Of a DNA stretch of 64,000 nt, positions 1-64,000 are shown piece after piece. This DNA comes from Lysobacterales bacterium (GTDB lineage Bacteria > Pseudomonadota > Gammaproteobacteria > Xanthomonadales > BPKI01). Within the stretch, counting starts at the first letter, position 1, and each line of letters begins with the position of its first letter. The position numbers were made by a program, and so were the translations under genes. The notes under the pieces are model-generated. The model was not told the DNA's origin. It saw nothing but the letters and a program-made list of their open reading frames with translations, and did no database searches. The stretch is from contig BPKI01000001.1 of assembly GCA_026005055.1 (NCBI GenBank), forward strand, positions 1,178,001 to 1,242,000. The letters run 5' to 3'.

Positions 1-670
1 GCAGCTCCCGCCAGGCGGTGCGGAATGCTTCGCTGCCCGAACCGGGCGGTAGCACCGCGTTGCGGGCGTTGTCGCTTCGAGGCTCGAGGCCGGTTCCGGG
101 ATAAAGCGGCCATTGATGGCTGGAAAGATAGAGCGCGCGCGGCTCTCCGGCGAGGATCGCTTCGCTGCCGTTGCCATGGTGCACGTCGAAATCGACCACC
201 GCCACGCGCTCGATCGCATGCGCGCTAAGCGCGTAACGCGCGGCGATGGCGATACCGTTGACCGGGCAAAAACCCATGGGACGATCGCGCGTGGCGTGGT
301 GGCCAGGCGGCCGGGTGGCACAGAAGGCGCGCCTCTGGGAGCCGGCGAGAGCCTCGTCGATCGCGGCGAGCAGGGCGCCGACCGTGCGCAGCACCGCCTC
401 TGCGCTGTGCTCCGAGAGAACCGTGTCGGGATCGAGCCGCAGGCGGAATCCGGTCGGCACCGGTTCGAGCACCCGTTCGATCAGCTCCGGCGCATGCGCG
501 AGCGCCAGCGCCTCGCGGGAGGCGAGCGGAGCCGCGCGCAGCACGATGCGGCCGGCGAACTCGGGCATCTCGAGCGCGGTGAGCACCGCCGCCAGCCGCT
601 TCGGGCTTTCCGGATGGCCGGGGCCGGGATCGTGGAGGGCGCAGGCCGGATGGGTCCAGACCGAGAGCAT
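1..670 (-). CDS. Histone deacetylase family protein (3' end cut by window edge)
   Basis: Read by hand on the minus strand; it is absent from the ORF track because it runs off the window. The N-terminus (MLSVWTHPACALHDPGPGHP) carries the typical HxxGxGHPE opening of class II-like bacterial HDAC/acetoin-utilisation proteins. Further in, ATRPPGHHAT and then VAVVDFDVHHGNGSE give the catalytic His pair and the zinc-binding DxH motif. About 223 codons are visible of a usual ~300-310. Expected role: zinc-dependent deacetylation of acetyl-lysine or small acetylated amines/polyamines in the cytoplasm; the substrate cannot be told. The start is the ATG five bases beyond the adenosyltransferase stop, so it is the third gene of a minus-strand operon. 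Confidence 0.9.
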   Translation of the reverse strand, partial: MLSVWTHPACALHDPGPGHPESPKRLAAVLTALEMPEFAGRIVLRAAPLASREALALAHAPELIERVLEPVPTGFRLRLDPDTVLSEHSAEAVLRTVGALLAAIDEALAGSQRRAFCATRPPGHHATRDRPMGFCPVNGIAIAARYALSAHAIERVAVVDFDVHHGNGSEAILAGEPRALYLSSHQWPLYPGTGLEPRSDNARNAVLPPGSGSEAFRTAWREL

Positions 671-675
671 CGCCC

Positions 676-1227
676 TCAGCGCGTCCTCGCACTCTTCCAG
701 AGCGCCTCACCGCCTCCGCGATCGCGGGCGATCACCCGGCAGAGCACGAAGAGCAGATCGGAGAGGCGGTTGAGATAGCGCACCACCTCGGGTCGCACGC
801 TTTCATGGCGGGTGAGACGCACCACCTCGCGTTCGGCTCTGCGGCAGATGGTGCGGGCGAGATGGCAGGTGGCGGCCGCGCGCCCTCCGCCGGGGAGGAT
901 GAACTCGCGAAGCGGGGGCAGCTCGGCATTGAGTCGGTCGAGGGTGCGCTCGAGCGCCTCGACGTGCTCGTCGGCGATGGCGGCATGGCCCGGCACGGCG
1001 AGCTCGCCGCCGAGGTCGAAGAGCTGATGCTGGATCGGCTCGAGGGCTTCGCGCACCGCTTCGGGCAGCTCCTCGGCGAGCACCATCCCGAGCGCTGCGT
1101 TGAGCTCGTCCACCGTGCCGTAGGCGCAGACCCGAGGATGGTCCTTGGGCACGCGGGTACCATCCCCGAGACCGGTGCTGCCATCGTCGCCAGTGCGCGT
1201 ATAGATGCGGGAGAGGCGATGGCCCAT
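676..1227 (-). CDS. PduO-type cob(I)alamin adenosyltransferase
   Basis: A 183-residue protein starting MGHRLSRIYTRTGDDGSTGL. The TRTGDDGxT motif near the N-terminus is the ATP-binding signature of PduO-type corrinoid adenosyltransferases. The C-terminal half contains RxExxVVxL...LNRLSDLLFVLCR, the conserved helix region around the cobalamin site. It transfers adenosyl from ATP to cob(I)alamin to make coenzyme B12. The longer ORF in the track (to 1563) is an extension. The ATG at 1227 overlaps the stop of the upstream membrane gene (TGATG), so the pair is translationally coupled. The length is normal for the family. Confidence 0.93.
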   Translation of the reverse strand: MGHRLSRIYTRTGDDGSTGLGDGTRVPKDHPRVCAYGTVDELNAALGMVLAEELPEAVREALEPIQHQLFDLGGELAVPGHAAIADEHVEALERTLDRLNAELPPLREFILPGGGRAAATCHLARTICRRAEREVVRLTRHESVRPEVVRYLNRLSDLLFVLCRVIARDRGGGEALWKSARTR

Positions 1228-1814
1228 CAGGCCCCCCGGAGCCGGTGGACCGCAGCCAGGGCCCCGGCGAGGCCGATCGCGAGCGCGTGGAGGATGGCAA
1301 GAATGCCGACCCAGAGCGCGGTGGTGCCGAGGAAGGGCAGGAACCAGTGGCTCATGTTGAGCAGCCAGCCACCGAAGCTCGGCGAGGCGACCACCCCGCT
1401 GAGCCAGTAGAAGCTCCCGTTGGAGAGGAGGAAACAGACGGCGAACGAGGTCAGCAGGGCGAGCGGCAGGCGAGCGAGCGTTCGAGCCGGCTCGCCGCGA
1501 CCGGCCCGTGCGAGCCAAGCGCCTCCGGCGCTCAGGCTGGCGTAGGCCGGCAGCAGGAACCAATACGCCGGCGAGACGCAGTAATGCTCGAAGAAGCCGA
1601 GGCCCTGGGCCTCGATGACCCAGGCATCGACCAGAACCGCGGTGCCGAAAAGCAGCATGAAGCTGAGGAGGAGGTGAGCGCGCAGGTAGTAGCCGGCGGC
1701 GAAGAAGACCGCCCAGGAGGCGTCGGGCAGCGCCTCAAAGTGTCCGGCGCGGGTGCCGACCAAGAGGAGAACGAGCGGCAAGAGCAGCGCGAGACGCAAA
1801 CGGACAGTTCGCAT
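1227..1814 (-). CDS. Integral membrane protein of unknown function, upstream of cobalamin adenosyltransferase
   Basis: 195 residues with about five hydrophobic segments: an N-terminal one (LRLALLLPLVLLLVG), then around residues 33-65, 80-100, 115-140 and 150-185. I see no catalytic motif. Small membrane proteins of this size next to adenosyltransferase genes in Gammaproteobacteria are sometimes annotated as cobalamin-transport related. The overlap with the adenosyltransferase start supports a shared transcript, so a link to corrinoid metabolism is a reasonable inference but unproven. It is the first gene of the minus-strand operon, with a TACAAT -10-like hexamer about 30 nt upstream. Confidence 0.7.
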   Translation of the reverse strand: MRTVRLRLALLLPLVLLLVGTRAGHFEALPDASWAVFFAAGYYLRAHLLLSFMLLFGTAVLVDAWVIEAQGLGFFEHYCVSPAYWFLLPAYASLSAGGAWLARAGRGEPARTLARLPLALLTSFAVCFLLSNGSFYWLSGVVASPSFGGWLLNMSHWFLPFLGTTALWVGILAILHALAIGLAGALAAVHRLRGA

Positions 1815-1844
1815 GTTGGGATTCCGACTCGCGGAGGACGACTC

Positions 1845-1882
1845 ATTGTATCGGGCGAGAAAGCGCGCTCGCCGGCTATGAT
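1845..1882. promoter_or_regulatory. Divergent promoter region between the membrane-protein operon and ubiH
   Basis: Minus strand: TACAAT (1850-1845), about 30 nt before the membrane-protein ATG. Plus strand: TATGAT (1877-1882), only 6 nt before the ubiH ATG at 1889, which would give a leaderless or nearly leaderless mRNA. No convincing -35 hexamer is seen for either. Confidence 0.4.
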
Positions 1883-1888
1883 GCGCGG

Positions 1889-3076
1889 ATGCACGAGTGC
1901 TTCGACGTCGCGGTGGTCGGCGGCGGCCCGGTGGGCACGCTCGCCGCGCTCGCCTTCGCGCGCCTTGGGCTGCGAAGCGCGCTGGTGGAGGCCCGCGCGC
2001 CCGGCCCGCCGCTCGGCGATGGGCGGGTTTTCGCGCTCGCCGCAGGCAGCGTCGCCTTGCTTCAGGGGCTCGCGGTTTGGCCTCGCGTGGCGGCGGCCAG
2101 CACGGCGATTCGCAGCGTCCGGGTCAGCGCCGAGGGCGTCTTCGGGACCTTCCGTCTCGATGCCGAGGAGCTCGCGCTTCCGGCCCTGGGGGCGACCGTG
2201 CCGGCGGAGTCGCTTGCCTCGGCTTTGGAGGAATGCCAGAAGACCGCGCCGATCCGCGTCTTCCGCCCTTGCGCACTCCTCGGCATCGAGGCGCGAGATG
2301 CGCTCAGCGATCGGCTCACGCTCCGGCTGCGCGGGCCGGATGGGATGTCCTCGCTCGAGGCGCGACTGCTGCTCGGGGCCGATGGGGCGCAATCCTCCGT
2401 GCGTCGGCTCGCCGGCATCGGCGCATCGGCCTGCGGAAAGCCCGACCGACTGCTGCTTGCGAACCTCGCCGGCGCGCGCGCGCGGCCCCATACCGCCCAT
2501 CTACGTTTCGCGCGCGATGGAGCGGCCGCGCTGGTGCCGAGCGGAGGCGGGCGACTTGCGGGCGTGCTCTCCCTCGGGGGGGATGCGGATGCAGCCGTGG
2601 AAGATCCGGCCCGAGCCTTCCAGGCCCGCATCGGCTGGTCACTCGGTGCGCTGCGCCTGCTCTCCCCGCCGCGGATCCATGCCGTGGCCCCGGAGCAGGC
2701 CGAGCGTCTCGTCGGCTGGCGCGTGGTGCTGATCGGACAAGCGGCGATGAGCCTTCACCCCCTTGCGGCGCAAGGTCTCAACCTCGCACTGCGCGACCTG
2801 GCCGCGCTGGTGGAGGCGGTGGCCCAATCGGAGGATCCGGGGGCGGAAAGGATGCTCGCCGCCTACGAGGAGGCTCGACTGCCGGAGCATCGCCGGACCC
2901 TCGGCTTCGTCGAGGGCCTGAGGAGCTGGTTCGGTCCTCCTCGGGCGAGCTCGCTCGCGACCGCGGTCGGGATGCTGCTCTGCGATCGGCTGGGCGGCAT
3001 CAAGCATGCTCTGGCGGCGTGGGCGAGCGGTCTAAGGCCGCCGGTTCCTGCGCTGCTTCGGGGAGTCTTGCCCTGA
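1889..3076 (+). CDS. ubiH: UbiH-like FAD-dependent ubiquinone biosynthesis hydroxylase
   Basis: 395 residues of the UbiH/UbiF/VisC/COQ6 flavoprotein family. The N-terminal Rossmann motif VAVVGGGPVGTLAAL binds FAD ADP. A mid-protein LLLGADGAQSSVRRLAGI is the DG fingerprint. The C-terminal flavin motif reads GQAAMSLHPLAAQGLNLALRD. In most family members this is GDAAH...GQGxNLG; E. coli UbiH has GNAAQ there, so the acidic residue is also lost in UbiH itself, which favours UbiH over UbiF for this copy. Expected role: aromatic ring hydroxylation of the polyprenyl phenol intermediate at the inner membrane. The stop overlaps the next start (TGATG), coupling it to the paralogue downstream. Confidence 0.85.
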   Translation: MHECFDVAVVGGGPVGTLAALAFARLGLRSALVEARAPGPPLGDGRVFALAAGSVALLQGLAVWPRVAAASTAIRSVRVSAEGVFGTFRLDAEELALPALGATVPAESLASALEECQKTAPIRVFRPCALLGIEARDALSDRLTLRLRGPDGMSSLEARLLLGADGAQSSVRRLAGIGASACGKPDRLLLANLAGARARPHTAHLRFARDGAAALVPSGGGRLAGVLSLGGDADAAVEDPARAFQARIGWSLGALRLLSPPRIHAVAPEQAERLVGWRVVLIGQAAMSLHPLAAQGLNLALRDLAALVEAVAQSEDPGAERMLAAYEEARLPEHRRTLGFVEGLRSWFGPPRASSLATAVGMLLCDRLGGIKHALAAWASGLRPPVPALLRGVLP

Positions 3077-4266
3077 TGCCGCGTCTGGATGCCGACATCG
3101 TGATCGGGGGCGAGGGGCTGCTCGCCGCCGTGAGCGCGGCCGCGCTCGCCGAGGAAGGCTTCGCGGTGTCATGGATCGGCGGGGAGGATCCGCCGCGATG
3201 GGGCGGACCCGGTCCGATCGCGATCGCGCCCGCCGGACGCGCGCTACTCGAGCGCTACCGCCTCTGGCCGGGATCGCCGCCCGAAGGACAAGCGGTACAG
3301 AGGATGCGCGTCTGGGATGCCGGCGGCCGCATCAGCTTTTCGGCCGCCGAGCTCGCAGTGCCCGAACTCGCCCGGATCGTGGACGGTGTTCGTTTATTCG
3401 AATGTGCGCTCGCGGCCGCCCGCGCGAGAGTCGTCGCCGAGGCCAACCGCATCGTCGCGGTCGAACCGGGTCCCGACGCCGTGCGGCTCGTTCTCGCCGA
3501 CGGGCGCAGCCGACTCGCCCGCTTGCTGCTCGCCTGCGACGGCGCCGACTCCCCCCTGCGCCGTCTGATCGGTATCCCGACGCTCGAGCGCGCTTACGGC
3601 GCGAGCGCGCTCAGCTTCCGCGTGCGGAGTCGTCTGCCGCACGATGCGACCGCCTTTCAGCGCTTCCTCCCCGGAGGGCCGATCGCGCTGCTGCCCCTCG
3701 CCGACGGCGCAAGTCAGGTGGTGTGGACCCGGCCCGAGCCCGTCGCGCGCGCCCTGAACGCGCTGAAGCCCGAGGCGCTGGCGAGAGCGGCGACCGAGGC
3801 CTCGGAGGAGTGCTTGGGCGCGCTCGAGATCGAGGGGGCTTGCCGTTTCCTGCCGCTGCGCATGAGGCTCGCCGAAGGTTTCGCAGCGGAAAGAGTGGCC
3901 CTGCTCGGCGATGCCGCTCACCAAGTCCATCCTCTGGCTGGTCAGGGCGCCAATCTGGGGCTTCTCGACCTCGCTTGGCTGATCGCCGTTCTGGCGCGTG
4001 CCCGTCGGCGCGGTCTCGATCTCGGGTCACGAGCGGTGCTCGCGCGATACGCGCAAAACCGACGCAGCGCTGCCGGTCTAGCTGCGCTTGCCTTCGACGG
4101 CCTGGAGCGGCTGTTCTCCTCTGCCGAGGGCCCGCTCGTCCAGTTGCGGCGCATGGGCCTATCGCTGGTCGATCGAATCCCTCCCCTCAAGCGTTGGCTT
4201 GCGCATGAGGCGATGGGCTGGTCGGCCTGGCCCGCAGAGCTGCCTGTCTCCGGCGGTGGCCCGTGA
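3076..4266 (+). CDS. Second UbiH/UbiF/VisC-family FAD-dependent hydroxylase
   Basis: 396 residues, read in the frame of the 1897-4266 ORF but starting at the ATG that overlaps the ubiH stop. It has the N-terminal dinucleotide-binding region (ADIVIGGEGLLAAVSAAALA, GxGxxx-type but with E where family members have P). The middle DG motif is LLACDGADSPLRRLIGI, and the canonical second FAD motif is LLGDAAHQVHPLAGQGANLG. It probably catalyses another ring hydroxylation in ubiquinone synthesis (UbiF, UbiI or VisC type); the exact position cannot be assigned from sequence alone. Its 3' end overlaps the next gene by a GTGA. Confidence 0.85.
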   Translation: MPRLDADIVIGGEGLLAAVSAAALAEEGFAVSWIGGEDPPRWGGPGPIAIAPAGRALLERYRLWPGSPPEGQAVQRMRVWDAGGRISFSAAELAVPELARIVDGVRLFECALAAARARVVAEANRIVAVEPGPDAVRLVLADGRSRLARLLLACDGADSPLRRLIGIPTLERAYGASALSFRVRSRLPHDATAFQRFLPGGPIALLPLADGASQVVWTRPEPVARALNALKPEALARAATEASEECLGALEIEGACRFLPLRMRLAEGFAAERVALLGDAAHQVHPLAGQGANLGLLDLAWLIAVLARARRRGLDLGSRAVLARYAQNRRSAAGLAALAFDGLERLFSSAEGPLVQLRRMGLSLVDRIPPLKRWLAHEAMGWSAWPAELPVSGGGP

Positions 4267-4736
4267 GCGGCCTGCACGACTTCGTCCTGCCCGCTCTCGA
4301 GGGCCCGCCGATCCGCTTCGGTGCTTGGGCGGGGGCGCCGGTGCTGCTCGTCGCGGTTCCCGACCGGGGGGCGCACGCGGAGCGCCACCGGGCGCTGGAA
4401 GCGCTGTGGCAGCGTTTCCACGGGCGTGGCTTGCGGATGGTGGGCTTGCTTTCACCTCCTCGGATACCCGTCGCTTGCGGCTCGCCGGCGGATCTCACGA
4501 GTGTGCGGCATGGTCCGAGTTTCCCCATCACCGCGCCCTTGGAGCTCGTCGGTCCGGCGCGGCACTCCTTGGCGCGTTGGTTGACCGGGCCGGGTTCGCC
4601 ATTCCCGGGCGAGCCTCGCGCCGACTTCGAGAAGTTCCTCTGCGATGGAGGCGGTCGGCTCGTCGGCCGCTATCCCGGTGCGCTCGAGGAGCTGGCGCCG
4701 GAGCTGCTCGCGGCGCTGGAGGTCTTCCTGCCCTGA
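4263..4736 (+). CDS. Glutathione-peroxidase-like thioredoxin-fold protein lacking the catalytic Cys
   Basis: 157 residues starting with GTG inside the previous stop (GTGA). Alignment by eye to glutathione peroxidases: HDFVLPALEGPPIRFGAWAG resembles the opening strand, EALWQRFHGRGLRMVGL matches the helix-strand after the active site, and DFEKFLCDGGGRLVGRYPG matches the C-terminal NFEKFLxDxxGxxVxRxxP block. The usual NVASxCGxT loop is replaced by AVPDRGAHAE, and the Trp-Asn before FEKFL is also missing. Cysteines occur only at about 72 and 127. It is therefore unlikely to be a classical peroxidase. Translational coupling to two quinone hydroxylases suggests a structural, redox-sensing or quinone-handling role, which is inference. 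Confidence 0.65.
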   Translation: MSGLHDFVLPALEGPPIRFGAWAGAPVLLVAVPDRGAHAERHRALEALWQRFHGRGLRMVGLLSPPRIPVACGSPADLTSVRHGPSFPITAPLELVGPARHSLARWLTGPGSPFPGEPRADFEKFLCDGGGRLVGRYPGALEELAPELLAALEVFLP

Positions 4737-4948
4737 GCGCGGGATCGGGCTCGGATGGAGGCCCACAGCCGCACGCGGCTTCGGTCGAAGGGTTGGGCCT
4801 GCTCGCCCGAAGCCCAAGCCATCGCCGGAACGCCGCTCAATCCCCAGGCACGATCGCGGGCGAGCCTCGAAGCGCTGCTCGCAGGGACAACCGGGAACGG
4901 CGCCGCTCCGGCACACGGTGTCTTGAGCCGGCGGCGCCGAGGCTCCGC

Positions 4949-5647
4949 TCAGCCCTCGCCGCCCAACCAACGGGCGAGCTCGCTCAGGGACTCGAGGACA
5001 TGGTCCGCCCGGGCCTCGCTCGGGGGCACCGCGCCGGGACCGGATCGGCCGCGACGGATCCATACCGTGCGAAGTCCGGTGACACGCGCCGGAGCGATGT
5101 CGTGGAATCGGCTCTGCGCGCAGTGGAGGATCTCCTCGGGCGCGGCTTCCGTGGCCCGAAGCAGCGCCTCGAAACAGCGCGGGTCCGGCTTGTAGGCGCC
5201 GATCTCCTCGCTGGTGAGGACGCAGTCGAAAGGGTTTCCGAGTGACTGAAGCACCGGAGCGAGGAGATCGCGGTCGGTGTTCGAAAGCAGCGCAAGCCGG
5301 TAGCGGGAACGGAGTCGTGCGAGCGCCTCGCGGCTGTCCGGGAACAGCGGGAATCGGGGCAGCGCTCGCAGGAGTGCGTCTTCCTCTCCCGGTGCAAGCG
5401 GCAACGCGAAGTGCTCGCTCAGAGCGCGCATGCAAGCGCGAAGCACCTGGCGATAGGGGCGGAACGGCGGGCGCTCCAGGGCAGCCTCGAACGCCGCATA
5501 GGCGGAGAGCAGTGCCGGCTGGGGCAGGGTTCGTTCCTCGCGCAGGAAGAGCGGAGAGAACACGGCGATGATCCCCCGCTCCCAATCGACCAGAGTGCCG
5601 AAGCAATCGAAGCTCAGCCACCGCAACCCGGACGGCGCGGCGATCAT
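4949..5647 (-). CDS. HAD-superfamily hydrolase, haloacid dehalogenase type II-like
   Basis: 232 residues. HAD motif I is LSFDCFGTLVDWERG (nucleophile Asp plus the FGTLVD signature of type II haloacid dehalogenase-like proteins). Motif II is LLSNTDRD. Motif III Lys lies in EEIGAYKPDPRCFE, and motif IV acidic residues are in ILHCAQSRFHDIAPA, where the usual vxxxxxHDixgA pattern is kept. Reaction: hydrolysis through an aspartyl-enzyme intermediate. The real substrate is unknown, since many such proteins are phosphatases rather than dehalogenases. The start overlaps the ispB stop (ATGA), so it is co-translated. It is convergent with the GPx-like gene across a ~210 bp gap in which I see no gene. 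Confidence 0.85.
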   Translation of the reverse strand: MIAAPSGLRWLSFDCFGTLVDWERGIIAVFSPLFLREERTLPQPALLSAYAAFEAALERPPFRPYRQVLRACMRALSEHFALPLAPGEEDALLRALPRFPLFPDSREALARLRSRYRLALLSNTDRDLLAPVLQSLGNPFDCVLTSEEIGAYKPDPRCFEALLRATEAAPEEILHCAQSRFHDIAPARVTGLRTVWIRRGRSGPGAVPPSEARADHVLESLSELARWLGGEG

Positions 5648-6657
5648 GCCCGCTCCACGGCGTAGCGAGCGAGATCGGCGAGGGCGTCGCGGTGGGGGCT
5701 CGCCGGTAAGGTGGTGAGCGCCGCGATCGCCTCTTCGGCGAGATTGCGGGCGCGGGCACGGCAGGATGCGAGCGCGCCGAGCCGATCGATGGTCGCCAGC
5801 ACGGAATCCAGTTCCTCGGTTCCACCCTCGGAGACGGCGCGCCGCAAGCGCTCGCGCTCGGCCCCCTCGGCGCGAGCGAGCGCGAGGATCAGCGGCAGGG
5901 TGACCTTGCCCTCGCGCAGATCCTCGCCGAGGTTTTTGCCCAGGGCTCCGGGCGCTGCGCAGTAGTCGAGCAGGTCGTCGGTGACCTGGAAGGCCAGGCC
6001 GAGAGCCAGACCGTAGCGGGCGAGGGCCTCGTACTCGCTCGGTTTCGCGCCCCCGACCAAGCCACCGAGCTCGGCTGCCGCCGCGAAGAGGATGGCCGTC
6101 TTACGGCGAATGATCTCGAAGTAGCGGGATTCGTCGAGGTCGGGATCGTGCAGAAAGCTGAGCTGGAGGACCTCGCCCTCGGCGATGGTGTTCGTGGTGT
6201 CGGCGAGCAGGCGCATCACGTCCATGCGGCCGACTCGCACCATCATCTGGAACGCGCGGGAGTAGAGGAAATCGCCGACCAGCACGCTCGCGGCGTTTCC
6301 CCACAGGGCATTGGCGGTACGCCGCCCGCGCCTGAGTTCGGATTCATCGACCACGTCGTCGTGCAGCAAGGTGGCGGTGTGGATGAACTCCACCACCGCG
6401 GCGAGCAGGCGCACATCCTGGCCCGCATGGCCGAAGAGTCCGGCGGCGTGCACCACCAAGGCGGGGCGCAGACGCTTGCCTCCGGCGAGGATCAGGTGCC
6501 GCGCCACCGTTCCCACCAAGGCGACCTCGCTGTCGAGGTGCTCGGCGATCAGCCGATCGATCGCCTCCATCTCCTGGGCGATGAGCGCCTGCGCCGCGGC
6601 GAGGGGGTTGCCGGACGGCTGGCCGCGGGCGCGATGGGGAAGGGCTTCGGGGCTCAT
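5644..6657 (-). CDS. ispB: Octaprenyl-type polyprenyl diphosphate synthase
   Basis: 337 residues from the ATG at 6657; the 581-aa ORF in the track is an artificial upstream extension. The first aspartate-rich motif is HDDVVD (about residues 99-104), preceded by GGKRLRP. The second is DDLLD (227-231), followed by GKNLGEDLREGKVTLPLI. This is the trans-prenyltransferase family that builds the C40-type side chain of ubiquinone by adding isopentenyl diphosphate. A second ATG lies 9 bases upstream but overlaps a TATAAT hexamer, so 6657 is preferred. It fits functionally with the ubiquinone hydroxylases upstream in the window, although it lies on the other strand. Confidence 0.93.
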   Translation of the reverse strand: MSPEALPHRARGQPSGNPLAAAQALIAQEMEAIDRLIAEHLDSEVALVGTVARHLILAGGKRLRPALVVHAAGLFGHAGQDVRLLAAVVEFIHTATLLHDDVVDESELRRGRRTANALWGNAASVLVGDFLYSRAFQMMVRVGRMDVMRLLADTTNTIAEGEVLQLSFLHDPDLDESRYFEIIRRKTAILFAAAAELGGLVGGAKPSEYEALARYGLALGLAFQVTDDLLDYCAAPGALGKNLGEDLREGKVTLPLILALARAEGAERERLRRAVSEGGTEELDSVLATIDRLGALASCRARARNLAEEAIAALTTLPASPHRDALADLARYAVERA

Positions 6658-6664
6658 CGCGGGC

Positions 6665-6670
6665 ATTATA
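6665..6670 (-). promoter_or_regulatory. -10 hexamer TATAAT for ispB, possible leaderless start
   Basis: A perfect TATAAT on the minus strand ends 7 nt before the ispB ATG at 6657, so transcription would start at or within a base of the start codon. No -35 at standard spacing is convincing; TTGCCA occurs 13 bp upstream, which is too close. Confidence 0.5.
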
Positions 6671-6747
6671 CGAAGCCGGCCAGTGGCAACGGCTCGTTGT
6701 GCTAGAGTTTCGGGTTCGCGATACAAGGCGCGGGAGGCGCAAGGCCC

Positions 6748-7275
6748 ATGGCGAGAGGCATCAACAAAGTGATCCTGGTCGGCCATCTCGGTGCCGACCC
6801 GGAGATTCGCTACACCGCGGGCGGACAACCGGTCGCGACCTTGCGTGTCGCGACCAGCGAACAGTGGCGCGACCGCGACAGCGGGGAGTTGCAGGAGCGC
6901 ACGGAGTGGCACCGGGTCAAGCTCTTCGGGCGTCTCGCCGAAGTGGCCGGGGAATATCTCCGAAAAGGGCGCCAGGTGTACATCGAAGGCAGCTTGCGGA
7001 CGGATAAGTACACCGACCGCGACGGCGTGGAACGCTGGAGCACCGATATCATCGCGAGCGACATGCAGATGCTCGGTCGAGCCGGCGAAGGCGGCGAGGA
7101 GCCCAAGGCCCGCTCGGCGCGCAGCAGCGGCGAGGGCCGGAGTGCGCGCCGCGAGTCCGCGGAGGAACGGCGGGCTGCGACCGAGGATCGCGCTCCGCGT
7201 GCGAAGTCCAAGGGCGAGGAGCGATTCGTCGACGATCCTCCCGCCGGCGACGACGAGGACGAGCTGCCCTTCTGA
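6748..7275 (+). CDS. ssb: Single-stranded DNA-binding protein
   Basis: 175 residues. The N-terminal OB fold starts [20 protein letters not shown] and includes [15 protein letters not shown] and the [19 protein letters not shown] strand. It is followed by a charged flexible linker and the acidic C-terminal tip DDEDELPF that recruits replication and repair partners. It binds ssDNA in replication, recombination and repair. A GGGAGG-like ribosome-binding site lies about 10 nt before the ATG. It is divergent from ispB across 90 bp and 7 bp ahead of the rfb operon. Confidence 0.96.
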
Positions 7276-7282
7276 ATCCTCC

Positions 7283-8350
7283 ATGCTGAGCGAAACCATC
7301 CTCGTCACCGGCGGTGCCGGTTTCATCGGCGGCAATTTCGTGCTTGGCTGGCGCCGGGATCGCCTCGGTCCGGTGCTCAACCTCGACAAGCTGACCTACG
7401 CCGGCAATCTCGAGACCCTCGCGGCCCTCAGGGAAGATCCTGAGCACCACTTCGTCCACGGCGACATCGCCGACCGCCCGCTGGTCGAGCGCTTGCTGAT
7501 GGAACACCGCCCGCGCGCGATCCTGCACTTCGCCGCCGAGAGCCACGTGGACCGCTCCATCGACGGCCCCGCCGCCTTCATCCAGACCAACGTGGTCGGC
7601 ACCCTCAATCTCCTCGAGTGCGCCCTGAATTACTGGCGGTCGCTGCCTTCCGCCGCTCGGGATCGATTCCGCTTCCTGCACGTCTCCACCGACGAGGTCT
7701 ATGGATCGCTCGGCCCCGAGGGGCGATTCACCGAAGAAAGCCGCTACGACCCGCGCTCCCCCTACGCCGCCTCCAAGGCCGCAGCCGATCACCTCGTGCG
7801 GGCTTTTCACCACACCTACGGCCTGCCCACCGTCATCACCAACTGCTCGAACAACTACGGTCCCTATCAGTTCCCGGAGAAGCTGATCCCGCTCGTGATC
7901 CAGCGGGCGCTGGCGGGCGAAGACATCCCCGTTTACGGCGATGGGCGCAATGTCCGCGACTGGCTCTACGTCGAGGATCATTGCATGGCCCTGCGCTTGG
8001 TGCTGAGGAAGGGGCGGGTGGGTGCCACTTACAACATCGGCGGCGATGCCGAGCGCGAGAACATCGTCGTCGTGCGGCGGATTTGCGCCTTGCTCGACGA
8101 GCGCCGACCGCGCTCGGACGGCCGTTCCTATGCGGAGCAGATTCGCTTCGTCCCCGATCGTCCGGGTCATGACCGGCGCTATGCGATCGATGCCAGTCGG
8201 ATTCGCGAGGAGCTCGGTTGGCGTCCCGAACACGACTTCGAGAGCGGGCTCGAGCGGACCGTGGATTGGTATCTCGCCCATCAAGGGTGGATCGAGCGCG
8301 TGCTCGACGGCAGCTACCGCCTCGAGCGCCTCGGGCTCGCGTTGGCATGA
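7283..8350 (+). CDS. rfbB: dTDP-glucose 4,6-dehydratase
   Basis: 355 residues from the ATG just after the ssb stop; the longer 6791 ORF start is a shadow. It is an extended SDR enzyme with NAD motif [12 protein letters not shown], the [15 protein letters not shown] block, [10 protein letters not shown] and the catalytic YAASKAAAD Tyr-Lys pair. It makes dTDP-4-keto-6-deoxyglucose, the first committed step toward dTDP-L-rhamnose. First gene of the rhamnose operon; its stop overlaps the rfbA start (ATGA). Confidence 0.95.
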
Positions 8351-9258
8351 GCGCCGAAAGCGGGCGGCTCGGCATCGTCCTCGCCGGCGGGGCGGGCACT
8401 CGTCTGCACCCGATCACGCTCGCGCAGAGCAAGCAGCTTCTGCCGGTGTACGACAAACCGATGGTGTACTACCCGCTCGCGACCCTGATGCTCGCGGGCA
8501 TTCGCCGGGTGCTGCTGATCACGACGCCTGAGGATCAACCCCAGTTCCGCCGCCTGCTCGGGGATGGGGCGCAGTGGGGGATGAGCATCGAATACGCGAT
8601 ACAGCCCCGACCGAACGGTTTGGCGGAGGCTTATCTGATCGGCCGCGATTTCATCGCCGGACGACCCTCTTGCCTGGTGCTCGGCGACAACATCTTCTTC
8701 GGACATGGGCTTACCTCCAGGCTGCGAGCGGCTGCCGCGCATGCCGATGGGGCGACGGTCTTCGCCTACTGGGTGAGCGATCCGGAACGGTATGGTGTGG
8801 TCGAGTTCGACGCTTCCGGGCGGGCGGTGTCGATCGAGGAGAAACCCGTTCGGCCGCGCTCGCACTGGGCGGTGACGGGGCTTTACTTCTACGACGGCCG
8901 CGCGAGCGATTTTGCGGCCAGCCTCAAGCCCTCGCCGCGGGGCGAGCTCGAGATCACCGACCTCAACCGCTGCTACCTCGAAGCGGGTGCGCTGAGGGTC
9001 GAGCGGCTAGGCCGCGGCTACGCTTGGCTCGATACCGGAACCCACGAATCGCTGCTCCAAGCCGCCACCTTCGTGCAGACCATCGAACAGCGCCAGGGTC
9101 TCAGGATCTGCTGTCCGGAAGAGATCGCCTGGCAAAACGGCTGGATCGACGATGAAAGGCTGCGCGACTTGGCGAGGCCCTTGGCGAAGACCGGCTACGG
9201 GCGCTATCTGTTGGAGCTCCTCGAGCGCGGCCGCCAGGCCGAGGAGTCGCCGGCATGA
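8347..9258 (+). CDS. rfbA: Glucose-1-phosphate thymidylyltransferase
   Basis: 303 residues. The nucleotidyltransferase signature is [20 protein letters not shown], followed by [25 protein letters not shown] holds the metal-binding Asp, and [19 protein letters not shown] gives the sugar-binding region. It converts glucose-1-phosphate and dTTP to dTDP-glucose, feeding RfbB. It has ATGA overlaps on both sides. The length is normal for RmlA. Confidence 0.96.
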
Positions 9259-9809
9259 GGTCGCGCGCGCTCATGCTTCCGGAGGTGGTTCTGCTCGAGC
9301 CGGAGCGCCACGAGGATCAGCGCGGATTCTTCATGGAGCTTTGGAACGCCGAGCGCTTCCGAGCCGCCGGCTTCGATTTCCCGGTGGTCCAGGTGAATCT
9401 CTCGCGCTCGCGCAAGGGCGTGATTCGCGGTCTGCACCACCAGTGGCCGGAGCCCCAGGGCAAGCTGGTGGCCTGCCTTCAAGGCGAGATCTACGACGTG
9501 GCCGTGGACATCCGCCGCGGCTCGCCGACCTTCGGTCGCTCCGTCGCCGCGATGCTCACCGAGGACAACGGGCGAATGCTCTGGATTCCGCCGGGCTTCG
9601 CCCACGGCTTCGCGGTGGTCTCGGAGTCGGCGCAGGTGCTTTATGCCTGCTCCGCGCCCTACCGCCGGGCCTACGACCGGGTCATTTGCTACGACGATCC
9701 AGAGTTCGCCATCGACTGGCCGGTGGCAGAGCCCATTCTTTCGGCGAAGGATGCCGCCGCACCCCGACTCGCCGAAGTTCCGCCGGAGGCGTTGCCCGAG
9801 CTGCTGTGA
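9255..9809 (+). CDS. rfbC: dTDP-4-dehydrorhamnose 3,5-epimerase
   Basis: 184 residues of the RmlC cupin family. Visible signatures are [12 protein letters not shown], the catalytic His region [17 protein letters not shown], the Asp-containing [15 protein letters not shown], and IPPGFAHGF. It epimerises C3 and C5 of the 4-keto sugar. The start lies in the rfbA stop (ATGA), and the stop overlaps the GTG of rfbD (GTGA). Confidence 0.95.
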
Positions 9810-10780
9810 AGGCTCACCGCATTCTTCTCACTGGAGTGACGGGGCAGCTCGGCTTTGCGCTCTGGCCGAGGCTGCGCCTCTTTGGGGAGGTCTTGCCGGC
9901 GACGCGCCATGGCGCGCTACCGGGTGGCGGTCGCGGCCTTGCGCTCGATCTCGCTGCTGAGCCGAACATGCTCGCGCGAGACATCGCGCGCCTTGCGCCC
10001 TCGATCATCGTCAACGCCGCCGCCTACACCGCGGTGGACCGCGCCGAGGAGGAGCCGGAGCTCGCCTGGCGCGTGAATGCCGAGGCACCGGCCGTCTTCG
10101 CCGAGTACGCTGCGGCGCATGGCGCTTGGCTCATCCACTACTCGACCGATTACGTCTTCGACGGCCGACGCTCGGCGTTGCCCTGGCGGGAGGAGGATCC
10201 CACCGCGCCCCTCAATGCCTATGGCCGAAGCAAACTCGAGGGCGAGGAGGCGATTCGCCGCATCGCTCCGCGCCATCTGATTCTGCGCAGTAGCTGGCTT
10301 TATGGCCCCCGCGGCCGGAATTTCCTGCGCACCATCTTGGCGCGCGCTCGGCGCGGCGAGGCGCTTCGGGTGGTCGACGACCAGGTGGGGTCGCCCACAG
10401 CCGTGAGCGTGGTGGCCGAGGCAACGGTTTTCATTCTCGCCCGCGAGCTCGCTGGGGGTTCATTCGAGGGAGGGCTTTATCATCTCGCTTGCGCGGGTCA
10501 GGCGAGCTGGTTCGATTTCGCTTCGGCGATTCTCGAGGAGGCGATGGCGGCTGGCATCATCGCGCATCCGGTGGCGATCGAGCCGATCGCAAGCGACCAA
10601 TGGCCGGCCAAAGCCGTCCGACCGGCGTGGTCGGTGCTCGACAGCTCGCGGGCGGAACAGGTCTTCGCGCTGCGCTTGCCGCATTGGCGAGTGGCGCTTC
10701 GCGACACCATCGCCGAACTTGCGGAAGCCGTCCAGGCCAGCGGCCTCTTTATGGGAGCGTCCACATGCCCATCCCCGTGA
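9806..10780 (+). CDS. rfbD: dTDP-4-dehydrorhamnose reductase
   Basis: 324 residues, starting with the GTG that overlaps the rfbC stop; the 9152 ORF start is an upstream extension. N-terminal NAD(P) motif LLTGVTGQLG. VNAAAYTAVDRAEEEPELA and HYSTDYVFDG are strongly conserved in RmlD. The SDR catalytic pair sits in NAYGRSKLEGE. It reduces the 4-keto group to give dTDP-L-rhamnose, completing the pathway encoded by the four overlapping genes. Its 3' end overlaps manC by 16 bp. Confidence 0.94.
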   Translation: MKAHRILLTGVTGQLGFALWPRLRLFGEVLPATRHGALPGGGRGLALDLAAEPNMLARDIARLAPSIIVNAAAYTAVDRAEEEPELAWRVNAEAPAVFAEYAAAHGAWLIHYSTDYVFDGRRSALPWREEDPTAPLNAYGRSKLEGEEAIRRIAPRHLILRSSWLYGPRGRNFLRTILARARRGEALRVVDDQVGSPTAVSVVAEATVFILARELAGGSFEGGLYHLACAGQASWFDFASAILEEAMAAGIIAHPVAIEPIASDQWPAKAVRPAWSVLDSSRAEQVFALRLPHWRVALRDTIAELAEAVQASGLFMGASTCPSP

Positions 10781-12162
10781 TTCTGGCAGGCGGTAGCGGC
10801 ACGCGGCTTTGGCCGCTCTCTCGCCGCCTCGACCCGAAGCCTTTCCTGATCTTGCCGGACGGCCAGCCGCTCATCGCCAATGCTTTGCGGCGGGCGCGCG
10901 CGCTTTCCGAGCAGGCGCTCGTGGTTTGCGGCAGCGAGCACGCGCATCGTATCGCCGACTTGGCGCCTAAAGGGCTCAGCTTGCGTTTTCTGCTCGAGCC
11001 GATGGGGCGCAACACCGCCCCGGCGGTGCTCGCAGCCGCCTTGCTCTTGAGCGAGCTTAGCGATGGCGAAGAGGAGCTTCTGATCTTGCCGGCGGATCAT
11101 TTCGTGAGCCCGCTCGAAGCCTTCCTCGCCGACGTGGAAAAGGCCAGCGAACTGGCCGCGGAGGGAGCGATCGTGGTTTTCGGCATCACCCCCGACCGGC
11201 CGGCGACGGGCTTTGGCTACATCGAGCTCGGGGCGTCCTGGCATCGGGGTCATCATCTCGCCGCTTTCGTGGAGAAGCCGGAGCGGGAGCGCGCCGAGCG
11301 GATGCTCGCGAGCGGTCGCTACCTCTGGAATGCCGGGATGTTCCAGGCGCGCATCGCCTCTCTCCTCGCCCAGGCCGAAGCCGTTGCCCCTGAGGTGCTG
11401 AGGCCCTGCCGCGAGGCGCTCGCCGAGCGGCGGCCGCACCTGCTCGGTTGGCAGCTGCCCGAGGCGCAATGGGGCGCGGTTCCGGAAATCGCTTTCGATT
11501 ACGCGGTCATGGAGCGCGGCGGGAAGCGGGCGGTGGTGCCGGCGAGCTTCCGCTGGAGCGACATCGGCGATTTCGCGGCCCTCGCCGCTCTCCTGCCGGC
11601 CGATGCCGAAGGCAATCGCTGCCAGGGTCGGGCCTATGCCATCGGGGCGCGGGATTGCACCGTCTTGGGCGGCGCGCGGCCGGTGGTGCTCATCGGTGCA
11701 GAGCGCATCACCGTGGCGGATACCGGTGATGCCGTGCTCGTCCTCGGCGCTGGGCAGGAGCAGCAGGTACGGGTGGCGGTCAGCGCCCTCAAGGCGGCCG
11801 GCGAAGAGGCGGCGGAAACCCCGCGCACCGTCCATCGGCCGTGGGGCAGCTATTCGGTCCTCGAAGATGCTCTGGACTGCAAGGTCAAGCGCTTGAGCGT
11901 GCGCCCGGGCGGCATCCTTTCGCTGCAACGCCATCGCTACCGCAGCGAGCATTGGACGGTGGTTCAGGGCGTCGCCAAGGTGCGAGTCGGAGAACGGGAG
12001 TTTGTGCTTCGTCGCAATGAGAGCATCGACATCCCTGCGGGCAGCCTGCACCGGCTCGAGAATCCGGGGCCGGAGCCTCTCGAGCTGATCGAGGTGCAAA
12101 CCGGCGATTACTTCGGCGAGGACGACATCGAGCGCTTCGAGGACGTTTACGGGCGTGTGTGA
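10765..12162 (+). CDS. manC: Mannose-1-phosphate guanylyltransferase / mannose-6-phosphate isomerase (bifunctional)
   Basis: 465 residues. The N-terminal GDP-mannose pyrophosphorylase domain carries VILAGGSGTRLWPLSRRLDP and FVEKPERERAERML. The C-terminal ~130 residues form the type II phosphomannose isomerase cupin (SLQRHRYRSEHWTVVQGVAKV, then IPAGSLHRLENPG). It supplies GDP-mannose, and with the rhamnose genes it points to synthesis of a rhamnose/mannose-containing lipopolysaccharide or exopolysaccharide. Start ATG at 10765, within the end of rfbD. No transferase or flippase genes follow in this window. Confidence 0.93.
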   Translation: MPIPVILAGGSGTRLWPLSRRLDPKPFLILPDGQPLIANALRRARALSEQALVVCGSEHAHRIADLAPKGLSLRFLLEPMGRNTAPAVLAAALLLSELSDGEEELLILPADHFVSPLEAFLADVEKASELAAEGAIVVFGITPDRPATGFGYIELGASWHRGHHLAAFVEKPERERAERMLASGRYLWNAGMFQARIASLLAQAEAVAPEVLRPCREALAERRPHLLGWQLPEAQWGAVPEIAFDYAVMERGGKRAVVPASFRWSDIGDFAALAALLPADAEGNRCQGRAYAIGARDCTVLGGARPVVLIGAERITVADTGDAVLVLGAGQEQQVRVAVSALKAAGEEAAETPRTVHRPWGSYSVLEDALDCKVKRLSVRPGGILSLQRHRYRSEHWTVVQGVAKVRVGEREFVLRRNESIDIPAGSLHRLENPGPEPLELIEVQTGDYFGEDDIERFEDVYGRV

Positions 12163-12330
12163 TCGGCCGGCAGACCCGGGAAGCTCGGAGCGATTCGGGG
12201 GTTCCGTCGGCGATGGCGGGTCGGAGCGCGAGTCGAGCTCGCAGTTGCTCGATGGGTCGAAGCCGTGTCCGGACATGCCCCGGGCGCTGCGGCGGCCGGC
12301 GCGTCCGGGATGGACTCGTCCAGACCTTCC

Positions 12331-13131
12331 CTAGCGACCTCGCTCGAGGAGCAGGCGAGCCAACCACGCATCCCCTTTGGCCAGGAGTTCGACCGGGCTC
12401 ATCTCCCAGTTGGTGAGGGTCAAGGCTTCGCCGATCACCCAATCGCGCTGCGCATCGGAGAATCGAGCCCGATCGGCCGCGACCTGCTCGATCACCGCTC
12501 GGCTGGGCGCCGCCGAGGGCGCGGAACCGTCGTCGAGACCGCCACTGTGCCGCGCCCGATCGAGCTGCTCGCGAGCGTGGGAGATACGCAGCAGGGCGAG
12601 GCCCTGCGGATCCTCTCCGGTGAGCTCCGGGGCGAGATCGGCGATCGCCTGGTAGAGCGCCCCCAGGCGCTCTTCCCAGAAATGGCGCTCGGCGATCAGT
12701 CCGGACTTCGCGGTTTCGGCTTCCTCCAGCGCTTGCTCGAGCCGTGCGATGCGCTCGGCCTGCTCGGCCACGCGAGCGCGCTCGGCCTCGAGCTCGGCTT
12801 CCCGCTCCTTGAGTTCCTTCTCGAGCTGCCTGAGTCGCTTGTCGGGATCCTCGATGCCGCGCTGCTCGAGGATGGTCGAAACCTCTTCCTGGAGTTTGAA
12901 GAACGCCTCGGGGTGCGAGCGCCTGAGATTCTTCGCCGCCATCTGCCAGGCGATCGCGACCTGCGAGGGCGGAGCGTTGGACTGCGGCGCCTCGACTCCC
13001 TCGCGCGATGGCCGGCTCGCCCAGCTGATGGCCTCGTCGAGTTTGGCGATGAGCTCGGCCTTGTTGGGCGGATCCACGCCCGTCCGCAGGATCACGCGGA
13101 CGTCGAGCAGCAACTTCTTGAGCGCGATCAT
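12331..13131 (-). CDS. Coiled-coil protein of unknown function
   Basis: 266 residues starting MIALKKLLLDVRVILRTGVD. The central ~70 residues (about 115-180) are a strong heptad-rich coiled coil dense in E, R, A and L. The C-terminus is a short helical region ending in WLARLLLERGR. There is no signal peptide or enzyme motif. The track ORF starts 39 bases earlier, but a TACACT -10-like hexamer sits 7 nt before the ATG at 13131, supporting this start. Base composition matches the backbone. It is convergent with manC across ~170 bp without a visible gene. I do not recognise a family. Confidence 0.6.
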   Translation of the reverse strand: MIALKKLLLDVRVILRTGVDPPNKAELIAKLDEAISWASRPSREGVEAPQSNAPPSQVAIAWQMAAKNLRRSHPEAFFKLQEEVSTILEQRGIEDPDKRLRQLEKELKEREAELEAERARVAEQAERIARLEQALEEAETAKSGLIAERHFWEERLGALYQAIADLAPELTGEDPQGLALLRISHAREQLDRARHSGGLDDGSAPSAAPSRAVIEQVAADRARFSDAQRDWVIGEALTLTNWEMSPVELLAKGDAWLARLLLERGR

Positions 13132-13138
13132 GTCGTCT

Positions 13139-13144
13139 AGTGTA
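13139..13144 (-). promoter_or_regulatory. -10-like TACACT of the coiled-coil gene, possible leaderless start
   Basis: TACACT on the minus strand is separated by exactly 7 nt from the ATG at 13131, the same geometry as at ispB and sufT. No clear -35. Confidence 0.35.
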
Positions 13145-13198
13145 GGGCGAAAGCGCGCGCGCGGAACCACTGGATTCGGCTCGAACCTCGACGGTCGC

Positions 13199-13204
13199 TA
13201 TACT
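13199..13204 (+). promoter_or_regulatory. -10-like TATACT upstream of the YfcC-family carrier
   Basis: TATACT lies 26 nt before the preferred ATG at 13231, leaving room for a leader with the purine-rich GGGAGGGG ribosome-binding site. Confidence 0.35.
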
Positions 13205-13230
13205 CCCCGCATTTGCCGGGAGGGGTCCCG

Positions 13231-14610
13231 ATGTTCGCTTCGATGCGGGTACCGCACACGCTGGTCCTGCTCTTCCTCATCATGGCCATCGCCTGGGTCG
13301 CGACCCTCGCGCTCCCTCAGGGACGCTTCGCTCGCATGACGCCCGAGGGTGCCTCGCACGCGATGGTGGTGCCCGGTAGCTACGAGCGTCTCGAGGAGCG
13401 CGTGCGCCTCTCGCCGACGGTTCTGCTCACCTCCGTCCCCCGGGCGATGGCCGATGCCCGCGAGATCATCTTCTTCGTGCTGCTGGTCGGCGGGGCGATC
13501 GGGGTGCTGCGCGCCACCGGCGTGATCGATGCGGCTTTGGGAGCGCTCCTGCGTCGCCTCGAAAAACGACCCTTCTGGCTGATCGCCGGCGGGGTCACCG
13601 CCTTCGCCGCGGCCTCGAGCGCCATCGGGGTGGCCGAGGAGTACATCCCGCTGATGGTGATCTTGATGAGCCTGTGCGTCGCGATGCGGCTCGACACCGT
13701 GACCGCGGTCGCGATCGTGGTCGTGGGCTATGGGATCGGCTACGGGGTGGCGGCGCTCAACCCCTTCACCGTGCAGGTGGCGCAGAACGTCGCCGGGCTT
13801 CAGCCGGTCTCGGGCTGGGAGTTCCGCTTGGCCTTGTTTCTCCCTTTCGTCGCGATCGGCGTCCACCATGTGTGGTCTTACGCCCGGAGAGTGGCGCTCG
13901 ATCCTTCACGAAGCCTGCTCGCGGGCATCGAGGCCCGGATGCCCGATCCGCCGGCGCCGGTGCCGCTCGATGGGAGGCGCTGGCTGGTGCTGATCATCGC
14001 GCTCGCCGCTTTCGCTTTGATGGTCTGGGGGATCACGGCGAAAGGCTGGTATCTGGTCGAGCTTTCGGCGCTGTTCGTGGGTCTCGCGCTGATCGCAGGC
14101 CTCGCCGGGGGGCTCGGTGCCGACCGCACGGCGCGGCATTTCACCGAAGGCGCGGCGGAACTCGCCGGCACCGCTCTGCTCATCGGCTTCGCCCGGGCCA
14201 TCGCCCTGATCCTCGAAGAGGGGCAGGTGCTCGATACCATCGTCCATGGGCTCGCGCAGCCGCTCTCGGCATTGGGAAGTTACGGGGCGGCGGTGGGCAT
14301 GCTCCTGATCCAGACGGTGATCAACTTCTTCATTCCCTCCGGCAGCGGGCAGGCCTATGCGACCATGCCGATCATGGCCCCGCTCGCCGATGTGGTCGGG
14401 GTCGAGCGGCAGGTCGCGGTGCTCGCTTTTCAGTTCGGCGATGGCTTCGCGAACATGATCGTGCCGACCAACGTGGTCTTGATGAGCATCCTCGGCATCG
14501 CCGGTATCCCCTTCGATCGCTGGTTGCGCTTCGTGGCGCCGCTGATGCTCAAGCTCCTGATTGCTTCCGCGCTGGCGCTGATCGTGGCCATCGCGATCGG
14601 CTACCGCTGA
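13231..14610 (+). CDS. YfcC / C4-dicarboxylate carrier-like (DcuC superfamily) membrane transporter
   Basis: 459 residues from the ATG following GGGAGGGG. About 11-12 hydrophobic segments; the family feature INFFIPSGSGQAYATMPIMAPLADVVG matches the conserved NxxIPSGSGQA loop of YfcC/AbgT-related carriers, and NPFTVQVAQNVAGLQPVSGWEFR matches the first-half counterpart. Probable secondary transport of amino acids, peptides or C4-dicarboxylates across the inner membrane; the substrate cannot be fixed by sequence. The track's start 18 bases earlier leaves no room for the ribosome-binding site. It is divergent from the coiled-coil gene. Confidence 0.85.
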   Translation: MFASMRVPHTLVLLFLIMAIAWVATLALPQGRFARMTPEGASHAMVVPGSYERLEERVRLSPTVLLTSVPRAMADAREIIFFVLLVGGAIGVLRATGVIDAALGALLRRLEKRPFWLIAGGVTAFAAASSAIGVAEEYIPLMVILMSLCVAMRLDTVTAVAIVVVGYGIGYGVAALNPFTVQVAQNVAGLQPVSGWEFRLALFLPFVAIGVHHVWSYARRVALDPSRSLLAGIEARMPDPPAPVPLDGRRWLVLIIALAAFALMVWGITAKGWYLVELSALFVGLALIAGLAGGLGADRTARHFTEGAAELAGTALLIGFARAIALILEEGQVLDTIVHGLAQPLSALGSYGAAVGMLLIQTVINFFIPSGSGQAYATMPIMAPLADVVGVERQVAVLAFQFGDGFANMIVPTNVVLMSILGIAGIPFDRWLRFVAPLMLKLLIASALALIVAIAIGYR

Positions 14611-14808
14611 AGGTAAAAGGGTTTTCGGACGCGCGGGGAGGGCTCGCCGCGGTGAGGGGCGCCCGCAGGGAGCCTTTCCTTCGCTTCGCGCTCAGGCGGC
14701 GACCCTGTTCCTCGACACCCGCTCGTGGGGTGCTCGCGGGCCGTGCCACTCGAGGGGAGGTTCCGGCCAAGACGAGTGCCTCGAGACGGAGGGGATGGTG
14801 CGGCGGGC

Positions 14809-14814
14809 TATACT
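14809..14814 (+). promoter_or_regulatory. -10-like TATACT for the S9 peptidase gene
   Basis: TATACT 29 nt before the ATG at 14844, with GGTCGGAG as likely ribosome-binding site. The preceding ~200 bp (14611-14808) are GC-rich and show no gene or recognisable RNA. Confidence 0.35.
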
Positions 14815-14843
14815 GCCCGGTGTCTTCCGGTCGGAGCCTCGCG

Positions 14844-16889
14844 ATGGCAAGAGCCTTGCTGTTGGTGCTCGCGGCGTGGGCGGTTCATGCCGCGGCCAAG
14901 CCTCTCGATGTGGAGATTTTGGTGCGCTTGGATCGGGTGAGCGAGCCCACGCTCTCGCCCGATGGTCGTCTCGTGGCCTACGCCCTGCGCGAGACCGACT
15001 TCGAGAACAACCGGGGAATCTCCTCGATCTGGCTCGTGCCTGCCGATGGCTCGCGCCCTGCTCGGCGCCTGACCGCCAAGGGTTCGAATGCCTCGCAACC
15101 CCGCTTTTCGCCGGACGGCAAAAGCCTTTATTTCCTGAGCAACCGCTCGGGCACTCAGCAGCTGTGGCGGCTTCCGCTCGATGGCGGAGAAGCGATTCAG
15201 CTCAGCGATTTTCCGCTCGATGTGGGGGTCTATGCGCTCTCGCCGAAAGGCGACGCCGTGGCCTTGTCTTTCGAGGTCTTCACCGCCTGCGACACCCTCG
15301 CTTGCAGCAAAGAGCGCCTCGATGCGCGCGCCAAGGAAAAAGCGAGCGGCGTGCTTTACGAGCAGCTTTTCGTCCGCCATTGGGACCGTTGGAAAGACGG
15401 GCGGCGCTCGCAGCTTTTCTTCGCCCGCATCGAGGGCGATCGCCTAAGCGAGCCGCGAAGGCTTTCGTCGGGCATCGAGGGCGACGTGCCGAGCAAGCCC
15501 TTCGGTGGCTCGGAAGAGATCGCCTTCGCGCCCGATGGCGAGAGCCTGGTGTTCGTCGCTCGGGTCGCCGGGCGCGAGGAAGCCTGGTCCACGAATCTCG
15601 ATCTTTGGCAGGTGAACCTGAGCGGAGAGCCAAAGCCCATCAACCTCACCGCCGACAATCCCGCCACCGACACCGCGCCGGTCTTCTCCCCCGATGGGCG
15701 TTACCTCGCCTGGACGGCGATGAGGCGGCCCGGCTACGAATCCGATCGCCTCGCGATCATGCTGCGCGATCTCAAGACGGGCCAAACGCGCGAGGTGGCG
15801 CCTGAATGGGATCGCTCCGCCCATGGTCTTGCTTTTTCGGGCGATGGTCGCCTGCTCTACACCTACAGCGAAGACCTCGGCCACCGGCGACTCTTCGCCA
15901 TCGAGGTCGGAAGCGGCAAGACTCGCGCAGTCAGCGGCGATGGCTCGGTGAGCGCTTTCGCCACCGCGGGCGCGAAGGTGGTCTTGACTCGCGATGATCT
16001 GGCAAGCCCTGCGCAGGTTTTCATCCTCGACCGACCGGACGGGCGCCCGCGCCGCCTCACCGATCACAATGCGGACAAACTGGCCGGTGTGCGATTCGGC
16101 GAGTACGAGCAATTCCGCTTCGAGGGCGCCGAGGGCCGCACGGTTTATGGCTGGGTGGTCAAGCCGGTGGACTTCGACCCCGCGCGCAAATACCCCATCG
16201 CCTTCCTCGTCCACGGCGGGCCGCAGGGCTCGATGGGCAATAGCTTTCACTACCGCTGGAATCCGCAGACCTATGCCGGCCAAGGCTTCGCGGCCGTGTT
16301 CATCGATTTCCATGGCTCCACCGGTTACGGCCAGGCCTTCACCGATGCGATCAACCGCGACTGGGGCGGCAAGCCGCTCGAAGACCTCAAGCGAGGGCTC
16401 GAGGCGGCGCTCGCGCGCTATCCCTTCCTCGATGGCGAGCGCGCCTGCGCCCTCGGCGCGAGCTACGGCGGCTACATGATCAACTGGATCGCGGGGGCCT
16501 GGCCCGATGGTTTTCGCTGCCTGGTCAATCACTGCGGAGTCTTCGATCTGCGCAGCATGTACTACTCGACCGAGGAACTGTGGTTCGTGGAGTGGGAGTT
16601 CGGTGCGCCGCAGTTCGCCGATCCCTCCGCCTTCGAGAAGCACAATCCGCTCAATCTCGTCTCGCGCTGGCAGACGCCGATGCTCGTGATTCACGGAGCG
16701 AACGACTTCCGGGTGCCGCTCGAGCAGGGCTTGGCCGCCTTCACCGCCCTTCAGCGCCGGGGTATCCCGAGCCAATTGCTCTATTTCCCTGACGAAAGCC
16801 ATTGGGTGCTCAAGCCGCACAACTCGATCCAATGGCACCGGACGGTGGAGGCCTGGCTCAAGCGCTGGACTCAGGACGCGGGTGAATGA
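14844..16889 (+). CDS. S9-family (prolyl oligopeptidase-like) serine peptidase, exported
   Basis: 681 residues beginning with a signal peptide (MARALLLVLAAWAVHAAAKP). The N-terminal two thirds form a WD/PD40-type beta propeller with repeated SPDGxxxxF/Y motifs. The C-terminal alpha/beta hydrolase has FLVHGGPQGSMG (oxyanion side), the nucleophile elbow GASYGGY, and the Asp/His of the triad in VIHGANDFRVP and DESHWVLKP. It is likely a periplasmic dipeptidyl- or acylaminoacyl-peptidase-type enzyme. The stop overlaps the start of the FNR-type regulator by four bases, so the two may be co-transcribed. Confidence 0.9.
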   Translation: MARALLLVLAAWAVHAAAKPLDVEILVRLDRVSEPTLSPDGRLVAYALRETDFENNRGISSIWLVPADGSRPARRLTAKGSNASQPRFSPDGKSLYFLSNRSGTQQLWRLPLDGGEAIQLSDFPLDVGVYALSPKGDAVALSFEVFTACDTLACSKERLDARAKEKASGVLYEQLFVRHWDRWKDGRRSQLFFARIEGDRLSEPRRLSSGIEGDVPSKPFGGSEEIAFAPDGESLVFVARVAGREEAWSTNLDLWQVNLSGEPKPINLTADNPATDTAPVFSPDGRYLAWTAMRRPGYESDRLAIMLRDLKTGQTREVAPEWDRSAHGLAFSGDGRLLYTYSEDLGHRRLFAIEVGSGKTRAVSGDGSVSAFATAGAKVVLTRDDLASPAQVFILDRPDGRPRRLTDHNADKLAGVRFGEYEQFRFEGAEGRTVYGWVVKPVDFDPARKYPIAFLVHGGPQGSMGNSFHYRWNPQTYAGQGFAAVFIDFHGSTGYGQAFTDAINRDWGGKPLEDLKRGLEAALARYPFLDGERACALGASYGGYMINWIAGAWPDGFRCLVNHCGVFDLRSMYYSTEELWFVEWEFGAPQFADPSAFEKHNPLNLVSRWQTPMLVIHGANDFRVPLEQGLAAFTALQRRGIPSQLLYFPDESHWVLKPHNSIQWHRTVEAWLKRWTQDAGE

Positions 16890-17650
16890 GCCAGATCCTC
16901 GATCTGCTCGCGCTCAAGCGCGGCTGCGCCACCTGTTCGCTCGGCGAGCTTTGCCTGCCGGCCACGGTCCAGAAAAGCGATCTCGAGCGGCTGGATCGGG
17001 TCGTCGCCGCCCGACGGCCCCTGCCGCGCGGGGCCTCGCTCTTTCGAGCCGGGGAGCCCTTGCGCGCGCTCTACGTCGCCCGCGAGGGCGCCTTCAAGAC
17101 CTACACCTACGACGAGCAGGGGAATCTCCAGATCCTCGGCTTTCATCTTCCCGGCGAGCTGATGGGCTTGGAGGCGCTCGCAGGCGATCGCCACCGCTGC
17201 TACGCCGAGGCCCTGCAGGCGAGTCGGGTATGCGAGATTCCGGTGGGGGAGCTCGAGCGCGTGGCGCGGGAGATTCCTGGGGTGCAGGCGCAGCTCATGC
17301 GCATTCTCGCGCGGGGTGCGGTGCGCGATCAGGAGCACGTGGAGATGATGGGCCGCCGTCAAGCGATCGCCCGCATCTCCGCCTTTCTCTCCTCGCTCGC
17401 TCGGCGCTATGGCGCCTTGGGGTTTTCGCCCCGGCGCATCCTGTTGCCGATGAGCCGCCACGACATCGCGAACTACCTCGGGCTCGTGATCGAGACCGTC
17501 AGCCGCGTTTTTGCGAGGCTACAAAGCGAGGGGGTCATCGCGGTGGACCGCCGGAGAGTGGAGATTCTCGATCCGCTGCGCCTCGAGGCCTTGTGCCATG
17601 AGAACGAGGCCTCGCCGCAGCAGGCGGCGGAGGGGCACCGAGTCGCTTGA
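16886..17650 (+). CDS. fnr: FNR/ANR-type oxygen-sensing transcriptional regulator
   Basis: 254 residues of the CRP/FNR family. N-terminal Cys14-x2-Cys17-x5-Cys23 (CATCSLGELC) plus Cys105 (HRCYAEAL) match the four ligands of the oxygen-labile [4Fe-4S] cluster of FNR. The effector domain covers about residues 25-150, then the dimer helix. The helix-turn-helix HDIANYLGLVIETVSRVFARL has the E-x3-R recognition contacts that read TTGAT half-sites. It activates genes at low oxygen. A matching box lies before ccoN in this window, making the cbb3 operon a likely target. The start overlaps the S9 peptidase stop. Confidence 0.92.
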   Translation: MSQILDLLALKRGCATCSLGELCLPATVQKSDLERLDRVVAARRPLPRGASLFRAGEPLRALYVAREGAFKTYTYDEQGNLQILGFHLPGELMGLEALAGDRHRCYAEALQASRVCEIPVGELERVAREIPGVQAQLMRILARGAVRDQEHVEMMGRRQAIARISAFLSSLARRYGALGFSPRRILLPMSRHDIANYLGLVIETVSRVFARLQSEGVIAVDRRRVEILDPLRLEALCHENEASPQQAAEGHRVA

Positions 17651-17659
17651 GCCTCGACC

Positions 17660-18454
17660 TCAGCGCCTCCGGGCCAGCGACCAGGCGGCGATGCTGACCG
17701 CTAGCGCAGCGGTGAGCACGAGCAAGGTGGCGAGGGCGTTGATCTCGGGGCTCAAACCGAGCTTGAGCTTGGAGTAGATCGCCATCGGCAAGGTGGTGGC
17801 GCCCGGTCCGGCGGTGAAACTCGCGATCACCAGGTCATCGAGGGAGAGGGTGAAGGCGATGAGAAAGCCGGCGATCAGCGCCGGAGCGATGCTCGGCAGG
17901 GTGACGAGCAGGTAGGCGCGCAAGGGATCCGCGCCCAAGTCCATCGCCGCCTCTTCGAGCACGCGCTCGCGGCCTGCCAGGCGCGATTGCACGATCACCG
18001 TGACATAGGCGGCTGCAAGCAGCGTGTGGGCGAGGATGATCGTCATCATTCCCCGCCCGGCGGGCCAGCCGATCAGCCGCTCGAGGCTCACGAACAGGAT
18101 GAGGGCGCCGAATCCGAGCATGACTTCGGGCAGCACCAAGGGCGCGCTCGAGAGAAAAGCGAGCAGGGCGCGGCCGCGGAAGCGGGGAAAGCGCGCCAGG
18201 GCCGTGGCGGCGAGAGTGCCGATGATCACCGCGATCACCCCTGCGGCGAGCGCGATGAGCAGGCTACGGCCGAGCGCGGCAAGCAAGGCGGGATCACTGA
18301 ACAGCGCTTGATACCAACGCAACGAAAAGCCCTCGAAGCGGGTGAGCAGGCGCGATTCATTGAAGGAAAGGAGCACCACCCAAAGGATCGGGAGGTAGAG
18401 AAACAAGAGGCCGAGGATGAGCGCGGTCGCGGTGAAGGGCCTGATGCCTCTCAT
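17660..18454 (-). CDS. Polyamine-type ABC transporter permease (PotC/PotI-like)
   Basis: 264 residues, six hydrophobic segments, with the permease EAA loop EEAAMDLGADPLRAYLLVTLP near residue 180. The N-terminal MRGIRPFTATALILGLLFLYLPILWVV is typical of the second permease of spermidine/putrescine transporters. The start is the ATG at 18454, overlapping the upstream permease stop; the longer track ORF is an extension. Last gene of a four-gene binding-protein/ATPase/permease/permease operon, convergent with fnr at 9 bp. Confidence 0.9.
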   Translation of the reverse strand: MRGIRPFTATALILGLLFLYLPILWVVLLSFNESRLLTRFEGFSLRWYQALFSDPALLAALGRSLLIALAAGVIAVIIGTLAATALARFPRFRGRALLAFLSSAPLVLPEVMLGFGALILFVSLERLIGWPAGRGMMTIILAHTLLAAAYVTVIVQSRLAGRERVLEEAAMDLGADPLRAYLLVTLPSIAPALIAGFLIAFTLSLDDLVIASFTAGPGATTLPMAIYSKLKLGLSPEINALATLLVLTAALAVSIAAWSLARRR

Positions 18455-19350
18455 CCTCGTCCTCCCGGCGCCAAGCGCCCGAGCAGCCGGCTCAAGAACA
18501 GAAGCGGCAAGACCACCATCGCCAGAAGCATGAGGGTGATGGCTGCGGCGAGCGGCCAGTCGCGGGCCTGGAAGAACTCGTTCCACAGCAGCCTGCCGAG
18601 CATGAGGTTATCGGGGCCGCCCAGGAGGTCAGGGATCACGAATTCGCCGAGGGCGGGCACGAACACGAGCAGGAACGCTGCGGCGATCCCAGGCGCCGAG
18701 AGCGGCAGGGTGACCCGCAGAAAAGCGCTCATCGGGCGGGCGCCCAAGTCGGCGGCGGCATCGAGCAGGCGGGAATCGAGCGCCATGAGGTTGGCGGCAA
18801 GCGGCAGGATGGCGAAAGGCAGGTAGGAATAGACGATCCCGAGGTGGATGGCGAATTCACCGTAAAGCAGGGGCAGCGGCTGCTCGCTCAGACCGAGGGC
18901 GAGGAGCAGGGCGTTGATCGGGCCGTCGTGGCGCAAAAGACCGATCCATGCATACACCCTGACCAAGAAGCTCGTCCAGAAAGGCAGCACGGCGAGGGCG
19001 AGCAGCGGCAGGCGCAGCTTCTCCGGGGCGCGGGCGATGGCGAGGGCGAGGGGATAGCCGAGGAGCACGGCGAGGGAGGCGCTGGTCGCCGCGATGCGCA
19101 GAGAATCGAGCCAGGCGCGGGCGTAGATGCCCTCCTCGAGCACCAAGGCGTAGCTCTTGAGGCCGATGCCGCCATCTCCGGACCACCACGGGCGGAAAGG
19201 TGGGCTCAGCGCGGGGTCGCTCTCGGCGAGGCTGATCGCGCCGATCAGGCACAGGGGCAGAAGCAGCATCGCCGCGAAAAAGGCGAGCGGCAGGCCGGCG
19301 ACGGCAAGAGCGGCGCGTGTGCGCGGCTCAGTCGGGGAGGAGAAAGGCAT
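18451..19350 (-). CDS. Polyamine-type ABC transporter permease (PotB/PotH-like)
   Basis: 299 residues with six transmembrane segments. The EAA loop is DAAADLGARPMSAFLRVTLPLSAPG, and FVPALGEFVIPDLLGGPDN is the strongly conserved PotB/PotH region. Start at the ATG at 19350, overlapping the end of the ATPase gene by 23 bases; the track's 401-aa version is an extension. It forms the membrane channel with the PotC-like protein. Confidence 0.9.
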   Translation of the reverse strand: MPFSSPTEPRTRAALAVAGLPLAFFAAMLLLPLCLIGAISLAESDPALSPPFRPWWSGDGGIGLKSYALVLEEGIYARAWLDSLRIAATSASLAVLLGYPLALAIARAPEKLRLPLLALAVLPFWTSFLVRVYAWIGLLRHDGPINALLLALGLSEQPLPLLYGEFAIHLGIVYSYLPFAILPLAANLMALDSRLLDAAADLGARPMSAFLRVTLPLSAPGIAAAFLLVFVPALGEFVIPDLLGGPDNLMLGRLLWNEFFQARDWPLAAAITLMLLAMVVLPLLFLSRLLGRLAPGGRG

Positions 19351-20401
19351 CGGCGGGACCGAACTCGAGGCACACCTCGGCGCCGATCGGGGGATCCTCA
19401 TCGCCGCGGCGATCGCGGTGGACGTGCAGTGCAAGCAGCGAGAGCGCGCCTGCTTCGAGCCGGATGAGCGAGTTTTCGCCCCGGTATTCGATGCTTTCGA
19501 CGCGGGCGCGGAAGTGATTGGGAAGACGCGGCCCCGAAGGATCGGCCAGGCGCAGTTTTTCCGGACGGATGGCCAGCGTGCGCGCGCCGGGCAAAGGCTC
19601 GGCGATCTGAAAACAGGCACCCAAGGCGGGGCAATCGAAAAGCAGGCGGCCGCCATCGCTGCGGAAAGTGCCGGCGAGGACGTTCACCTGGCCGATAAAG
19701 CTCGCCACGAAGCGGTCGCGCGGTCGCTCGTAGAGCGCCTGCGGCCGATCCACCTGGAGGATGCGGCCTTTGTCCATCACCGCCACCCGGCTGGCGAGGC
19801 TCATCGCCTCTTCCTGGTCATGCGTGACGATGATGAAGGTGATTCCGACTTCGCGCTGAATGGCGGCGAGCTCGGTGCGCATGGCCTGGCGCAGCTTGCG
19901 ATCGAGCGCAGAGAGCGGCTCATCGAGCAGAACCAGGCGCGGGCGCGGGGCGAGGGCGCGGGCGAGCGCCACCCGCTGCTGCTGTCCGCCGGAAAGCTGA
20001 TGTGGCTTGCGCTGGGCAAGCTCCGTCAGATGAGTGAGGGCGAGCATTTCCTCGACCCGTGCCGCGATCGCAGGCGTGCGCCATCCTTGACGCCTCAGTC
20101 CGAAGGCGATGTTCTCCGCTACCGTCAGATGCGGAAACAGAGCGTAGTTCTGAAACATCATGTGCAGCGGTCGGCGGTAGGGCGGTTCGCGGGTGATGTC
20201 CCGCCCTTCGAGCAAAATCGCTCCGCCATCCGGTCGCTCGAGTCCCGCGATCAGGCGCAGCAAGGTGCTCTTGCCGCAGCCAGAGCCACCGAGCAGCGCG
20301 AAGAATTCTCCCGGCAGGATCTCGAGGTCCACCCCATCCACCGCCGCGGTCGCGCCGAAGCGCTTGCTCAGGCCGCGGAGAACGAGCAGGGCTTCGCTCA
20401 T
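19328..20401 (-). CDS. Polyamine-type ABC transporter ATP-binding protein (PotA/PotG-like)
   Basis: 357 residues. Walker A GGSGCGKST, Q-loop in MMFQNYALFPHLTV, signature LSGGQQQR, Walker B RLVLLDEP, and H-loop IIVTHDQEEA are all intact. A C-terminal TOBE-type beta domain contains NVLAGTF and RPEKLRL. It energises polyamine (putrescine/spermidine-like) import at the inner membrane. The start overlaps the binding-protein stop (ATGA). Confidence 0.93.
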   Translation of the reverse strand: MSEALLVLRGLSKRFGATAAVDGVDLEILPGEFFALLGGSGCGKSTLLRLIAGLERPDGGAILLEGRDITREPPYRRPLHMMFQNYALFPHLTVAENIAFGLRRQGWRTPAIAARVEEMLALTHLTELAQRKPHQLSGGQQQRVALARALAPRPRLVLLDEPLSALDRKLRQAMRTELAAIQREVGITFIIVTHDQEEAMSLASRVAVMDKGRILQVDRPQALYERPRDRFVASFIGQVNVLAGTFRSDGGRLLFDCPALGACFQIAEPLPGARTLAIRPEKLRLADPSGPRLPNHFRARVESIEYRGENSLIRLEAGALSLLALHVHRDRRGDEDPPIGAEVCLEFGPADAFLLPD

Positions 20402-21495
20402 GAGCGGCTTGGCAGCGATCGTCCGGCTTTGATCGCGGTGAAAGCGCGCTGGCGCGCCCTTTCGCTTTCGGGCGCGAGGATGCGCGGATCGATCAGGCGC
20501 GCGCTCTCGGACGGATAAACCACCGGGTCGGCGCGGAGGGCCGGATCGAGCAGCGCTTTCGCGTCGCGGTTGCCGCTGGCGTAACCCACTTCGCGCGAGA
20601 TGGCCGCGATGACCTCCGGGCGCAGGAGGAAATCGATGAAGGCATGGGCGGCCTCGGGGTGGGGCGCGTCGCGGGGGATCGCAATCACATCGATCCAGCG
20701 CAAAGCGCCTTCCTGAGGCAGCAGAAAAACGATCTCATCACCCCTGCCCGCCTCGGCGGCGCGCCGCCGCGCTTGCAAGACATCGCCGGAATAGGCCATG
20801 GCTACGCACAAAGCGCCGCTCGCGAGGTCCTCGAGGTAGCGGCTCGAATGGAAGTAGCGGATGTGCGGACGGATGGCCGCATAGGCGGCGGCCACGGCGG
20901 CGATGGCCTCCTCGCTTTCCTCGTGCGGATCGCGACCGAGGTAAAGCAGGGCGGCGGCGAAGGCTTCTTGCTCCTCATCGAGCACCGAAATCCCGCAGTC
21001 CGAAAGCCGGGCTGCCTGGTTGGGATCGAAGAGCAACGCCCAGGAAGCCGGCGGATCCCCGCCGAGCCGCTCGCGCAGCAGGCGGAGATTCACCCCAAGC
21101 CCGGTGGTGCCCCAGAGATAGGGCACGAGATGGCGGTTGTCGGGATCGATGTCCTCGAGCGAGGCGAGGATCGCTTCGTCGAGATGCCGCCAATGGGGAA
21201 GCTCATCGCGCTCGAGCGCGCGATAGAGCCCGCCTTGGACGTGGCGAGCGGCATAGGGGCGGGCGGAGGGAAAGACGACGTCATAGCCCGAGCGGCCGGC
21301 GAGGAGCTTCGCCTCGAGCATCTCGTTGCCGTCGTAAAGGTCATAGACGACGCGAATGCCGGTCTCGCGCTCGAAATCGGCGAGGGTGGTCGAGCCGATG
21401 TAATCCGACCAGTTGTAGACGTGGACCACCCGTCCCTCCTGGCGGCTGCAGGCGGCGAGGATAAGCGCGAGCAGGAGGAGGACTTGCGGTCGCAT
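20398..21495 (-). CDS. Polyamine-type ABC transporter substrate-binding lipoprotein (PotF/PotD-like)
   Basis: 365 residues from the ATG at 21495. A signal peptide ends in the lipobox LILAAC, so a lipid-anchored periplasmic protein is predicted. VVHVYNWSDYIGSTTLADFERETGIRV is the classic PotD/PotF opening. GYDVVFPSA, YLWGTTGLGVN and the aromatic/acidic pocket residues follow family order. First gene of the operon, so the binding protein is made with the ATPase and both permeases through overlapping ORFs. Confidence 0.9.
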   Translation of the reverse strand: MRPQVLLLLALILAACSRQEGRVVHVYNWSDYIGSTTLADFERETGIRVVYDLYDGNEMLEAKLLAGRSGYDVVFPSARPYAARHVQGGLYRALERDELPHWRHLDEAILASLEDIDPDNRHLVPYLWGTTGLGVNLRLLRERLGGDPPASWALLFDPNQAARLSDCGISVLDEEQEAFAAALLYLGRDPHEESEEAIAAVAAAYAAIRPHIRYFHSSRYLEDLASGALCVAMAYSGDVLQARRRAAEAGRGDEIVFLLPQEGALRWIDVIAIPRDAPHPEAAHAFIDFLLRPEVIAAISREVGYASGNRDAKALLDPALRADPVVYPSESARLIDPRILAPESERARQRAFTAIKAGRSLPSRS

Positions 21496-21550
21496 CGGCG
21501 GAGGCGAGGAGCGATGGCGGCGAACATGGTCGGAAGCATGGCTCGGGCTG

Positions 21551-23149
21551 TCAATCGGCGTCGGCGCTCGCGCCGCCTCCCGCTTCGCTTCGCCGATCGA
21601 GGATGCGAGCGCTCTTGCCGAGATGCGCGAGGGCGCGGCGCAAGTGACTGGCGGCGGTGAGCAGCGCATCCATGCGCTCGAAGGAAAGCTCGCCGCGCGC
21701 GGCTGCGGCGAGCGCTTCACCCTTGAAGCGCTGGTAGCTCGTCTCGAAAGCCTCGCTTTCCTCAGGCTGCGCCGGCGCCTGGCTGAGGGAGGCGAGCAGT
21801 CTGTCCGCATGCTGCAGAAGGGCGGCGAGGGGTTCGGCGATCGCCGGGCTCGGCTCGGCGAGCTTGAGCTCGCGTTCGGCGAGCTCTCGGGCCAAGTCGA
21901 GGGCCGCGTCCAGATAGCGGTGCGCCCGCAAGAGCTGCGCCAAGCGCTGGCCGTCATCGGCGCTCATCGCGCTGCGATTGAGCTTGCCGAGAAAGCGCTG
22001 GATCTCGGCGATGAGGCGCTCGCCGGCGGCGAGCGTGTCCGGCCTCGGATTGCCTCGTAGCCAAGAATGCCAGGCATCGGCGCAAAGCCCTTGGATCCGC
22101 ACAAGCTCGCGCTCAAGCGCTGCGATCGCAAGCTGCGGCAGGGCGAGCAGGGTGTGATCGAGATGATGCGGCCGCCCGAGGCGCTCGGCGGGCGCCACGA
22201 AGCGCTCGGCGAGGAATGCGGCGAGCCGGTCGGCGAAGGGCGCGATCAGGAGCACCCCGAGCACGTTGAACAGGGTATGGAACAAAGCGAGCTTGGCGGC
22301 CGGGGCGTCTTCCAGCTGCAAGAGTTCGCGCAGGCGCTCGAGGAGATCGAGCAGCCAGGGCAGGAGGGCGAGGGCGACGAGCGCGGTCAGGGCATTGAAC
22401 AGAACATGCGCGGCGGCAGCGCGCTTGGCATCGGGCGTGGCGCCGATGGCGCCGATGACCGCCGTCACCGTCGTGCCGACGTTGGCGCCGATCACCACCG
22501 CGGCCGCGCCGCTCGTGGTGATGAGACCGCCCTGAGCGGCGGTCAGCGCCACCGCGATCGAGGCGCTCGAGCTTTGCATCAGCACCGTCATCGCCACCCC
22601 GATCAGGACCAAGGCCAGCACCTCGAGCCCGTCGTCGCCGTCGGGCAGGCTGATGCGAGCGGCCAGTTCGCCGAAGCTCTCGCGCAGCACGTCGATGCCG
22701 AGGAAGAGCAACCCGAAGCCGGCCAGCGCGAGCCCGAAGCCCATCCGCGGGCCGCGGCCGGCGGTGAGGCGCAGGATGGCGCCGATGCCGACCAGGGCCA
22801 AGGCATAGGCCTCGATCTTGAAGCGCAGGCCCACGAGCGCGACGATCCAGCCGGTGACGCTGGTGCCCACATTGGCGCCGAAGAGCACCCAGAGGGCTCC
22901 TGCGAGCGACATGAGACCGGCATTGACGAAGCCGATGGCGGCGAGGGTGACGGCGCTCGAGGACTGGACGATGGCGGTGATGGCGATGCCGGCGAAGAGC
23001 GCGCGCAGCCGCCCGGCGGTGGCGCGGGAGAGCAAGGCCGAAAGGGAGGGTCCCGCGGCGAGCTTGAGCCCCTCGGTGAGCAGGCTCATCCCGAGCAGGA
23101 AAAGCCCAAGTCCGCCGAGGAAGCCGGAAATCGTCGTGAGGAGCCCCAC
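21551..23149 (-). CDS. Na/Pi cotransporter (NptA/PNaS family) with C-terminal PhoU-like domain
   Basis: 532 residues. The duplicated QSSSA motifs (IVQSSSAVTLAAIGFV and LMQSSSASIAVALT) with following GANVGTSVTG and GANVGTTVTA mark the two inverted halves of the phosphate:sodium symporter family. Residues ~1-310 are membrane spanning. The C-terminal ~190 residues are helical and PhoU-like. Probable sodium-coupled phosphate transport at the inner membrane. It has its own start; 55 bp separate it from the ABC operon on the same strand. Confidence 0.9.
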   Translation of the reverse strand: MGLLTTISGFLGGLGLFLLGMSLLTEGLKLAAGPSLSALLSRATAGRLRALFAGIAITAIVQSSSAVTLAAIGFVNAGLMSLAGALWVLFGANVGTSVTGWIVALVGLRFKIEAYALALVGIGAILRLTAGRGPRMGFGLALAGFGLLFLGIDVLRESFGELAARISLPDGDDGLEVLALVLIGVAMTVLMQSSSASIAVALTAAQGGLITTSGAAAVVIGANVGTTVTAVIGAIGATPDAKRAAAAHVLFNALTALVALALLPWLLDLLERLRELLQLEDAPAAKLALFHTLFNVLGVLLIAPFADRLAAFLAERFVAPAERLGRPHHLDHTLLALPQLAIAALERELVRIQGLCADAWHSWLRGNPRPDTLAAGERLIAEIQRFLGKLNRSAMSADDGQRLAQLLRAHRYLDAALDLARELAERELKLAEPSPAIAEPLAALLQHADRLLASLSQAPAQPEESEAFETSYQRFKGEALAAAARGELSFERMDALLTAASHLRRALAHLGKSARILDRRSEAGGGASADAD

Positions 23150-23187
23150 GCCCGAAGCTTAGCGGCTCTGCTCGGGCCTCGCTTCGG

Positions 23188-23212
23188 GCCGCCGGCCGGG
23201 CGGGCCGGCGGC
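23188..23212 (-). terminator. GC-rich hairpin after the IPTL-CTERM gene
   Basis: GCCGCCGGCC and GGCCGGCGGC form a perfect 10-bp stem with a 5-nt loop, starting 16 nt after the stop of the minus-strand gene. There is no T-run, so it may be a weak or factor-assisted terminator separating that gene from nptA. Confidence 0.45.
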
Positions 23213-23228
23213 CTCATCAGGGCGTCGT

Positions 23229-24767
23229 TCAGGAGGCGGCCGGGCGGCGCCGGGCGCGCAGGCCGATGAAGGCGATCAGCGCCGCCAAGGCCGCAAGCCC
23301 GATCACGCCGAGCGTCGGAATCGCCCGCGCGTCCGGAAGACCCGAGGGCGAGGCGATCACGGTGAGGGTGGCGGTGTCGCAGGCGGCCTGGTTCGGCGGA
23401 TCGGCGCAAAGCCGATAGTTCACCGTGCAGCTGCCGATGATCGGGACGTTGACCGTGACCACGCCCGCAGTCGAGATCGAGGCCGAGGGGCAGGTGCTGC
23501 CGAGCAGGGTGTAGTTGTACGTGAAACCGGTCGGCTGCCCATCGTTGGTGGCGACGTTGACCGTCTGCGTGGTATTGCCCGGAAGCGGCGCGGTCTCATC
23601 CACAGCATCGAGCACCGCCACGTTCTGCGACGTCTGATCGTTGGCAGGATTGTCATTGACCAGTGCGGCGGCGGTGACGGTGAGGGTGCCGGCGCTGAGC
23701 GTATTGCTGCCTCCGCCTGGAGTGTTGTTGTCGGTCAGCGTGAAGATGCAGACGATGCTCTGGCCCGGGTTGAGCAGCATCACGGGCGTTGGAGGCGCAC
23801 AGCTCAGGGCGCTGATCGTGCCGAGCGTCGTGCTGATCGCGCAATCGGCATTGGCCGCCGCGGCGGAGGGATGGACGTTGGTGCAGGTTGCCGTGACGCC
23901 GCTCACCGACTGGCCGGGGCCGAGGATGCCCGGCAGACCGGTGATGCTCACTGCCGCCATGTCCGAGGCGAGCTCGAAGTTGTGGAAGATCGAGGCGGCC
24001 CCGGGCGTGTTCGAGGTGATTCGCACGAGATCGACGGCGCCGCGGAAAGCAGGCGTACCGCCCCATCCCGAGCCGACGCCGAGACTGATGCCGATCACCC
24101 GGCTGTTCGGCCCGAGCTGCGCAAAACCTGGAGAGGGGGTGTAGGCCCCGCTCTGATAGGTGGCCAGGGTTCGGGTGTAGACCGTCTCGGCACCGACGCC
24201 GATCTGGAACCACCAGAGAATCGTCGAGGAGGTGATGCTGTCGGCGACCCAGGTGTTGGTCGGGACCGCCGGGCAGCCAGGGACGTTGTAGCAGCGCTCG
24301 AAGATGAGGTAACCGATGTCGTTGGTGGTGAGCGGATTGCCGTCGGCATCCACCACCAGCCGATAGGCCGGATGCAGCCAGGCACTGGCTTGGCTCGCGG
24401 CATCGCGGTACCACTCGTAGCTGATCGTTCCGAGGTCGGCGAGCCGTCCGAAGCTCGCCGTTGGGTAGTACTCGGCGTCCGCCTTGCCGATGTTGCCTGC
24501 ATTGGGTGCGCCAAGCTCCATGAACATCGAGGCGTTGCCGGCGCGCGGATACGTGGGATCGATGCCCACCGCTCCGCCCGAGCGAACGTTGCGCCGAAGC
24601 CAGGTATCGGCGGCGTTGGGATCGCTGAGCAGCGTCGGGTTGGGGTTGGTGAGCAGCCCCGCGGGCTGGGTGACCGGCGTCTGGGCGAGGGCCGGAGAGG
24701 CGAAGAGGACGAGGGCGAGGGTTGCCATCCAGTCGGCGCGACGGGTCTTCGAGAGCGGATTGGCCAT
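23229..24767 (-). CDS. Secreted protein with IPTL-CTERM sorting tail
   Basis: 512 residues. Signal peptide at the N-terminus, cleaved near ASPALAQ. The C-terminus is a tripartite sorting signal: IPTLG, then a hydrophobic helix (VIGLAALAALIAFIGL), then an Arg-rich tail (RARRRPAAS), which is the IPTL-CTERM pattern. The middle region is beta-rich with Cys pairs and DUF11-like segments (PGQSVSGVTATCTN, TDNNTP). The protein is probably processed at the cell envelope and surface-exposed or released. RBS AAGGAG 9 nt before the ATG. The coding sequence has more T, N and S than its neighbours. No dedicated sortase is seen nearby. Confidence 0.8.
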   Translation of the reverse strand: MANPLSKTRRADWMATLALVLFASPALAQTPVTQPAGLLTNPNPTLLSDPNAADTWLRRNVRSGGAVGIDPTYPRAGNASMFMELGAPNAGNIGKADAEYYPTASFGRLADLGTISYEWYRDAASQASAWLHPAYRLVVDADGNPLTTNDIGYLIFERCYNVPGCPAVPTNTWVADSITSSTILWWFQIGVGAETVYTRTLATYQSGAYTPSPGFAQLGPNSRVIGISLGVGSGWGGTPAFRGAVDLVRITSNTPGAASIFHNFELASDMAAVSITGLPGILGPGQSVSGVTATCTNVHPSAAAANADCAISTTLGTISALSCAPPTPVMLLNPGQSIVCIFTLTDNNTPGGGSNTLSAGTLTVTAAALVNDNPANDQTSQNVAVLDAVDETAPLPGNTTQTVNVATNDGQPTGFTYNYTLLGSTCPSASISTAGVVTVNVPIIGSCTVNYRLCADPPNQAACDTATLTVIASPSGLPDARAIPTLGVIGLAALAALIAFIGLRARRRPAAS

Positions 24768-24801
24768 GGCGCGGGTCTCCTTGCGTTCCTGAGTAGTCAG
24801 G

Positions 24802-24831
24802 ATTTTTTCGAATCTTTTTGGAAAAAGTCAA
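24802..24831 (-). promoter_or_regulatory. Sigma70-like promoter of the IPTL-CTERM gene
   Basis: In an AT-rich stretch unlike the surrounding 70% GC DNA, TTGACT (24831-24826) is followed after 18 bp by AAAAAT, or after 17 bp by AAAAAA. The resulting leader is ~30 nt and includes AAGGAG. The same AT-rich gap carries TATGAT at 24860-24865 for msrB on the other strand. Confidence 0.45.
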
Positions 24832-24892
24832 CAAGTTTTTTATGATCACATCATTAAGCTATGATTTCAAACAAAAAATCTCGAATCCTGTC

Positions 24893-25300
24893 ATGAAGAA
24901 GAACGCTGATAACGAGGAGGCGCTCGAGCGCGCACGGTGCCTTGTCCTGCGCCAGTGCGCGACGGAGCCCCCTTGGAGCTCGCCGCTGCTCGGGGAGAAG
25001 CGCGCTGGGATTTACATCTGCGCCGGTTGCCATCAGCCGCTGTTCCACTCCTCGGCGAAGTTCGACAGCGGCACCGGCTGGCCGAGTTTTTTCCAAGCGC
25101 TTCCGGGCGCCGTGGGCACGCGGCTCGATCTCTCCCACGGCATGATCCGCACGGAATACCACTGCGCCCGCTGCGGCGGGCATCAGGGTCATGTCTTCGA
25201 GGACGGCCCTGCGCCCACGGGGCTTCGCTACTGCAACAACGGTCTGGCCTTGATCTTCGTGCCCGAGGGCGAGCCGCTGCCGCCTCTGCGTGAGCTTTGA
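24893..25300 (+). CDS. msrB: Peptide-methionine (R)-S-oxide reductase
   Basis: 135 residues from the ATG at 24893; the track's earlier starts lie in the AT-rich promoter region. Zinc-site pairs CAGC and CARC, the FDSGTGWPSF motif, and the catalytic Cys in LRYCNNGLALIFVP are all present, as are HGMIRTEYHC and GHQGHVFEDGP. It reduces the R form of methionine sulfoxide in proteins. There is no signal peptide, so it is cytoplasmic. It is convergent with the TauE/SafE gene, 7 bp away. Confidence 0.93.
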   Translation: MKKNADNEEALERARCLVLRQCATEPPWSSPLLGEKRAGIYICAGCHQPLFHSSAKFDSGTGWPSFFQALPGAVGTRLDLSHGMIRTEYHCARCGGHQGHVFEDGPAPTGLRYCNNGLALIFVPEGEPLPPLREL

Positions 25301-25301
25301 T

Positions 25302-25316
25302 GGGCGCTCAGCGCCC
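25302..25316. terminator. Small palindrome between msrB and the TauE/SafE gene
   Basis: GGGCGC-TCA-GCGCCC lies immediately after the msrB stop and includes the end of the convergent gene. It could form a bidirectional hairpin, but there is no T-run and the loop is tiny. Confidence 0.25.
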
Positions 25317-26024
25317 GGCGCCGTGGCACATCGGCCCGATGAGGCCGCTTTCGGCGCTGGCCGGTGGCGGCATCCACCATGGCAGGATCAAGGCAAGCAG
25401 TCCCGCCAAGGCGAGCAGCAACGCGAGCCGACGCCGCTTTCCGCTCGGGTCGGGGCGATCCGCGAAGGAGAGGCCCAGGCTTGCCGGCAGAGTGGCCGCC
25501 AAGGTCCCGAGGCCGAAAGCGCTCATGAGCGCCGCCCCGGCGAGGGCGCTGCCGCTGGTGAAAGCCGCGAGCAGGGCAGCGAAGCTGAGGCCGCAAGGAA
25601 GAAGGCTCCAAGCGGCACCGAACGCCAGCGGGGAGAGCGATCGCAGGCGATGGACCGCCCGATGAAAAGGACGCGCCGCCCATTCCGCAAGCGGCATTTT
25701 GAGGCGCAAGCGGGGGAAGGCGATGGCGAGCGCGAGCAGGATGAGGGCGAAGGCGGTGAGGATCCTCGCGAGCAGGGCGGCGCGCTCGAGCGCGAGCTGG
25801 GCATAAAGGAGCTGACCGCTGCCGCCGGCGAGCATCCCGAGCAGCGCGTAGCCCGCGACGCGCCCGAGATTGAGCTTGAGGCTGACGAGGAGCGCGGCTC
25901 GCCCGGGCGCCGGCGCGAGCAGGGCGCAGAAGCCGGCGGCGAGCGCCCCGCACATCGCCAGACAATGCGGCACCGCGAGCATGCCCGCGAGGAAGGCGGC
26001 GAGCACGAAGGGCAGATCGCTCAT
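25308..26024 (-). CDS. Sulfite exporter TauE/SafE-family membrane protein of the cbb3 cluster
   Basis: 238 residues with about six transmembrane helices and the paired Cys motifs HCLAMCGAL and LLPCGLSFAAL characteristic of the COG2836 branch. That branch is commonly found behind ccoS and is suspected to handle copper or thiols for oxidase assembly. The C-terminus is Cys/His containing (GPMCHGAG). Its start overlaps the ccoS stop (ATGA), so it is the last gene of the oxidase operon. The role in cbb3 maturation is inferred from context. Confidence 0.82.
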   Translation of the reverse strand: MSDLPFVLAAFLAGMLAVPHCLAMCGALAAGFCALLAPAPGRAALLVSLKLNLGRVAGYALLGMLAGGSGQLLYAQLALERAALLARILTAFALILLALAIAFPRLRLKMPLAEWAARPFHRAVHRLRSLSPLAFGAAWSLLPCGLSFAALLAAFTSGSALAGAALMSAFGLGTLAATLPASLGLSFADRPDPSGKRRRLALLLALAGLLALILPWWMPPPASAESGLIGPMCHGAGR

Positions 26025-26191
26025 CGCGCCTCCTCCGATCGCTTCAAGGGTGCCTGCTCGTCCTCGAGCGGCTGAAAGGCAGGAGCATCGAGATCATCGA
26101 ACTGCCCGTCATCCACCGCCCAGAAGAAGGCCGCCAAGGCCACGACGAGCAAGGCGAGGCTGAGCGGAATCAGGACCAACAAAGCGTTCAT
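26021..26191 (-). CDS. ccoS: cbb3 oxidase maturation protein CcoS
   Basis: A 56-residue protein starting MNALLVLIPLSLALL; the 109-aa ORF in the track is an extension. One N-terminal membrane helix is followed by the hallmark FFWAVDDGQFDDLDAP motif. CcoS is needed for cofactor insertion into the cbb3 oxidase. It overlaps the ccoI stop and the next gene's start by ATGA on both sides. Confidence 0.92.
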   Translation of the reverse strand: MNALLVLIPLSLALLVVALAAFFWAVDDGQFDDLDAPAFQPLEDEQAPLKRSEEAR

Positions 26192-28593
26192 CCGCGTCTT
26201 CCGCCCGCGCTCGCCGGCCGCTCGAGCAACCTCGCACTGTTCAGGGTCACCGTCAGCGAGGACAGCGCCATCCCGAGGGCGGCGAGCCAGGGCGCCACCA
26301 GCCCGAAGACGGCGAAGGGCAGAGCGATCAGGTTGTAGGCGATCGCCCATCCGAGATTCTGGCGAAGGATCCGCCGGTAGCGTCGCGCCAGCCGGATCGC
26401 TTCGGGAATGCGGTTGAGTCCTGCGCCGAGGAGGACGAAATCCGCCGAGCGCGAAGCCAAGGCAGCGCCCTCGGCGAGGGCGATCGAGACATCGGCGCCG
26501 GCGAGCAGGATGGCATCGTTGGTGCCATCGCCCACCGCGAGCACGCGGTGGCCTTCCTCGCGCCGCTGGCGCAGCAGTGCGAACTTCTCCTCAGCGCGCA
26601 ACGCGGCTTTCCAGCGATCGACGCCGAGCACGCCGGCCAGGGCTTTGACCCGGTCGGGTGCATCCCCGCTTGCGATTTCGATGCGAAGACCCAGCGCCTT
26701 GAGCGCCCTCAATGCCTCGACGGCATCGCGCCGCGGCCGATCCTCGATCGTGAACTCGGCGAGGGGCTCGAGCCCAGCCCTCACCCGCACGAGGCGAAGC
26801 GTGGTGCTGCCGAGTACGAAATCGCCGTGGCCGAGGCGATAGAGCTTTCCCTGGATCAATCCATCGACCCCGCGCCCGGGGAAATAACGGATCCTTTCGG
26901 CTTTGCGCCCGTTGCTCGGGCCGAAGGCGTTGCGTAGCGGATGCGTGGTGCTGCCCACCAAGGCGGCGGCGATGGCGACCGCCTCGTCGGGAGAGGTGTT
27001 ATCGAGCTTGCGCACCGAAATCAGCTGCGGCGCGCCATCGGTGAGCGTCCCGGTCTTGTCGAAGAGCGCATAGTCGGCGCGAGCGAGGTTCGTGAGCGCA
27101 CCCGGTCGGATGGCGATGATCCCGCGCCGGGCCAGGGTGGTGAGCACCGCCGAGCGGGCCGCGGGCATCGCCAGGCTCAAGGCGCAGGGGCAGGTCACGA
27201 CCAGTACCGCGAGGGTCACCTCGAAGGCGCGGCTTGGATCGATCAGGGCCCAGGCGAGGCTCGTGAGCAGGGCGATGAGCAGGATCGCGCTCACGAAGCC
27301 GACGGCGATGCGCTCGGCGCGCTCGCTTTCGGGGGTGCGCTGGGCGAGCGCGCGTTCGGCGAGATGCGCGAGCGTGGCCTGCGTGCTGAGATCGTGCGGT
27401 CGCTGGATCGCGATGCGAACCGAAGAGCCGACCGGCGCGCTGCCGCCATGAGCGAGTTCCCCGGCGCGGCGTTGCACCGGCAGGGATTCGCCGGTGAGCA
27501 GCGATTCATCCATGTCGGCGTCGGTGAGCAGGCTGCCATCGGCGGGCACGAGCTCGCCGATGGGCACCTCGACGATGTCGCCAGGAACGAGCTCGCGCGG
27601 ATCCACTGCCTCGAGCGTGCCATCGGGGCGCACCCGCAAGGCGGGCCGGCGCTCGGCGCCGGCGATCGCCTCGATCAGGCCGCGCGCTTGCTCGCGCTTG
27701 CGAAACTCGATGTAGCGCGCGATCAACAGGAAAAACACGAACATCGAGGCCGCGTCGTACCAGACGTGCGGTCCGCCGCGCAGGGTCTCGATCAGGCTGC
27801 CGACGTAGGCAGCGAGGGTGCCGCTTGCGATGAGCGTATCCATGCCCGGGGCGCCCAGGCGGAGCTCGCGCACCATGCCGGAGAGGAAAGGCGCGCCGGC
27901 GTAGAACACCACCGGCGTGGTCAGCAGGAAAGCCAGCCAGCGGAACACATCGCGGGTGGGAAGCGGCATGGTGCCGGCGAAGTCGAGGTAAAGCGCCTCG
28001 GTGAACATCATCGCCTGCAGGCTGCCGAGCGCGGCCACGGCGAGGCGCTTGAGGTAGCTTCGCCGCTCGGCGCGCGCCTGCTCGGCGGCTTTGGGGTCGC
28101 CCGGCAGAATCGGGGTATAGCCGAGCTCGGCGAGCGCGGTCAGGATCGTGCTCAGGCGCACCTTCGCCGGATCCCATACGAGGCGAAGCGCGCCGCTCAG
28201 CATGTCGAGCTCGGCGCGCTCGACGCCCGGGATGTTGAGCAGGCGCTGGCGGATCAGCCAGCCACAGGCGGCGCAACGCAGGCCGCCCACCCCCAAGCGC
28301 AGTCCCAGTCGGCCTTCCTCGACAGTGCGCAGGTACGGGACGAGCCAATCGGCGCCATCCCAGGCCGTGTAATCAGGCGGCGCCGAAGGCGGCCGCGGCG
28401 CGCCTTCCTGACCGCGCAGCCGGTAGAAATCGGCGAGGCCCTCGGCGTGGATCAGACGCGCGACCTCGGCGCAGCCTGAGCAGCAGAATTGCTTGATGTG
28501 GCCCGCGATGAGCTCGCTGATTGGGGTCGGAGGAAGCGGATCTCCGCAGTGGGCGCAGCGGAGGACCTCCGGTTCTTGCCGCTTCACGCCCAT
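26188..28593 (-). CDS. ccoI: Copper-translocating P1B-type ATPase CcoI
   Basis: 801 residues. The N-terminal cysteine-rich module (CAHCGDPL, FCCSGC) is followed by an HMA domain with CAAC (GGLRCAACGWLI), then eight membrane helices. Metal-site CPC lies in VVTCPCALSLAMP, the phosphorylation site in FDKTGTLTDG, the HP motif in STTHPLRNAF, and the hinge is VGDGTNDAILLAGADVSIAL. This matches FixI/CcoI exporters that deliver copper for the CuB site of the cbb3 oxidase rather than for detoxification. It is 10 bp from ccoH and overlaps ccoS. Confidence 0.94.
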   Translation of the reverse strand: MGVKRQEPEVLRCAHCGDPLPPTPISELIAGHIKQFCCSGCAEVARLIHAEGLADFYRLRGQEGAPRPPSAPPDYTAWDGADWLVPYLRTVEEGRLGLRLGVGGLRCAACGWLIRQRLLNIPGVERAELDMLSGALRLVWDPAKVRLSTILTALAELGYTPILPGDPKAAEQARAERRSYLKRLAVAALGSLQAMMFTEALYLDFAGTMPLPTRDVFRWLAFLLTTPVVFYAGAPFLSGMVRELRLGAPGMDTLIASGTLAAYVGSLIETLRGGPHVWYDAASMFVFFLLIARYIEFRKREQARGLIEAIAGAERRPALRVRPDGTLEAVDPRELVPGDIVEVPIGELVPADGSLLTDADMDESLLTGESLPVQRRAGELAHGGSAPVGSSVRIAIQRPHDLSTQATLAHLAERALAQRTPESERAERIAVGFVSAILLIALLTSLAWALIDPSRAFEVTLAVLVVTCPCALSLAMPAARSAVLTTLARRGIIAIRPGALTNLARADYALFDKTGTLTDGAPQLISVRKLDNTSPDEAVAIAAALVGSTTHPLRNAFGPSNGRKAERIRYFPGRGVDGLIQGKLYRLGHGDFVLGSTTLRLVRVRAGLEPLAEFTIEDRPRRDAVEALRALKALGLRIEIASGDAPDRVKALAGVLGVDRWKAALRAEEKFALLRQRREEGHRVLAVGDGTNDAILLAGADVSIALAEGAALASRSADFVLLGAGLNRIPEAIRLARRYRRILRQNLGWAIAYNLIALPFAVFGLVAPWLAALGMALSSLTVTLNSARLLERPASAGGRRG

Positions 28594-28603
28594 GGTTTCC
28601 TCC

Positions 28604-29092
28604 TCATTGAACGATGGGTTTGAGCAGCGCTTCGCCGATCGCGGGATCGAGGCGGCCGCTCAGCCGCCAGCTCCCATCGGCGCTCTCGAGGAGCACATTC
28701 CAGTGGTGCGCCGGAGGCATCGGGAGCCGCGCGTGGTAGCGTCCTCCCCCGGAGGGCGCGAGTTCGATGCGTCGATCGAGCGAGCGCCTCGTCGGATGCG
28801 CGAGCAGCGCGCGCAGCGGCTCCTCGCGCGCAGGGGTAAGCACCACGGTGAGCAGCCGACGCTCCTCATCGAGGATCAGGCGGGCGGAAAGTCCCAAAGC
28901 GGCGGCGCGGCGATCGGCCTCGTCGCGAAGGACTTGGATCGGTCCGGTGCGCTCCACCGGGAGGATCACCGCATCGGTGCTGCCGCTCAGGCTGGCGATC
29001 AGCACCGTCGCGATACCGGCAGCGACGGTGAGGGCAGGAATGCCGGCCACTAGCCACAACTCGGGGATTCGACAGGTCGAATGATCGCTCAT
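28604..29092 (-). CDS. ccoH: FixH/CcoH-family cbb3 oxidase assembly protein
   Basis: 162 residues with one N-terminal membrane helix (WLVAGIPALTVAAGIATVLIA) and a periplasmic beta-rich domain ending in HHWNVLLESADGSWRLSGRL, typical of FixH. CcoH stabilises the oxidase during assembly. Sequence identity in this family is low, so the assignment leans on length, topology and position between ccoG and ccoI. The start overlaps the ccoG stop (ATGA). Confidence 0.85.
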   Translation of the reverse strand: MSDHSTCRIPELWLVAGIPALTVAAGIATVLIASLSGSTDAVILPVERTGPIQVLRDEADRRAAALGLSARLILDEERRLLTVVLTPAREEPLRALLAHPTRRSLDRRIELAPSGGGRYHARLPMPPAHHWNVLLESADGSWRLSGRLDPAIGEALLKPIVQ

Positions 29093-30627
29093 CGCAACGG
29101 TTCCTCCGGGGCGAAGAATCGCGTCTCACGCACGGCGCGATGCTCGGGCCGCTCGAGATCGGTGAGGACCAAGCGGATCTGCTGAACGCCGTGGAGCGTT
29201 CCGTGCGCGGCGCGCAGGGTGGCTGGCAAGCGCTCGACTCGATCCGGACCGACGGTGAATGCCTCCGCCGGCTCCACCACGATCACGCCTTCCGCCCCCT
29301 CGACGCTCAGGCGTAAGCGCCGGGGCTCTGTCAGGCGGTTCGAGATCTTGAGGGTGTAGCTGTTCTCGATGCCGGCCAGGGTCTCTCGGTAGAGGGCATT
29401 GCGGTCGCGCAGCACATCGAGCCCGAGGTCGCTGCGGTGGAAGACGCCATAGCTCCACAGGCCCGCGAGCGAAAGTAGGAGCGTCCCGTAGATCAGAACT
29501 CGGGGACGCAGGATGCGGGTCTTGCCGCCCTCGACCAGGTTCTGGGTGGTGTAGCGGATCAACCCCCGCGGGTAACCGAGCCGATCCATGACCCCATCGC
29601 AGGCATCGATGCAGGCGCCGCAGGCGATGCATTCGTATTGCAGGCCGTTGCGGATATCGATGCCGGTGGGGCAGACCTGGATGCAGATGGTGCAATCGAT
29701 GCAGTCGCCGAGTTCCTCGGGGCGGCTGGCCTTCGGCGCGGCGGGCGGGGGTTGATCGGCGAGGCCGGTCGTCACCCGTGCCGTGCCTTTCTGAGCCGTC
29801 TGCCAGGCATGGAAGGCGACCGCCGCCTGCGCCGCCGCGAGCGGCAGCAGGCCCCTTTCGCGCTCGAGCACGCTCGCGATCTCGCGGCGCCGCGGTCCGC
29901 GCGGCTCGCCGCGGCGGGGATCGTAGGCGATGATCAACGTGTCCCGGTCGAACATCGCCCCTTGGAAGCGCGCATAGGGGCACATGTACTTGCACACTTG
30001 CTCGCGCAGGAAGCCGGCGTTGCCCCAGGTCGCAAAGCCATAGAAAACCGCCCAGAAGCTCTCCCAGAATCCCCATTCCAAGCTGAACAGACGCCCTCCG
30101 AGCTCGCGGATGGGGGTGAAGAAGCCGACGAAGGTGAAACCGGTCCAAGCCGCGAAGAGCACCCACGCGAGGTGCTTGCCGCCTTTGCGCAGAAACTTCT
30201 TCCAGGTCCAGGGCGCGCGATCGAGTTTCATGCGCTGGTGCCGGTCGCCCTCGAAGAGCCTCTCGATCCAGAGGAACACCTCGGTCCACACGGTCTGCGG
30301 GCAGGCATAACCGCACCACAGCCGTCCGGCGAGGGCGGTGAAGAAAAACAGGGCAAGCCCGGCCATGATCAGCAGCAGGGCGAGGAAGATGAAGTCCTGC
30401 GGCCAGAAGGTGAGCCCGAAGATGTAAAAGCGCCTCGCCGGCAGATCGAAGAGCACGGCCTGGCGGCCATCCCAGCTGAGCCAGGGAAAGAGGTAGAACA
30501 TGCCAAGCAGCCAGAACACGGCGGCCGTGCGCAAGCGCTGGAAAGTGCCCGAGACCTCGCGCGGGTAAACCTTGCCCTCGCTTTTATAGATCGATTCGTA
30601 TTCGACGGTGCCTTGGGGAGCGGCCAT
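29089..30627 (-). CDS. ccoG: cbb3 oxidase accessory protein CcoG (polyferredoxin)
   Basis: 512 residues. About five membrane helices; CGYACPQTVWTEVFLWIE and CKYMCPYARFQGAMFDRDTL are CcoG/RdxA signatures. Two [4Fe-4S] motifs follow: CIDCTICIQVCPTG and CIACGACIDACD. A C-terminal immunoglobulin-like periplasmic domain is present. CcoG acts as a copper-reducing/handling ferredoxin for cbb3 biogenesis. It begins 9 bp after the small membrane gene. Confidence 0.95.
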   Translation of the reverse strand: MAAPQGTVEYESIYKSEGKVYPREVSGTFQRLRTAAVFWLLGMFYLFPWLSWDGRQAVLFDLPARRFYIFGLTFWPQDFIFLALLLIMAGLALFFFTALAGRLWCGYACPQTVWTEVFLWIERLFEGDRHQRMKLDRAPWTWKKFLRKGGKHLAWVLFAAWTGFTFVGFFTPIRELGGRLFSLEWGFWESFWAVFYGFATWGNAGFLREQVCKYMCPYARFQGAMFDRDTLIIAYDPRRGEPRGPRRREIASVLERERGLLPLAAAQAAVAFHAWQTAQKGTARVTTGLADQPPPAAPKASRPEELGDCIDCTICIQVCPTGIDIRNGLQYECIACGACIDACDGVMDRLGYPRGLIRYTTQNLVEGGKTRILRPRVLIYGTLLLSLAGLWSYGVFHRSDLGLDVLRDRNALYRETLAGIENSYTLKISNRLTEPRRLRLSVEGAEGVIVVEPAEAFTVGPDRVERLPATLRAAHGTLHGVQQIRLVLTDLERPEHRAVRETRFFAPEEPLR

Positions 30628-30636
30628 GGCCCCTCC

Positions 30637-30915
30637 TCAGCCCGGGCGGCGATTGAAGCGGCTGGCCGGACGCAGCAGGATCCAGGTGAAGGTGCTCGAG
30701 GCCGCCGTCGCCGTCCAGAACAGTAGGAATCCGAGCGTATAACCGAGCTCCCGGCTCTCGGGCCAATAAGGCAGGGCGCTGATCTCGGCGAGCTCAGCAG
30801 GGTCGATGGCGGCGAAAAAGACCATGCTCGCCACGCCGGCGGCAAAGAAGCTCGGCCAGAGAATGGCGCCGAGGCGCTGGACGAGCGGGCGAGGCGGGTG
30901 GTCGAAATCGCTCAT
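30637..30915 (-). CDS. Small membrane protein encoded between ccoP and ccoG
   Basis: 92 residues beginning MSDFDHPPRPLVQRLGAILW, with two hydrophobic helices (LWPSFFAAGVASMVFFAAI and LGYTLGFLLFWTATAASST) and a basic C-terminus. It is hidden in a longer ORF in the track. Its start overlaps the ccoP stop (ATGA), so it is produced with the oxidase. There is no motif of known function; it may be a structural subunit or assembly factor. Confidence 0.75.
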   Translation of the reverse strand: MSDFDHPPRPLVQRLGAILWPSFFAAGVASMVFFAAIDPAELAEISALPYWPESRELGYTLGFLLFWTATAASSTFTWILLRPASRFNRRPG

Positions 30916-31829
30916 GGCAAGGCCCCGGCCGCGACCCCGCCCGCCTCGGGCGGGTTGAGGCCCCAGACGTAGGCGGCGAGGATGCGCGCTCGAAGCTCGC
31001 CGAGCACCGGCCCTTGCGGCGGCATGATCCCATGCCGGCCCTCGGCGATGGTCTTGCGGATGGCATCGAAGCTTGCGCCGTGGGTGAAAGCGCCAGCAGT
31101 GAGATCGGGAGCACCGATCAGCGGGTTGCCGCGCCCTTCCGGCCCGTGGCAGGCGGCGCAGATGAGCTGATAGCGCTGGCGGCCGGCGGCGGCGAGCGCC
31201 GGATCGACTCTCAGACCGGCGAGACTTTGCACGTACACCGCCACCTCGCTCACCGCCGACTCCGAGCCGAGGGCAGCCGCGAAGCCCGGCATCAGCCCCT
31301 CGCGTCCGTGCACGATGGTGTGCAGAATCGCCTCGGGGCTTCCACCCCACTGCCAGTGCCCGTCGCGCAGATTGGGAAAGCCCGGGGCACCGCGCGCATC
31401 CGAGCCGTGGCACATCGCGCAGTGATTGGCGAAGAGCGCAGCGCCAAAACGCATCGCCTCGGGACTGCGCGCAATTTCCGGAATCGGCATCTCGGCGTAG
31501 CGTCCGAAACGCTCGAGGAAACGCGCTTCCTGACGGGCCCGCTCGGCCTCGTGTTCGGCGGCCGAGGTCCATCCGGAGAGACCCGCGAATCCGCCAACAC
31601 CTGGGTACCAGATCAAGTAACCGATGCTGAAAGCGATGGTGAGGTAAAAGAGGTTCACCCACCAGCGCGGCAGCGGCTTGTTGTACTCGCGGATGTCTTC
31701 ATCCCAGACGTGGCCGGTGGTCTCGGGCTCGTCCTTGCGCCGCCTGGAGGTGTACCAGATCAGCCAGACGCAGCCGAGGATGTTGAGGGCGGTGAGAAAA
31801 GCGATGAACAGGGTCCAACCGAGGCTCAT
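30912..31829 (-). CDS. ccoP: cbb3-type cytochrome c oxidase diheme subunit III
   Basis: 305 residues. The N-terminal membrane helix carries the CcoP-specific HVWDEDIREYNKPLPRWW stretch and a second helix around residues 55-75. Two c-type heme sites follow, CAMCH and CAACH, with axial Met candidates in GLMPGF and GIMPPQG. It passes electrons from cytochrome c to CcoO/CcoN. The start overlaps ccoQ (ATGA). Confidence 0.95.
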   Translation of the reverse strand: MSLGWTLFIAFLTALNILGCVWLIWYTSRRRKDEPETTGHVWDEDIREYNKPLPRWWVNLFYLTIAFSIGYLIWYPGVGGFAGLSGWTSAAEHEAERARQEARFLERFGRYAEMPIPEIARSPEAMRFGAALFANHCAMCHGSDARGAPGFPNLRDGHWQWGGSPEAILHTIVHGREGLMPGFAAALGSESAVSEVAVYVQSLAGLRVDPALAAAGRQRYQLICAACHGPEGRGNPLIGAPDLTAGAFTHGASFDAIRKTIAEGRHGIMPPQGPVLGELRARILAAYVWGLNPPEAGGVAAGALP

Positions 31830-31972
31830 GGCTTGTCCTCCTCCTCGAGCGGTCGCTTGGCGATCTCTTCGTAGCGGGCGCGGCGACGCGGCGAGTAGAC
31901 GTAGGCGACCATGCCGAGAAAGGCGAGCATCGCGATCAGGGTGATCAAGCCTTGGAGCGTGCCGCCGTCCAT
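31826..31972 (-). CDS. ccoQ: cbb3 oxidase small subunit CcoQ
   Basis: Too short for the ORF track; translated by hand. 48 residues: MDGGTLQGLITLIAMLAFLG then VAYVYSPRRRARYEEIAKRP and an acidic end. One membrane helix plus the YSPRRRxRYEE motif is typical of CcoQ, which stabilises the complex. It starts one base after the ccoO stop, and its own stop overlaps the ccoP ATG. Confidence 0.92.
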   Translation of the reverse strand: MDGGTLQGLITLIAMLAFLGMVAYVYSPRRRARYEEIAKRPLEEEDKP

Positions 31973-31973
31973 C

Positions 31974-32594
31974 TCAGCCCCCTTTCGGCGCGTGCCGGCC
32001 AAGCCCCTGGAGATAAGCGATGAGCGCGTCCATCTCGGTCTTCCCGCTGAGCGCCTGAGCGGCCTGCTCGATGTCCTCCTCGCTGTAGGGATGGCCGAGG
32101 CGCTTGAGCACGCGCATCCGGCTTTGGATCGCCGCCGGATCGAGGAGGCGCTCGGCGAGCCAAGGGTAGCCGGGCATGTTCGACTCGGGGACGACGAGGC
32201 GCGGGTTGATGAGGTGCACGCGATGCCACTCGTCGCTGTAGCGCCCGCCGATGCGCGCCAAATCCGGACCGGTGCGTTTCGATCCCCATTGGAACGGGTG
32301 GTCGTAGACCGATTCCCCCGCCACTGAAAAGGCGCCGTAGCGCTCGGTCTCGAAGCGAAGCGTCCGCACCATCTGCGAGTGGCAGCCGTAGCAGCCCTCG
32401 CGCACGTAGATGTCCCGGCCGGCGAGCTCGAGTGCGGGGTAGGGCTTGAGCCCCGGCACCGGCTCCACCGCCTCGGCCTGATACATGAGCGGGATGATCT
32501 GCGCGAGCCCGCCGAAGCTCACCGCCACGGCGATGAGCACCCCCATCCAGCCGGCGTGCTTCTCGATCTTCTCGTGGGTCTTGAGCTGATCCAT
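31974..32594 (-). CDS. ccoO: cbb3-type cytochrome c oxidase monoheme subunit II
   Basis: 206 residues from the ATG at 32594. N-terminal membrane anchor followed by [20 protein letters not shown] with the single CxxCH heme site, [20 protein letters not shown], and the axial Met in [10 protein letters not shown]. All are hallmarks of CcoO/FixO. The longer ORF in the track is an extension into ccoN. Confidence 0.96.
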
Positions 32595-32604
32595 TGCGCC
32601 CTCC

Positions 32605-34038
32605 TCAGGCGTAGGCCGGCGCGGGAATGGCATGGCGCATGCGCTCGGGCGCGCGCGCGAGCCAGGTCTGCCAGACGTTGTAGGCCATGATCCCCATCCC
32701 CGCGACCACGAGGATTCCGCCGAGCAGGCGAAGCAAGTAGTAGGGATAGGTGGCGACCAGCGACTCGATGAAGGAGTAGGTGAGCGTGCCATCGGGGTTG
32801 GTGGCGCGCCACATCAGGCCCTGCATCACCCCGGCGATCCACATCGAGGCGGCGTAGAGCAGCACCCCGATGGTGTGCACCCAGAAATGCCACTCGATGA
32901 GCCGGGTCGAATACATCCCCGGGGTGCCGAAGAGCCGGGGGTAGAGCACATAAAGCCCCCCGAGCGAGATCATCGCCACCCAGCCAAGCGCGCCCGAGTG
33001 CACGTGGCCGATGGTCCAGTCGGTGTAATGCGAAAGCGCATTCACCGTCTTGATCGACATCATCGGCCCCTCGAAGGTGGACATCATGTAGAACGAGAGG
33101 CCGACGATCATGAACTTGACGATCGGATCGGTCCGGAGTTTGTGCCAGGCGCCGGAAAGGGTCATGATCCCGTTGATCGCCCCGCCCCAGGAGGGGGCGA
33201 TCAGGATCAGCGAGAAGACCATGCCAAGCGACTGTGCCCAGTCGGGCAGGGCGGTGTACTGCAAATGATGCGGACCTGCCCACATGTACACCGCGATCAG
33301 CGCCCAGAAATGGACGATGGAGAGGCGGTAGGAGTAGATCGGGCGTCCCACCTGCTTGGGCACGAAGTAGTACATGAGCCCGAGGAAGCCGGCGGTGAGG
33401 AAGAAGCCCACCGCGTTGTGCCCGTACCACCACTGCACCATCGCATCCACCGCCCCGCTCCAGACTTGGTAGCTCTTGGTGAGCGAAACCGGGATGGCGA
33501 TGTTGTTGACGATGTGCAGCAGGGCAATGGTGATGATGAAGGCGGCGTAGAACCAGTTCGCGACGTAGATGTGCGGAACCCGCCGCGTGGCCAAGGTGCC
33601 GAAGAAGACGATGGCGTAGGCCACCCACACCACGGCGATCAGGAGATCGATGAACCACTCGAGCTCGGCGTATTCCTTGCCCTGGGTGATCCCAAGCGGC
33701 AGGGTGATGGCGGCGAGCAGGATGACGAGCTGCCAGCCCCAGAAGGTGAACTCGGCGAGCGGTCCGCCGAAGAGGCGCACGTGGCAGGTGCGCTGCACCA
33801 CCCAATAACTGGTGGCGAAGAGCACGCTGCCGCCGAAGGCGAAGATCACCGCGTTGGTGTGCAGCGGCCGCAGTCGGCCGTAGCTCAGCCAGGGGATGTC
33901 GAAGTTGAGCGCCGGCCAGATCAGCTGAGCGGCGATGAAGACCCCCACCGCCATCCCGACGATGCCCCACACCAGGCTCATCACCGCGAACTGGCGGACG
34001 ACGCGGTCGTTGTAGGTCTCGGCAGAGGCGTTCGCCAT
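32605..34038 (-). CDS. ccoN: cbb3-type cytochrome c oxidase catalytic subunit I
   Basis: 477 residues from the ATG at 34038 ([17 protein letters not shown]); the track start 159 bases upstream would include the FNR box. Twelve membrane helices. Heme and CuB ligands are visible in [38 protein letters not shown] and [17 protein letters not shown]. It reduces O2 to water at low oxygen with high affinity while pumping protons. First gene of a ten-gene operon. Confidence 0.96.
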
Positions 34039-34096
34039 CGCTTCGGCTCCGCGCATGAGCTGAAGCGGATTTTCGAATGGCGGCTCGCCCCCTTTG

Positions 34097-34110
34097 TTGA
34101 CCTGGATCAA
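34097..34110 (-). promoter_or_regulatory. FNR/ANR box upstream of ccoN
   Basis: On the plus strand TTGACCTGGATCAA (minus: TTGATCCAGGTCAA) matches TTGAT-N4-ATCAA at 9 of 10 positions. The centre is ~65 bp before the ccoN ATG, and a GAAAAT -10-like hexamer sits about 30 bp downstream, the spacing of a class II FNR-activated promoter. Confidence 0.75.
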
Positions 34111-34123
34111 ACCGCGCGGCGGC

Positions 34124-34152
34124 TTGTCCTGCCCTGGTGGTTCCGTGCTAAT
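34124..34152 (+). promoter_or_regulatory. Sigma70-like promoter of the pyruvate kinase gene
   Basis: TTGTCC and GCTAAT are separated by 17 bp, ~32 nt before the GTG start, with GGAGAGGAAA as ribosome-binding site. It shares the intergenic region with the divergent ccoN promoter. Confidence 0.4.
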
Positions 34153-34184
34153 GTCGCCGCCCGCGAGCGAGGAGAGGAAAAACG

Positions 34185-35609
34185 GTGAGCGGGCCACGCC
34201 GGACCAAGATCATCGCCACTTTGGGACCGGCCACCGACCGGCCGGGGGTTCTCGAAGCGGTGATCGCTGCCGGCGCCGAGGTGCTGCGCATCAACTTCTC
34301 GCACGGCGAGCCCGATGATCATCGCCGGCGCGTGGCGGCGGCGCGAGCGGCGGCCTCGGCGCTCGGGCGCGAGATCGCGCTGATGGGCGATCTCCAGGGC
34401 GCGAAGGTCCGCATCGGCGACTTCGCCGCGGGTGCGGTCGAGCTTGCTTCTGGCTCGCGCTTGGTGATCGATGGCGGGCTTTCCGGGCCGAGCCACGACC
34501 CCGCGCGGGTCGGTGTCTCTTATCGCGAGCTCGCATGCGACGTGCGGGCGGGTGATGTGCTGCTCCTCGACGATGGCCTGATCGCGCTTCGCGTCGAGCG
34601 GATCGAGGATCTTGCCGTTCATACGGTGGTCGAGCAGGGCGGCGTGCTCGCCAGCCGCAAAGGCCTCAATCGCCTGGGCGGGGGCTTGCAGGTGCCTGCG
34701 CTCACCGAGAAGGATCGCGCCGATCTCAAGCTCGCCGCCGAGCTCGATCTCGATTTCCTGGCGCTTTCCTTCGTGCGGAATGCTGCGGAGGTCGAGGAGG
34801 GGCGGCGCCTGCTTCGCCAGGCCGGTGGCCATGCCGCGATCATCGCCAAGATCGAGCGGGCCGAGGCGATCGCCCATCTCGCCGAGATCATCGAGGCGAG
34901 CGAGGCGGTGCTGGTGGCGCGCGGGGATCTCGGCGTCGAGATCGGCGATGCCGAGCTTCCGGGCCTGCAGAAGAAGATCGTGCGCGAAGCCACACGCCGC
35001 TTCCGCGGCGTGATCGTGGCCACGCAGATGCTTCAGTCCATGGTGGTCTCACCGATTCCCACCCGCGCCGAGGTGCTCGATGTGGCTAATGCGGTGATCG
35101 ACGGGGCGGATGCGGTGATGCTCTCGGCGGAGACCGCTTCGGGGCGGCATCCGGAGAAGGCGGTGGCGGCGATGCGGCGGATCTGCGAGGCGGCGGAGCG
35201 GCAATTCGAGCCGCACGAGGACTTCCACCCCGATGACCCACCGAGCCGCGTCGATCAGGCCATCGCCCTCGCGGCCATGTACCTCGCCCACCGTGTGCCA
35301 GTGCGGGCGATCGTCGCCCTCACCGAATCGGGCGCCACTGCCCAGTGGCTGAGCCGCTTCCGCAGCAAGGTGCCGATCTATGCCCTCTCCGCCAACGCCC
35401 TGGCGAGGCGGCGGGTGGCGCTATGGAGCGACGTGCATCCGGTCGTGTTCGAGCCCTCCTGCGACGAGCCTTCGGTGGTCGCCGGCGAGGCCCTCGACCG
35501 CCTGCGCGCGCTCGGGCTGCTCGCTCCTGGTGACCGCGTGCTTCTCACCATCGGCGACCGCATGGGACAGCCTGGCGGAACCAATACCCTCAAGCTGCTC
35601 GTGGCCTGA
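34185..35609 (+). CDS. pyk: Pyruvate kinase
   Basis: 474 residues with GTG start after [24 protein letters not shown] and [14 protein letters not shown] are N-terminal substrate-binding motifs. [13 protein letters not shown] and the catalytic [11 protein letters not shown] (active-site Lys) follow. [10 protein letters not shown] and [13 protein letters not shown]...[36 protein letters not shown] complete the barrel. The C-terminal domain ends in [12 protein letters not shown]. It converts phosphoenolpyruvate and ADP to pyruvate and ATP. A class I aldolase lies 3.5 kb downstream on the same strand. Confidence 0.95.
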
Positions 35610-35633
35610 GGCTCTCCGCCGCCGCAGCGCGCA

Positions 35634-35661
35634 TTGACAGGGCCGATCGGCGCTGCAAGAT
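35634..35661 (+). promoter_or_regulatory. Sigma70-like promoter of the metallopeptidase gene, possible leaderless start
   Basis: TTGACA (35634-35639) and CAAGAT (35656-35661) are 16 bp apart. The -10 ends 7 nt before the ATG at 35669 and overlaps the alternative ATG at 35660. Confidence 0.45.
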
Positions 35662-35668
35662 GGAGCCC

Positions 35669-38600
35669 ATGGTCCGGGCGATTCCAGGATGCGTTGCCGT
35701 CGTCGCCTTGCTGGCGACGAGCGCGATGGCGTCTGCCGGGCCCGGGTCGTGGCACGTGCTCTCCGGCGAGCACGAGCAAGCGAAGATCCCCACGCCCCTC
35801 GGCGTGTATCGCGACGCGCCGAGGGGCAGTGTTCTCTGGCTGCGCCGCGAGCACGGCAAGCGAACGGATGGCGCGTGGGCCATTCCCACACCCGGCGGTA
35901 CGCTCTCCGTCGTTGCCGCGCACCGCATCGAACATGCCAACGGCGATGTGACGTCGGTGGGCCATCTCGCCGGCTCCGGGGCGCGCTACCCGGTCCTCTG
36001 GACCGAAGGCCGCGAGGCGAGCTTCGCCACCGGCTGGTCGCCCGCGGGGCCGTTCCGCTTCGAGGCGCGCGGCGAGATCGGCGTGATCGTGGACCTCAGC
36101 CACCCGGCGATTCGCCTCGAGGGCGCCGGCGCGTCGCCGATTCCACCCTCGGGCTTCGTTCCGCCCTCGCCGCCGGCGAAAGGGAAGAACCTCGTCGTGG
36201 TGGATGTGGCGGTGCTTTATTCGCAGGGCATCGAGGAGCGCTACCCAGGAAGCGCCGTCGAGACCCGGATCAACCACCTCGTGGCGCTGGCCAACCAGGC
36301 GCTGGCCACGAGCGCCGTGCCGGTGGTGCTCAGACTCGTGGACACGCGGCCGAGCGCCTATCCCGACAACCTCGGGCCCAATGCCGATGCGCTCGATGCC
36401 CTGCGCCAGGGGCTGGCCAATCCGAGTGGCCACCCGAACGTCGGGAATCTTCGCCAGTACGCGCAGCAAACCGGCGCCGACCTGATCACCTTGCTTCGTC
36501 CGCATGACATCGAGACCCGCGGGAATTGCGGCATCGCCTACCTCTTCGCCAACGATGGCACCCGCGGCGTGAACGTCGTGAGCGACGGCTTCTCCTCCTG
36601 GTCTCTGTGCGCCGATGAGGTCTATGCCCACGAAGTGGGCCACAACTTCGGGGCCGAGCACCAGCTCGGACAGACCTCGGCCAATCCGGGCTACGGCACG
36701 GCCCTCGCCCGCGAGGGGCAGTTCCACACGGTGATGGGTTCCTTCGGCAGCGGCCATCCCGACCGTTACCGGCGCCTGCTGCGCTTTTCCAATCCCGATC
36801 AGTTCTGCGGCGGGATGCGCTGCGGCATCCCCAACGTGGCCGACAACGCGCGCCGGCTGCGCGACAACATGCAGGCAATCGCCAACTTCCGGGCGTCGGT
36901 GAGCATGCGGCCGGTGCCGACGCCCCCGCCGCCGCTCGATCCGGACGAAGACGGCGACGGGGTTCCCGAGAGCCAGGATGCCTTTCCCTTCGACTGGCGC
37001 TACGCGCGCGACGGCGACGAGGACGGGATCCCCGATCCGCTCGATGACTTTCCCGAGGATCGCCAGCACGATCGCGACACCGACCGCGATGGCATGCCCG
37101 ATGGGCTCGACCCCGACATCGACGGCGATGGTGTGGCCAACGAGCAGGATGCGTTTCCCTACGATCGCAGCGAGTCGCGGGACGGCGATAGCGATGGGGT
37201 GGGCGACAACGCCGATCGCTTCCCGAACGATCCGCGCGAATGGCGCGATACGGATGGGGATGGGGTGGGCGATCATGCCGACCCCGACCGCGATGGCGAT
37301 GGTGTTCCGGATTTTGCAGCCGGCGTCGAGGCGGGCGAGTTCGATCTTTTGGTGATCGACACCGCGCGCGATCGGGTGCTCCGCTTCGATCTGGCGAGCG
37401 GCCTGTTTTCGGGGATCGAGTTCGCGGAATGGCACCTGCCGCAGGCCCTCGGTCAGCAGGCGCAGCTTGCTTGGAATCCGCACCAGAAGCTGCTCTACGC
37501 GCTGGTGGCGGGCGAGATCCGCCGCTACGAGCGGGCGGCGAGAAGCCGCCACGACCGCTTCGTGACCACCTATCGCCATCCGCGCGATCCCGGCCCCAAG
37601 ATGCCATCGAGCTTTTCCGCGGGTCTTGCACTTGCGCCCGATGGCACGATCTTTCTCGCCGATGAGAGCACCCGCCGCTTGGAGCGGCGCGATGCGATCA
37701 CGGGCCGGCCGGCGCCTCTCGGCGCCTTCGGCCAGGCGGATTTCTTGGCCGCTGCGCCCCGCAGCATCAGGTTCCGCGATGGGCGGGTGTGGAGCCTCGA
37801 TCGCAACGGCCGGCTGCGCGCGGTGGATGCCGCAAGCGGCCAGATCGTCTTCGATCAGGCGCTCGGCACGATCGGCGGTTTTCCCGTCTCCCAGCCCGAG
37901 GACCTGGAACTCTCGCGCGATGGCCGATTCGTGTTCATCGCCGATACCCTGCAGCACCGCATCGTCCGCATCGAGACCCAGCCGCCCTTCAACCGAAGCG
38001 TCCACGTGCTGCCAGGCGGAGGCGGGCTTCTGTTCCTGCCGAGTGGTCTTCTCCTCGACCGCGACGGGCATCTTTTGGTCGCAAGCCGCGAGACCGGCGC
38101 GATCCTTCGCTATCACGGCGAGAGCGGCGCTTTCCTCGGTCGCTTCGATCGGGCGCCGCCGGGGCTGATGCGCGAGCCCAGGCGCATGCTGCTCGCGCCG
38201 AAGGTGCGCGACCGCTTCCCGCTCGATCGCGAACGCGCTTTTCGGCCGGTGAGCGGGGGCTGGTACAACCCGGCCCGCTCGGGACATGGTTTCGCCATCG
38301 AGGTCGCCGGCCCGGTGCTGCTGGCCATCTGGTACAGCTATCGCAGCGATGGCGAGCCCACGTGGTACCTGGCCCAAGGCGAGCTTCGAGGCTCTCGATT
38401 CGAGGCGCCGCTCCTTCGCTATCGCTGGCTCAACGGGGCGGCCGTCGGGCAGGCGGTGGGGCAGCTTCGGATCGATTTCGCAAGCGAGCGGCAAGCGGTG
38501 TTTTCTTGGCAACTTCCCGACAGTCAGGGCAGCGAGCCGCTGGTGCCCCTGGCGGTCGGAAGCGCCGAGGAGACCCAGTTCCCGACCGCCGCCTGGTACG

Positions 38601-38998
38601 ACCCGCGCGAATCCGGCTGGGGTCTGATCGTGGCGCGGCAGGGCGAGCGCGCCTACGTGATCGCCTTTCTCTACGATCGGGCCGGTGAGCCCACCTGGGC
38701 GCTCGGGACCGCCGATGCCGGCGCCTCCTTCAGCTTCCGCATGGATTACTTCCGCGCCCCTGGCCTTTGCCCCGGCTGTCCGGGGGGCACGGCGATCCCT
38801 CAGCCGGCAGGCCACATCGAGTTCCGCCCGCTCGATCGGAACCGGGCGCAGGTGCAAGTGGCCGTGGCCGCCGCTGTGCTCGACTGGTCGCGCGGACCGC
38901 TCGATCTCGAGCGGCTGACCGAAAGCCCGACCGAGCCGAATCTCGATCCGAAGCCGGCCGAACCGCTCGCCCCGGTCTATGGTTTCCCGCCGCGCTGA
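35669..38998 (+). CDS. Secreted metzincin metallopeptidase with calcium-binding repeats and tandem C-terminal WY modules
   Basis: About 1109 residues. Signal peptide ends near AMASAG. A reprolysin-like domain carries the zinc motif HEVGHNFGAEH (about residue 321) followed by a Met-turn candidate (HTVMGSF). Residues ~425-555 hold five or so DxDxDGxxD thrombospondin type 3-like calcium repeats (DEDGDGVPESQDAFPFD). A beta-propeller-like region follows (~555-855) with repeated LxxxRDGRxFIAD motifs. The C-terminus has two related ~110-residue modules starting GGWYNPARSGHGF and AAWYDPRESGWGL, each with a GEPTWYL/TWAL core. Probably an exported, calcium-stabilised protease; targets unknown. The ATG at 35669 is chosen because the upstream ATG overlaps the -10. 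Confidence 0.85.
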   Translation: MVRAIPGCVAVVALLATSAMASAGPGSWHVLSGEHEQAKIPTPLGVYRDAPRGSVLWLRREHGKRTDGAWAIPTPGGTLSVVAAHRIEHANGDVTSVGHLAGSGARYPVLWTEGREASFATGWSPAGPFRFEARGEIGVIVDLSHPAIRLEGAGASPIPPSGFVPPSPPAKGKNLVVVDVAVLYSQGIEERYPGSAVETRINHLVALANQALATSAVPVVLRLVDTRPSAYPDNLGPNADALDALRQGLANPSGHPNVGNLRQYAQQTGADLITLLRPHDIETRGNCGIAYLFANDGTRGVNVVSDGFSSWSLCADEVYAHEVGHNFGAEHQLGQTSANPGYGTALAREGQFHTVMGSFGSGHPDRYRRLLRFSNPDQFCGGMRCGIPNVADNARRLRDNMQAIANFRASVSMRPVPTPPPPLDPDEDGDGVPESQDAFPFDWRYARDGDEDGIPDPLDDFPEDRQHDRDTDRDGMPDGLDPDIDGDGVANEQDAFPYDRSESRDGDSDGVGDNADRFPNDPREWRDTDGDGVGDHADPDRDGDGVPDFAAGVEAGEFDLLVIDTARDRVLRFDLASGLFSGIEFAEWHLPQALGQQAQLAWNPHQKLLYALVAGEIRRYERAARSRHDRFVTTYRHPRDPGPKMPSSFSAGLALAPDGTIFLADESTRRLERRDAITGRPAPLGAFGQADFLAAAPRSIRFRDGRVWSLDRNGRLRAVDAASGQIVFDQALGTIGGFPVSQPEDLELSRDGRFVFIADTLQHRIVRIETQPPFNRSVHVLPGGGGLLFLPSGLLLDRDGHLLVASRETGAILRYHGESGAFLGRFDRAPPGLMREPRRMLLAPKVRDRFPLDRERAFRPVSGGWYNPARSGHGFAIEVAGPVLLAIWYSYRSDGEPTWYLAQGELRGSRFEAPLLRYRWLNGAAVGQAVGQLRIDFASERQAVFSWQLPDSQGSEPLVPLAVGSAEETQFPTAAWYDPRESGWGLIVARQGERAYVIAFLYDRAGEPTWALGTADAGASFSFRMDYFRAPGLCPGCPGGTAIPQPAGHIEFRPLDRNRAQVQVAVAAAVLDWSRGPLDLERLTESPTEPNLDPKPAEPLAPVYGFPPR

Positions 38999-39041
38999 GC
39001 CTATCCGGCGCATCCGCCTCCGCCGGTTCGGAAGCGGCGCC

Positions 39042-39047
39042 TATAAT
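39042..39047 (+). promoter_or_regulatory. -10 hexamer TATAAT of the class I aldolase gene
   Basis: Perfect TATAAT 35 nt before the aldolase ATG. No good -35 at standard spacing. A GC-rich imperfect inverted repeat lies just upstream, which may also terminate the metallopeptidase transcript. Confidence 0.45.
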
Positions 39048-39082
39048 CGCGCTCTCTTCGACGCCGTCACGCCGCAGCCGTC

Positions 39083-40093
39083 ATGAACATCGAAGTCCTC
39101 GAAGAAACTGCCCAAGCCATGGTCGCACCCGGCAAGGGGATCCTGGCCATGGACGAATCCCATTCCACGATCGGCAAGCGCTTCGCCGCGGTGGGGCTTG
39201 AGAACACGGAGGAGAACCGCCGCGCGTACCGCGAGATGCTGCTCACCACTCCAGGGCTCGGCGAGCACATTTCGGGGGCGATCCTGTTCGACGAGACCAT
39301 CCGCCAGAAAACCCGCGATGGGGTTCCCTTCACCGAGATCATGCAGAAGGCGGGCGTCGTCCCGGGGATCAAGGTGGACAAGGGCACGGTGCCGCTCGCC
39401 GGCTTTCCCGGAGAGCTCATCACCGAGGGGCTCGACGGCCTGCGCCAGCGGCTTCAGGAGTACGTCAAGCTGGGCGCGCGATTCGCGAAGTGGCGAGCCG
39501 TGATCACCATCGGCGAGGACATCCCGAGCGCCACCTGCATCGAAGCCAACGCCCATGCCCTCGCTCGCTACGCGGCTTTATGCCAGGAGCAGGACCTGGT
39601 GCCGATCGTGGAGCCTGAGGTGCTCATGGACGGCGAGCATGACATCGACACCTGCTACGACGTCACCGAAGCCACCTTGCGGGCGGTCTTCGAGGCGCTT
39701 TATCAGCACAACGTCCTGCTCGAGGGCACCATCCTCAAGGCCTCGATGGTTCTGCCCGGCAAGGATTGCCCCGAAAAGGCGAGCCCGGAGGAGGTGGCGG
39801 CGATGACCCTGCGCTGTCTCAAATCCAGTGTCCCGGCGGCGCTTCCCGGGATCGTGTTCCTTTCCGGCGGCCAGAGCGACGAGGACGCCACCCGTCACCT
39901 CGACCTGATGAACCGCATGGGCCCGCATCCCTGGCCGCTTTCCTTCAGCTACGGCCGGGCCATGCAGCAGGCCGCGCTCAAGCTCTGGGCGAAGGACCCG
40001 GCGGGTGCCTACGCCGAGGCGCAAGCGACCGTCGCCCGCCGCGCCCGCGAGAACGGCCTTGCCGCCCTCGGCCGCCTCGCCGAGGCGGCGTGA
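39083..40093 (+). CDS. Class I fructose-bisphosphate aldolase
   Basis: 336 residues, of the eukaryote-like glycolytic class I family. [18 protein letters not shown] near the N-terminus, [44 protein letters not shown] and [15 protein letters not shown] (Schiff-base Lys) are all diagnostic, and [12 protein letters not shown] binds the C1 phosphate. It cleaves fructose-1,6-bisphosphate without a metal. Length is standard. It has its own promoter. Confidence 0.95.
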
Positions 40094-40582
40094 GCGCTAT
40101 GGTGGGATAAGCGTTCGCGCGGATTCACCGTCTGATTGTCGGGTCGAATGAAGAAGGGAGAAGGGCCTGTCGCAGAGCCGCCTGAGCGACGAGCATCGTG
40201 GGTGAGCGCGAGGTTGAGCGAGTATGAGCTCGCGGGTGGCGCCATCCCACATGAGCGGATGCGGTATTTCTTGCTGAGGGCCTGGTACCGCCCGAGTGGA
40301 TGCCGCTCCTCACGACCGCGCCGGTCATGCGATCGAATGACCGGATCGCCTTTGCGCTTCGTCGCTAGAGGCCCATTTTGCCCGTATCCAATGCCCCCCG
40401 GTTTTCGACGCCCACGATCGACGGCGGAAGTCGAGGCCGAAAATTGGGGGCGGAGCCCCTCGGCGAGCGCAGTCGGCCGCGAAAGAAGCGAGGTCGCTGG
40501 GCGATCTCTACATCTTGACGGGCGACCGGATTTTATGGTACCGATCTGCCCCATCTGTCGGGGTCTCAAGGGGTATCGAGAG
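40094..40582 (+). other. ~490 bp without a recognisable gene
   Basis: Between the aldolase and the unknown membrane gene. ORFs exist on both strands (40136 onward; 40009-40569 minus), but their translations are Arg/Ser/Pro-rich and look non-coding. A TTGACG near 40513 could be part of a promoter for the downstream gene, with no good -10. No tRNA, repeat or attachment site was recognised. Confidence 0.5.
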
Positions 40583-41320
40583 ATGGTCGGTAAAATGGGG
40601 GTTCAGGACCGGGTAGAGCGCTTCATCAGCGAGCATCCTCTTTGGGTCACGGTCGGTTTCGCTGCTTTCCTTTTCGTTTTCAGCGCGTTGCTGCTTGCAT
40701 TCTTTCCTTCGCTCGTCGCGATCCTGGGCTTGAGCTTGCAATCGCAAGCGGTCGCAGAGCCGGCGATCGGCACGCAGACTTTGCTCGTCGTGGTCGTGAC
40801 CGGCGCGGTGGCCCTGACGGGCTTGCTTCTCTCCATCTTCCAAATACGCCATCGCGATCAGGAAATTCTTCTCAGTCACGCTCAAAACCTCAATCGCGCG
40901 GCCAACGATGCGGCGCGGCGGATTTTTGGGCTTGCAAAATCTCTGATCAAGCTTCAGCAAAGTGTCCAGCTCCTTTATCAAAGTGTTACGGACAACTTGC
41001 GGTGCCAACTTTCGTCGACTCCTTCGTGTTGCGAGGAAAATCAAAGCGTCAAGTTACCACCGATGGTCGAAGCGGCCTGCCAAAAGCTTGAGCAGGCGCT
41101 CGTCGCCGTCATCGAGAGCGTCCATGAAATTCGTCGAGATCCGAATACCTTAAATCTGGCGCTCAAAATCGCGAGAGCGATGATTGAACGTTTTGGGCTG
41201 CCGGATTGGAGAGACCGTCTCGTCGCAAACCCTTTAACGAAGGAAGTTTATCATCCAAGAACCGCGGATCCATTTAGCCCTAGGGTTTTTTTTTTGACGC
41301 GCTTGAAGGACTTGAAGTAA
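40583..41320 (+). CDS. Unrecognised membrane protein, probable 5' part of a gene split by a homopolymer
   Basis: 245 residues from the ATG at 40583; another ATG lies 12 bases on. Two N-terminal membrane helices (LWVTVGFAAFLFVFSALLLAFF and TLLVVVVTGAVALTGLLLSIFQI) are followed by a helical cytoplasmic region with two Cys-containing patches (LRCQLSSTPSCCEEN). The frame ends shortly after a run of ten T residues; removing one T would fuse it to the next ORF. GC content and codon use are clearly lower than neighbours, suggesting acquisition. The long ORF upstream of 40583 in the same frame is not protein-like. Family unknown. Confidence 0.55.
   Translation: MVGKMGVQDRVERFISEHPLWVTVGFAAFLFVFSALLLAFFPSLVAILGLSLQSQAVAEPAIGTQTLLVVVVTGAVALTGLLLSIFQIRHRDQEILLSHAQNLNRAANDAARRIFGLAKSLIKLQQSVQLLYQSVTDNLRCQLSSTPSCCEENQSVKLPPMVEAACQKLEQALVAVIESVHEIRRDPNTLNLALKIARAMIERFGLPDWRDRLVANPLTKEVYHPRTADPFSPRVFFLTRLKDLK
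41286..41295 (+). repeat. T10 homopolymer at the frame junction
   Basis: Ten consecutive T bases in codons reading V-F-F-L. With nine T the reading becomes VFFDALEGLEVTLFCLK and stays open to 41940. Candidate site of transcriptional slippage, phase variation or a sequencing error. Confidence 0.6.
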
Positions 41321-41331
41321 CTCTTTTTTGC

Positions 41332-41940
41332 TTGAAGGATAGAAGCAAAATTTTACTTTTCTTCGCGTTAGACAGGGGACATCCCGTGTTCCATGGGAAT
41401 CCAGCGAATGTCTTGCTTTTTTTTGGGTCGATATCGGTTCAGGCATTCGCAGTTTATGTGGCTGCTTGGTTGAGCTGTATGGTCCCTTGGGACGCTGAGG
41501 ATCCGAAAGCGGAATCTAAGGTGGAGTTGCAGGGCGATTCTACGGGCGAGGCGAAGGAAGGGGTGAGTAAAGTGCCCGGAGATCTGCATCCGGTTGATCA
41601 GATCTGGCGGAACGCGATCCAATCCACTTTCGTCGAACCTGCTGTGGCTGCATTGGCCGAAGACAAGAGTGAAAAGGAACGAGCAAAACTCACCGATTTT
41701 CTGCTCAGATTTCTCGATGTTTTGCGAGTACCAGCGGGTGGTGGATTCGCATTGTGTGGGATGGTAAGAGATTTTTATTTGATGGCAAACCTCTGGACAA
41801 AGGAGTTTCGAGATAGACGCCTAGATCCGTCGGATTCCAAAGACTTCTTCAACATTGCTAAGGAGTTCAGCGAAAAGTATTATGATTTTAAATGGCCTGA
41901 GCCGGGAGGAAATCCGGGGCGTCACAATGAAAAACCATGA
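41332..41940 (+). CDS. Unrecognised protein, probable 3' part of the split membrane gene
   Basis: The track begins this 202-aa ORF with TTG at 41332, but the frame is open back to the T10 run, and no ATG with a ribosome-binding site is present near its start, as expected for the back half of a frameshifted gene. It contains one hydrophobic stretch (NVLLFFGSISVQAFAVYVAAW) and then a charged helical domain ending FKWPEPGGNPGRHNEKP. Low GC like the 5' part. No known motif. If joined, the whole protein would be about 450 residues. Confidence 0.5.
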   Translation: MKDRSKILLFFALDRGHPVFHGNPANVLLFFGSISVQAFAVYVAAWLSCMVPWDAEDPKAESKVELQGDSTGEAKEGVSKVPGDLHPVDQIWRNAIQSTFVEPAVAALAEDKSEKERAKLTDFLLRFLDVLRVPAGGGFALCGMVRDFYLMANLWTKEFRDRRLDPSDSKDFFNIAKEFSEKYYDFKWPEPGGNPGRHNEKP

Positions 41941-42086
41941 GAGGAGGAGCCGCTAAGGAGAACGTGCTGCGAGCGAGAGGGAAGCGCTGCGATTGAAACG
42001 GACGTTTTCCGACGGAGCTGCATCGAAATCGCGCTTGCGGTAGGATCGCGCCGGTCTGTGGACTGTCGGATGAGGCAGAGCAGCCG

Positions 42087-43214
42087 ATGACGATCACGGT
42101 GGCCGCGGTGCGGGAGCGCGATCCGGGGGAACGACGGGTCGCGATCGTGCCCGAAGTGGCGAAGAAGCTTCAGCGCAAGGGCTGTCGGGTGCTGCTCGAG
42201 CGCGGGGCTGGGGAGGCGGCGGGCTTTCCCGACGAGGCCTACGGCGAGAGCGTCGTATTCGGGTCGAGCCGCGAGGCGGTGTTGGCCGAGGCGGAGGTGC
42301 TGTTCAAGGTGCGGCCGCCTTCGCTCGAGGAGATCGCGGCGCTGCGCTCGGGCGGGGTGCTGATCGGGCTGCTCGCGCCCCATGCCGATCAGGCGCGGGT
42401 GAAGGCGCTTCGCGATCGCGGGATCACGAGCTTCGCGATGGAGCTTCTGCCGCGCACCACCCGCGCGCAGGCGATGGACGTGCTCTCCTCGCAGGCGGCG
42501 GTGGCCGGCTACAAGGCGGTTCTGATCGCGGCCGAGCGCCTGGCCAAGTTCTTCCCGATGCTCACCACCGCCGCAGGGACGATCCGACCGGCGAAGGTGC
42601 TGGTGATCGGCGCGGGGGTCGCGGGGCTTCAGGCGATCGCGACGGCGCGGCGGCTCGGGGCTCAGGTCGAGGGTTTCGACGTGCGCCCGGAGACCAAGGA
42701 GCAGATCGAATCGCTCGGGGCCAAGTTTCTCGATCTCGGGGTGCAAGCGGCGGGAAGCGGCGGTTATGCGCGCGAGCTCAGCGCCGAAGAGCGCGCCGAG
42801 CAACAGCGACGGCTCGCCGAGCACGTGCGCAAGGTCGATGTGATCGTCACGACCGCCGCGGTGCCTGGCCGGCCGGCGCCGCGCATCATCACGGCGGGGA
42901 TGGTCGCGGGCATGCGCCCGGGCTCGGTCATCGTCGATCTCGCGGCCGAAACCGGAGGCAACTGCGAGCTCACGCGGCCCAGCGAGGAGCATGAGGTGCA
43001 AGGGGTGAGGATCGTCGGCTTCACCGACCTGCCTTCGCGCGGCGCCTTCCATGCGAGCGAGATGTACGCCCGCAACCTCGCCAACTTCCTTGATCTTCTG
43101 CTCAAGGACGGTCGGCTGAACCTCGATTTCGCAGACGATCTCGTGGCCGGAACCTGCCTGACCCACGCCGGCGAGATCCGCCACGCTCCCACCCGCGAGA
43201 GGATCGGCGCATGA
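42087..43214 (+). CDS. pntA: NAD(P) transhydrogenase subunit alpha part 1 (dI domain)
   Basis: 375 residues. Alanine dehydrogenase/PNT fold: RDPGERRVAIVPEVAKKLQRKG opening, RTTRAQAMDVLSSQAAVAGYKAVL, the NAD-binding KVLVIGAGVAGLQAIATARRLGA, and the mobile-loop/hydride region. This is the NAD(H)-binding half of a split alpha subunit, as in the three-gene transhydrogenases of Rhodospirillum type. With the next two genes it couples proton influx to NADPH formation. ATGA overlap with the next gene. Confidence 0.95.
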   Translation: MTITVAAVRERDPGERRVAIVPEVAKKLQRKGCRVLLERGAGEAAGFPDEAYGESVVFGSSREAVLAEAEVLFKVRPPSLEEIAALRSGGVLIGLLAPHADQARVKALRDRGITSFAMELLPRTTRAQAMDVLSSQAAVAGYKAVLIAAERLAKFFPMLTTAAGTIRPAKVLVIGAGVAGLQAIATARRLGAQVEGFDVRPETKEQIESLGAKFLDLGVQAAGSGGYARELSAEERAEQQRRLAEHVRKVDVIVTTAAVPGRPAPRIITAGMVAGMRPGSVIVDLAAETGGNCELTRPSEEHEVQGVRIVGFTDLPSRGAFHASEMYARNLANFLDLLLKDGRLNLDFADDLVAGTCLTHAGEIRHAPTRERIGA

Positions 43215-43503
43215 GCGAGCTCTTCATCGCGCTCTACATCTTCGTCCTGGCCGCTTTCACCGGCCATGTGCTCATCTCGCGCGTGCCGGTGATCCTCCAT
43301 ACCCCGCTCATGTCGGGATCCAACTTCATCCACGGTATCGTGCTCGTCGGGGCGATGGTGGCGCTCGGGCACGCCGAGACCCCGCTCGAGCGGGCGATCG
43401 GTTTTCTCGCGGTGCTGCTTGGCGCCGGTAACGCCGTGGGCGGCTACGTGGTGACCGAGCGCATGCTCGATATGTTCAAGTCGAGCAAGCAGGGAGGCGG
43501 CTC

Positions 43504-43507
<4 letters not shown>
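43211..43507 (+). CDS. NAD(P) transhydrogenase subunit alpha part 2 (membrane)
   Basis: 98 residues with three hydrophobic helices. The pattern HTPLMSGSNFIHGIVLVGAM is the conserved segment of the membrane dII part of PntA. It completes the split alpha subunit. Overlaps both neighbours (ATGA), ensuring balanced synthesis. Confidence 0.94.
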
Positions 43508-45013
<1,506 letters not shown>

Positions 45014-45033
<20 letters not shown>

Positions 45034-45427
45034 GATCGGCGCGAGCGATCAGCCCGGCGAGCAACGTGGCGGCAGGCACCATGGCCCGCGCGAGCGGGCT
45101 TCTTCGCTGCCACCAGAGCGCGAAGACGAGCTCGGTATCGAGCGCTGCCCCCATCTCCCCGGGCGTGAGCCCGAGCGCGCCGGAAAGGACGGCCATGGCC
45201 TCGAGCCAGGCTGCGATCGAGAAAACCGCAAGCGCGAGAAGCATGGCCGCAGACCCGGGCCATCGGCCCGGCCAAGACCGGACGATCGCCCCTGCGACGA
45301 TCCCGATCGCGAGGCTTGCCGGGACGAGCGAGATCCCGCGGATCGCCGCATAGGCCTGGAACAAGGTCAGGGTCGCGACGATGAGAGCGACGAAGACGAC
45401 CCGCCAGAAGAGCAAAGACTGGCCCAC
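45014..45427 (-). CDS. Small integral membrane protein of unknown function
   Basis: 137 residues if the GTG at 45427 is the start (GTG GGC CAG...). The 388-aa ORF in the track is an extension across sufT. Three to four hydrophobic helices, no motif. TAAGAT (45459-45454) is a reasonable -10 about 27 nt upstream of this GTG, which supports the choice. Convergent with pntB, divergent from sufT. Confidence 0.55.
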
Positions 45428-45606
45428 ATCGGCAGCGATTCGAAGCGCGAGGCATCTTACCAGTCCGTCGCGGACCGGACCTTGGTCGGCTTCAAGCCAG
45501 CGCTTCGAGTGTGCCTCGCTGCCAATGCGCGGACATCCCGGCGAGGCAGCGGTAAGGTCGGTTCGGCGGACTGCCTCGATCGCGAAAATGGACCGCATTG
45601 GTCCGA

Positions 45607-45612
45607 TATAAT
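45607..45612 (+). promoter_or_regulatory. -10 hexamer TATAAT of sufT, possible leaderless start
   Basis: Perfect TATAAT whose last base is 7 nt before the ATG at 45620. The upstream ATG at 45611 lies within the hexamer, so it cannot be used from this promoter. Confidence 0.55.
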
Positions 45613-45619
45613 GCTGCGC

Positions 45620-46171
45620 ATGTACTTCGCGAGCAGCGAACCGGTCACGTTCAGCCGTGACTGCGAGGCCATCCTCGTGCCGCAAGGCGAGCGCGTGGTA
45701 CTGCCCGCAGGCAGCCAGGGTTACATCACCCAGGCCCTCGGCGGCAGCTACACGGTCTACGTCGAGGGCAATCTTTTCCGCATCCGCGGCGCCGATGCCG
45801 ATGCCATCGGCAAGGAGCCCACACCGCCCGTCCGGCTTCCCGAGAATGCCGGCGAGGCGGAGCTTAAGCAGGCGGTCTGGGACCAGCTTCGGCAATGCTA
45901 CGACCCCGAGATTCCGGTCAACATCGTCGATCTCGGCCTGGTGTACGAGTGCCGTCTCGGGAAGCGGGAAGAAGGCGGCTATCGGGTCGAGGTCAAGATG
46001 ACGCTGACGGCGCCCGGCTGCGGCATGGGCGAGGTGCTGGTCGAGGAGGTCCGCGACCGCCTCGAAGCCATTCCTGGCATCGCGGAAGCGGATGTCGAGC
46101 TCGTCTTCGACCCGCCCTGGAACCGCGAGATGATGAGCGAGGCGGCAAGACTCGAGCTCGGGGTGTTCTGA
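45620..46171 (+). CDS. sufT: Fe-S cluster assembly protein SufT
   Basis: 183 residues starting MYFASSEPVTFSRDCEAILV. The N-terminal region with RDCEAxLVPxGxxVxLPAG is typical of SufT. The C-terminal DUF59/MIP18 domain holds CYDPEIPVNIVDLGLVYEC and MTLTAPGCGMGEVL with the conserved Cys. It acts in Fe-S cluster maturation; no suf operon is visible here. The start is chosen from the TATAAT geometry. Confidence 0.9.
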   Translation: MYFASSEPVTFSRDCEAILVPQGERVVLPAGSQGYITQALGGSYTVYVEGNLFRIRGADADAIGKEPTPPVRLPENAGEAELKQAVWDQLRQCYDPEIPVNIVDLGLVYECRLGKREEGGYRVEVKMTLTAPGCGMGEVLVEEVRDRLEAIPGIAEADVELVFDPPWNREMMSEAARLELGVF

Positions 46172-46182
46172 GGGCTCCATCC

Positions 46183-46605
46183 ATGCTTTGGCGCTGGTCT
46201 CCTTGGATTGCGCTGCTTGTGTCCGTGGCCCTGTTCGCGCACAACGTGGTTCTCCTCGGCGGGCTGGCGAGACACCCGACCTTGGGTCCGCCGGCAGCGG
46301 CGGCCGCGGAGCGCGAATCGCCGTGGCTTTCGGCGCAGATGCAGCTCGGGCGCTGGCTTGCCGAGCGCGGTCTCTTCGCGGAAAGCGGCCTCTCGGCGGC
46401 GCGGGAGATTTTCGCAGCCCGCGAACAGGCGGTCGGGGAGAACCCCGAGGCGGCGCTCGATCTGCTGCTTCGCCCGGGGCTTGGTTTTCGGCACACGCTG
46501 CTGCGCATCGGCCAGTGGCTGGCGCCGCTGGCCTTGCTGATCGCGGTTTTGCTCTTCCTCTTCGCGCCGCGGACCGTGCACTTGGTCGGCGGGCGGCGCG
46601 ACTGA
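46183..46605 (+). CDS. Small two-helix membrane protein of unknown function
   Basis: 140 residues, MLWRWSPWIALLVSVALFAH. One N-terminal and one C-terminal hydrophobic helix flank a soluble, mainly helical middle. It begins 11 bp after sufT and is probably co-transcribed. No recognised domain. The track hides it in an ORF starting at 45895. Confidence 0.55.
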   Translation: MLWRWSPWIALLVSVALFAHNVVLLGGLARHPTLGPPAAAAAERESPWLSAQMQLGRWLAERGLFAESGLSAAREIFAAREQAVGENPEAALDLLLRPGLGFRHTLLRIGQWLAPLALLIAVLLFLFAPRTVHLVGGRRD

Positions 46606-46608
46606 GCC

Positions 46609-47100
46609 TCAGGGCGACACCGCCTCGAAGCGATTGGCCTCGGGGTTCTTGCGCACCTTGAGCGGATCCCAGATCCGCCCGTTCATCGCGATGTACACCC
46701 CCTCCGGCAGCACCTGCACCGCCCCGACCGCGGTGCCGATGTTGAACACCGCATCCGAACCGCGGAACAAGGCCGGATTGAGCGCGCCGGTGAGCACGAT
46801 GACTTTGCCGGGAAGACCGAGCAAGCTGCGGGCGGTCTGCACCATGGTGTCGGTACCATGGGTGATGAGCACGTGCCGCTCCTCTTGCGCCTCGACCACG
46901 GCGCGGATCAGCGCCCGATCCTGGTCGGTGAGGTGCAAGCTGTCCTTGCGCAAGAGCGGAATCACCCGGTAACGGAAGGCCACCCCGATCTCGCCGAGAA
47001 TGCGTCCGATCTGCGGCTCGCCGACCTGGAAGTCGGATTTCTCATCGAAGTAGATCTTGTCGATGGTGCCGCCGGTGGTAACGATCAGGAGTTGCTCCAT
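46609..47100 (-). CDS. Single-domain asparaginase-like protein
   Basis: 163 residues, equal to only the N-terminal domain of type I L-asparaginases. Both catalytic threonine motifs are present: TTGGTIDK at the N-terminus and HVLITHGTDTMVQTA around residue 80. The C-terminal domain that contributes to the active site in classical ~330-aa enzymes is absent. Short proteins of this type are known in Gammaproteobacteria; their reaction is uncertain. Convergent with the small membrane gene, 3 bp apart. Confidence 0.85.
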   Translation of the reverse strand: MEQLLIVTTGGTIDKIYFDEKSDFQVGEPQIGRILGEIGVAFRYRVIPLLRKDSLHLTDQDRALIRAVVEAQEERHVLITHGTDTMVQTARSLLGLPGKVIVLTGALNPALFRGSDAVFNIGTAVGAVQVLPEGVYIAMNGRIWDPLKVRKNPEANRFEAVSP

Positions 47101-47424
47101 GGTCTCGGCATCGGCTTGGGGGAAATCAGTCTAGCGGGCGTGCGCCGGGCGCGAGCGCGAGGGCGAGACCCTGGCGGGGGTGGGAAGCCATGCTCGGTTC
47201 GAGCGGAGCCGGCGGTGCCGCGATCGGGCAGCGGAGCTAGGTGATTGGGCCGCTCGCTGCGAGCATGGCGGGTGTCGGGGGAAGGGCCAGGCAGCGACCG
47301 TCTCCGGATGCGCCTGATCGCCGGCTCGACGAGGGCGGTTGCCTCCGTCGCCCGATGTGGATGTCAACCTTCGCCGCTCCCGTGCGTTTTGAATGATGAC
47401 GAAGCGGAGAAGGGAGACCCTCTG
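47101..47424 (+). other. ~320 bp upstream of the sigma factor without a gene
   Basis: GC-rich. ORFs seen here are shadows. Near 47370 the DNA contains a GTCAACC element about 15 bp before GTGCG, faintly like an ECF-type promoter, but the match is weak. Nothing else recognised. Confidence 0.35.
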
Positions 47425-48027
47425 ATGCTGGTGGCGCTCGCCGTTGGCGAAGTTCCCCCCGAATCGGTGCAGGCCGACGCTCCAGCGCGCGCGCTCGACC
47501 GCAGCGGTGGACTCGATGGTTTTCTGCGCGGCATCGGGGGGCGCGCGCTGGTCGTGGCCGAGCTCACCACCCGCGACCGCGAGGAGGCGCTCGACTTGGT
47601 GCAGGAGGCGATGCTGCGTTTCGTGCGTCGGTACGCGCAGCGTCCGGCAGAGGAATGGCCGGCGCTGTTTCACCGGATTCTCAACCGTGCCCTGGTGGAC
47701 TGGACCCGGCGGGCGAAGGTGCGCGCCGCTTTTCGCTTCTTGATCGGACGGCGGCTCGAGGAGCAGGCAGCGGAGGATGTTGGGCTGCTGCCCGCCCCCC
47801 AGCGTGGGCCGGAGCAGGAGGCTCAGGCGGCGGAGCTCTCCCGTCGTCTCTGCCAGGCGCTCGCCGCATTGCCGCTCAGGCAGCGGCAGGTGTTCCTGCT
47901 CAGAGTCTGGGAAGGGCTTTCGGTGGAGGCAACCGCGCAAGCCCTCGCGATCGGCGAGGGCAGCGTGAAGACCCACCTGTTTCGGGCTTTGGCCCGTCTC
48001 AAGGAGCAACTCGATGGGCACCGATGA
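47425..48027 (+). CDS. Sigma-70 family (ECF-like) RNA polymerase sigma factor
   Basis: 200 residues from the ATG after GGGAG. Region 2 is recognisable in REEALDLVQEAMLRFVRRYAQRP, with the -10-binding ARP-type helix following (LFHRILNRALVDWTRR). Region 4 is LAALPLRQRQVFLLRVWEGLSVEATAQALAIGEGSVKTHLFRAL, a standard sigma helix-turn-helix. It directs polymerase to a small regulon; the downstream overlapping gene may act as its partner. The track's earlier start (47245) lacks a ribosome-binding site. Confidence 0.85.
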   Translation: MLVALAVGEVPPESVQADAPARALDRSGGLDGFLRGIGGRALVVAELTTRDREEALDLVQEAMLRFVRRYAQRPAEEWPALFHRILNRALVDWTRRAKVRAAFRFLIGRRLEEQAAEDVGLLPAPQRGPEQEAQAAELSRRLCQALAALPLRQRQVFLLRVWEGLSVEATAQALAIGEGSVKTHLFRALARLKEQLDGHR

Positions 48028-48361
48028 TCGTGAGCTGCTCGAGGCCGTGCGCGCGACCCTTTCGCGACGCGCGGGGGAGTTGGATGCGTCCACTCGCGCG
48101 AGGCTCGCCGCGGCCCGCCGTCGGGCGCTCGAAGCGCATCGCGCTCCGCGCCTCGTGGGCTGGTGGCCGGCCTTGCCGGCCTTGGCGGCGGCGCTCGCCT
48201 TGCTCGTGTTCAAAGCGCCACGCCCCCCCGAGCCTGCTCCCCCCGTGCGCGCGGAAACCTTCGCTCTGCTCGGCGAGCCAGAGGGAGCCGAGCTGCTCGA
48301 ACTCGCCGAGTTCTACCGGCTGCTCGATGAGGAGACCTCCGATGTACCGCCGCCATCCTGA
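48014..48361 (+). CDS. DUF3619-like single-pass membrane protein, possible anti-sigma partner
   Basis: 115 residues. Soluble N-terminal helical part, one membrane helix (WWPALPALAAALALLVF) and a C-terminal acidic tail LAEFYRLLDEE, which matches the layout of DUF3619 proteins found behind such sigma factors. It overlaps the sigma gene by 14 bp and the next gene by 20 bp. An anti-sigma role is inferred from topology and coupling only. Confidence 0.65.
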   Translation: MGTDDRELLEAVRATLSRRAGELDASTRARLAAARRRALEAHRAPRLVGWWPALPALAAALALLVFKAPRPPEPAPPVRAETFALLGEPEGAELLELAEFYRLLDEETSDVPPPS

Positions 48362-48896
48362 GCGTCGGTGGTGGCGCGCGCCTTGGCTCGCGCTCCTGCT
48401 GCTCGGACCGATCACTCTGGCCGCCGCCCCGCCGGCTCGTTTCGAAGAGCTGCCTGCGGAGGTCGGGCGCGTGCTCGAAGCGTTCCGCTCCGACTGGGGC
48501 CGGCTTTCTGCCCAGCGCCGCGAAGCGCTGGTGCGTGCCGCCGAAGTGTGGCTGGAACTCGGTCGCGAGCAGCGCCGACTCGCCCTGCGCCGCCTCGAGA
48601 TCTGGGAGAGCCTGACCCCCGAGGAGCGCGCTCGGCTTCGCGCCCATCTGCGCGCCGGTCATGGCGCCGGTCGGCGCGCGCCGCTCATGGCGCTCCTCGC
48701 CGAGCTCGATCGAGCCGAGCGCCAGGCGCTCCTCGCCCGACTACGCGGCCTGGAGCCGCCTGAGCGTCGGCGCCTGCGCCTGTACCTGATGGGGCTTTCG
48801 CGCGAGGAGCGCCTCGCCTGGATCCGCCGCTGGGTCGGCGGGGACGAGCGGGCGCTCGCCGAAGCCCTTGCCGCGCCCCTCGCGTCGCACCGTTGA
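48342..48896 (+). CDS. DUF3106-like exported helical protein
   Basis: 184 residues. N-terminal hydrophobic signal (WLALLLLGPITLAAAPPA), then repeated L/E/R-rich helices: LSAQRREALVRAAEVW, LTPEERARLRAHLRA, LSREERLAWIRRW. The S/TPEExxRLR type repeats are typical of DUF3106 proteins. Probably periplasmic. A GGAG lies just before the ATG. Third member of a sigma-DUF3619-DUF3106 set. Confidence 0.65.
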   Translation: MYRRHPERRWWRAPWLALLLLGPITLAAAPPARFEELPAEVGRVLEAFRSDWGRLSAQRREALVRAAEVWLELGREQRRLALRRLEIWESLTPEERARLRAHLRAGHGAGRRAPLMALLAELDRAERQALLARLRGLEPPERRRLRLYLMGLSREERLAWIRRWVGGDERALAEALAAPLASHR

Positions 48897-48918
48897 TCCC
48901 ACCTCGACCGCCATTGCC

Positions 48919-50346
48919 ATGAACGCCGTCCTCGCACCGCCTCCGGTTCAGGCCAGCCAGGCCGCGAACGAGATCGACGTGCTGCTCGAGCGCACCACCT
49001 ACGGCGCCACCCGCGCCGAGCGGGCGCTCGCGCACAGCCTGGGCTACGAGGGCTGGATCGAGCACCAGCTCAACCTCGGTCCCGAGGCCGATGCCCCGCT
49101 CGAGCAGCAGCTACGCAGCTCCACCCCGCTGATTTTTGCGAGCGCCGCCGAGCTCGGCGCGATCGCGACCGGCGAGCAGCGCCAGCGGACCCAGGCCTAC
49201 AACGAACTCCTTGCCGCCACCCTCCTCCGCGGCTGGTTCGCGAAGCGCCAGCTGTTCGAGCGCATGGTCGAGTTCGTCGGGGATCTCTTGCACATCGGGG
49301 TGACCGATGCCCGCATGGGCACCCTCAAGATCCTCGATGATCGCGAGGTCGCTCGCGCCCACGCTTTCGGTCGCTTCCGCGAGCTGCTCGGGGCGAGCGC
49401 GCGCTCGCCGGCGATGCTCGATTATCTCGACAATGCCCTCAACGGCCGCGACGGCATCAACGACAACTACGCCCGCGAGCTGATGGAGCTTCACACCCTT
49501 GGGGTGGACGGCGGCTACACCGAGGAAGACGTGGTCGAGGTGGCGCGCTGCTTCAGCGGCTGGACCTATGAGCGGCGGACGCTACGCTTCCTCTTCCTCG
49601 CGAGCTGGCACGACAACGGTCCGAAGCGGGTGCTCGGCACCCCGATTCCCGCCGGCGGCGGTCAGCGTGACGGTGAAACCGTGCTCGATCTGCTCGCCCA
49701 GCATCCGAGCACGGCGCGCCACGTGGTCACGCGCCTCGCCCGCCGCTTCGTGAGCGATCAGCCGCCCCCGGCGCTGGTCAACGACGTCGCGGCGGTCTTC
49801 ACTGCAAGCGGCGGCGACTTGCGCAGCACCCTGCGGGCGCTGCTTCTGCATCCGCTCACCCGCCAATCGCCGCCGCTCAAGCTCAAGCGACCCTTCGAGC
49901 TCGTGGTCGGTTTGTTGCGAGGCCTCGAAATCCCCTACCGGGAGGGCGCGGCGCGGCTGCTGCTCGACTGGCTCGGTCGTCTCGGCCATCGTCCCTTCGC
50001 CTGGCCTCCGCCCAACGGCTACCCCGACACGGCCAGCTACTGGCAGAGCCCGAATGGTCTGCTCCAGCGCTGGAACTTCGGCTGGGAGGCCTTGTTCGGC
50101 ACCCTCGCCGCTCGGCTTCCGGTGAACTGGGGCGCGCTTCTCGGCGGCGCCCAACGTGCGGCGGCGGTGGCCGATGCCCTCGCCGCGGTCTTTCCCGTGG
50201 CGGCGGCGGTGCACGGTCAGGGCTATTTCCGAGAACTGGCGTTGAAGCTGGCCGGAGACGGGGTCCTGAGCGGTTCTGCCCGCGACCAGCTCGCGCGTCA
50301 GCTCGCCCTGGCGATGTTCACGAGTCCCGCCAACCAGCTGCGTTGA
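48919..50346 (+). CDS. DUF1800 family protein
   Basis: 475 residues from the ATG at 48919. LLERTTYGATRAE near the start and NDNYARELMELHTLGVDGGYTEEDV are the strongest DUF1800 signatures. It continues through CFSGWTY, HPSTARHVVTRLARRFVSD and FAWPPPNGYPD. No clear signal peptide. DUF1800 genes almost always sit next to DUF1501 genes, as here. Biochemical function unknown. It follows the DUF3106 gene by 22 bp, so it may be on the same transcript. Confidence 0.88.
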   Translation: MNAVLAPPPVQASQAANEIDVLLERTTYGATRAERALAHSLGYEGWIEHQLNLGPEADAPLEQQLRSSTPLIFASAAELGAIATGEQRQRTQAYNELLAATLLRGWFAKRQLFERMVEFVGDLLHIGVTDARMGTLKILDDREVARAHAFGRFRELLGASARSPAMLDYLDNALNGRDGINDNYARELMELHTLGVDGGYTEEDVVEVARCFSGWTYERRTLRFLFLASWHDNGPKRVLGTPIPAGGGQRDGETVLDLLAQHPSTARHVVTRLARRFVSDQPPPALVNDVAAVFTASGGDLRSTLRALLLHPLTRQSPPLKLKRPFELVVGLLRGLEIPYREGAARLLLDWLGRLGHRPFAWPPPNGYPDTASYWQSPNGLLQRWNFGWEALFGTLAARLPVNWGALLGGAQRAAAVADALAAVFPVAAAVHGQGYFRELALKLAGDGVLSGSARDQLARQLALAMFTSPANQLR

Positions 50347-50357
50347 GGAGGTCCCCC

Positions 50358-51569
50358 ATGAAACGGCGTGAGTTCCTCAAGCTTCCCCTCTGCGCCGGTG
50401 CGGCGCTGTGCTTGCCGCGGATGGCGCTGGCCTTCAGCGAGCGTTCGGCCGGTACGGCTCCGACCGTCATCGTGAGCCTCTTTCTTCGCGGTGGCGCCGA
50501 TGGGCTCAACATCGTCGTCCCCTACAGCGACCCCGATTACTACCGTCTTCGCCCGAGCCTCGCCGTCCCGCGTCCCGGTTCCGGAGACGGGGCGGCGATC
50601 GACCTCGACGGCCGGTTTGGCCTGCATCCTGCGGCCGCGCCGTTGCTGTCCCTCTACCGGGCAGGCGAACTGGCCATCCTGCATGCCTGCGGTGCGATCC
50701 ACGGTTCACGCTCGCACTTCGACGCGCAGGCACTGATGGAGCGCGGCGTGCAGGATCCAGCCCGGCCGCAGAGCGGCTGGCTGGGACGCCTGGTCGAGCA
50801 GCTGCCCGGGGCCGGCGGCGAGGCCTTCCTGGCCGTGGGCATCGGCAATGCGGTGGCGCGCTCGCTCATCGGCCCGGTTCCAGCGCTCAATCTGCAGTCG
50901 ATCGAAACCTTCAATCTCGGCGGGAGCCAGGGTGGCTGGCTGAAGAGCGTGCTCGCCGGGCTCTACCTCGAGCACGAACGCTTCGCCCACACCGCCACCC
51001 TCACCTTCGGGGCCCTCGAGAAGGTCGCTTCGCTCGACGTGCCGCGTCTCGATCCGCCGGCGGGGGTGAACTACCCGACCACCCCCTTCGGCAGCGCCCT
51101 GCGCGAATTGGGGCGCCTGATCCGCGCCGACATCGGGCTTCGCGCGGCGGCGGTGGACCTCGGCGGCTGGGATCATCACGCCAACGAAAACCAGGTGTTG
51201 CCCGGCCTGCTCCAAGAACTCGCGAATGCCCTGGTGGCCTTCCGCGGCCACCTCGGTGATGCGATGCAGCGCGTGGTGGTGCTGATCATGAGCGAGTTCG
51301 GGAGGCGCGCCGCCCAGAACGGCTCGGCCGGAACCGACCACGGCGCCGGCAACATCGTCATGGTGATCGGTGGTGGGGTGCGGGGTGGAAGGATCATCGC
51401 CGACTGGCCGGGGTTGCGCGACGCCGACCTCGATCGCGGCGATCTGCGCGTCACCATTGATTACCGGCAGGTCATCGAGGAGAGCGTGGCGGCGCGTTTC
51501 CCGGCGGTGGATGTGGACTACGTCGTGCAGGACGTGCGCCGCCGCCCGGGCGGACTTGGCTTGTTCTGA
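50358..51569 (+). CDS. DUF1501 family protein with twin-arginine signal
   Basis: 403 residues. MKRREFLKLPLCAGAALCLP is a Tat-type signal (RREFLK), so the folded protein is probably exported. FLRGGADGLNIVVPYSD, LGGWDHHANE, IMSEFGRRAAQNGSAGTDHGAGN are DUF1501 hallmarks, related to the sulfatase/alkaline phosphatase fold. GAGGAGG ribosome-binding site, 11 bp after DUF1800. The pair is thought to act together on an envelope substrate, not identified. Confidence 0.88.
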   Translation: MKRREFLKLPLCAGAALCLPRMALAFSERSAGTAPTVIVSLFLRGGADGLNIVVPYSDPDYYRLRPSLAVPRPGSGDGAAIDLDGRFGLHPAAAPLLSLYRAGELAILHACGAIHGSRSHFDAQALMERGVQDPARPQSGWLGRLVEQLPGAGGEAFLAVGIGNAVARSLIGPVPALNLQSIETFNLGGSQGGWLKSVLAGLYLEHERFAHTATLTFGALEKVASLDVPRLDPPAGVNYPTTPFGSALRELGRLIRADIGLRAAAVDLGGWDHHANENQVLPGLLQELANALVAFRGHLGDAMQRVVVLIMSEFGRRAAQNGSAGTDHGAGNIVMVIGGGVRGGRIIADWPGLRDADLDRGDLRVTIDYRQVIEESVAARFPAVDVDYVVQDVRRRPGGLGLF

Positions 51570-52048
51570 ACGGCGGTCGAAGCGCGTTGAGGTGCCAAGC
51601 TCGTGAGCCAAGGGGGCTCCGCGCCGGAGCGCGACAGAACGCATGCCGAGGAGGCGAGGGTTTCCAACCGCAGGGCGTGGCCGATCGCGAGCGAGCGGGC
51701 GCTGGTCCGGCGATTCGCTAGGAGCGACGAAGCGAATACAGCGGTCTCATTCAGTACCGGCCCGAAGGGCGCCATCGGCCGACGGATGGCACTCCTCGTA
51801 TCTGGAGCCTCGATTGGAGGGACCGTGGCTCGCGATCGATGGGGAGCCGGTGATCGGGTGCGTGGCGTGGCGCATGCGTGGGCTTGCTCGGGAGGGGCGG
51901 GGGAGGCGAGGTCAGCGAAGGATGCTGCAAGCGTTGTTTGCAACGAAGAATGCTCTTCTGAACGAACGATGATGATCGTAATGCGATTGCATTGACGCAG
52001 TCATCGAGCTGCGTTAGTGTTTTTGCGCAACTTGCCCGGAGACCTGCC
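51570..52048 (+). other. ~480 bp between DUF1501 and the antitoxin gene
   Basis: No convincing gene. ORFs at 51603 and 51643 (+) and 51751 (minus) translate into low-complexity Arg/Gly/Ser-rich sequence. The last 60 bp hold the antitoxin promoter. This is the border between backbone and accessory DNA. Confidence 0.4.
51992..52020 (+). promoter_or_regulatory. Antitoxin promoter with palindromic operator
   Basis: TTGACG (51992-51997) and TAGTGT (52015-52020) are 17 bp apart. The inverted repeat ACGCAG-N8-CTGCGT (51995-52014) overlaps the -35 and fills the spacer, a good position for autorepression by the PrlF-type antitoxin. Confidence 0.45.
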
Positions 52049-52378
52049 ATGTCTGCCGTGTTGGAAGCGGAATCGACGTTGACCGACCGCTACCAGACCA
52101 CCGTGCCAGAACCCGTGCGCCGGGCGCTTGCCCTGAGTAAACGCGACAAGATCCGCTATTCGATCCGCGCCAATGGCGAGGTCGTGCTCTCGCGTAGCGC
52201 TCCCGAAGAAGCCGCTGACCCGGCGCTGCTTCCGTTTCTCCGCTTGATCGAGCGTGACATCAGGAGACATCCAAAGCGTTTGCGGGCCATCGACGGGGGT
52301 CTGGCTGAGCGCATACAGGCGCTGGTCGCCGGCGTCGAGGTGGACCTTGAGGCGCCGCTTGCAGCCGAGGAGGCATGA
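52049..52378 (+). CDS. prlF: PrlF/SohA-type antitoxin (SpoVT-AbrB fold)
   Basis: 109 residues. The N-terminal swapped-hairpin DNA-binding part contains LTDRYQTTVPEPVRRALAL and KIRYSIRANGEVVLSRS, the PrlF/AbrB pattern. The C-terminal half (FLRLIERDIRRHPKRLRAID) matches the toxin-binding region of PrlF. It neutralises YhaV and represses its own promoter. The start at 52049 is preferred over the track's 51992, which lies in the promoter. ATGA overlap with the toxin. Confidence 0.9.
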   Translation: MSAVLEAESTLTDRYQTTVPEPVRRALALSKRDKIRYSIRANGEVVLSRSAPEEAADPALLPFLRLIERDIRRHPKRLRAIDGGLAERIQALVAGVEVDLEAPLAAEEA

Positions 52379-52884
52379 GCGGCGGCGGGCCGCTGAGGGT
52401 CAATGGCTGGTCGCTCTTCGCTCATCCGGTTTTCCTCGATCAGCTGAGCGCCCTCCTTGCCGAGGTCGAGGCGCTCAAGGCCAAAGACCCAAGCAGCTAT
52501 CGGGCGAAAAATCCGACCAAGCGCCTCGCCGCCATCGCCAAGCTCGTGTTCGAGGTGATTCCCCAAGATCCCGGGCGGCGCGAGTACCGTCTCGGGGGCA
52601 CCCTCGGCGCTGAATACAAGCACTGGTTCCGGGCCAAGTTCTTCCAGCAGTACCGGCTGTTCTTTCGCTTTCACGGCAAGGGCCGGGTGATCGTTTACGC
52701 CTGGGTCAACGACGAGGCGACCAAGCGCGCTGTGGAAAGCGCGGATGACGCCTATCGCGTCTTTCGCCGCATGCTCGAACGTCGCCGTCCGCCGTCGGAC
52801 TGGGACCAGCTGCTCGCCGAAGCCAAAGCCGAAGCCGAGCGCTTGGCGCGCCTTGCCTCGGGCCGCTTGTTCCCCCTCGGTTGA
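52375..52884 (+). CDS. yhaV: YhaV-type ribonuclease toxin
   Basis: 169 residues. VNGWSLFAHPVFLDQLSALLAEVE opens the protein as in YhaV. EYRLGGTLGAEYKHWFRAKFFQQYRLFFRF contains the conserved catalytic Arg/Lys/His region of the RelE-like fold, and VIVYAWVNDEATKRAVES is also diagnostic. It cleaves mRNA/rRNA when freed from PrlF. Full length, so the module looks intact. Confidence 0.92.
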   Translation: MSGGGPLRVNGWSLFAHPVFLDQLSALLAEVEALKAKDPSSYRAKNPTKRLAAIAKLVFEVIPQDPGRREYRLGGTLGAEYKHWFRAKFFQQYRLFFRFHGKGRVIVYAWVNDEATKRAVESADDAYRVFRRMLERRRPPSDWDQLLAEAKAEAERLARLASGRLFPLG

Positions 52885-53190
52885 GGCGAACACGGTTGCC
52901 GACGACATGGCACGCTCTAGGCGTACGTAACCGGCGTCGTCTCCTCGTGCTGCGCTAGGAGGTGAATCCGAAAGACAATCGACCGAAGCAGTGGCGCCCG
53001 CGTCACCGGCCAGTGCGGAGCTTCGCTGTTGGTCGATCCTTCCGTTCAGGACAGTATGATCGCTGCGGATCCTGGAATACACCGCCACGGCAAATCCTCC
53101 TGCCGAACGAGAGGAGAATCGTGGGCATGATTTTCCACTCTGCACGCATCCCAAGAAAAACCAAATTATTCCAAGCACTCCCTCGAACAG
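52885..53190 (-). other. ~300 bp between yhaV and the drmC remnant
   Basis: No credible gene. The 102-aa plus-strand ORF (52962-53270) overlaps the 3' end of drmC antisense and is not protein-like. GC is lower than the backbone. Confidence 0.35.
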
Positions 53191-53294
53191 TCAGACTGGA
53201 GCCACCGTGTTCGTATCGACCAACGCTTGCAGATGTTCGTGCAGTAACCTCGGTAACTGCCCACCCGTGAGAAGTACCCCAGCCTCCATGTTCC
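53191..53294 (-). pseudogene. drmC: 3' remnant of drmC cut off by the ISL3 element
   Basis: The minus strand reads RNMEAGVLLTGGQLPRLLHEH and on to a stop at 53191 (tail LQALVDTNTVAPV). Placed after residue ...TGHAMDRNM of the fragment on the other side of the element, it restores one continuous PLD-family reading frame of about 255 residues. It has no start of its own. Confidence 0.8.
53287..53294. repeat. Target site duplication, left copy
   Basis: CATGTTCC directly beside the left end of ISL3 copy A and repeated at 54756-54763. Eight bp is the usual duplication length for the ISL3 family. Confidence 0.75.
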
Positions 53295-54755
53295 GGTCCA
53301 TGTCGTTTCGTGTGGAAAGCAACACCGTCACTGGGGCATCGCCGGCGCGAACGGACTGGCCGGCAGGTGCTTGAGCTTGGACATGCGCAGGTAGGCGATG
53401 GCGATGAAGTTCTGGCTCGTCCTGAAGCCGCGCGCGGCGCGCTTGGCCTGCTGCAGCAGCCCGTTCATCGCCTCGACGAAGGCGTTGCTGCGGTGATCGA
53501 CCATGCCGCGCACCACCGCGTCGAACCGCTCCTTGAGCGTGGCGGCCAGCTTCTTGAACGGCTCGAGCCGACAGCGCCGCGCCCAGCTCAGCCAGGCCCT
53601 GAGGTCGGATGCGGCCTGTTCGATGCTGTTGTGCGCTGTGGCCCGTGCGTACACCGCGCGCAGCGCCATCTTCAGCCGCCACGCCCGCGCGCTCTTGAGC
53701 GTCGAGCGCTGCAGCCAGTGCATCGCCTGGAGCTGGCGGGCGCTCCAGGTGCTGGGGTTGCGCCGCATGCCCCACAGCAGCTGCCTGAGCGTCTTACGCT
53801 GGCCAGTGCCCAGCGCGGCTCGCACCGCCTGCGCGTCGGTGGCCATCTCCGCGCGGCGCACCTGGTCCATCGCCTCGATGGCCATCGAGACGACGTGGAA
53901 GCGGTCGTAGCTGATCTGCGCCTGGGGCAGCGCCAGCGCCACGCCCTTGGCGTAGGCCGCGCTCATGTCCATGCACACGTGCCGCACCTGGGCGGGATCG
54001 CCGCCATGGGCCTTCAGATCCTCGGCGAACTCCACCACCGTGCGGTGCTCGCGCCCCTCGGTGGCGAACAGCAGCCGCTTGCGATCCAGGTCGTGCACGA
54101 CGGTGATGTAGTGCTGCCCGCGCCGCAGGCTGGTCTCGTCGATGCCCACCGTGCGCACGCCGGCGAAGTCTTCCAGCGCACGCGCCTGCGCGACGTAGAA
54201 CTCGATGCGCCGCCACAGCCGCTTGTCCTTGCAGCGCAGCAACTCGGCGGCCTGGCGCACCGGCAGGTCCAGGCACAAGGTCAGCGCCAGCGCTTCGAAC
54301 GCCGCGGTGAAGCCCGAGCCCGGACGCGCCCAGGGCACGGCCACCTGCGTGGTCTTGCCGCAGGCACCGCAGGCCACGCGCGGCACGTCGCAATGCAGCC
54401 AGGCCTCGAACTGGAAGAAGTCCAGGTGCCGCCAGGATCGGCGCAGCCGGTCGTGCACCGGTTGCGTGGCCGCACCGCATGCCGGGCAGGCGAGCCTGCT
54501 GGTGTGGCAGCCGATCTCGAAGTCGATACGCCGCTTGGCGGTGTCGAGCCTGACGTCATCGACGACCCACGGCGGCTGCAAGCCCAGCGCGCTGGTGAAC
54601 AGAGCTTCTACGGCAATGCCCATGGACTCATCCTCCTGATCAAACACGCCTCGTGGACATGTGCACAGGCCGGCCAGCGGCCTGCACACATGCCCACCGG
54701 GCTCGACGACCAGGAGTCATTGTGACTGTTGGGTTCCACACGAAATGACGAAGGC
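53295..54755 (-). mobile_element. ISL3-family insertion sequence, copy A (within drmC)
   Basis: 1461 bp with imperfect terminal inverted repeats sharing GTC(A/G)TTTCGTGTGGAA; the left end reads GGTCCATGTCGTTTCG and the right end (minus strand) GGCCTTCGTCATTTCG. It contains one transposase gene, is flanked by CATGTTCC duplications, and splits drmC. It is almost identical to copy B but in opposite orientation. Confidence 0.88.
53328..54623 (-). CDS. ISL3-family transposase, copy A
   Basis: 431 residues from MGIAVEALFTSALGLQPPWV; the track's extra 22 residues are upstream of AGGAGG. The N-terminal zinc finger has CPACG...CGACG pairs. The DDE domain has VGIDETSLRRGQHY (first Asp), VCMDMSAAYAKG (second Asp) and SNAFVEAMNGLLQQAKRAARGF (Glu), the ISL3 (DDE_Tnp_ISL3) pattern. 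It appears intact. It differs from copy B by a few residues such as EDLKAHGG for EDLRAHGG and NPSTWSARQL for NPSSWSARQI. Confidence 0.95.
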   Translation of the reverse strand: MGIAVEALFTSALGLQPPWVVDDVRLDTAKRRIDFEIGCHTSRLACPACGAATQPVHDRLRRSWRHLDFFQFEAWLHCDVPRVACGACGKTTQVAVPWARPGSGFTAAFEALALTLCLDLPVRQAAELLRCKDKRLWRRIEFYVAQARALEDFAGVRTVGIDETSLRRGQHYITVVHDLDRKRLLFATEGREHRTVVEFAEDLKAHGGDPAQVRHVCMDMSAAYAKGVALALPQAQISYDRFHVVSMAIEAMDQVRRAEMATDAQAVRAALGTGQRKTLRQLLWGMRRNPSTWSARQLQAMHWLQRSTLKSARAWRLKMALRAVYARATAHNSIEQAASDLRAWLSWARRCRLEPFKKLAATLKERFDAVVRGMVDHRSNAFVEAMNGLLQQAKRAARGFRTSQNFIAIAYLRMSKLKHLPASPFAPAMPQ

Positions 54756-55421
54756 CATGTTCCGGTCCATGGCATGACCGGTCAGGTTGGCGCTGGTGAT
54801 GAAGCAGATGGCGCCGTCGGCGACGGCGACCTTGGCGTGGACTCTGCCATCCGCAAAAGGGGGCGCTCGTCTACGCCAGGCATAGAGCTTCGCGGAAGGC
54901 ACCAGCGTCTTCATCGTGCCGAAGACATCGAAGTTGATGCTGCCCCCGTGATCCTGTGACGACTCAAGCAGCATCGATATGCCCACCCCTCGAGAGCTCG
55001 CATCGTTCAATGCCTTGACGATGGTCGAGACGCCGTGTGCCACGAAACTGGTGATGAACAAGGTTTGTTTTGCTGTCTCGATGACTTGCAAAAGCACTTG
55101 CTCGGTTCGGCGGGTCGCTACGAAGGGTGTCGTCGGTCCCGTCCACACGAGCTCGATCGACTGCTGTTTCGATACTCTCTCGAATGCATGACCGGCGGCG
55201 AGCAGCATGGAAGCCAACTCGCCGGCAGGGATAGGCGTACTCCGCCAAGCCTCGATGAGCCGCTCTACGACGGCTTTGGCAGCTGAAGTAGCTACGACAT
55301 CGGACAGAGCGGCATCCGACCTTGCGGCCTCGATTTCCCGAATCGAACACGCGAGCGCTCGCAGTTTTTCCGGGGAAAGGAGACTGACTACGTCGGTGAT
55401 GGCTCCGAGGAGGCGCTCCAT
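54717..55421 (-). pseudogene. drmC: drmC (DISARM phospholipase D-like protein), 5' part, truncated by ISL3
   Basis: Start at the ATG one base after the drmB stop (TGA-G-ATG). The protein runs VSLLSPEKLRALACSIREIE..., then a PLD domain: TLFITSFVAHGVSTIVKAL and the HKD motif VHAKVAVADGAICFITSANL. After TGHAMDRNM the frame enters the IS and stops after AFVISCGTQQSQ. The truncated product keeps H-x-K-x4-D and the SxN but loses the conserved Glu of the following N-x-E, supplied by the remnant at 53191-53294. DrmC is an accessory of DISARM phage defence. GC is below the backbone. Confidence 0.8.
54756..54763. repeat. Target site duplication, right copy
   Basis: CATGTTCC, identical to 53287-53294, immediately beyond the right terminus of ISL3 copy A. 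Confidence 0.75.
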
Positions 55422-55422
55422 C

Positions 55423-56112
55423 TCAGAGTAGAGCAAAAAAGGATGCTTCTTCGCGACCCAGGACGGGCACCACCAGCGATCGGTCGAGATAGCGATTGCT
55501 CCGTTCGCAAGAGGTTTCCGGCACGAGGCTGCAAGCGTGGCATGCGGCGGCGTGGAGCGAGCGGTCCTTGCCTGGGTCGTGCTCCGAGCAGAGCGGGTCC
55601 GACGAGCAGACCTTCGCTCGGTTCAAGGCCTGTCGTAGCAGTCGCCCGAGGTTATCGGGTTTTCCCAGGTCGACGAGCCCCCCCAACGTCCCGTCCGAAT
55701 CGGCTGCCGCCGTGTAGATCAGGATGCCTGCATGTGGATTCGCGACATCGGCATAGATCCGTTCGCGGATGCTCGCCGCATTGTAGCCACATTCGAGCGC
55801 CAGCTCGCGGATGAGCAAGTGCGACAGCGTGTGGAGCATGGCATAGCGGATACCAGGATAGCCCTCCTTAGGATCGAGGCGGCGCGAGTCGCGCCAACCC
55901 CGATGTCCGGCCACGAGCATTCGATCGACCTCCCTGACTTTCGAGAGTGACTCCCAATTCTGTATCGCCTGCTCGCTGAACTGGATGAAGATGCCCTCAC
56001 CATGCACCTGGTTCGCCAGTACCCAATCGGGCTTACAACGAGCAAGCGGCGCCATCCGAGGGCGTTCGTCCGGATCGCTCGACTCCTCGGGCGCTTCCAC
56101 GCGAGTGAAACC
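55423..56112 (-). pseudogene. drmB: drmB (DISARM DUF1998 protein), C-terminal fragment
   Basis: In-frame reading begins at the IS copy B border (GFTRVEAPEE) and continues for ~225 residues. Diagnostic DUF1998/DrmB sequence: YAMLHTLSHLLIRELALECG, ASIRERIYAD, GILIYTAAADSDGTLGGLVD and the Cys cluster CSSDPLC...AACHACSLVPETSCE. Full DrmB is ~600 residues or more, so its N-terminal part is missing; it is not found beyond copy B, where czcC begins. The track's GTG start at 56100 is only the first start-like codon in the fragment. The order drmB then drmC matches DISARM operons. Confidence 0.82.
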
Positions 56113-57576
56113 GGCTCTTCGTCATTTCGTGTGGAACCCAACAGTCACAATGACTCCTGGTCGTCGAGCCCGGTGGGCATGTGTGCAGGCCGCTGGCCGG
56201 CCTGTGCACATGTCCACGAGGCGTGTTTGATCAGGAGGATGAGTCCATGGGCATTGCCGTAGAAGCTCTGTTCACCAGCGCGCTGGGCTTGCAGCCGCCG
56301 TGGGTCGTCGATGACGTCAGGCTCGACACCGCCAAGCGGCGTATCGACTTCGAGATCGGCTGCCACACCAGCAGGCTCGCCTGCCCGGCATGCGGTGCGG
56401 CCACGCAACCGGTGCACGACCGGCTGCGCCGATCCTGGCGGCACCTGGACTTCTTCCAGTTCGAGGCCTGGCTGCATTGCGACGTGCCGCGCGTGGCCTG
56501 CGGTGCCTGCGGCAAGACCACGCAGGTGGCCGTGCCCTGGGCGCGTCCGGGCTCGGGCTTCACCGCGGCGTTCGAAGCGCTGGCGCTGACCTTGTGCCTG
56601 GACCTGCCGGTGCGCCAGGCCGCCGAGTTGCTGCGCTGCAAGGACAAGCGGCTGTGGCGGCGCATCGAGTTCTACGTCGCGCAGGCGCGTGCGCTGGAAG
56701 ACTTCGCCGGCGTGCGCACGGTGGGCATCGACGAGACCAGCCTGCGGCGCGGGCAGCACTACATCACCGTCGTGCACGACCTGGATCGCAAGCGGCTGCT
56801 GTTCGCCACCGAGGGGCGCGAGCACCGCACGGTGGTGGAGTTCGCCGAGGATCTGAGGGCCCATGGCGGCGATCCCGCCCAGGTGCGGCACGTGTGCATG
56901 GACATGAGCGCGGCCTACGCCAAGGGCGTGGCGCTGGCGCTGCCCCAGGCGCAGATCAGCTACGACCGCTTCCACGTCGTCTCGATGGCCATCGAGGCGA
57001 TGGACCAGGTGCGCCGCGCGGAGATGGCCACCGACGCGCAGGCGGTGCGAGCCGCGCTGGGCACTGGCCAGCGTAAGACGCTCAGGCAGCTGCTGTGGGG
57101 CATGCGGCGCAACCCCAGCAGCTGGAGCGCCCGCCAGATCCAGGCGATGCACTGGCTGCAGCGCTCGACGCTCAAAAGCGCGCGGGCGTGGCGGCTGAAG
57201 ATGGCGCTGCGCGAGGTGTACGCGCGGGCCACAGCGCACAACAGCATCGAACAGGCCGCATCCGACCTCAGGGCCTGGCTGAGCTGGGCGCGGCGCTGTC
57301 GGCTCGAGCCGTTCAAGAAGCTGGCCGCCACGCTCAAGGAGCGGTTCGACGCGGTGGTGCGCGGCATGGTCGATCACCGCAGCAACGCCTTCGTCGAGGC
57401 GATGAACGGGCTGCTGCAGCAGGCCAAGCGCGCCGCGCGCGGCTTCAGGACGAGCCAGAACTTCATCGCCATCGCCTACCTGCGCATGTCCAAGCTCAAG
57501 CACCTGCCGGCCAGTCCGTTCGCGCCGGCGATGCCCCAGTGACAGTGTTGCTTTCCACACGAAACGACATGGAGCC
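56113..57576 (+). mobile_element. ISL3-family insertion sequence, copy B (truncating drmB)
   Basis: 1464 bp. Ends GGCTCTTCGTCATTTCG and, inverted, GGCTCCATGTCGTTTCG. Transposase intact. The left flank (...GTGAAACC) and right flanks do not match, so no target duplication remains, implying a deletion or recombination after insertion. It faces copy A, forming an inverted pair around a 1.35-kb drmBC segment. Confidence 0.88.
56247..57542 (+). CDS. ISL3-family transposase, copy B
   Basis: 431 residues from the ATG after AGGAGG. Same domain order as copy A: zinc finger, then DDE residues in GIDETSLRRG, CMDMSAAYAKG and FVEAMNGLLQQ. Apparently functional. Confidence 0.95.
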   Translation: MGIAVEALFTSALGLQPPWVVDDVRLDTAKRRIDFEIGCHTSRLACPACGAATQPVHDRLRRSWRHLDFFQFEAWLHCDVPRVACGACGKTTQVAVPWARPGSGFTAAFEALALTLCLDLPVRQAAELLRCKDKRLWRRIEFYVAQARALEDFAGVRTVGIDETSLRRGQHYITVVHDLDRKRLLFATEGREHRTVVEFAEDLRAHGGDPAQVRHVCMDMSAAYAKGVALALPQAQISYDRFHVVSMAIEAMDQVRRAEMATDAQAVRAALGTGQRKTLRQLLWGMRRNPSSWSARQIQAMHWLQRSTLKSARAWRLKMALREVYARATAHNSIEQAASDLRAWLSWARRCRLEPFKKLAATLKERFDAVVRGMVDHRSNAFVEAMNGLLQQAKRAARGFRTSQNFIAIAYLRMSKLKHLPASPFAPAMPQ

Positions 57577-57684
57577 CCATCGCCTACCTGCGCATGTCCA
57601 AGCTCAAGCACCTGCCGGCCAGTCCGTTCGCGCCGGCGATGCCCCAGTGACAGTGTTGCTTTCCACACGAAACGACATGGAGCC
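57469..57684 (+). repeat. 108-bp perfect tandem duplication of the IS right end
   Basis: 57469-57576 (the last transposase codons plus right terminal repeat of copy B) is repeated exactly at 57577-57684. Each unit starts CCATCGCCTACCTGCGC and ends CGACATGGAGCC. This leaves two outward-facing right termini in front of czcC. Confidence 0.9.
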
Positions 57685-57757
57685 ACGATGTAGCAGGCGA
57701 TCATTTGGATCGCTCTCCGCCGATTTCCTCGTGTCTTTGAAATCACTGGAGAATCGG

Positions 57758-59109
57758 ATGTTGAAGAGTATTCACAAGCAAAAACGACGGGCGTCACTTG
57801 CCGTTCATAGGGCTACAAAAAAGGCAACTGCAGCGGGCCTGCTTATTGCGCTCACCGCAGGAGTATCTTTTGCCCAATCGCTGCCTGCTGCCCAAGCCAA
57901 CCGCACAGCCCAATCTGAGTCGCAGGCCGATGTGGCGACGCCTCTGACGTTGCAGAGAGCCATCGCGTTGGCGCTCGACGGCAATCCAGACCTTACCGTC
58001 GCAAAACGTGAAATTGAGGCTACTGAAGGTCAGGTGCTTCAAGCGCAAGCGCGCCCTAACCCAGAGCTTGCCTATTTACTGGAAGACCAGCGCGCACAGA
58101 CCCGTACACAAAGCGTGCAGATCAACCTTCCCGTTGAAATGGGCGGCAAGCGCGCGGCCCGTATCGCGGCCGCCGAGCGAGGGCGCGACATCGCAGTGGA
58201 AGAACTGAATGTGCGGCGCATCGAAATCCGCGCCGCTGTGGTCGCCGCCTTCTTCGAAACGCTGGCAGCCCAGGAGCGTGTAGCACTGGCTCTTGACAGT
58301 GTCGATTTGGCGAGAAAAGTGACCGACGCGGTTGCCAAGCGCGTGGCAGCGGGTAAGGTTTCTCCCGTCGAAGAATCAAAGGCCCGGGTGGCTGAGGCCG
58401 GGGTGCGCGTTGAACTCGCCCAGGCGCAAAGCGAGCTGCGCAACGCTCGGGGACGTCTTGCCAGCTTGCTGGGTGCCAATCCACCTCGCTTCACCCTCGT
58501 CGCGGGCAATCTTGAAGCGCTCCCGCCCGTTCCAAGCTTCGACAGTGTCCAGCAACGCCTGTCTGTCTCGCCAATCTTGCGTCGTGCGCAGCTAGAGGTG
58601 GAACGCCGCAGATCACTGGTCGATTTGGAGCGCAGCAAGCGGGTACCCGATGTCACCTTCAGCCTGGGAGTGAAGCGCTCCAATGAGCTGCAGCGTGATC
58701 AGCTGCTGTTCGGCGTCTCCGTGCCGTTGCCGTTGTTTGATCGCAATCAGGGCAACTTGCTGGAAGCGCTGAAGCGCGAAGACAAAGCCCGGGACGAACT
58801 CCAGGCGTTGAACGTGCGAGTCGGCACTGAAGTGATGCAAGCCCGCGAGCGGCTGGACGCCATTCGCAGGGAAGTCGAGGTCTTGCAACGGGACGTACTC
58901 CCCGGGGCTAAGAGTGCCTACGACGCAGCCACCATCGGATTCGAGAACGGCAAGTTCAACTTTCTAGAAGTGCTAGACGCGCAGCGCACCTACTTCGCCG
59001 CCAAGTCCCAATACCTCAAGGCACTGGCCGAAGCGCATCGCGCGGCGGCGGACATTGACCGGGTGCTCGGCGACTCCACCCCGAATGCCGACAAGCCATC
59101 CAATCAGGA

Positions 59110-59113
<4 letters not shown>
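57758..59113 (+). CDS. czcC: Heavy-metal efflux outer membrane factor CzcC-like
   Basis: 451 residues from the ATG after CTGGAGAATCGG; the 672-aa ORF in the track is a fusion with IS sequence. A signal peptide region (AGLLIALTAGVSFAQS) follows a basic N-terminus. TolC-like repeats contain TLQRAIALALDGNPDL, ARPNPELAYLLED, VSVPLPLFDRNQGN and GKFNFLEVLDAQRTYF. It forms the outer-membrane channel of a CBA metal efflux pump. First gene of czcCBA, 73 bp behind the IS duplication. No metal regulator is seen. GC ~60%, lower than the backbone. Confidence 0.88.
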
Positions 59114-63943
<4,830 letters not shown>

Positions 63944-64000
63944 ATCCTGAGAAGATGGCTCCCGCTGACGCAGCGAGGAGCAGATGAAGAAGGCGCGGTT

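Follow-up and report, generated by a model that had tools for sequence, protein, structure and literature searches.

Bacterial glutathione peroxidase (GPx)-like proteins have been described as thioredoxin-dependent 2-Cys peroxidases, and in a curated bacterial set of them Cys, Trp and Asn occur in 100% of the sequences and Gln in 95% (PMC10084747). A literature search returned nothing direct on Cys-less GPx, or on a GPx encoded with ubiH in one operon. UbiJ and UbiK are non-catalytic partners of quinone hydroxylases. The 64,000-nucleotide stretch of a Lysobacterales genome analysed here (the window) carries a GPx homologue that lacks the peroxidatic Cys and is encoded behind two ubiquinone hydroxylase-like genes. 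We favour, with moderate confidence, the reading that its product is a pseudoenzyme kept for its fold, the whole active site having been lost in this lineage.

The operon consists of three genes on the plus strand. The first (1889-3076) encodes a UbiH-like FAD hydroxylase of 395 aa, the second (3076-4266) a UbiF/UbiI-like hydroxylase with an altered FAD-binding N-terminus, and the last (4263-4736) the Cys-less GPx-like protein, with a GTG start and 157 codons. The UbiH-like stop and the UbiF-like ATG share one base (TGATG), and the UbiF-like stop and the GPx-like GTG overlap by four bases (GTGA). The original prediction, made from the bare sequence, had described an overlap with two hydroxylase genes; the overlapping arrangement is there, but the GPx-like gene directly overlaps the UbiF-like gene only, which itself overlaps the UbiH-like gene. 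The downstream neighbour, a HAD hydrolase gene (4949-5647), is on the opposite strand. GC content at the three codon positions is 0.78/0.55/0.82 in the GPx-like frame, matching ubiH (0.81/0.57/0.82) and ubiF (0.79/0.56/0.79), and this supports the reading frame. Homology and the codon-position pattern together rule out a spurious ORF in GC-rich DNA.

Against PDB chains, phmmer aligns residues 12-149 of the GPx-like protein with yeast Hyr1 (3cmi, E 1.7e-7), and its list consists of GPx and GPx-based designs. The NCBIfam model NF007900 matches with E 3e-6, and the Pfam model GSHPx (PF00255) with E 0.0016 and 18.4 bits, which is under its curated cut-off of 27 bits. The best GPx matches in related genomes reach E values down to 1.2e-22 at 31-36% identity, and the protein also aligns with Cys-containing syntenic homologues. 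Judged from these alignments it is a GPx homologue by descent, homologous along its length, so that the GPx-like frame first recognised by eye, including its FEKFL block at residues 122-126, is borne out.

Structure prediction, which had been proposed as a check on the thioredoxin fold, yields such a fold, of GPx type, when an alignment is supplied. AlphaFold with 26 related rows reaches pLDDT 83.3 and pTM 0.82, and the model drops below pLDDT 50 only in the former PCNQF loop (residues 68-83). The 50 matches that Foldseek lists from the PDB are each a GPx or a design based on one, with TM scores, normalised by query length, of 0.70-0.82. The prediction from the single sequence without an alignment fails (pLDDT 38.9), so the modelled fold leans on the canonical GPx rows and is not independent of the homology. 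Membership in PF00255 should be understood as membership by descent and predicted fold, and the proper name should be GPx homologue rather than GPx.

The active-site columns were read against 47 Cys-containing GPx sequences. In the former peroxidatic-Cys segment (codons 31-43, 4353-4391, plus strand) the Cys is present in 47 of the 47 references and is Gly36 in the window protein, where the relatives' N-V-A-S-x-C-G-x-T-P-Q-Y has become A-V-P-D-R-G-A-H-A-E-R-H. There is no TGC or TGT in any plus-strand frame of this segment and both flanks align in one frame, so a local frameshift that hides the Cys does not explain the loss. In the former PCNQF...FC segment (codons 65-80, 4455-4502, plus strand) the loop reads PRIPV, the catalytic Gln is replaced by Pro69, and the resolving-Cys helix has lost its FC, either by deletion or by change. 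In the former Trp-Asn-Phe-x-Lys-Phe-Leu segment (codons 118-126, 4614-4640, plus strand) FEKFL is retained and the Trp-Asn of the tetrad has become Ala120-Asp121. As aligned, the protein is without every catalytic GPx feature that was tested (Cys/Sec, Gln, Trp, Asn and resolving Cys), and it is probably a peroxidase no longer. The original prediction was right that the catalytic Cys loop and the Trp-Asn are gone.

In f11, a related family of the same order, the same slot is occupied by complete peroxidases. A GPx of this type is present in eight of the nine f11 genomes, and the search of relatives behind ubiH/ubiF that had been suggested finds it beside these genes in six of the eight, so operon linkage with the Ubi hydroxylases is conserved. 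In three of them (G029, G037 and G051) it lies directly behind ubiF with all tetrad residues, and in three others (G058, G065 and G072) it lies one gene further from ubiF, also with a complete tetrad. In the remaining two (G010 and G020) this GPx is encoded elsewhere, away from ubiH-ubiF. The Cys is present in each best f11 copy read in the alignment. The gene that lies between ubiF and gpx (at loci L056, L055 and L053 of G058, G065 and G072, respectively) has about 1000 codons and the opposite orientation, and its relatives also occur near gpx at L054 and L059.

Among 30 ubiF loci, the window included, only the window and these three f11 genomes have gpx directly linked to ubiF, and none of the other ubiF loci checked outside f11 has it. 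The window and f11 share the ubiH-ubiF-gpx slot, either through common descent or because the linkage arose repeatedly, and the comparison indicates that its ancestral gene was an ordinary peroxidase. In the GPx tree the query has a branch length of 10; orthology is argued from synteny because the tree could not place the query. It is probable that the window gene is the orthologue of an ordinary thiol-dependent GPx in the arrangement shared with f11. Homologues with an intact Cys at this position had been named in advance as evidence against the original prediction; the syntenic f11 genes are such homologues, but they do not restore the Cys to the window gene.

The loss of the Cys seems to be confined to the window's lineage, as far as searched. 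Neither the 399 genomes searched in the order nor the 369 in the class yielded a closer orthologue of the Cys-less gene, and a second Cys-less copy of it turned up neither in these two sets nor in f11. The class-level GPx matches that were read contain the Cys (seven of seven), and the only locus returned by a scan of genome contigs belongs to a Rhodocyclaceae bacterium and encodes a GPx that contains the Cys. The window's own family is represented by one genome, and a wider Cys-less orthologous group was found neither there nor in the order, the class or f11.

The retained residues are not scattered evenly over the protein. At active-site columns, identity to f11-type GPx is 0.14 in the window protein and 0.72 among relatives; the values are 0.74 and 0.97 at other conserved columns, and 0.26 in both cases at variable columns. 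Highly conserved columns are kept at 2 of 22 positions near the active site versus 24 of 36 elsewhere (Fisher p = 2.4e-5), and under a second column definition at 3 of 21 active-site versus 23 of 33 other conserved columns. In a simulation, f11-type GPx genes were mutated neutrally until 3 of the 21 active-site columns remained. Uniform decay of this kind left about 7 of the 33 other columns on average, and at least 23 of the 33 in 0 of 800 runs. The UbiH-like protein keeps 60 of 86 conserved columns and the UbiF-like protein 67 of 90; these shares are similar to the 23/33 of the GPx-like protein, which suggests that outside its active site it is constrained about as its partners are. The loss is, by these column counts, targeted to the active site, with the residues of the fold retained. 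This pattern supports the non-peroxidatic role that was first proposed for the protein.

The alternative with the best claim after this one, though we regard it as doubtful, is that the gene is a relic on its way out, released from constraint after the peroxidase function had moved to a second GPx, and now functionless with a frame still unbroken. The gene has diverged faster than expected, with an identity of 0.32 to relatives' GPx versus 0.55 +/- 0.05 for other pairs of equal divergence in UbiF; it is the last of its operon, and a second Cys-containing GPx is indeed encoded in the genome. The probability of meeting no stop under pure decay is 0.10-0.35, which is not negligible and makes the open frame, taken alone, weak evidence for selection. 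Because stop counting is too weak by itself, the column-class test replaced it as the test of selection, and the result of that test speaks against a relic: 0 of the 800 uniform-decay runs match the retention outside the active site, and the non-active columns are constrained about as those of ubiH and ubiF. The net indels are also in frame. The marks of a pseudogene (stops, frameshifts, uniform decay) are not found, as the frame is open and the decay is non-uniform.

The second GPx lies at 1798219-1798629 of the 2.44-Mb chromosome and has the Cys and Trp-Asn intact. It has PSNDF for PCNQF, so that the catalytic Gln is replaced by Asp (L120:1702-2646, minus strand; G000:C1 about 1798200-1799150), and it has an apparent signal peptide (LLLLASLIAMPVSA). 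If the window protein is a pseudoenzyme kept for its fold, the ancestral GPx may have cleared peroxide or lipid hydroperoxide that arose next to the two flavin hydroxylases. The peroxidase activity could then have become dispensable with a second Cys-containing GPx elsewhere in the chromosome, and the fold would have been kept as a binding partner. The likeliest partner would be one of the two co-translated hydroxylases, and the GPx cleft would be used for protein or lipid contact and not for thiol chemistry.

A more specific form of this reading has a low probability: the dead GPx would be a dedicated subunit, structural or regulatory, of the two ubiquinone hydroxylases, of which the UbiF-like one has itself undergone a change in its FAD-binding site. 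Recruitment of the protein to the quinone synthesis complex, as put forward in the original prediction, is a reasonable but unproven guess from operon position alone. Elsewhere in the genome there are one COQ7, a strong UbiK match and a protein with an SCP2 domain that is a UbiJ candidate, so the pathway has no obvious vacancy for the GPx-like protein. The other strong FAD_binding_3 protein (L160) is a putative kynurenine monooxygenase, from a reading of its sequence.

The hydroxylases themselves have changed. The UbiH-like protein matches TIGR01984 (UbiH) with E 3.1e-65 and 220 bits, under the equivalog cut-off of 392, and PF01494 with E 4e-23. The UbiF-like protein matches TIGR01988 (Ubi-OHases) with 306 bits, above the cut-off of 224.65. 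In its FAD motif the third Gly of GxGxxG is replaced by Ala (GEGLLA), and an in-frame deletion of five residues removes the D-L-R motif; across 23 relative rows this motif hardly varies, the variants being D-A-R, G-L-R and N-G-R. The columns kept by the UbiF-like protein compare with 74-90 in relatives. The 86 columns of the UbiH-like protein are those conserved in 22 relatives, which themselves keep 76-86 of them, suggesting a rapidly evolving operon or genome. Given the motif losses in the UbiF-like protein, the operon as a whole may be changing.

In its full form this would mean that the three proteins co-evolve towards a new or reduced quinone hydroxylation, with the FAD site of the UbiF-like protein changing together with the GPx active site and the GPx-like protein serving as a structural subunit. 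The motif changes, the lower column retention in both hydroxylases and the overlapping genes agree with it. The UbiF-like protein, on the other hand, keeps its DG and GDAAHxxHPxAGQGxN motifs intact, the whole genome may simply evolve fast, and with COQ7, UbiK and the SCP2 protein present the pathway otherwise looks ordinary; we consider such a concerted change improbable. A still active thiol peroxidase with a displaced Cys is very improbable: two Cys remain, Cys127 after FEKFL and Cys72 in the loop where GPx has its catalytic Gln, but the Cys-activating Trp-Asn and the Gln are gone as well, the whole surrounding motif is lost, and Cys72 falls within the one poorly modelled segment.

As a pseudoenzyme kept for its fold, the window protein would be a clear-cut example from nature of an enzyme that has apparently become a non-enzyme, in a slot where its relatives keep a complete active site. 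The survey of bacterial GPx-like proteins has Cys, Trp and Asn invariant in its curated set (PMC10084747), and the window copy has lost all three with its fold residues kept. The arrangement also suggests a link between GPx and the hydroxylases of ubiquinone synthesis that is testable with the normal relatives.

With the bacterial thioredoxin-dependent GPx-like peroxidases (PF00255), the window protein shares full-length homology, the predicted fold, the FEKFL block and a monomer-type length, and its operon slot is occupied by Cys-containing members of that group. It differs from them in lacking the Cys, Gln, Trp, Asn and resolving Cys, and in falling below the Pfam cut-off. The best named NCBI family for it is the E. 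coli BtuE-type GPx (NF007900/PRK10606, residues 10-106), but its score of 26.9 bits is under the cut-off of 270 and the catalytic residues are absent. UbiJ and UbiK belong to families unrelated to it, and UbiK and the SCP2 protein are encoded elsewhere in the genome.

A parallel is another GPx-like subfamily of the same order, in family f7, where Ser replaces the peroxidatic Cys in 8 of 30 members (L130, L131, L145, L154, L156, L157, L158 and L159, from genomes G006, G017, G041, G207, G091, G126, G151 and G116, respectively). The resolving Cys is also gone in six of the eight; in the other two, L154 and L156, a Cys is still found at its position or close by. L114 (G028) also belongs to the Cys-to-Ser set. 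The subfamily spans f7 and f9, and the Trp of its members is sometimes replaced by Gly. Two Cys-less pairs have dN 0.09-0.10 and dS 1.1-2.4, the latter near saturation, with dN/dS about 0.04-0.09. By these ratios the proteins of the two pairs are under strong purifying selection, indicating that Cys-less GPx relatives can stay as functional genes. Unlike the window gene, this subfamily has no ubiH or ubiF within 1.5 kb, keeps the Asn and mostly the Trp, and has exchanged its Cys for Ser and not Gly. Like the window protein, it is a GPx relative without the peroxidatic Cys that is retained as a gene, and the repeated loss of the Cys in a second subfamily of the order suggests that bacterial GPx pseudoenzymes are under-recognised.
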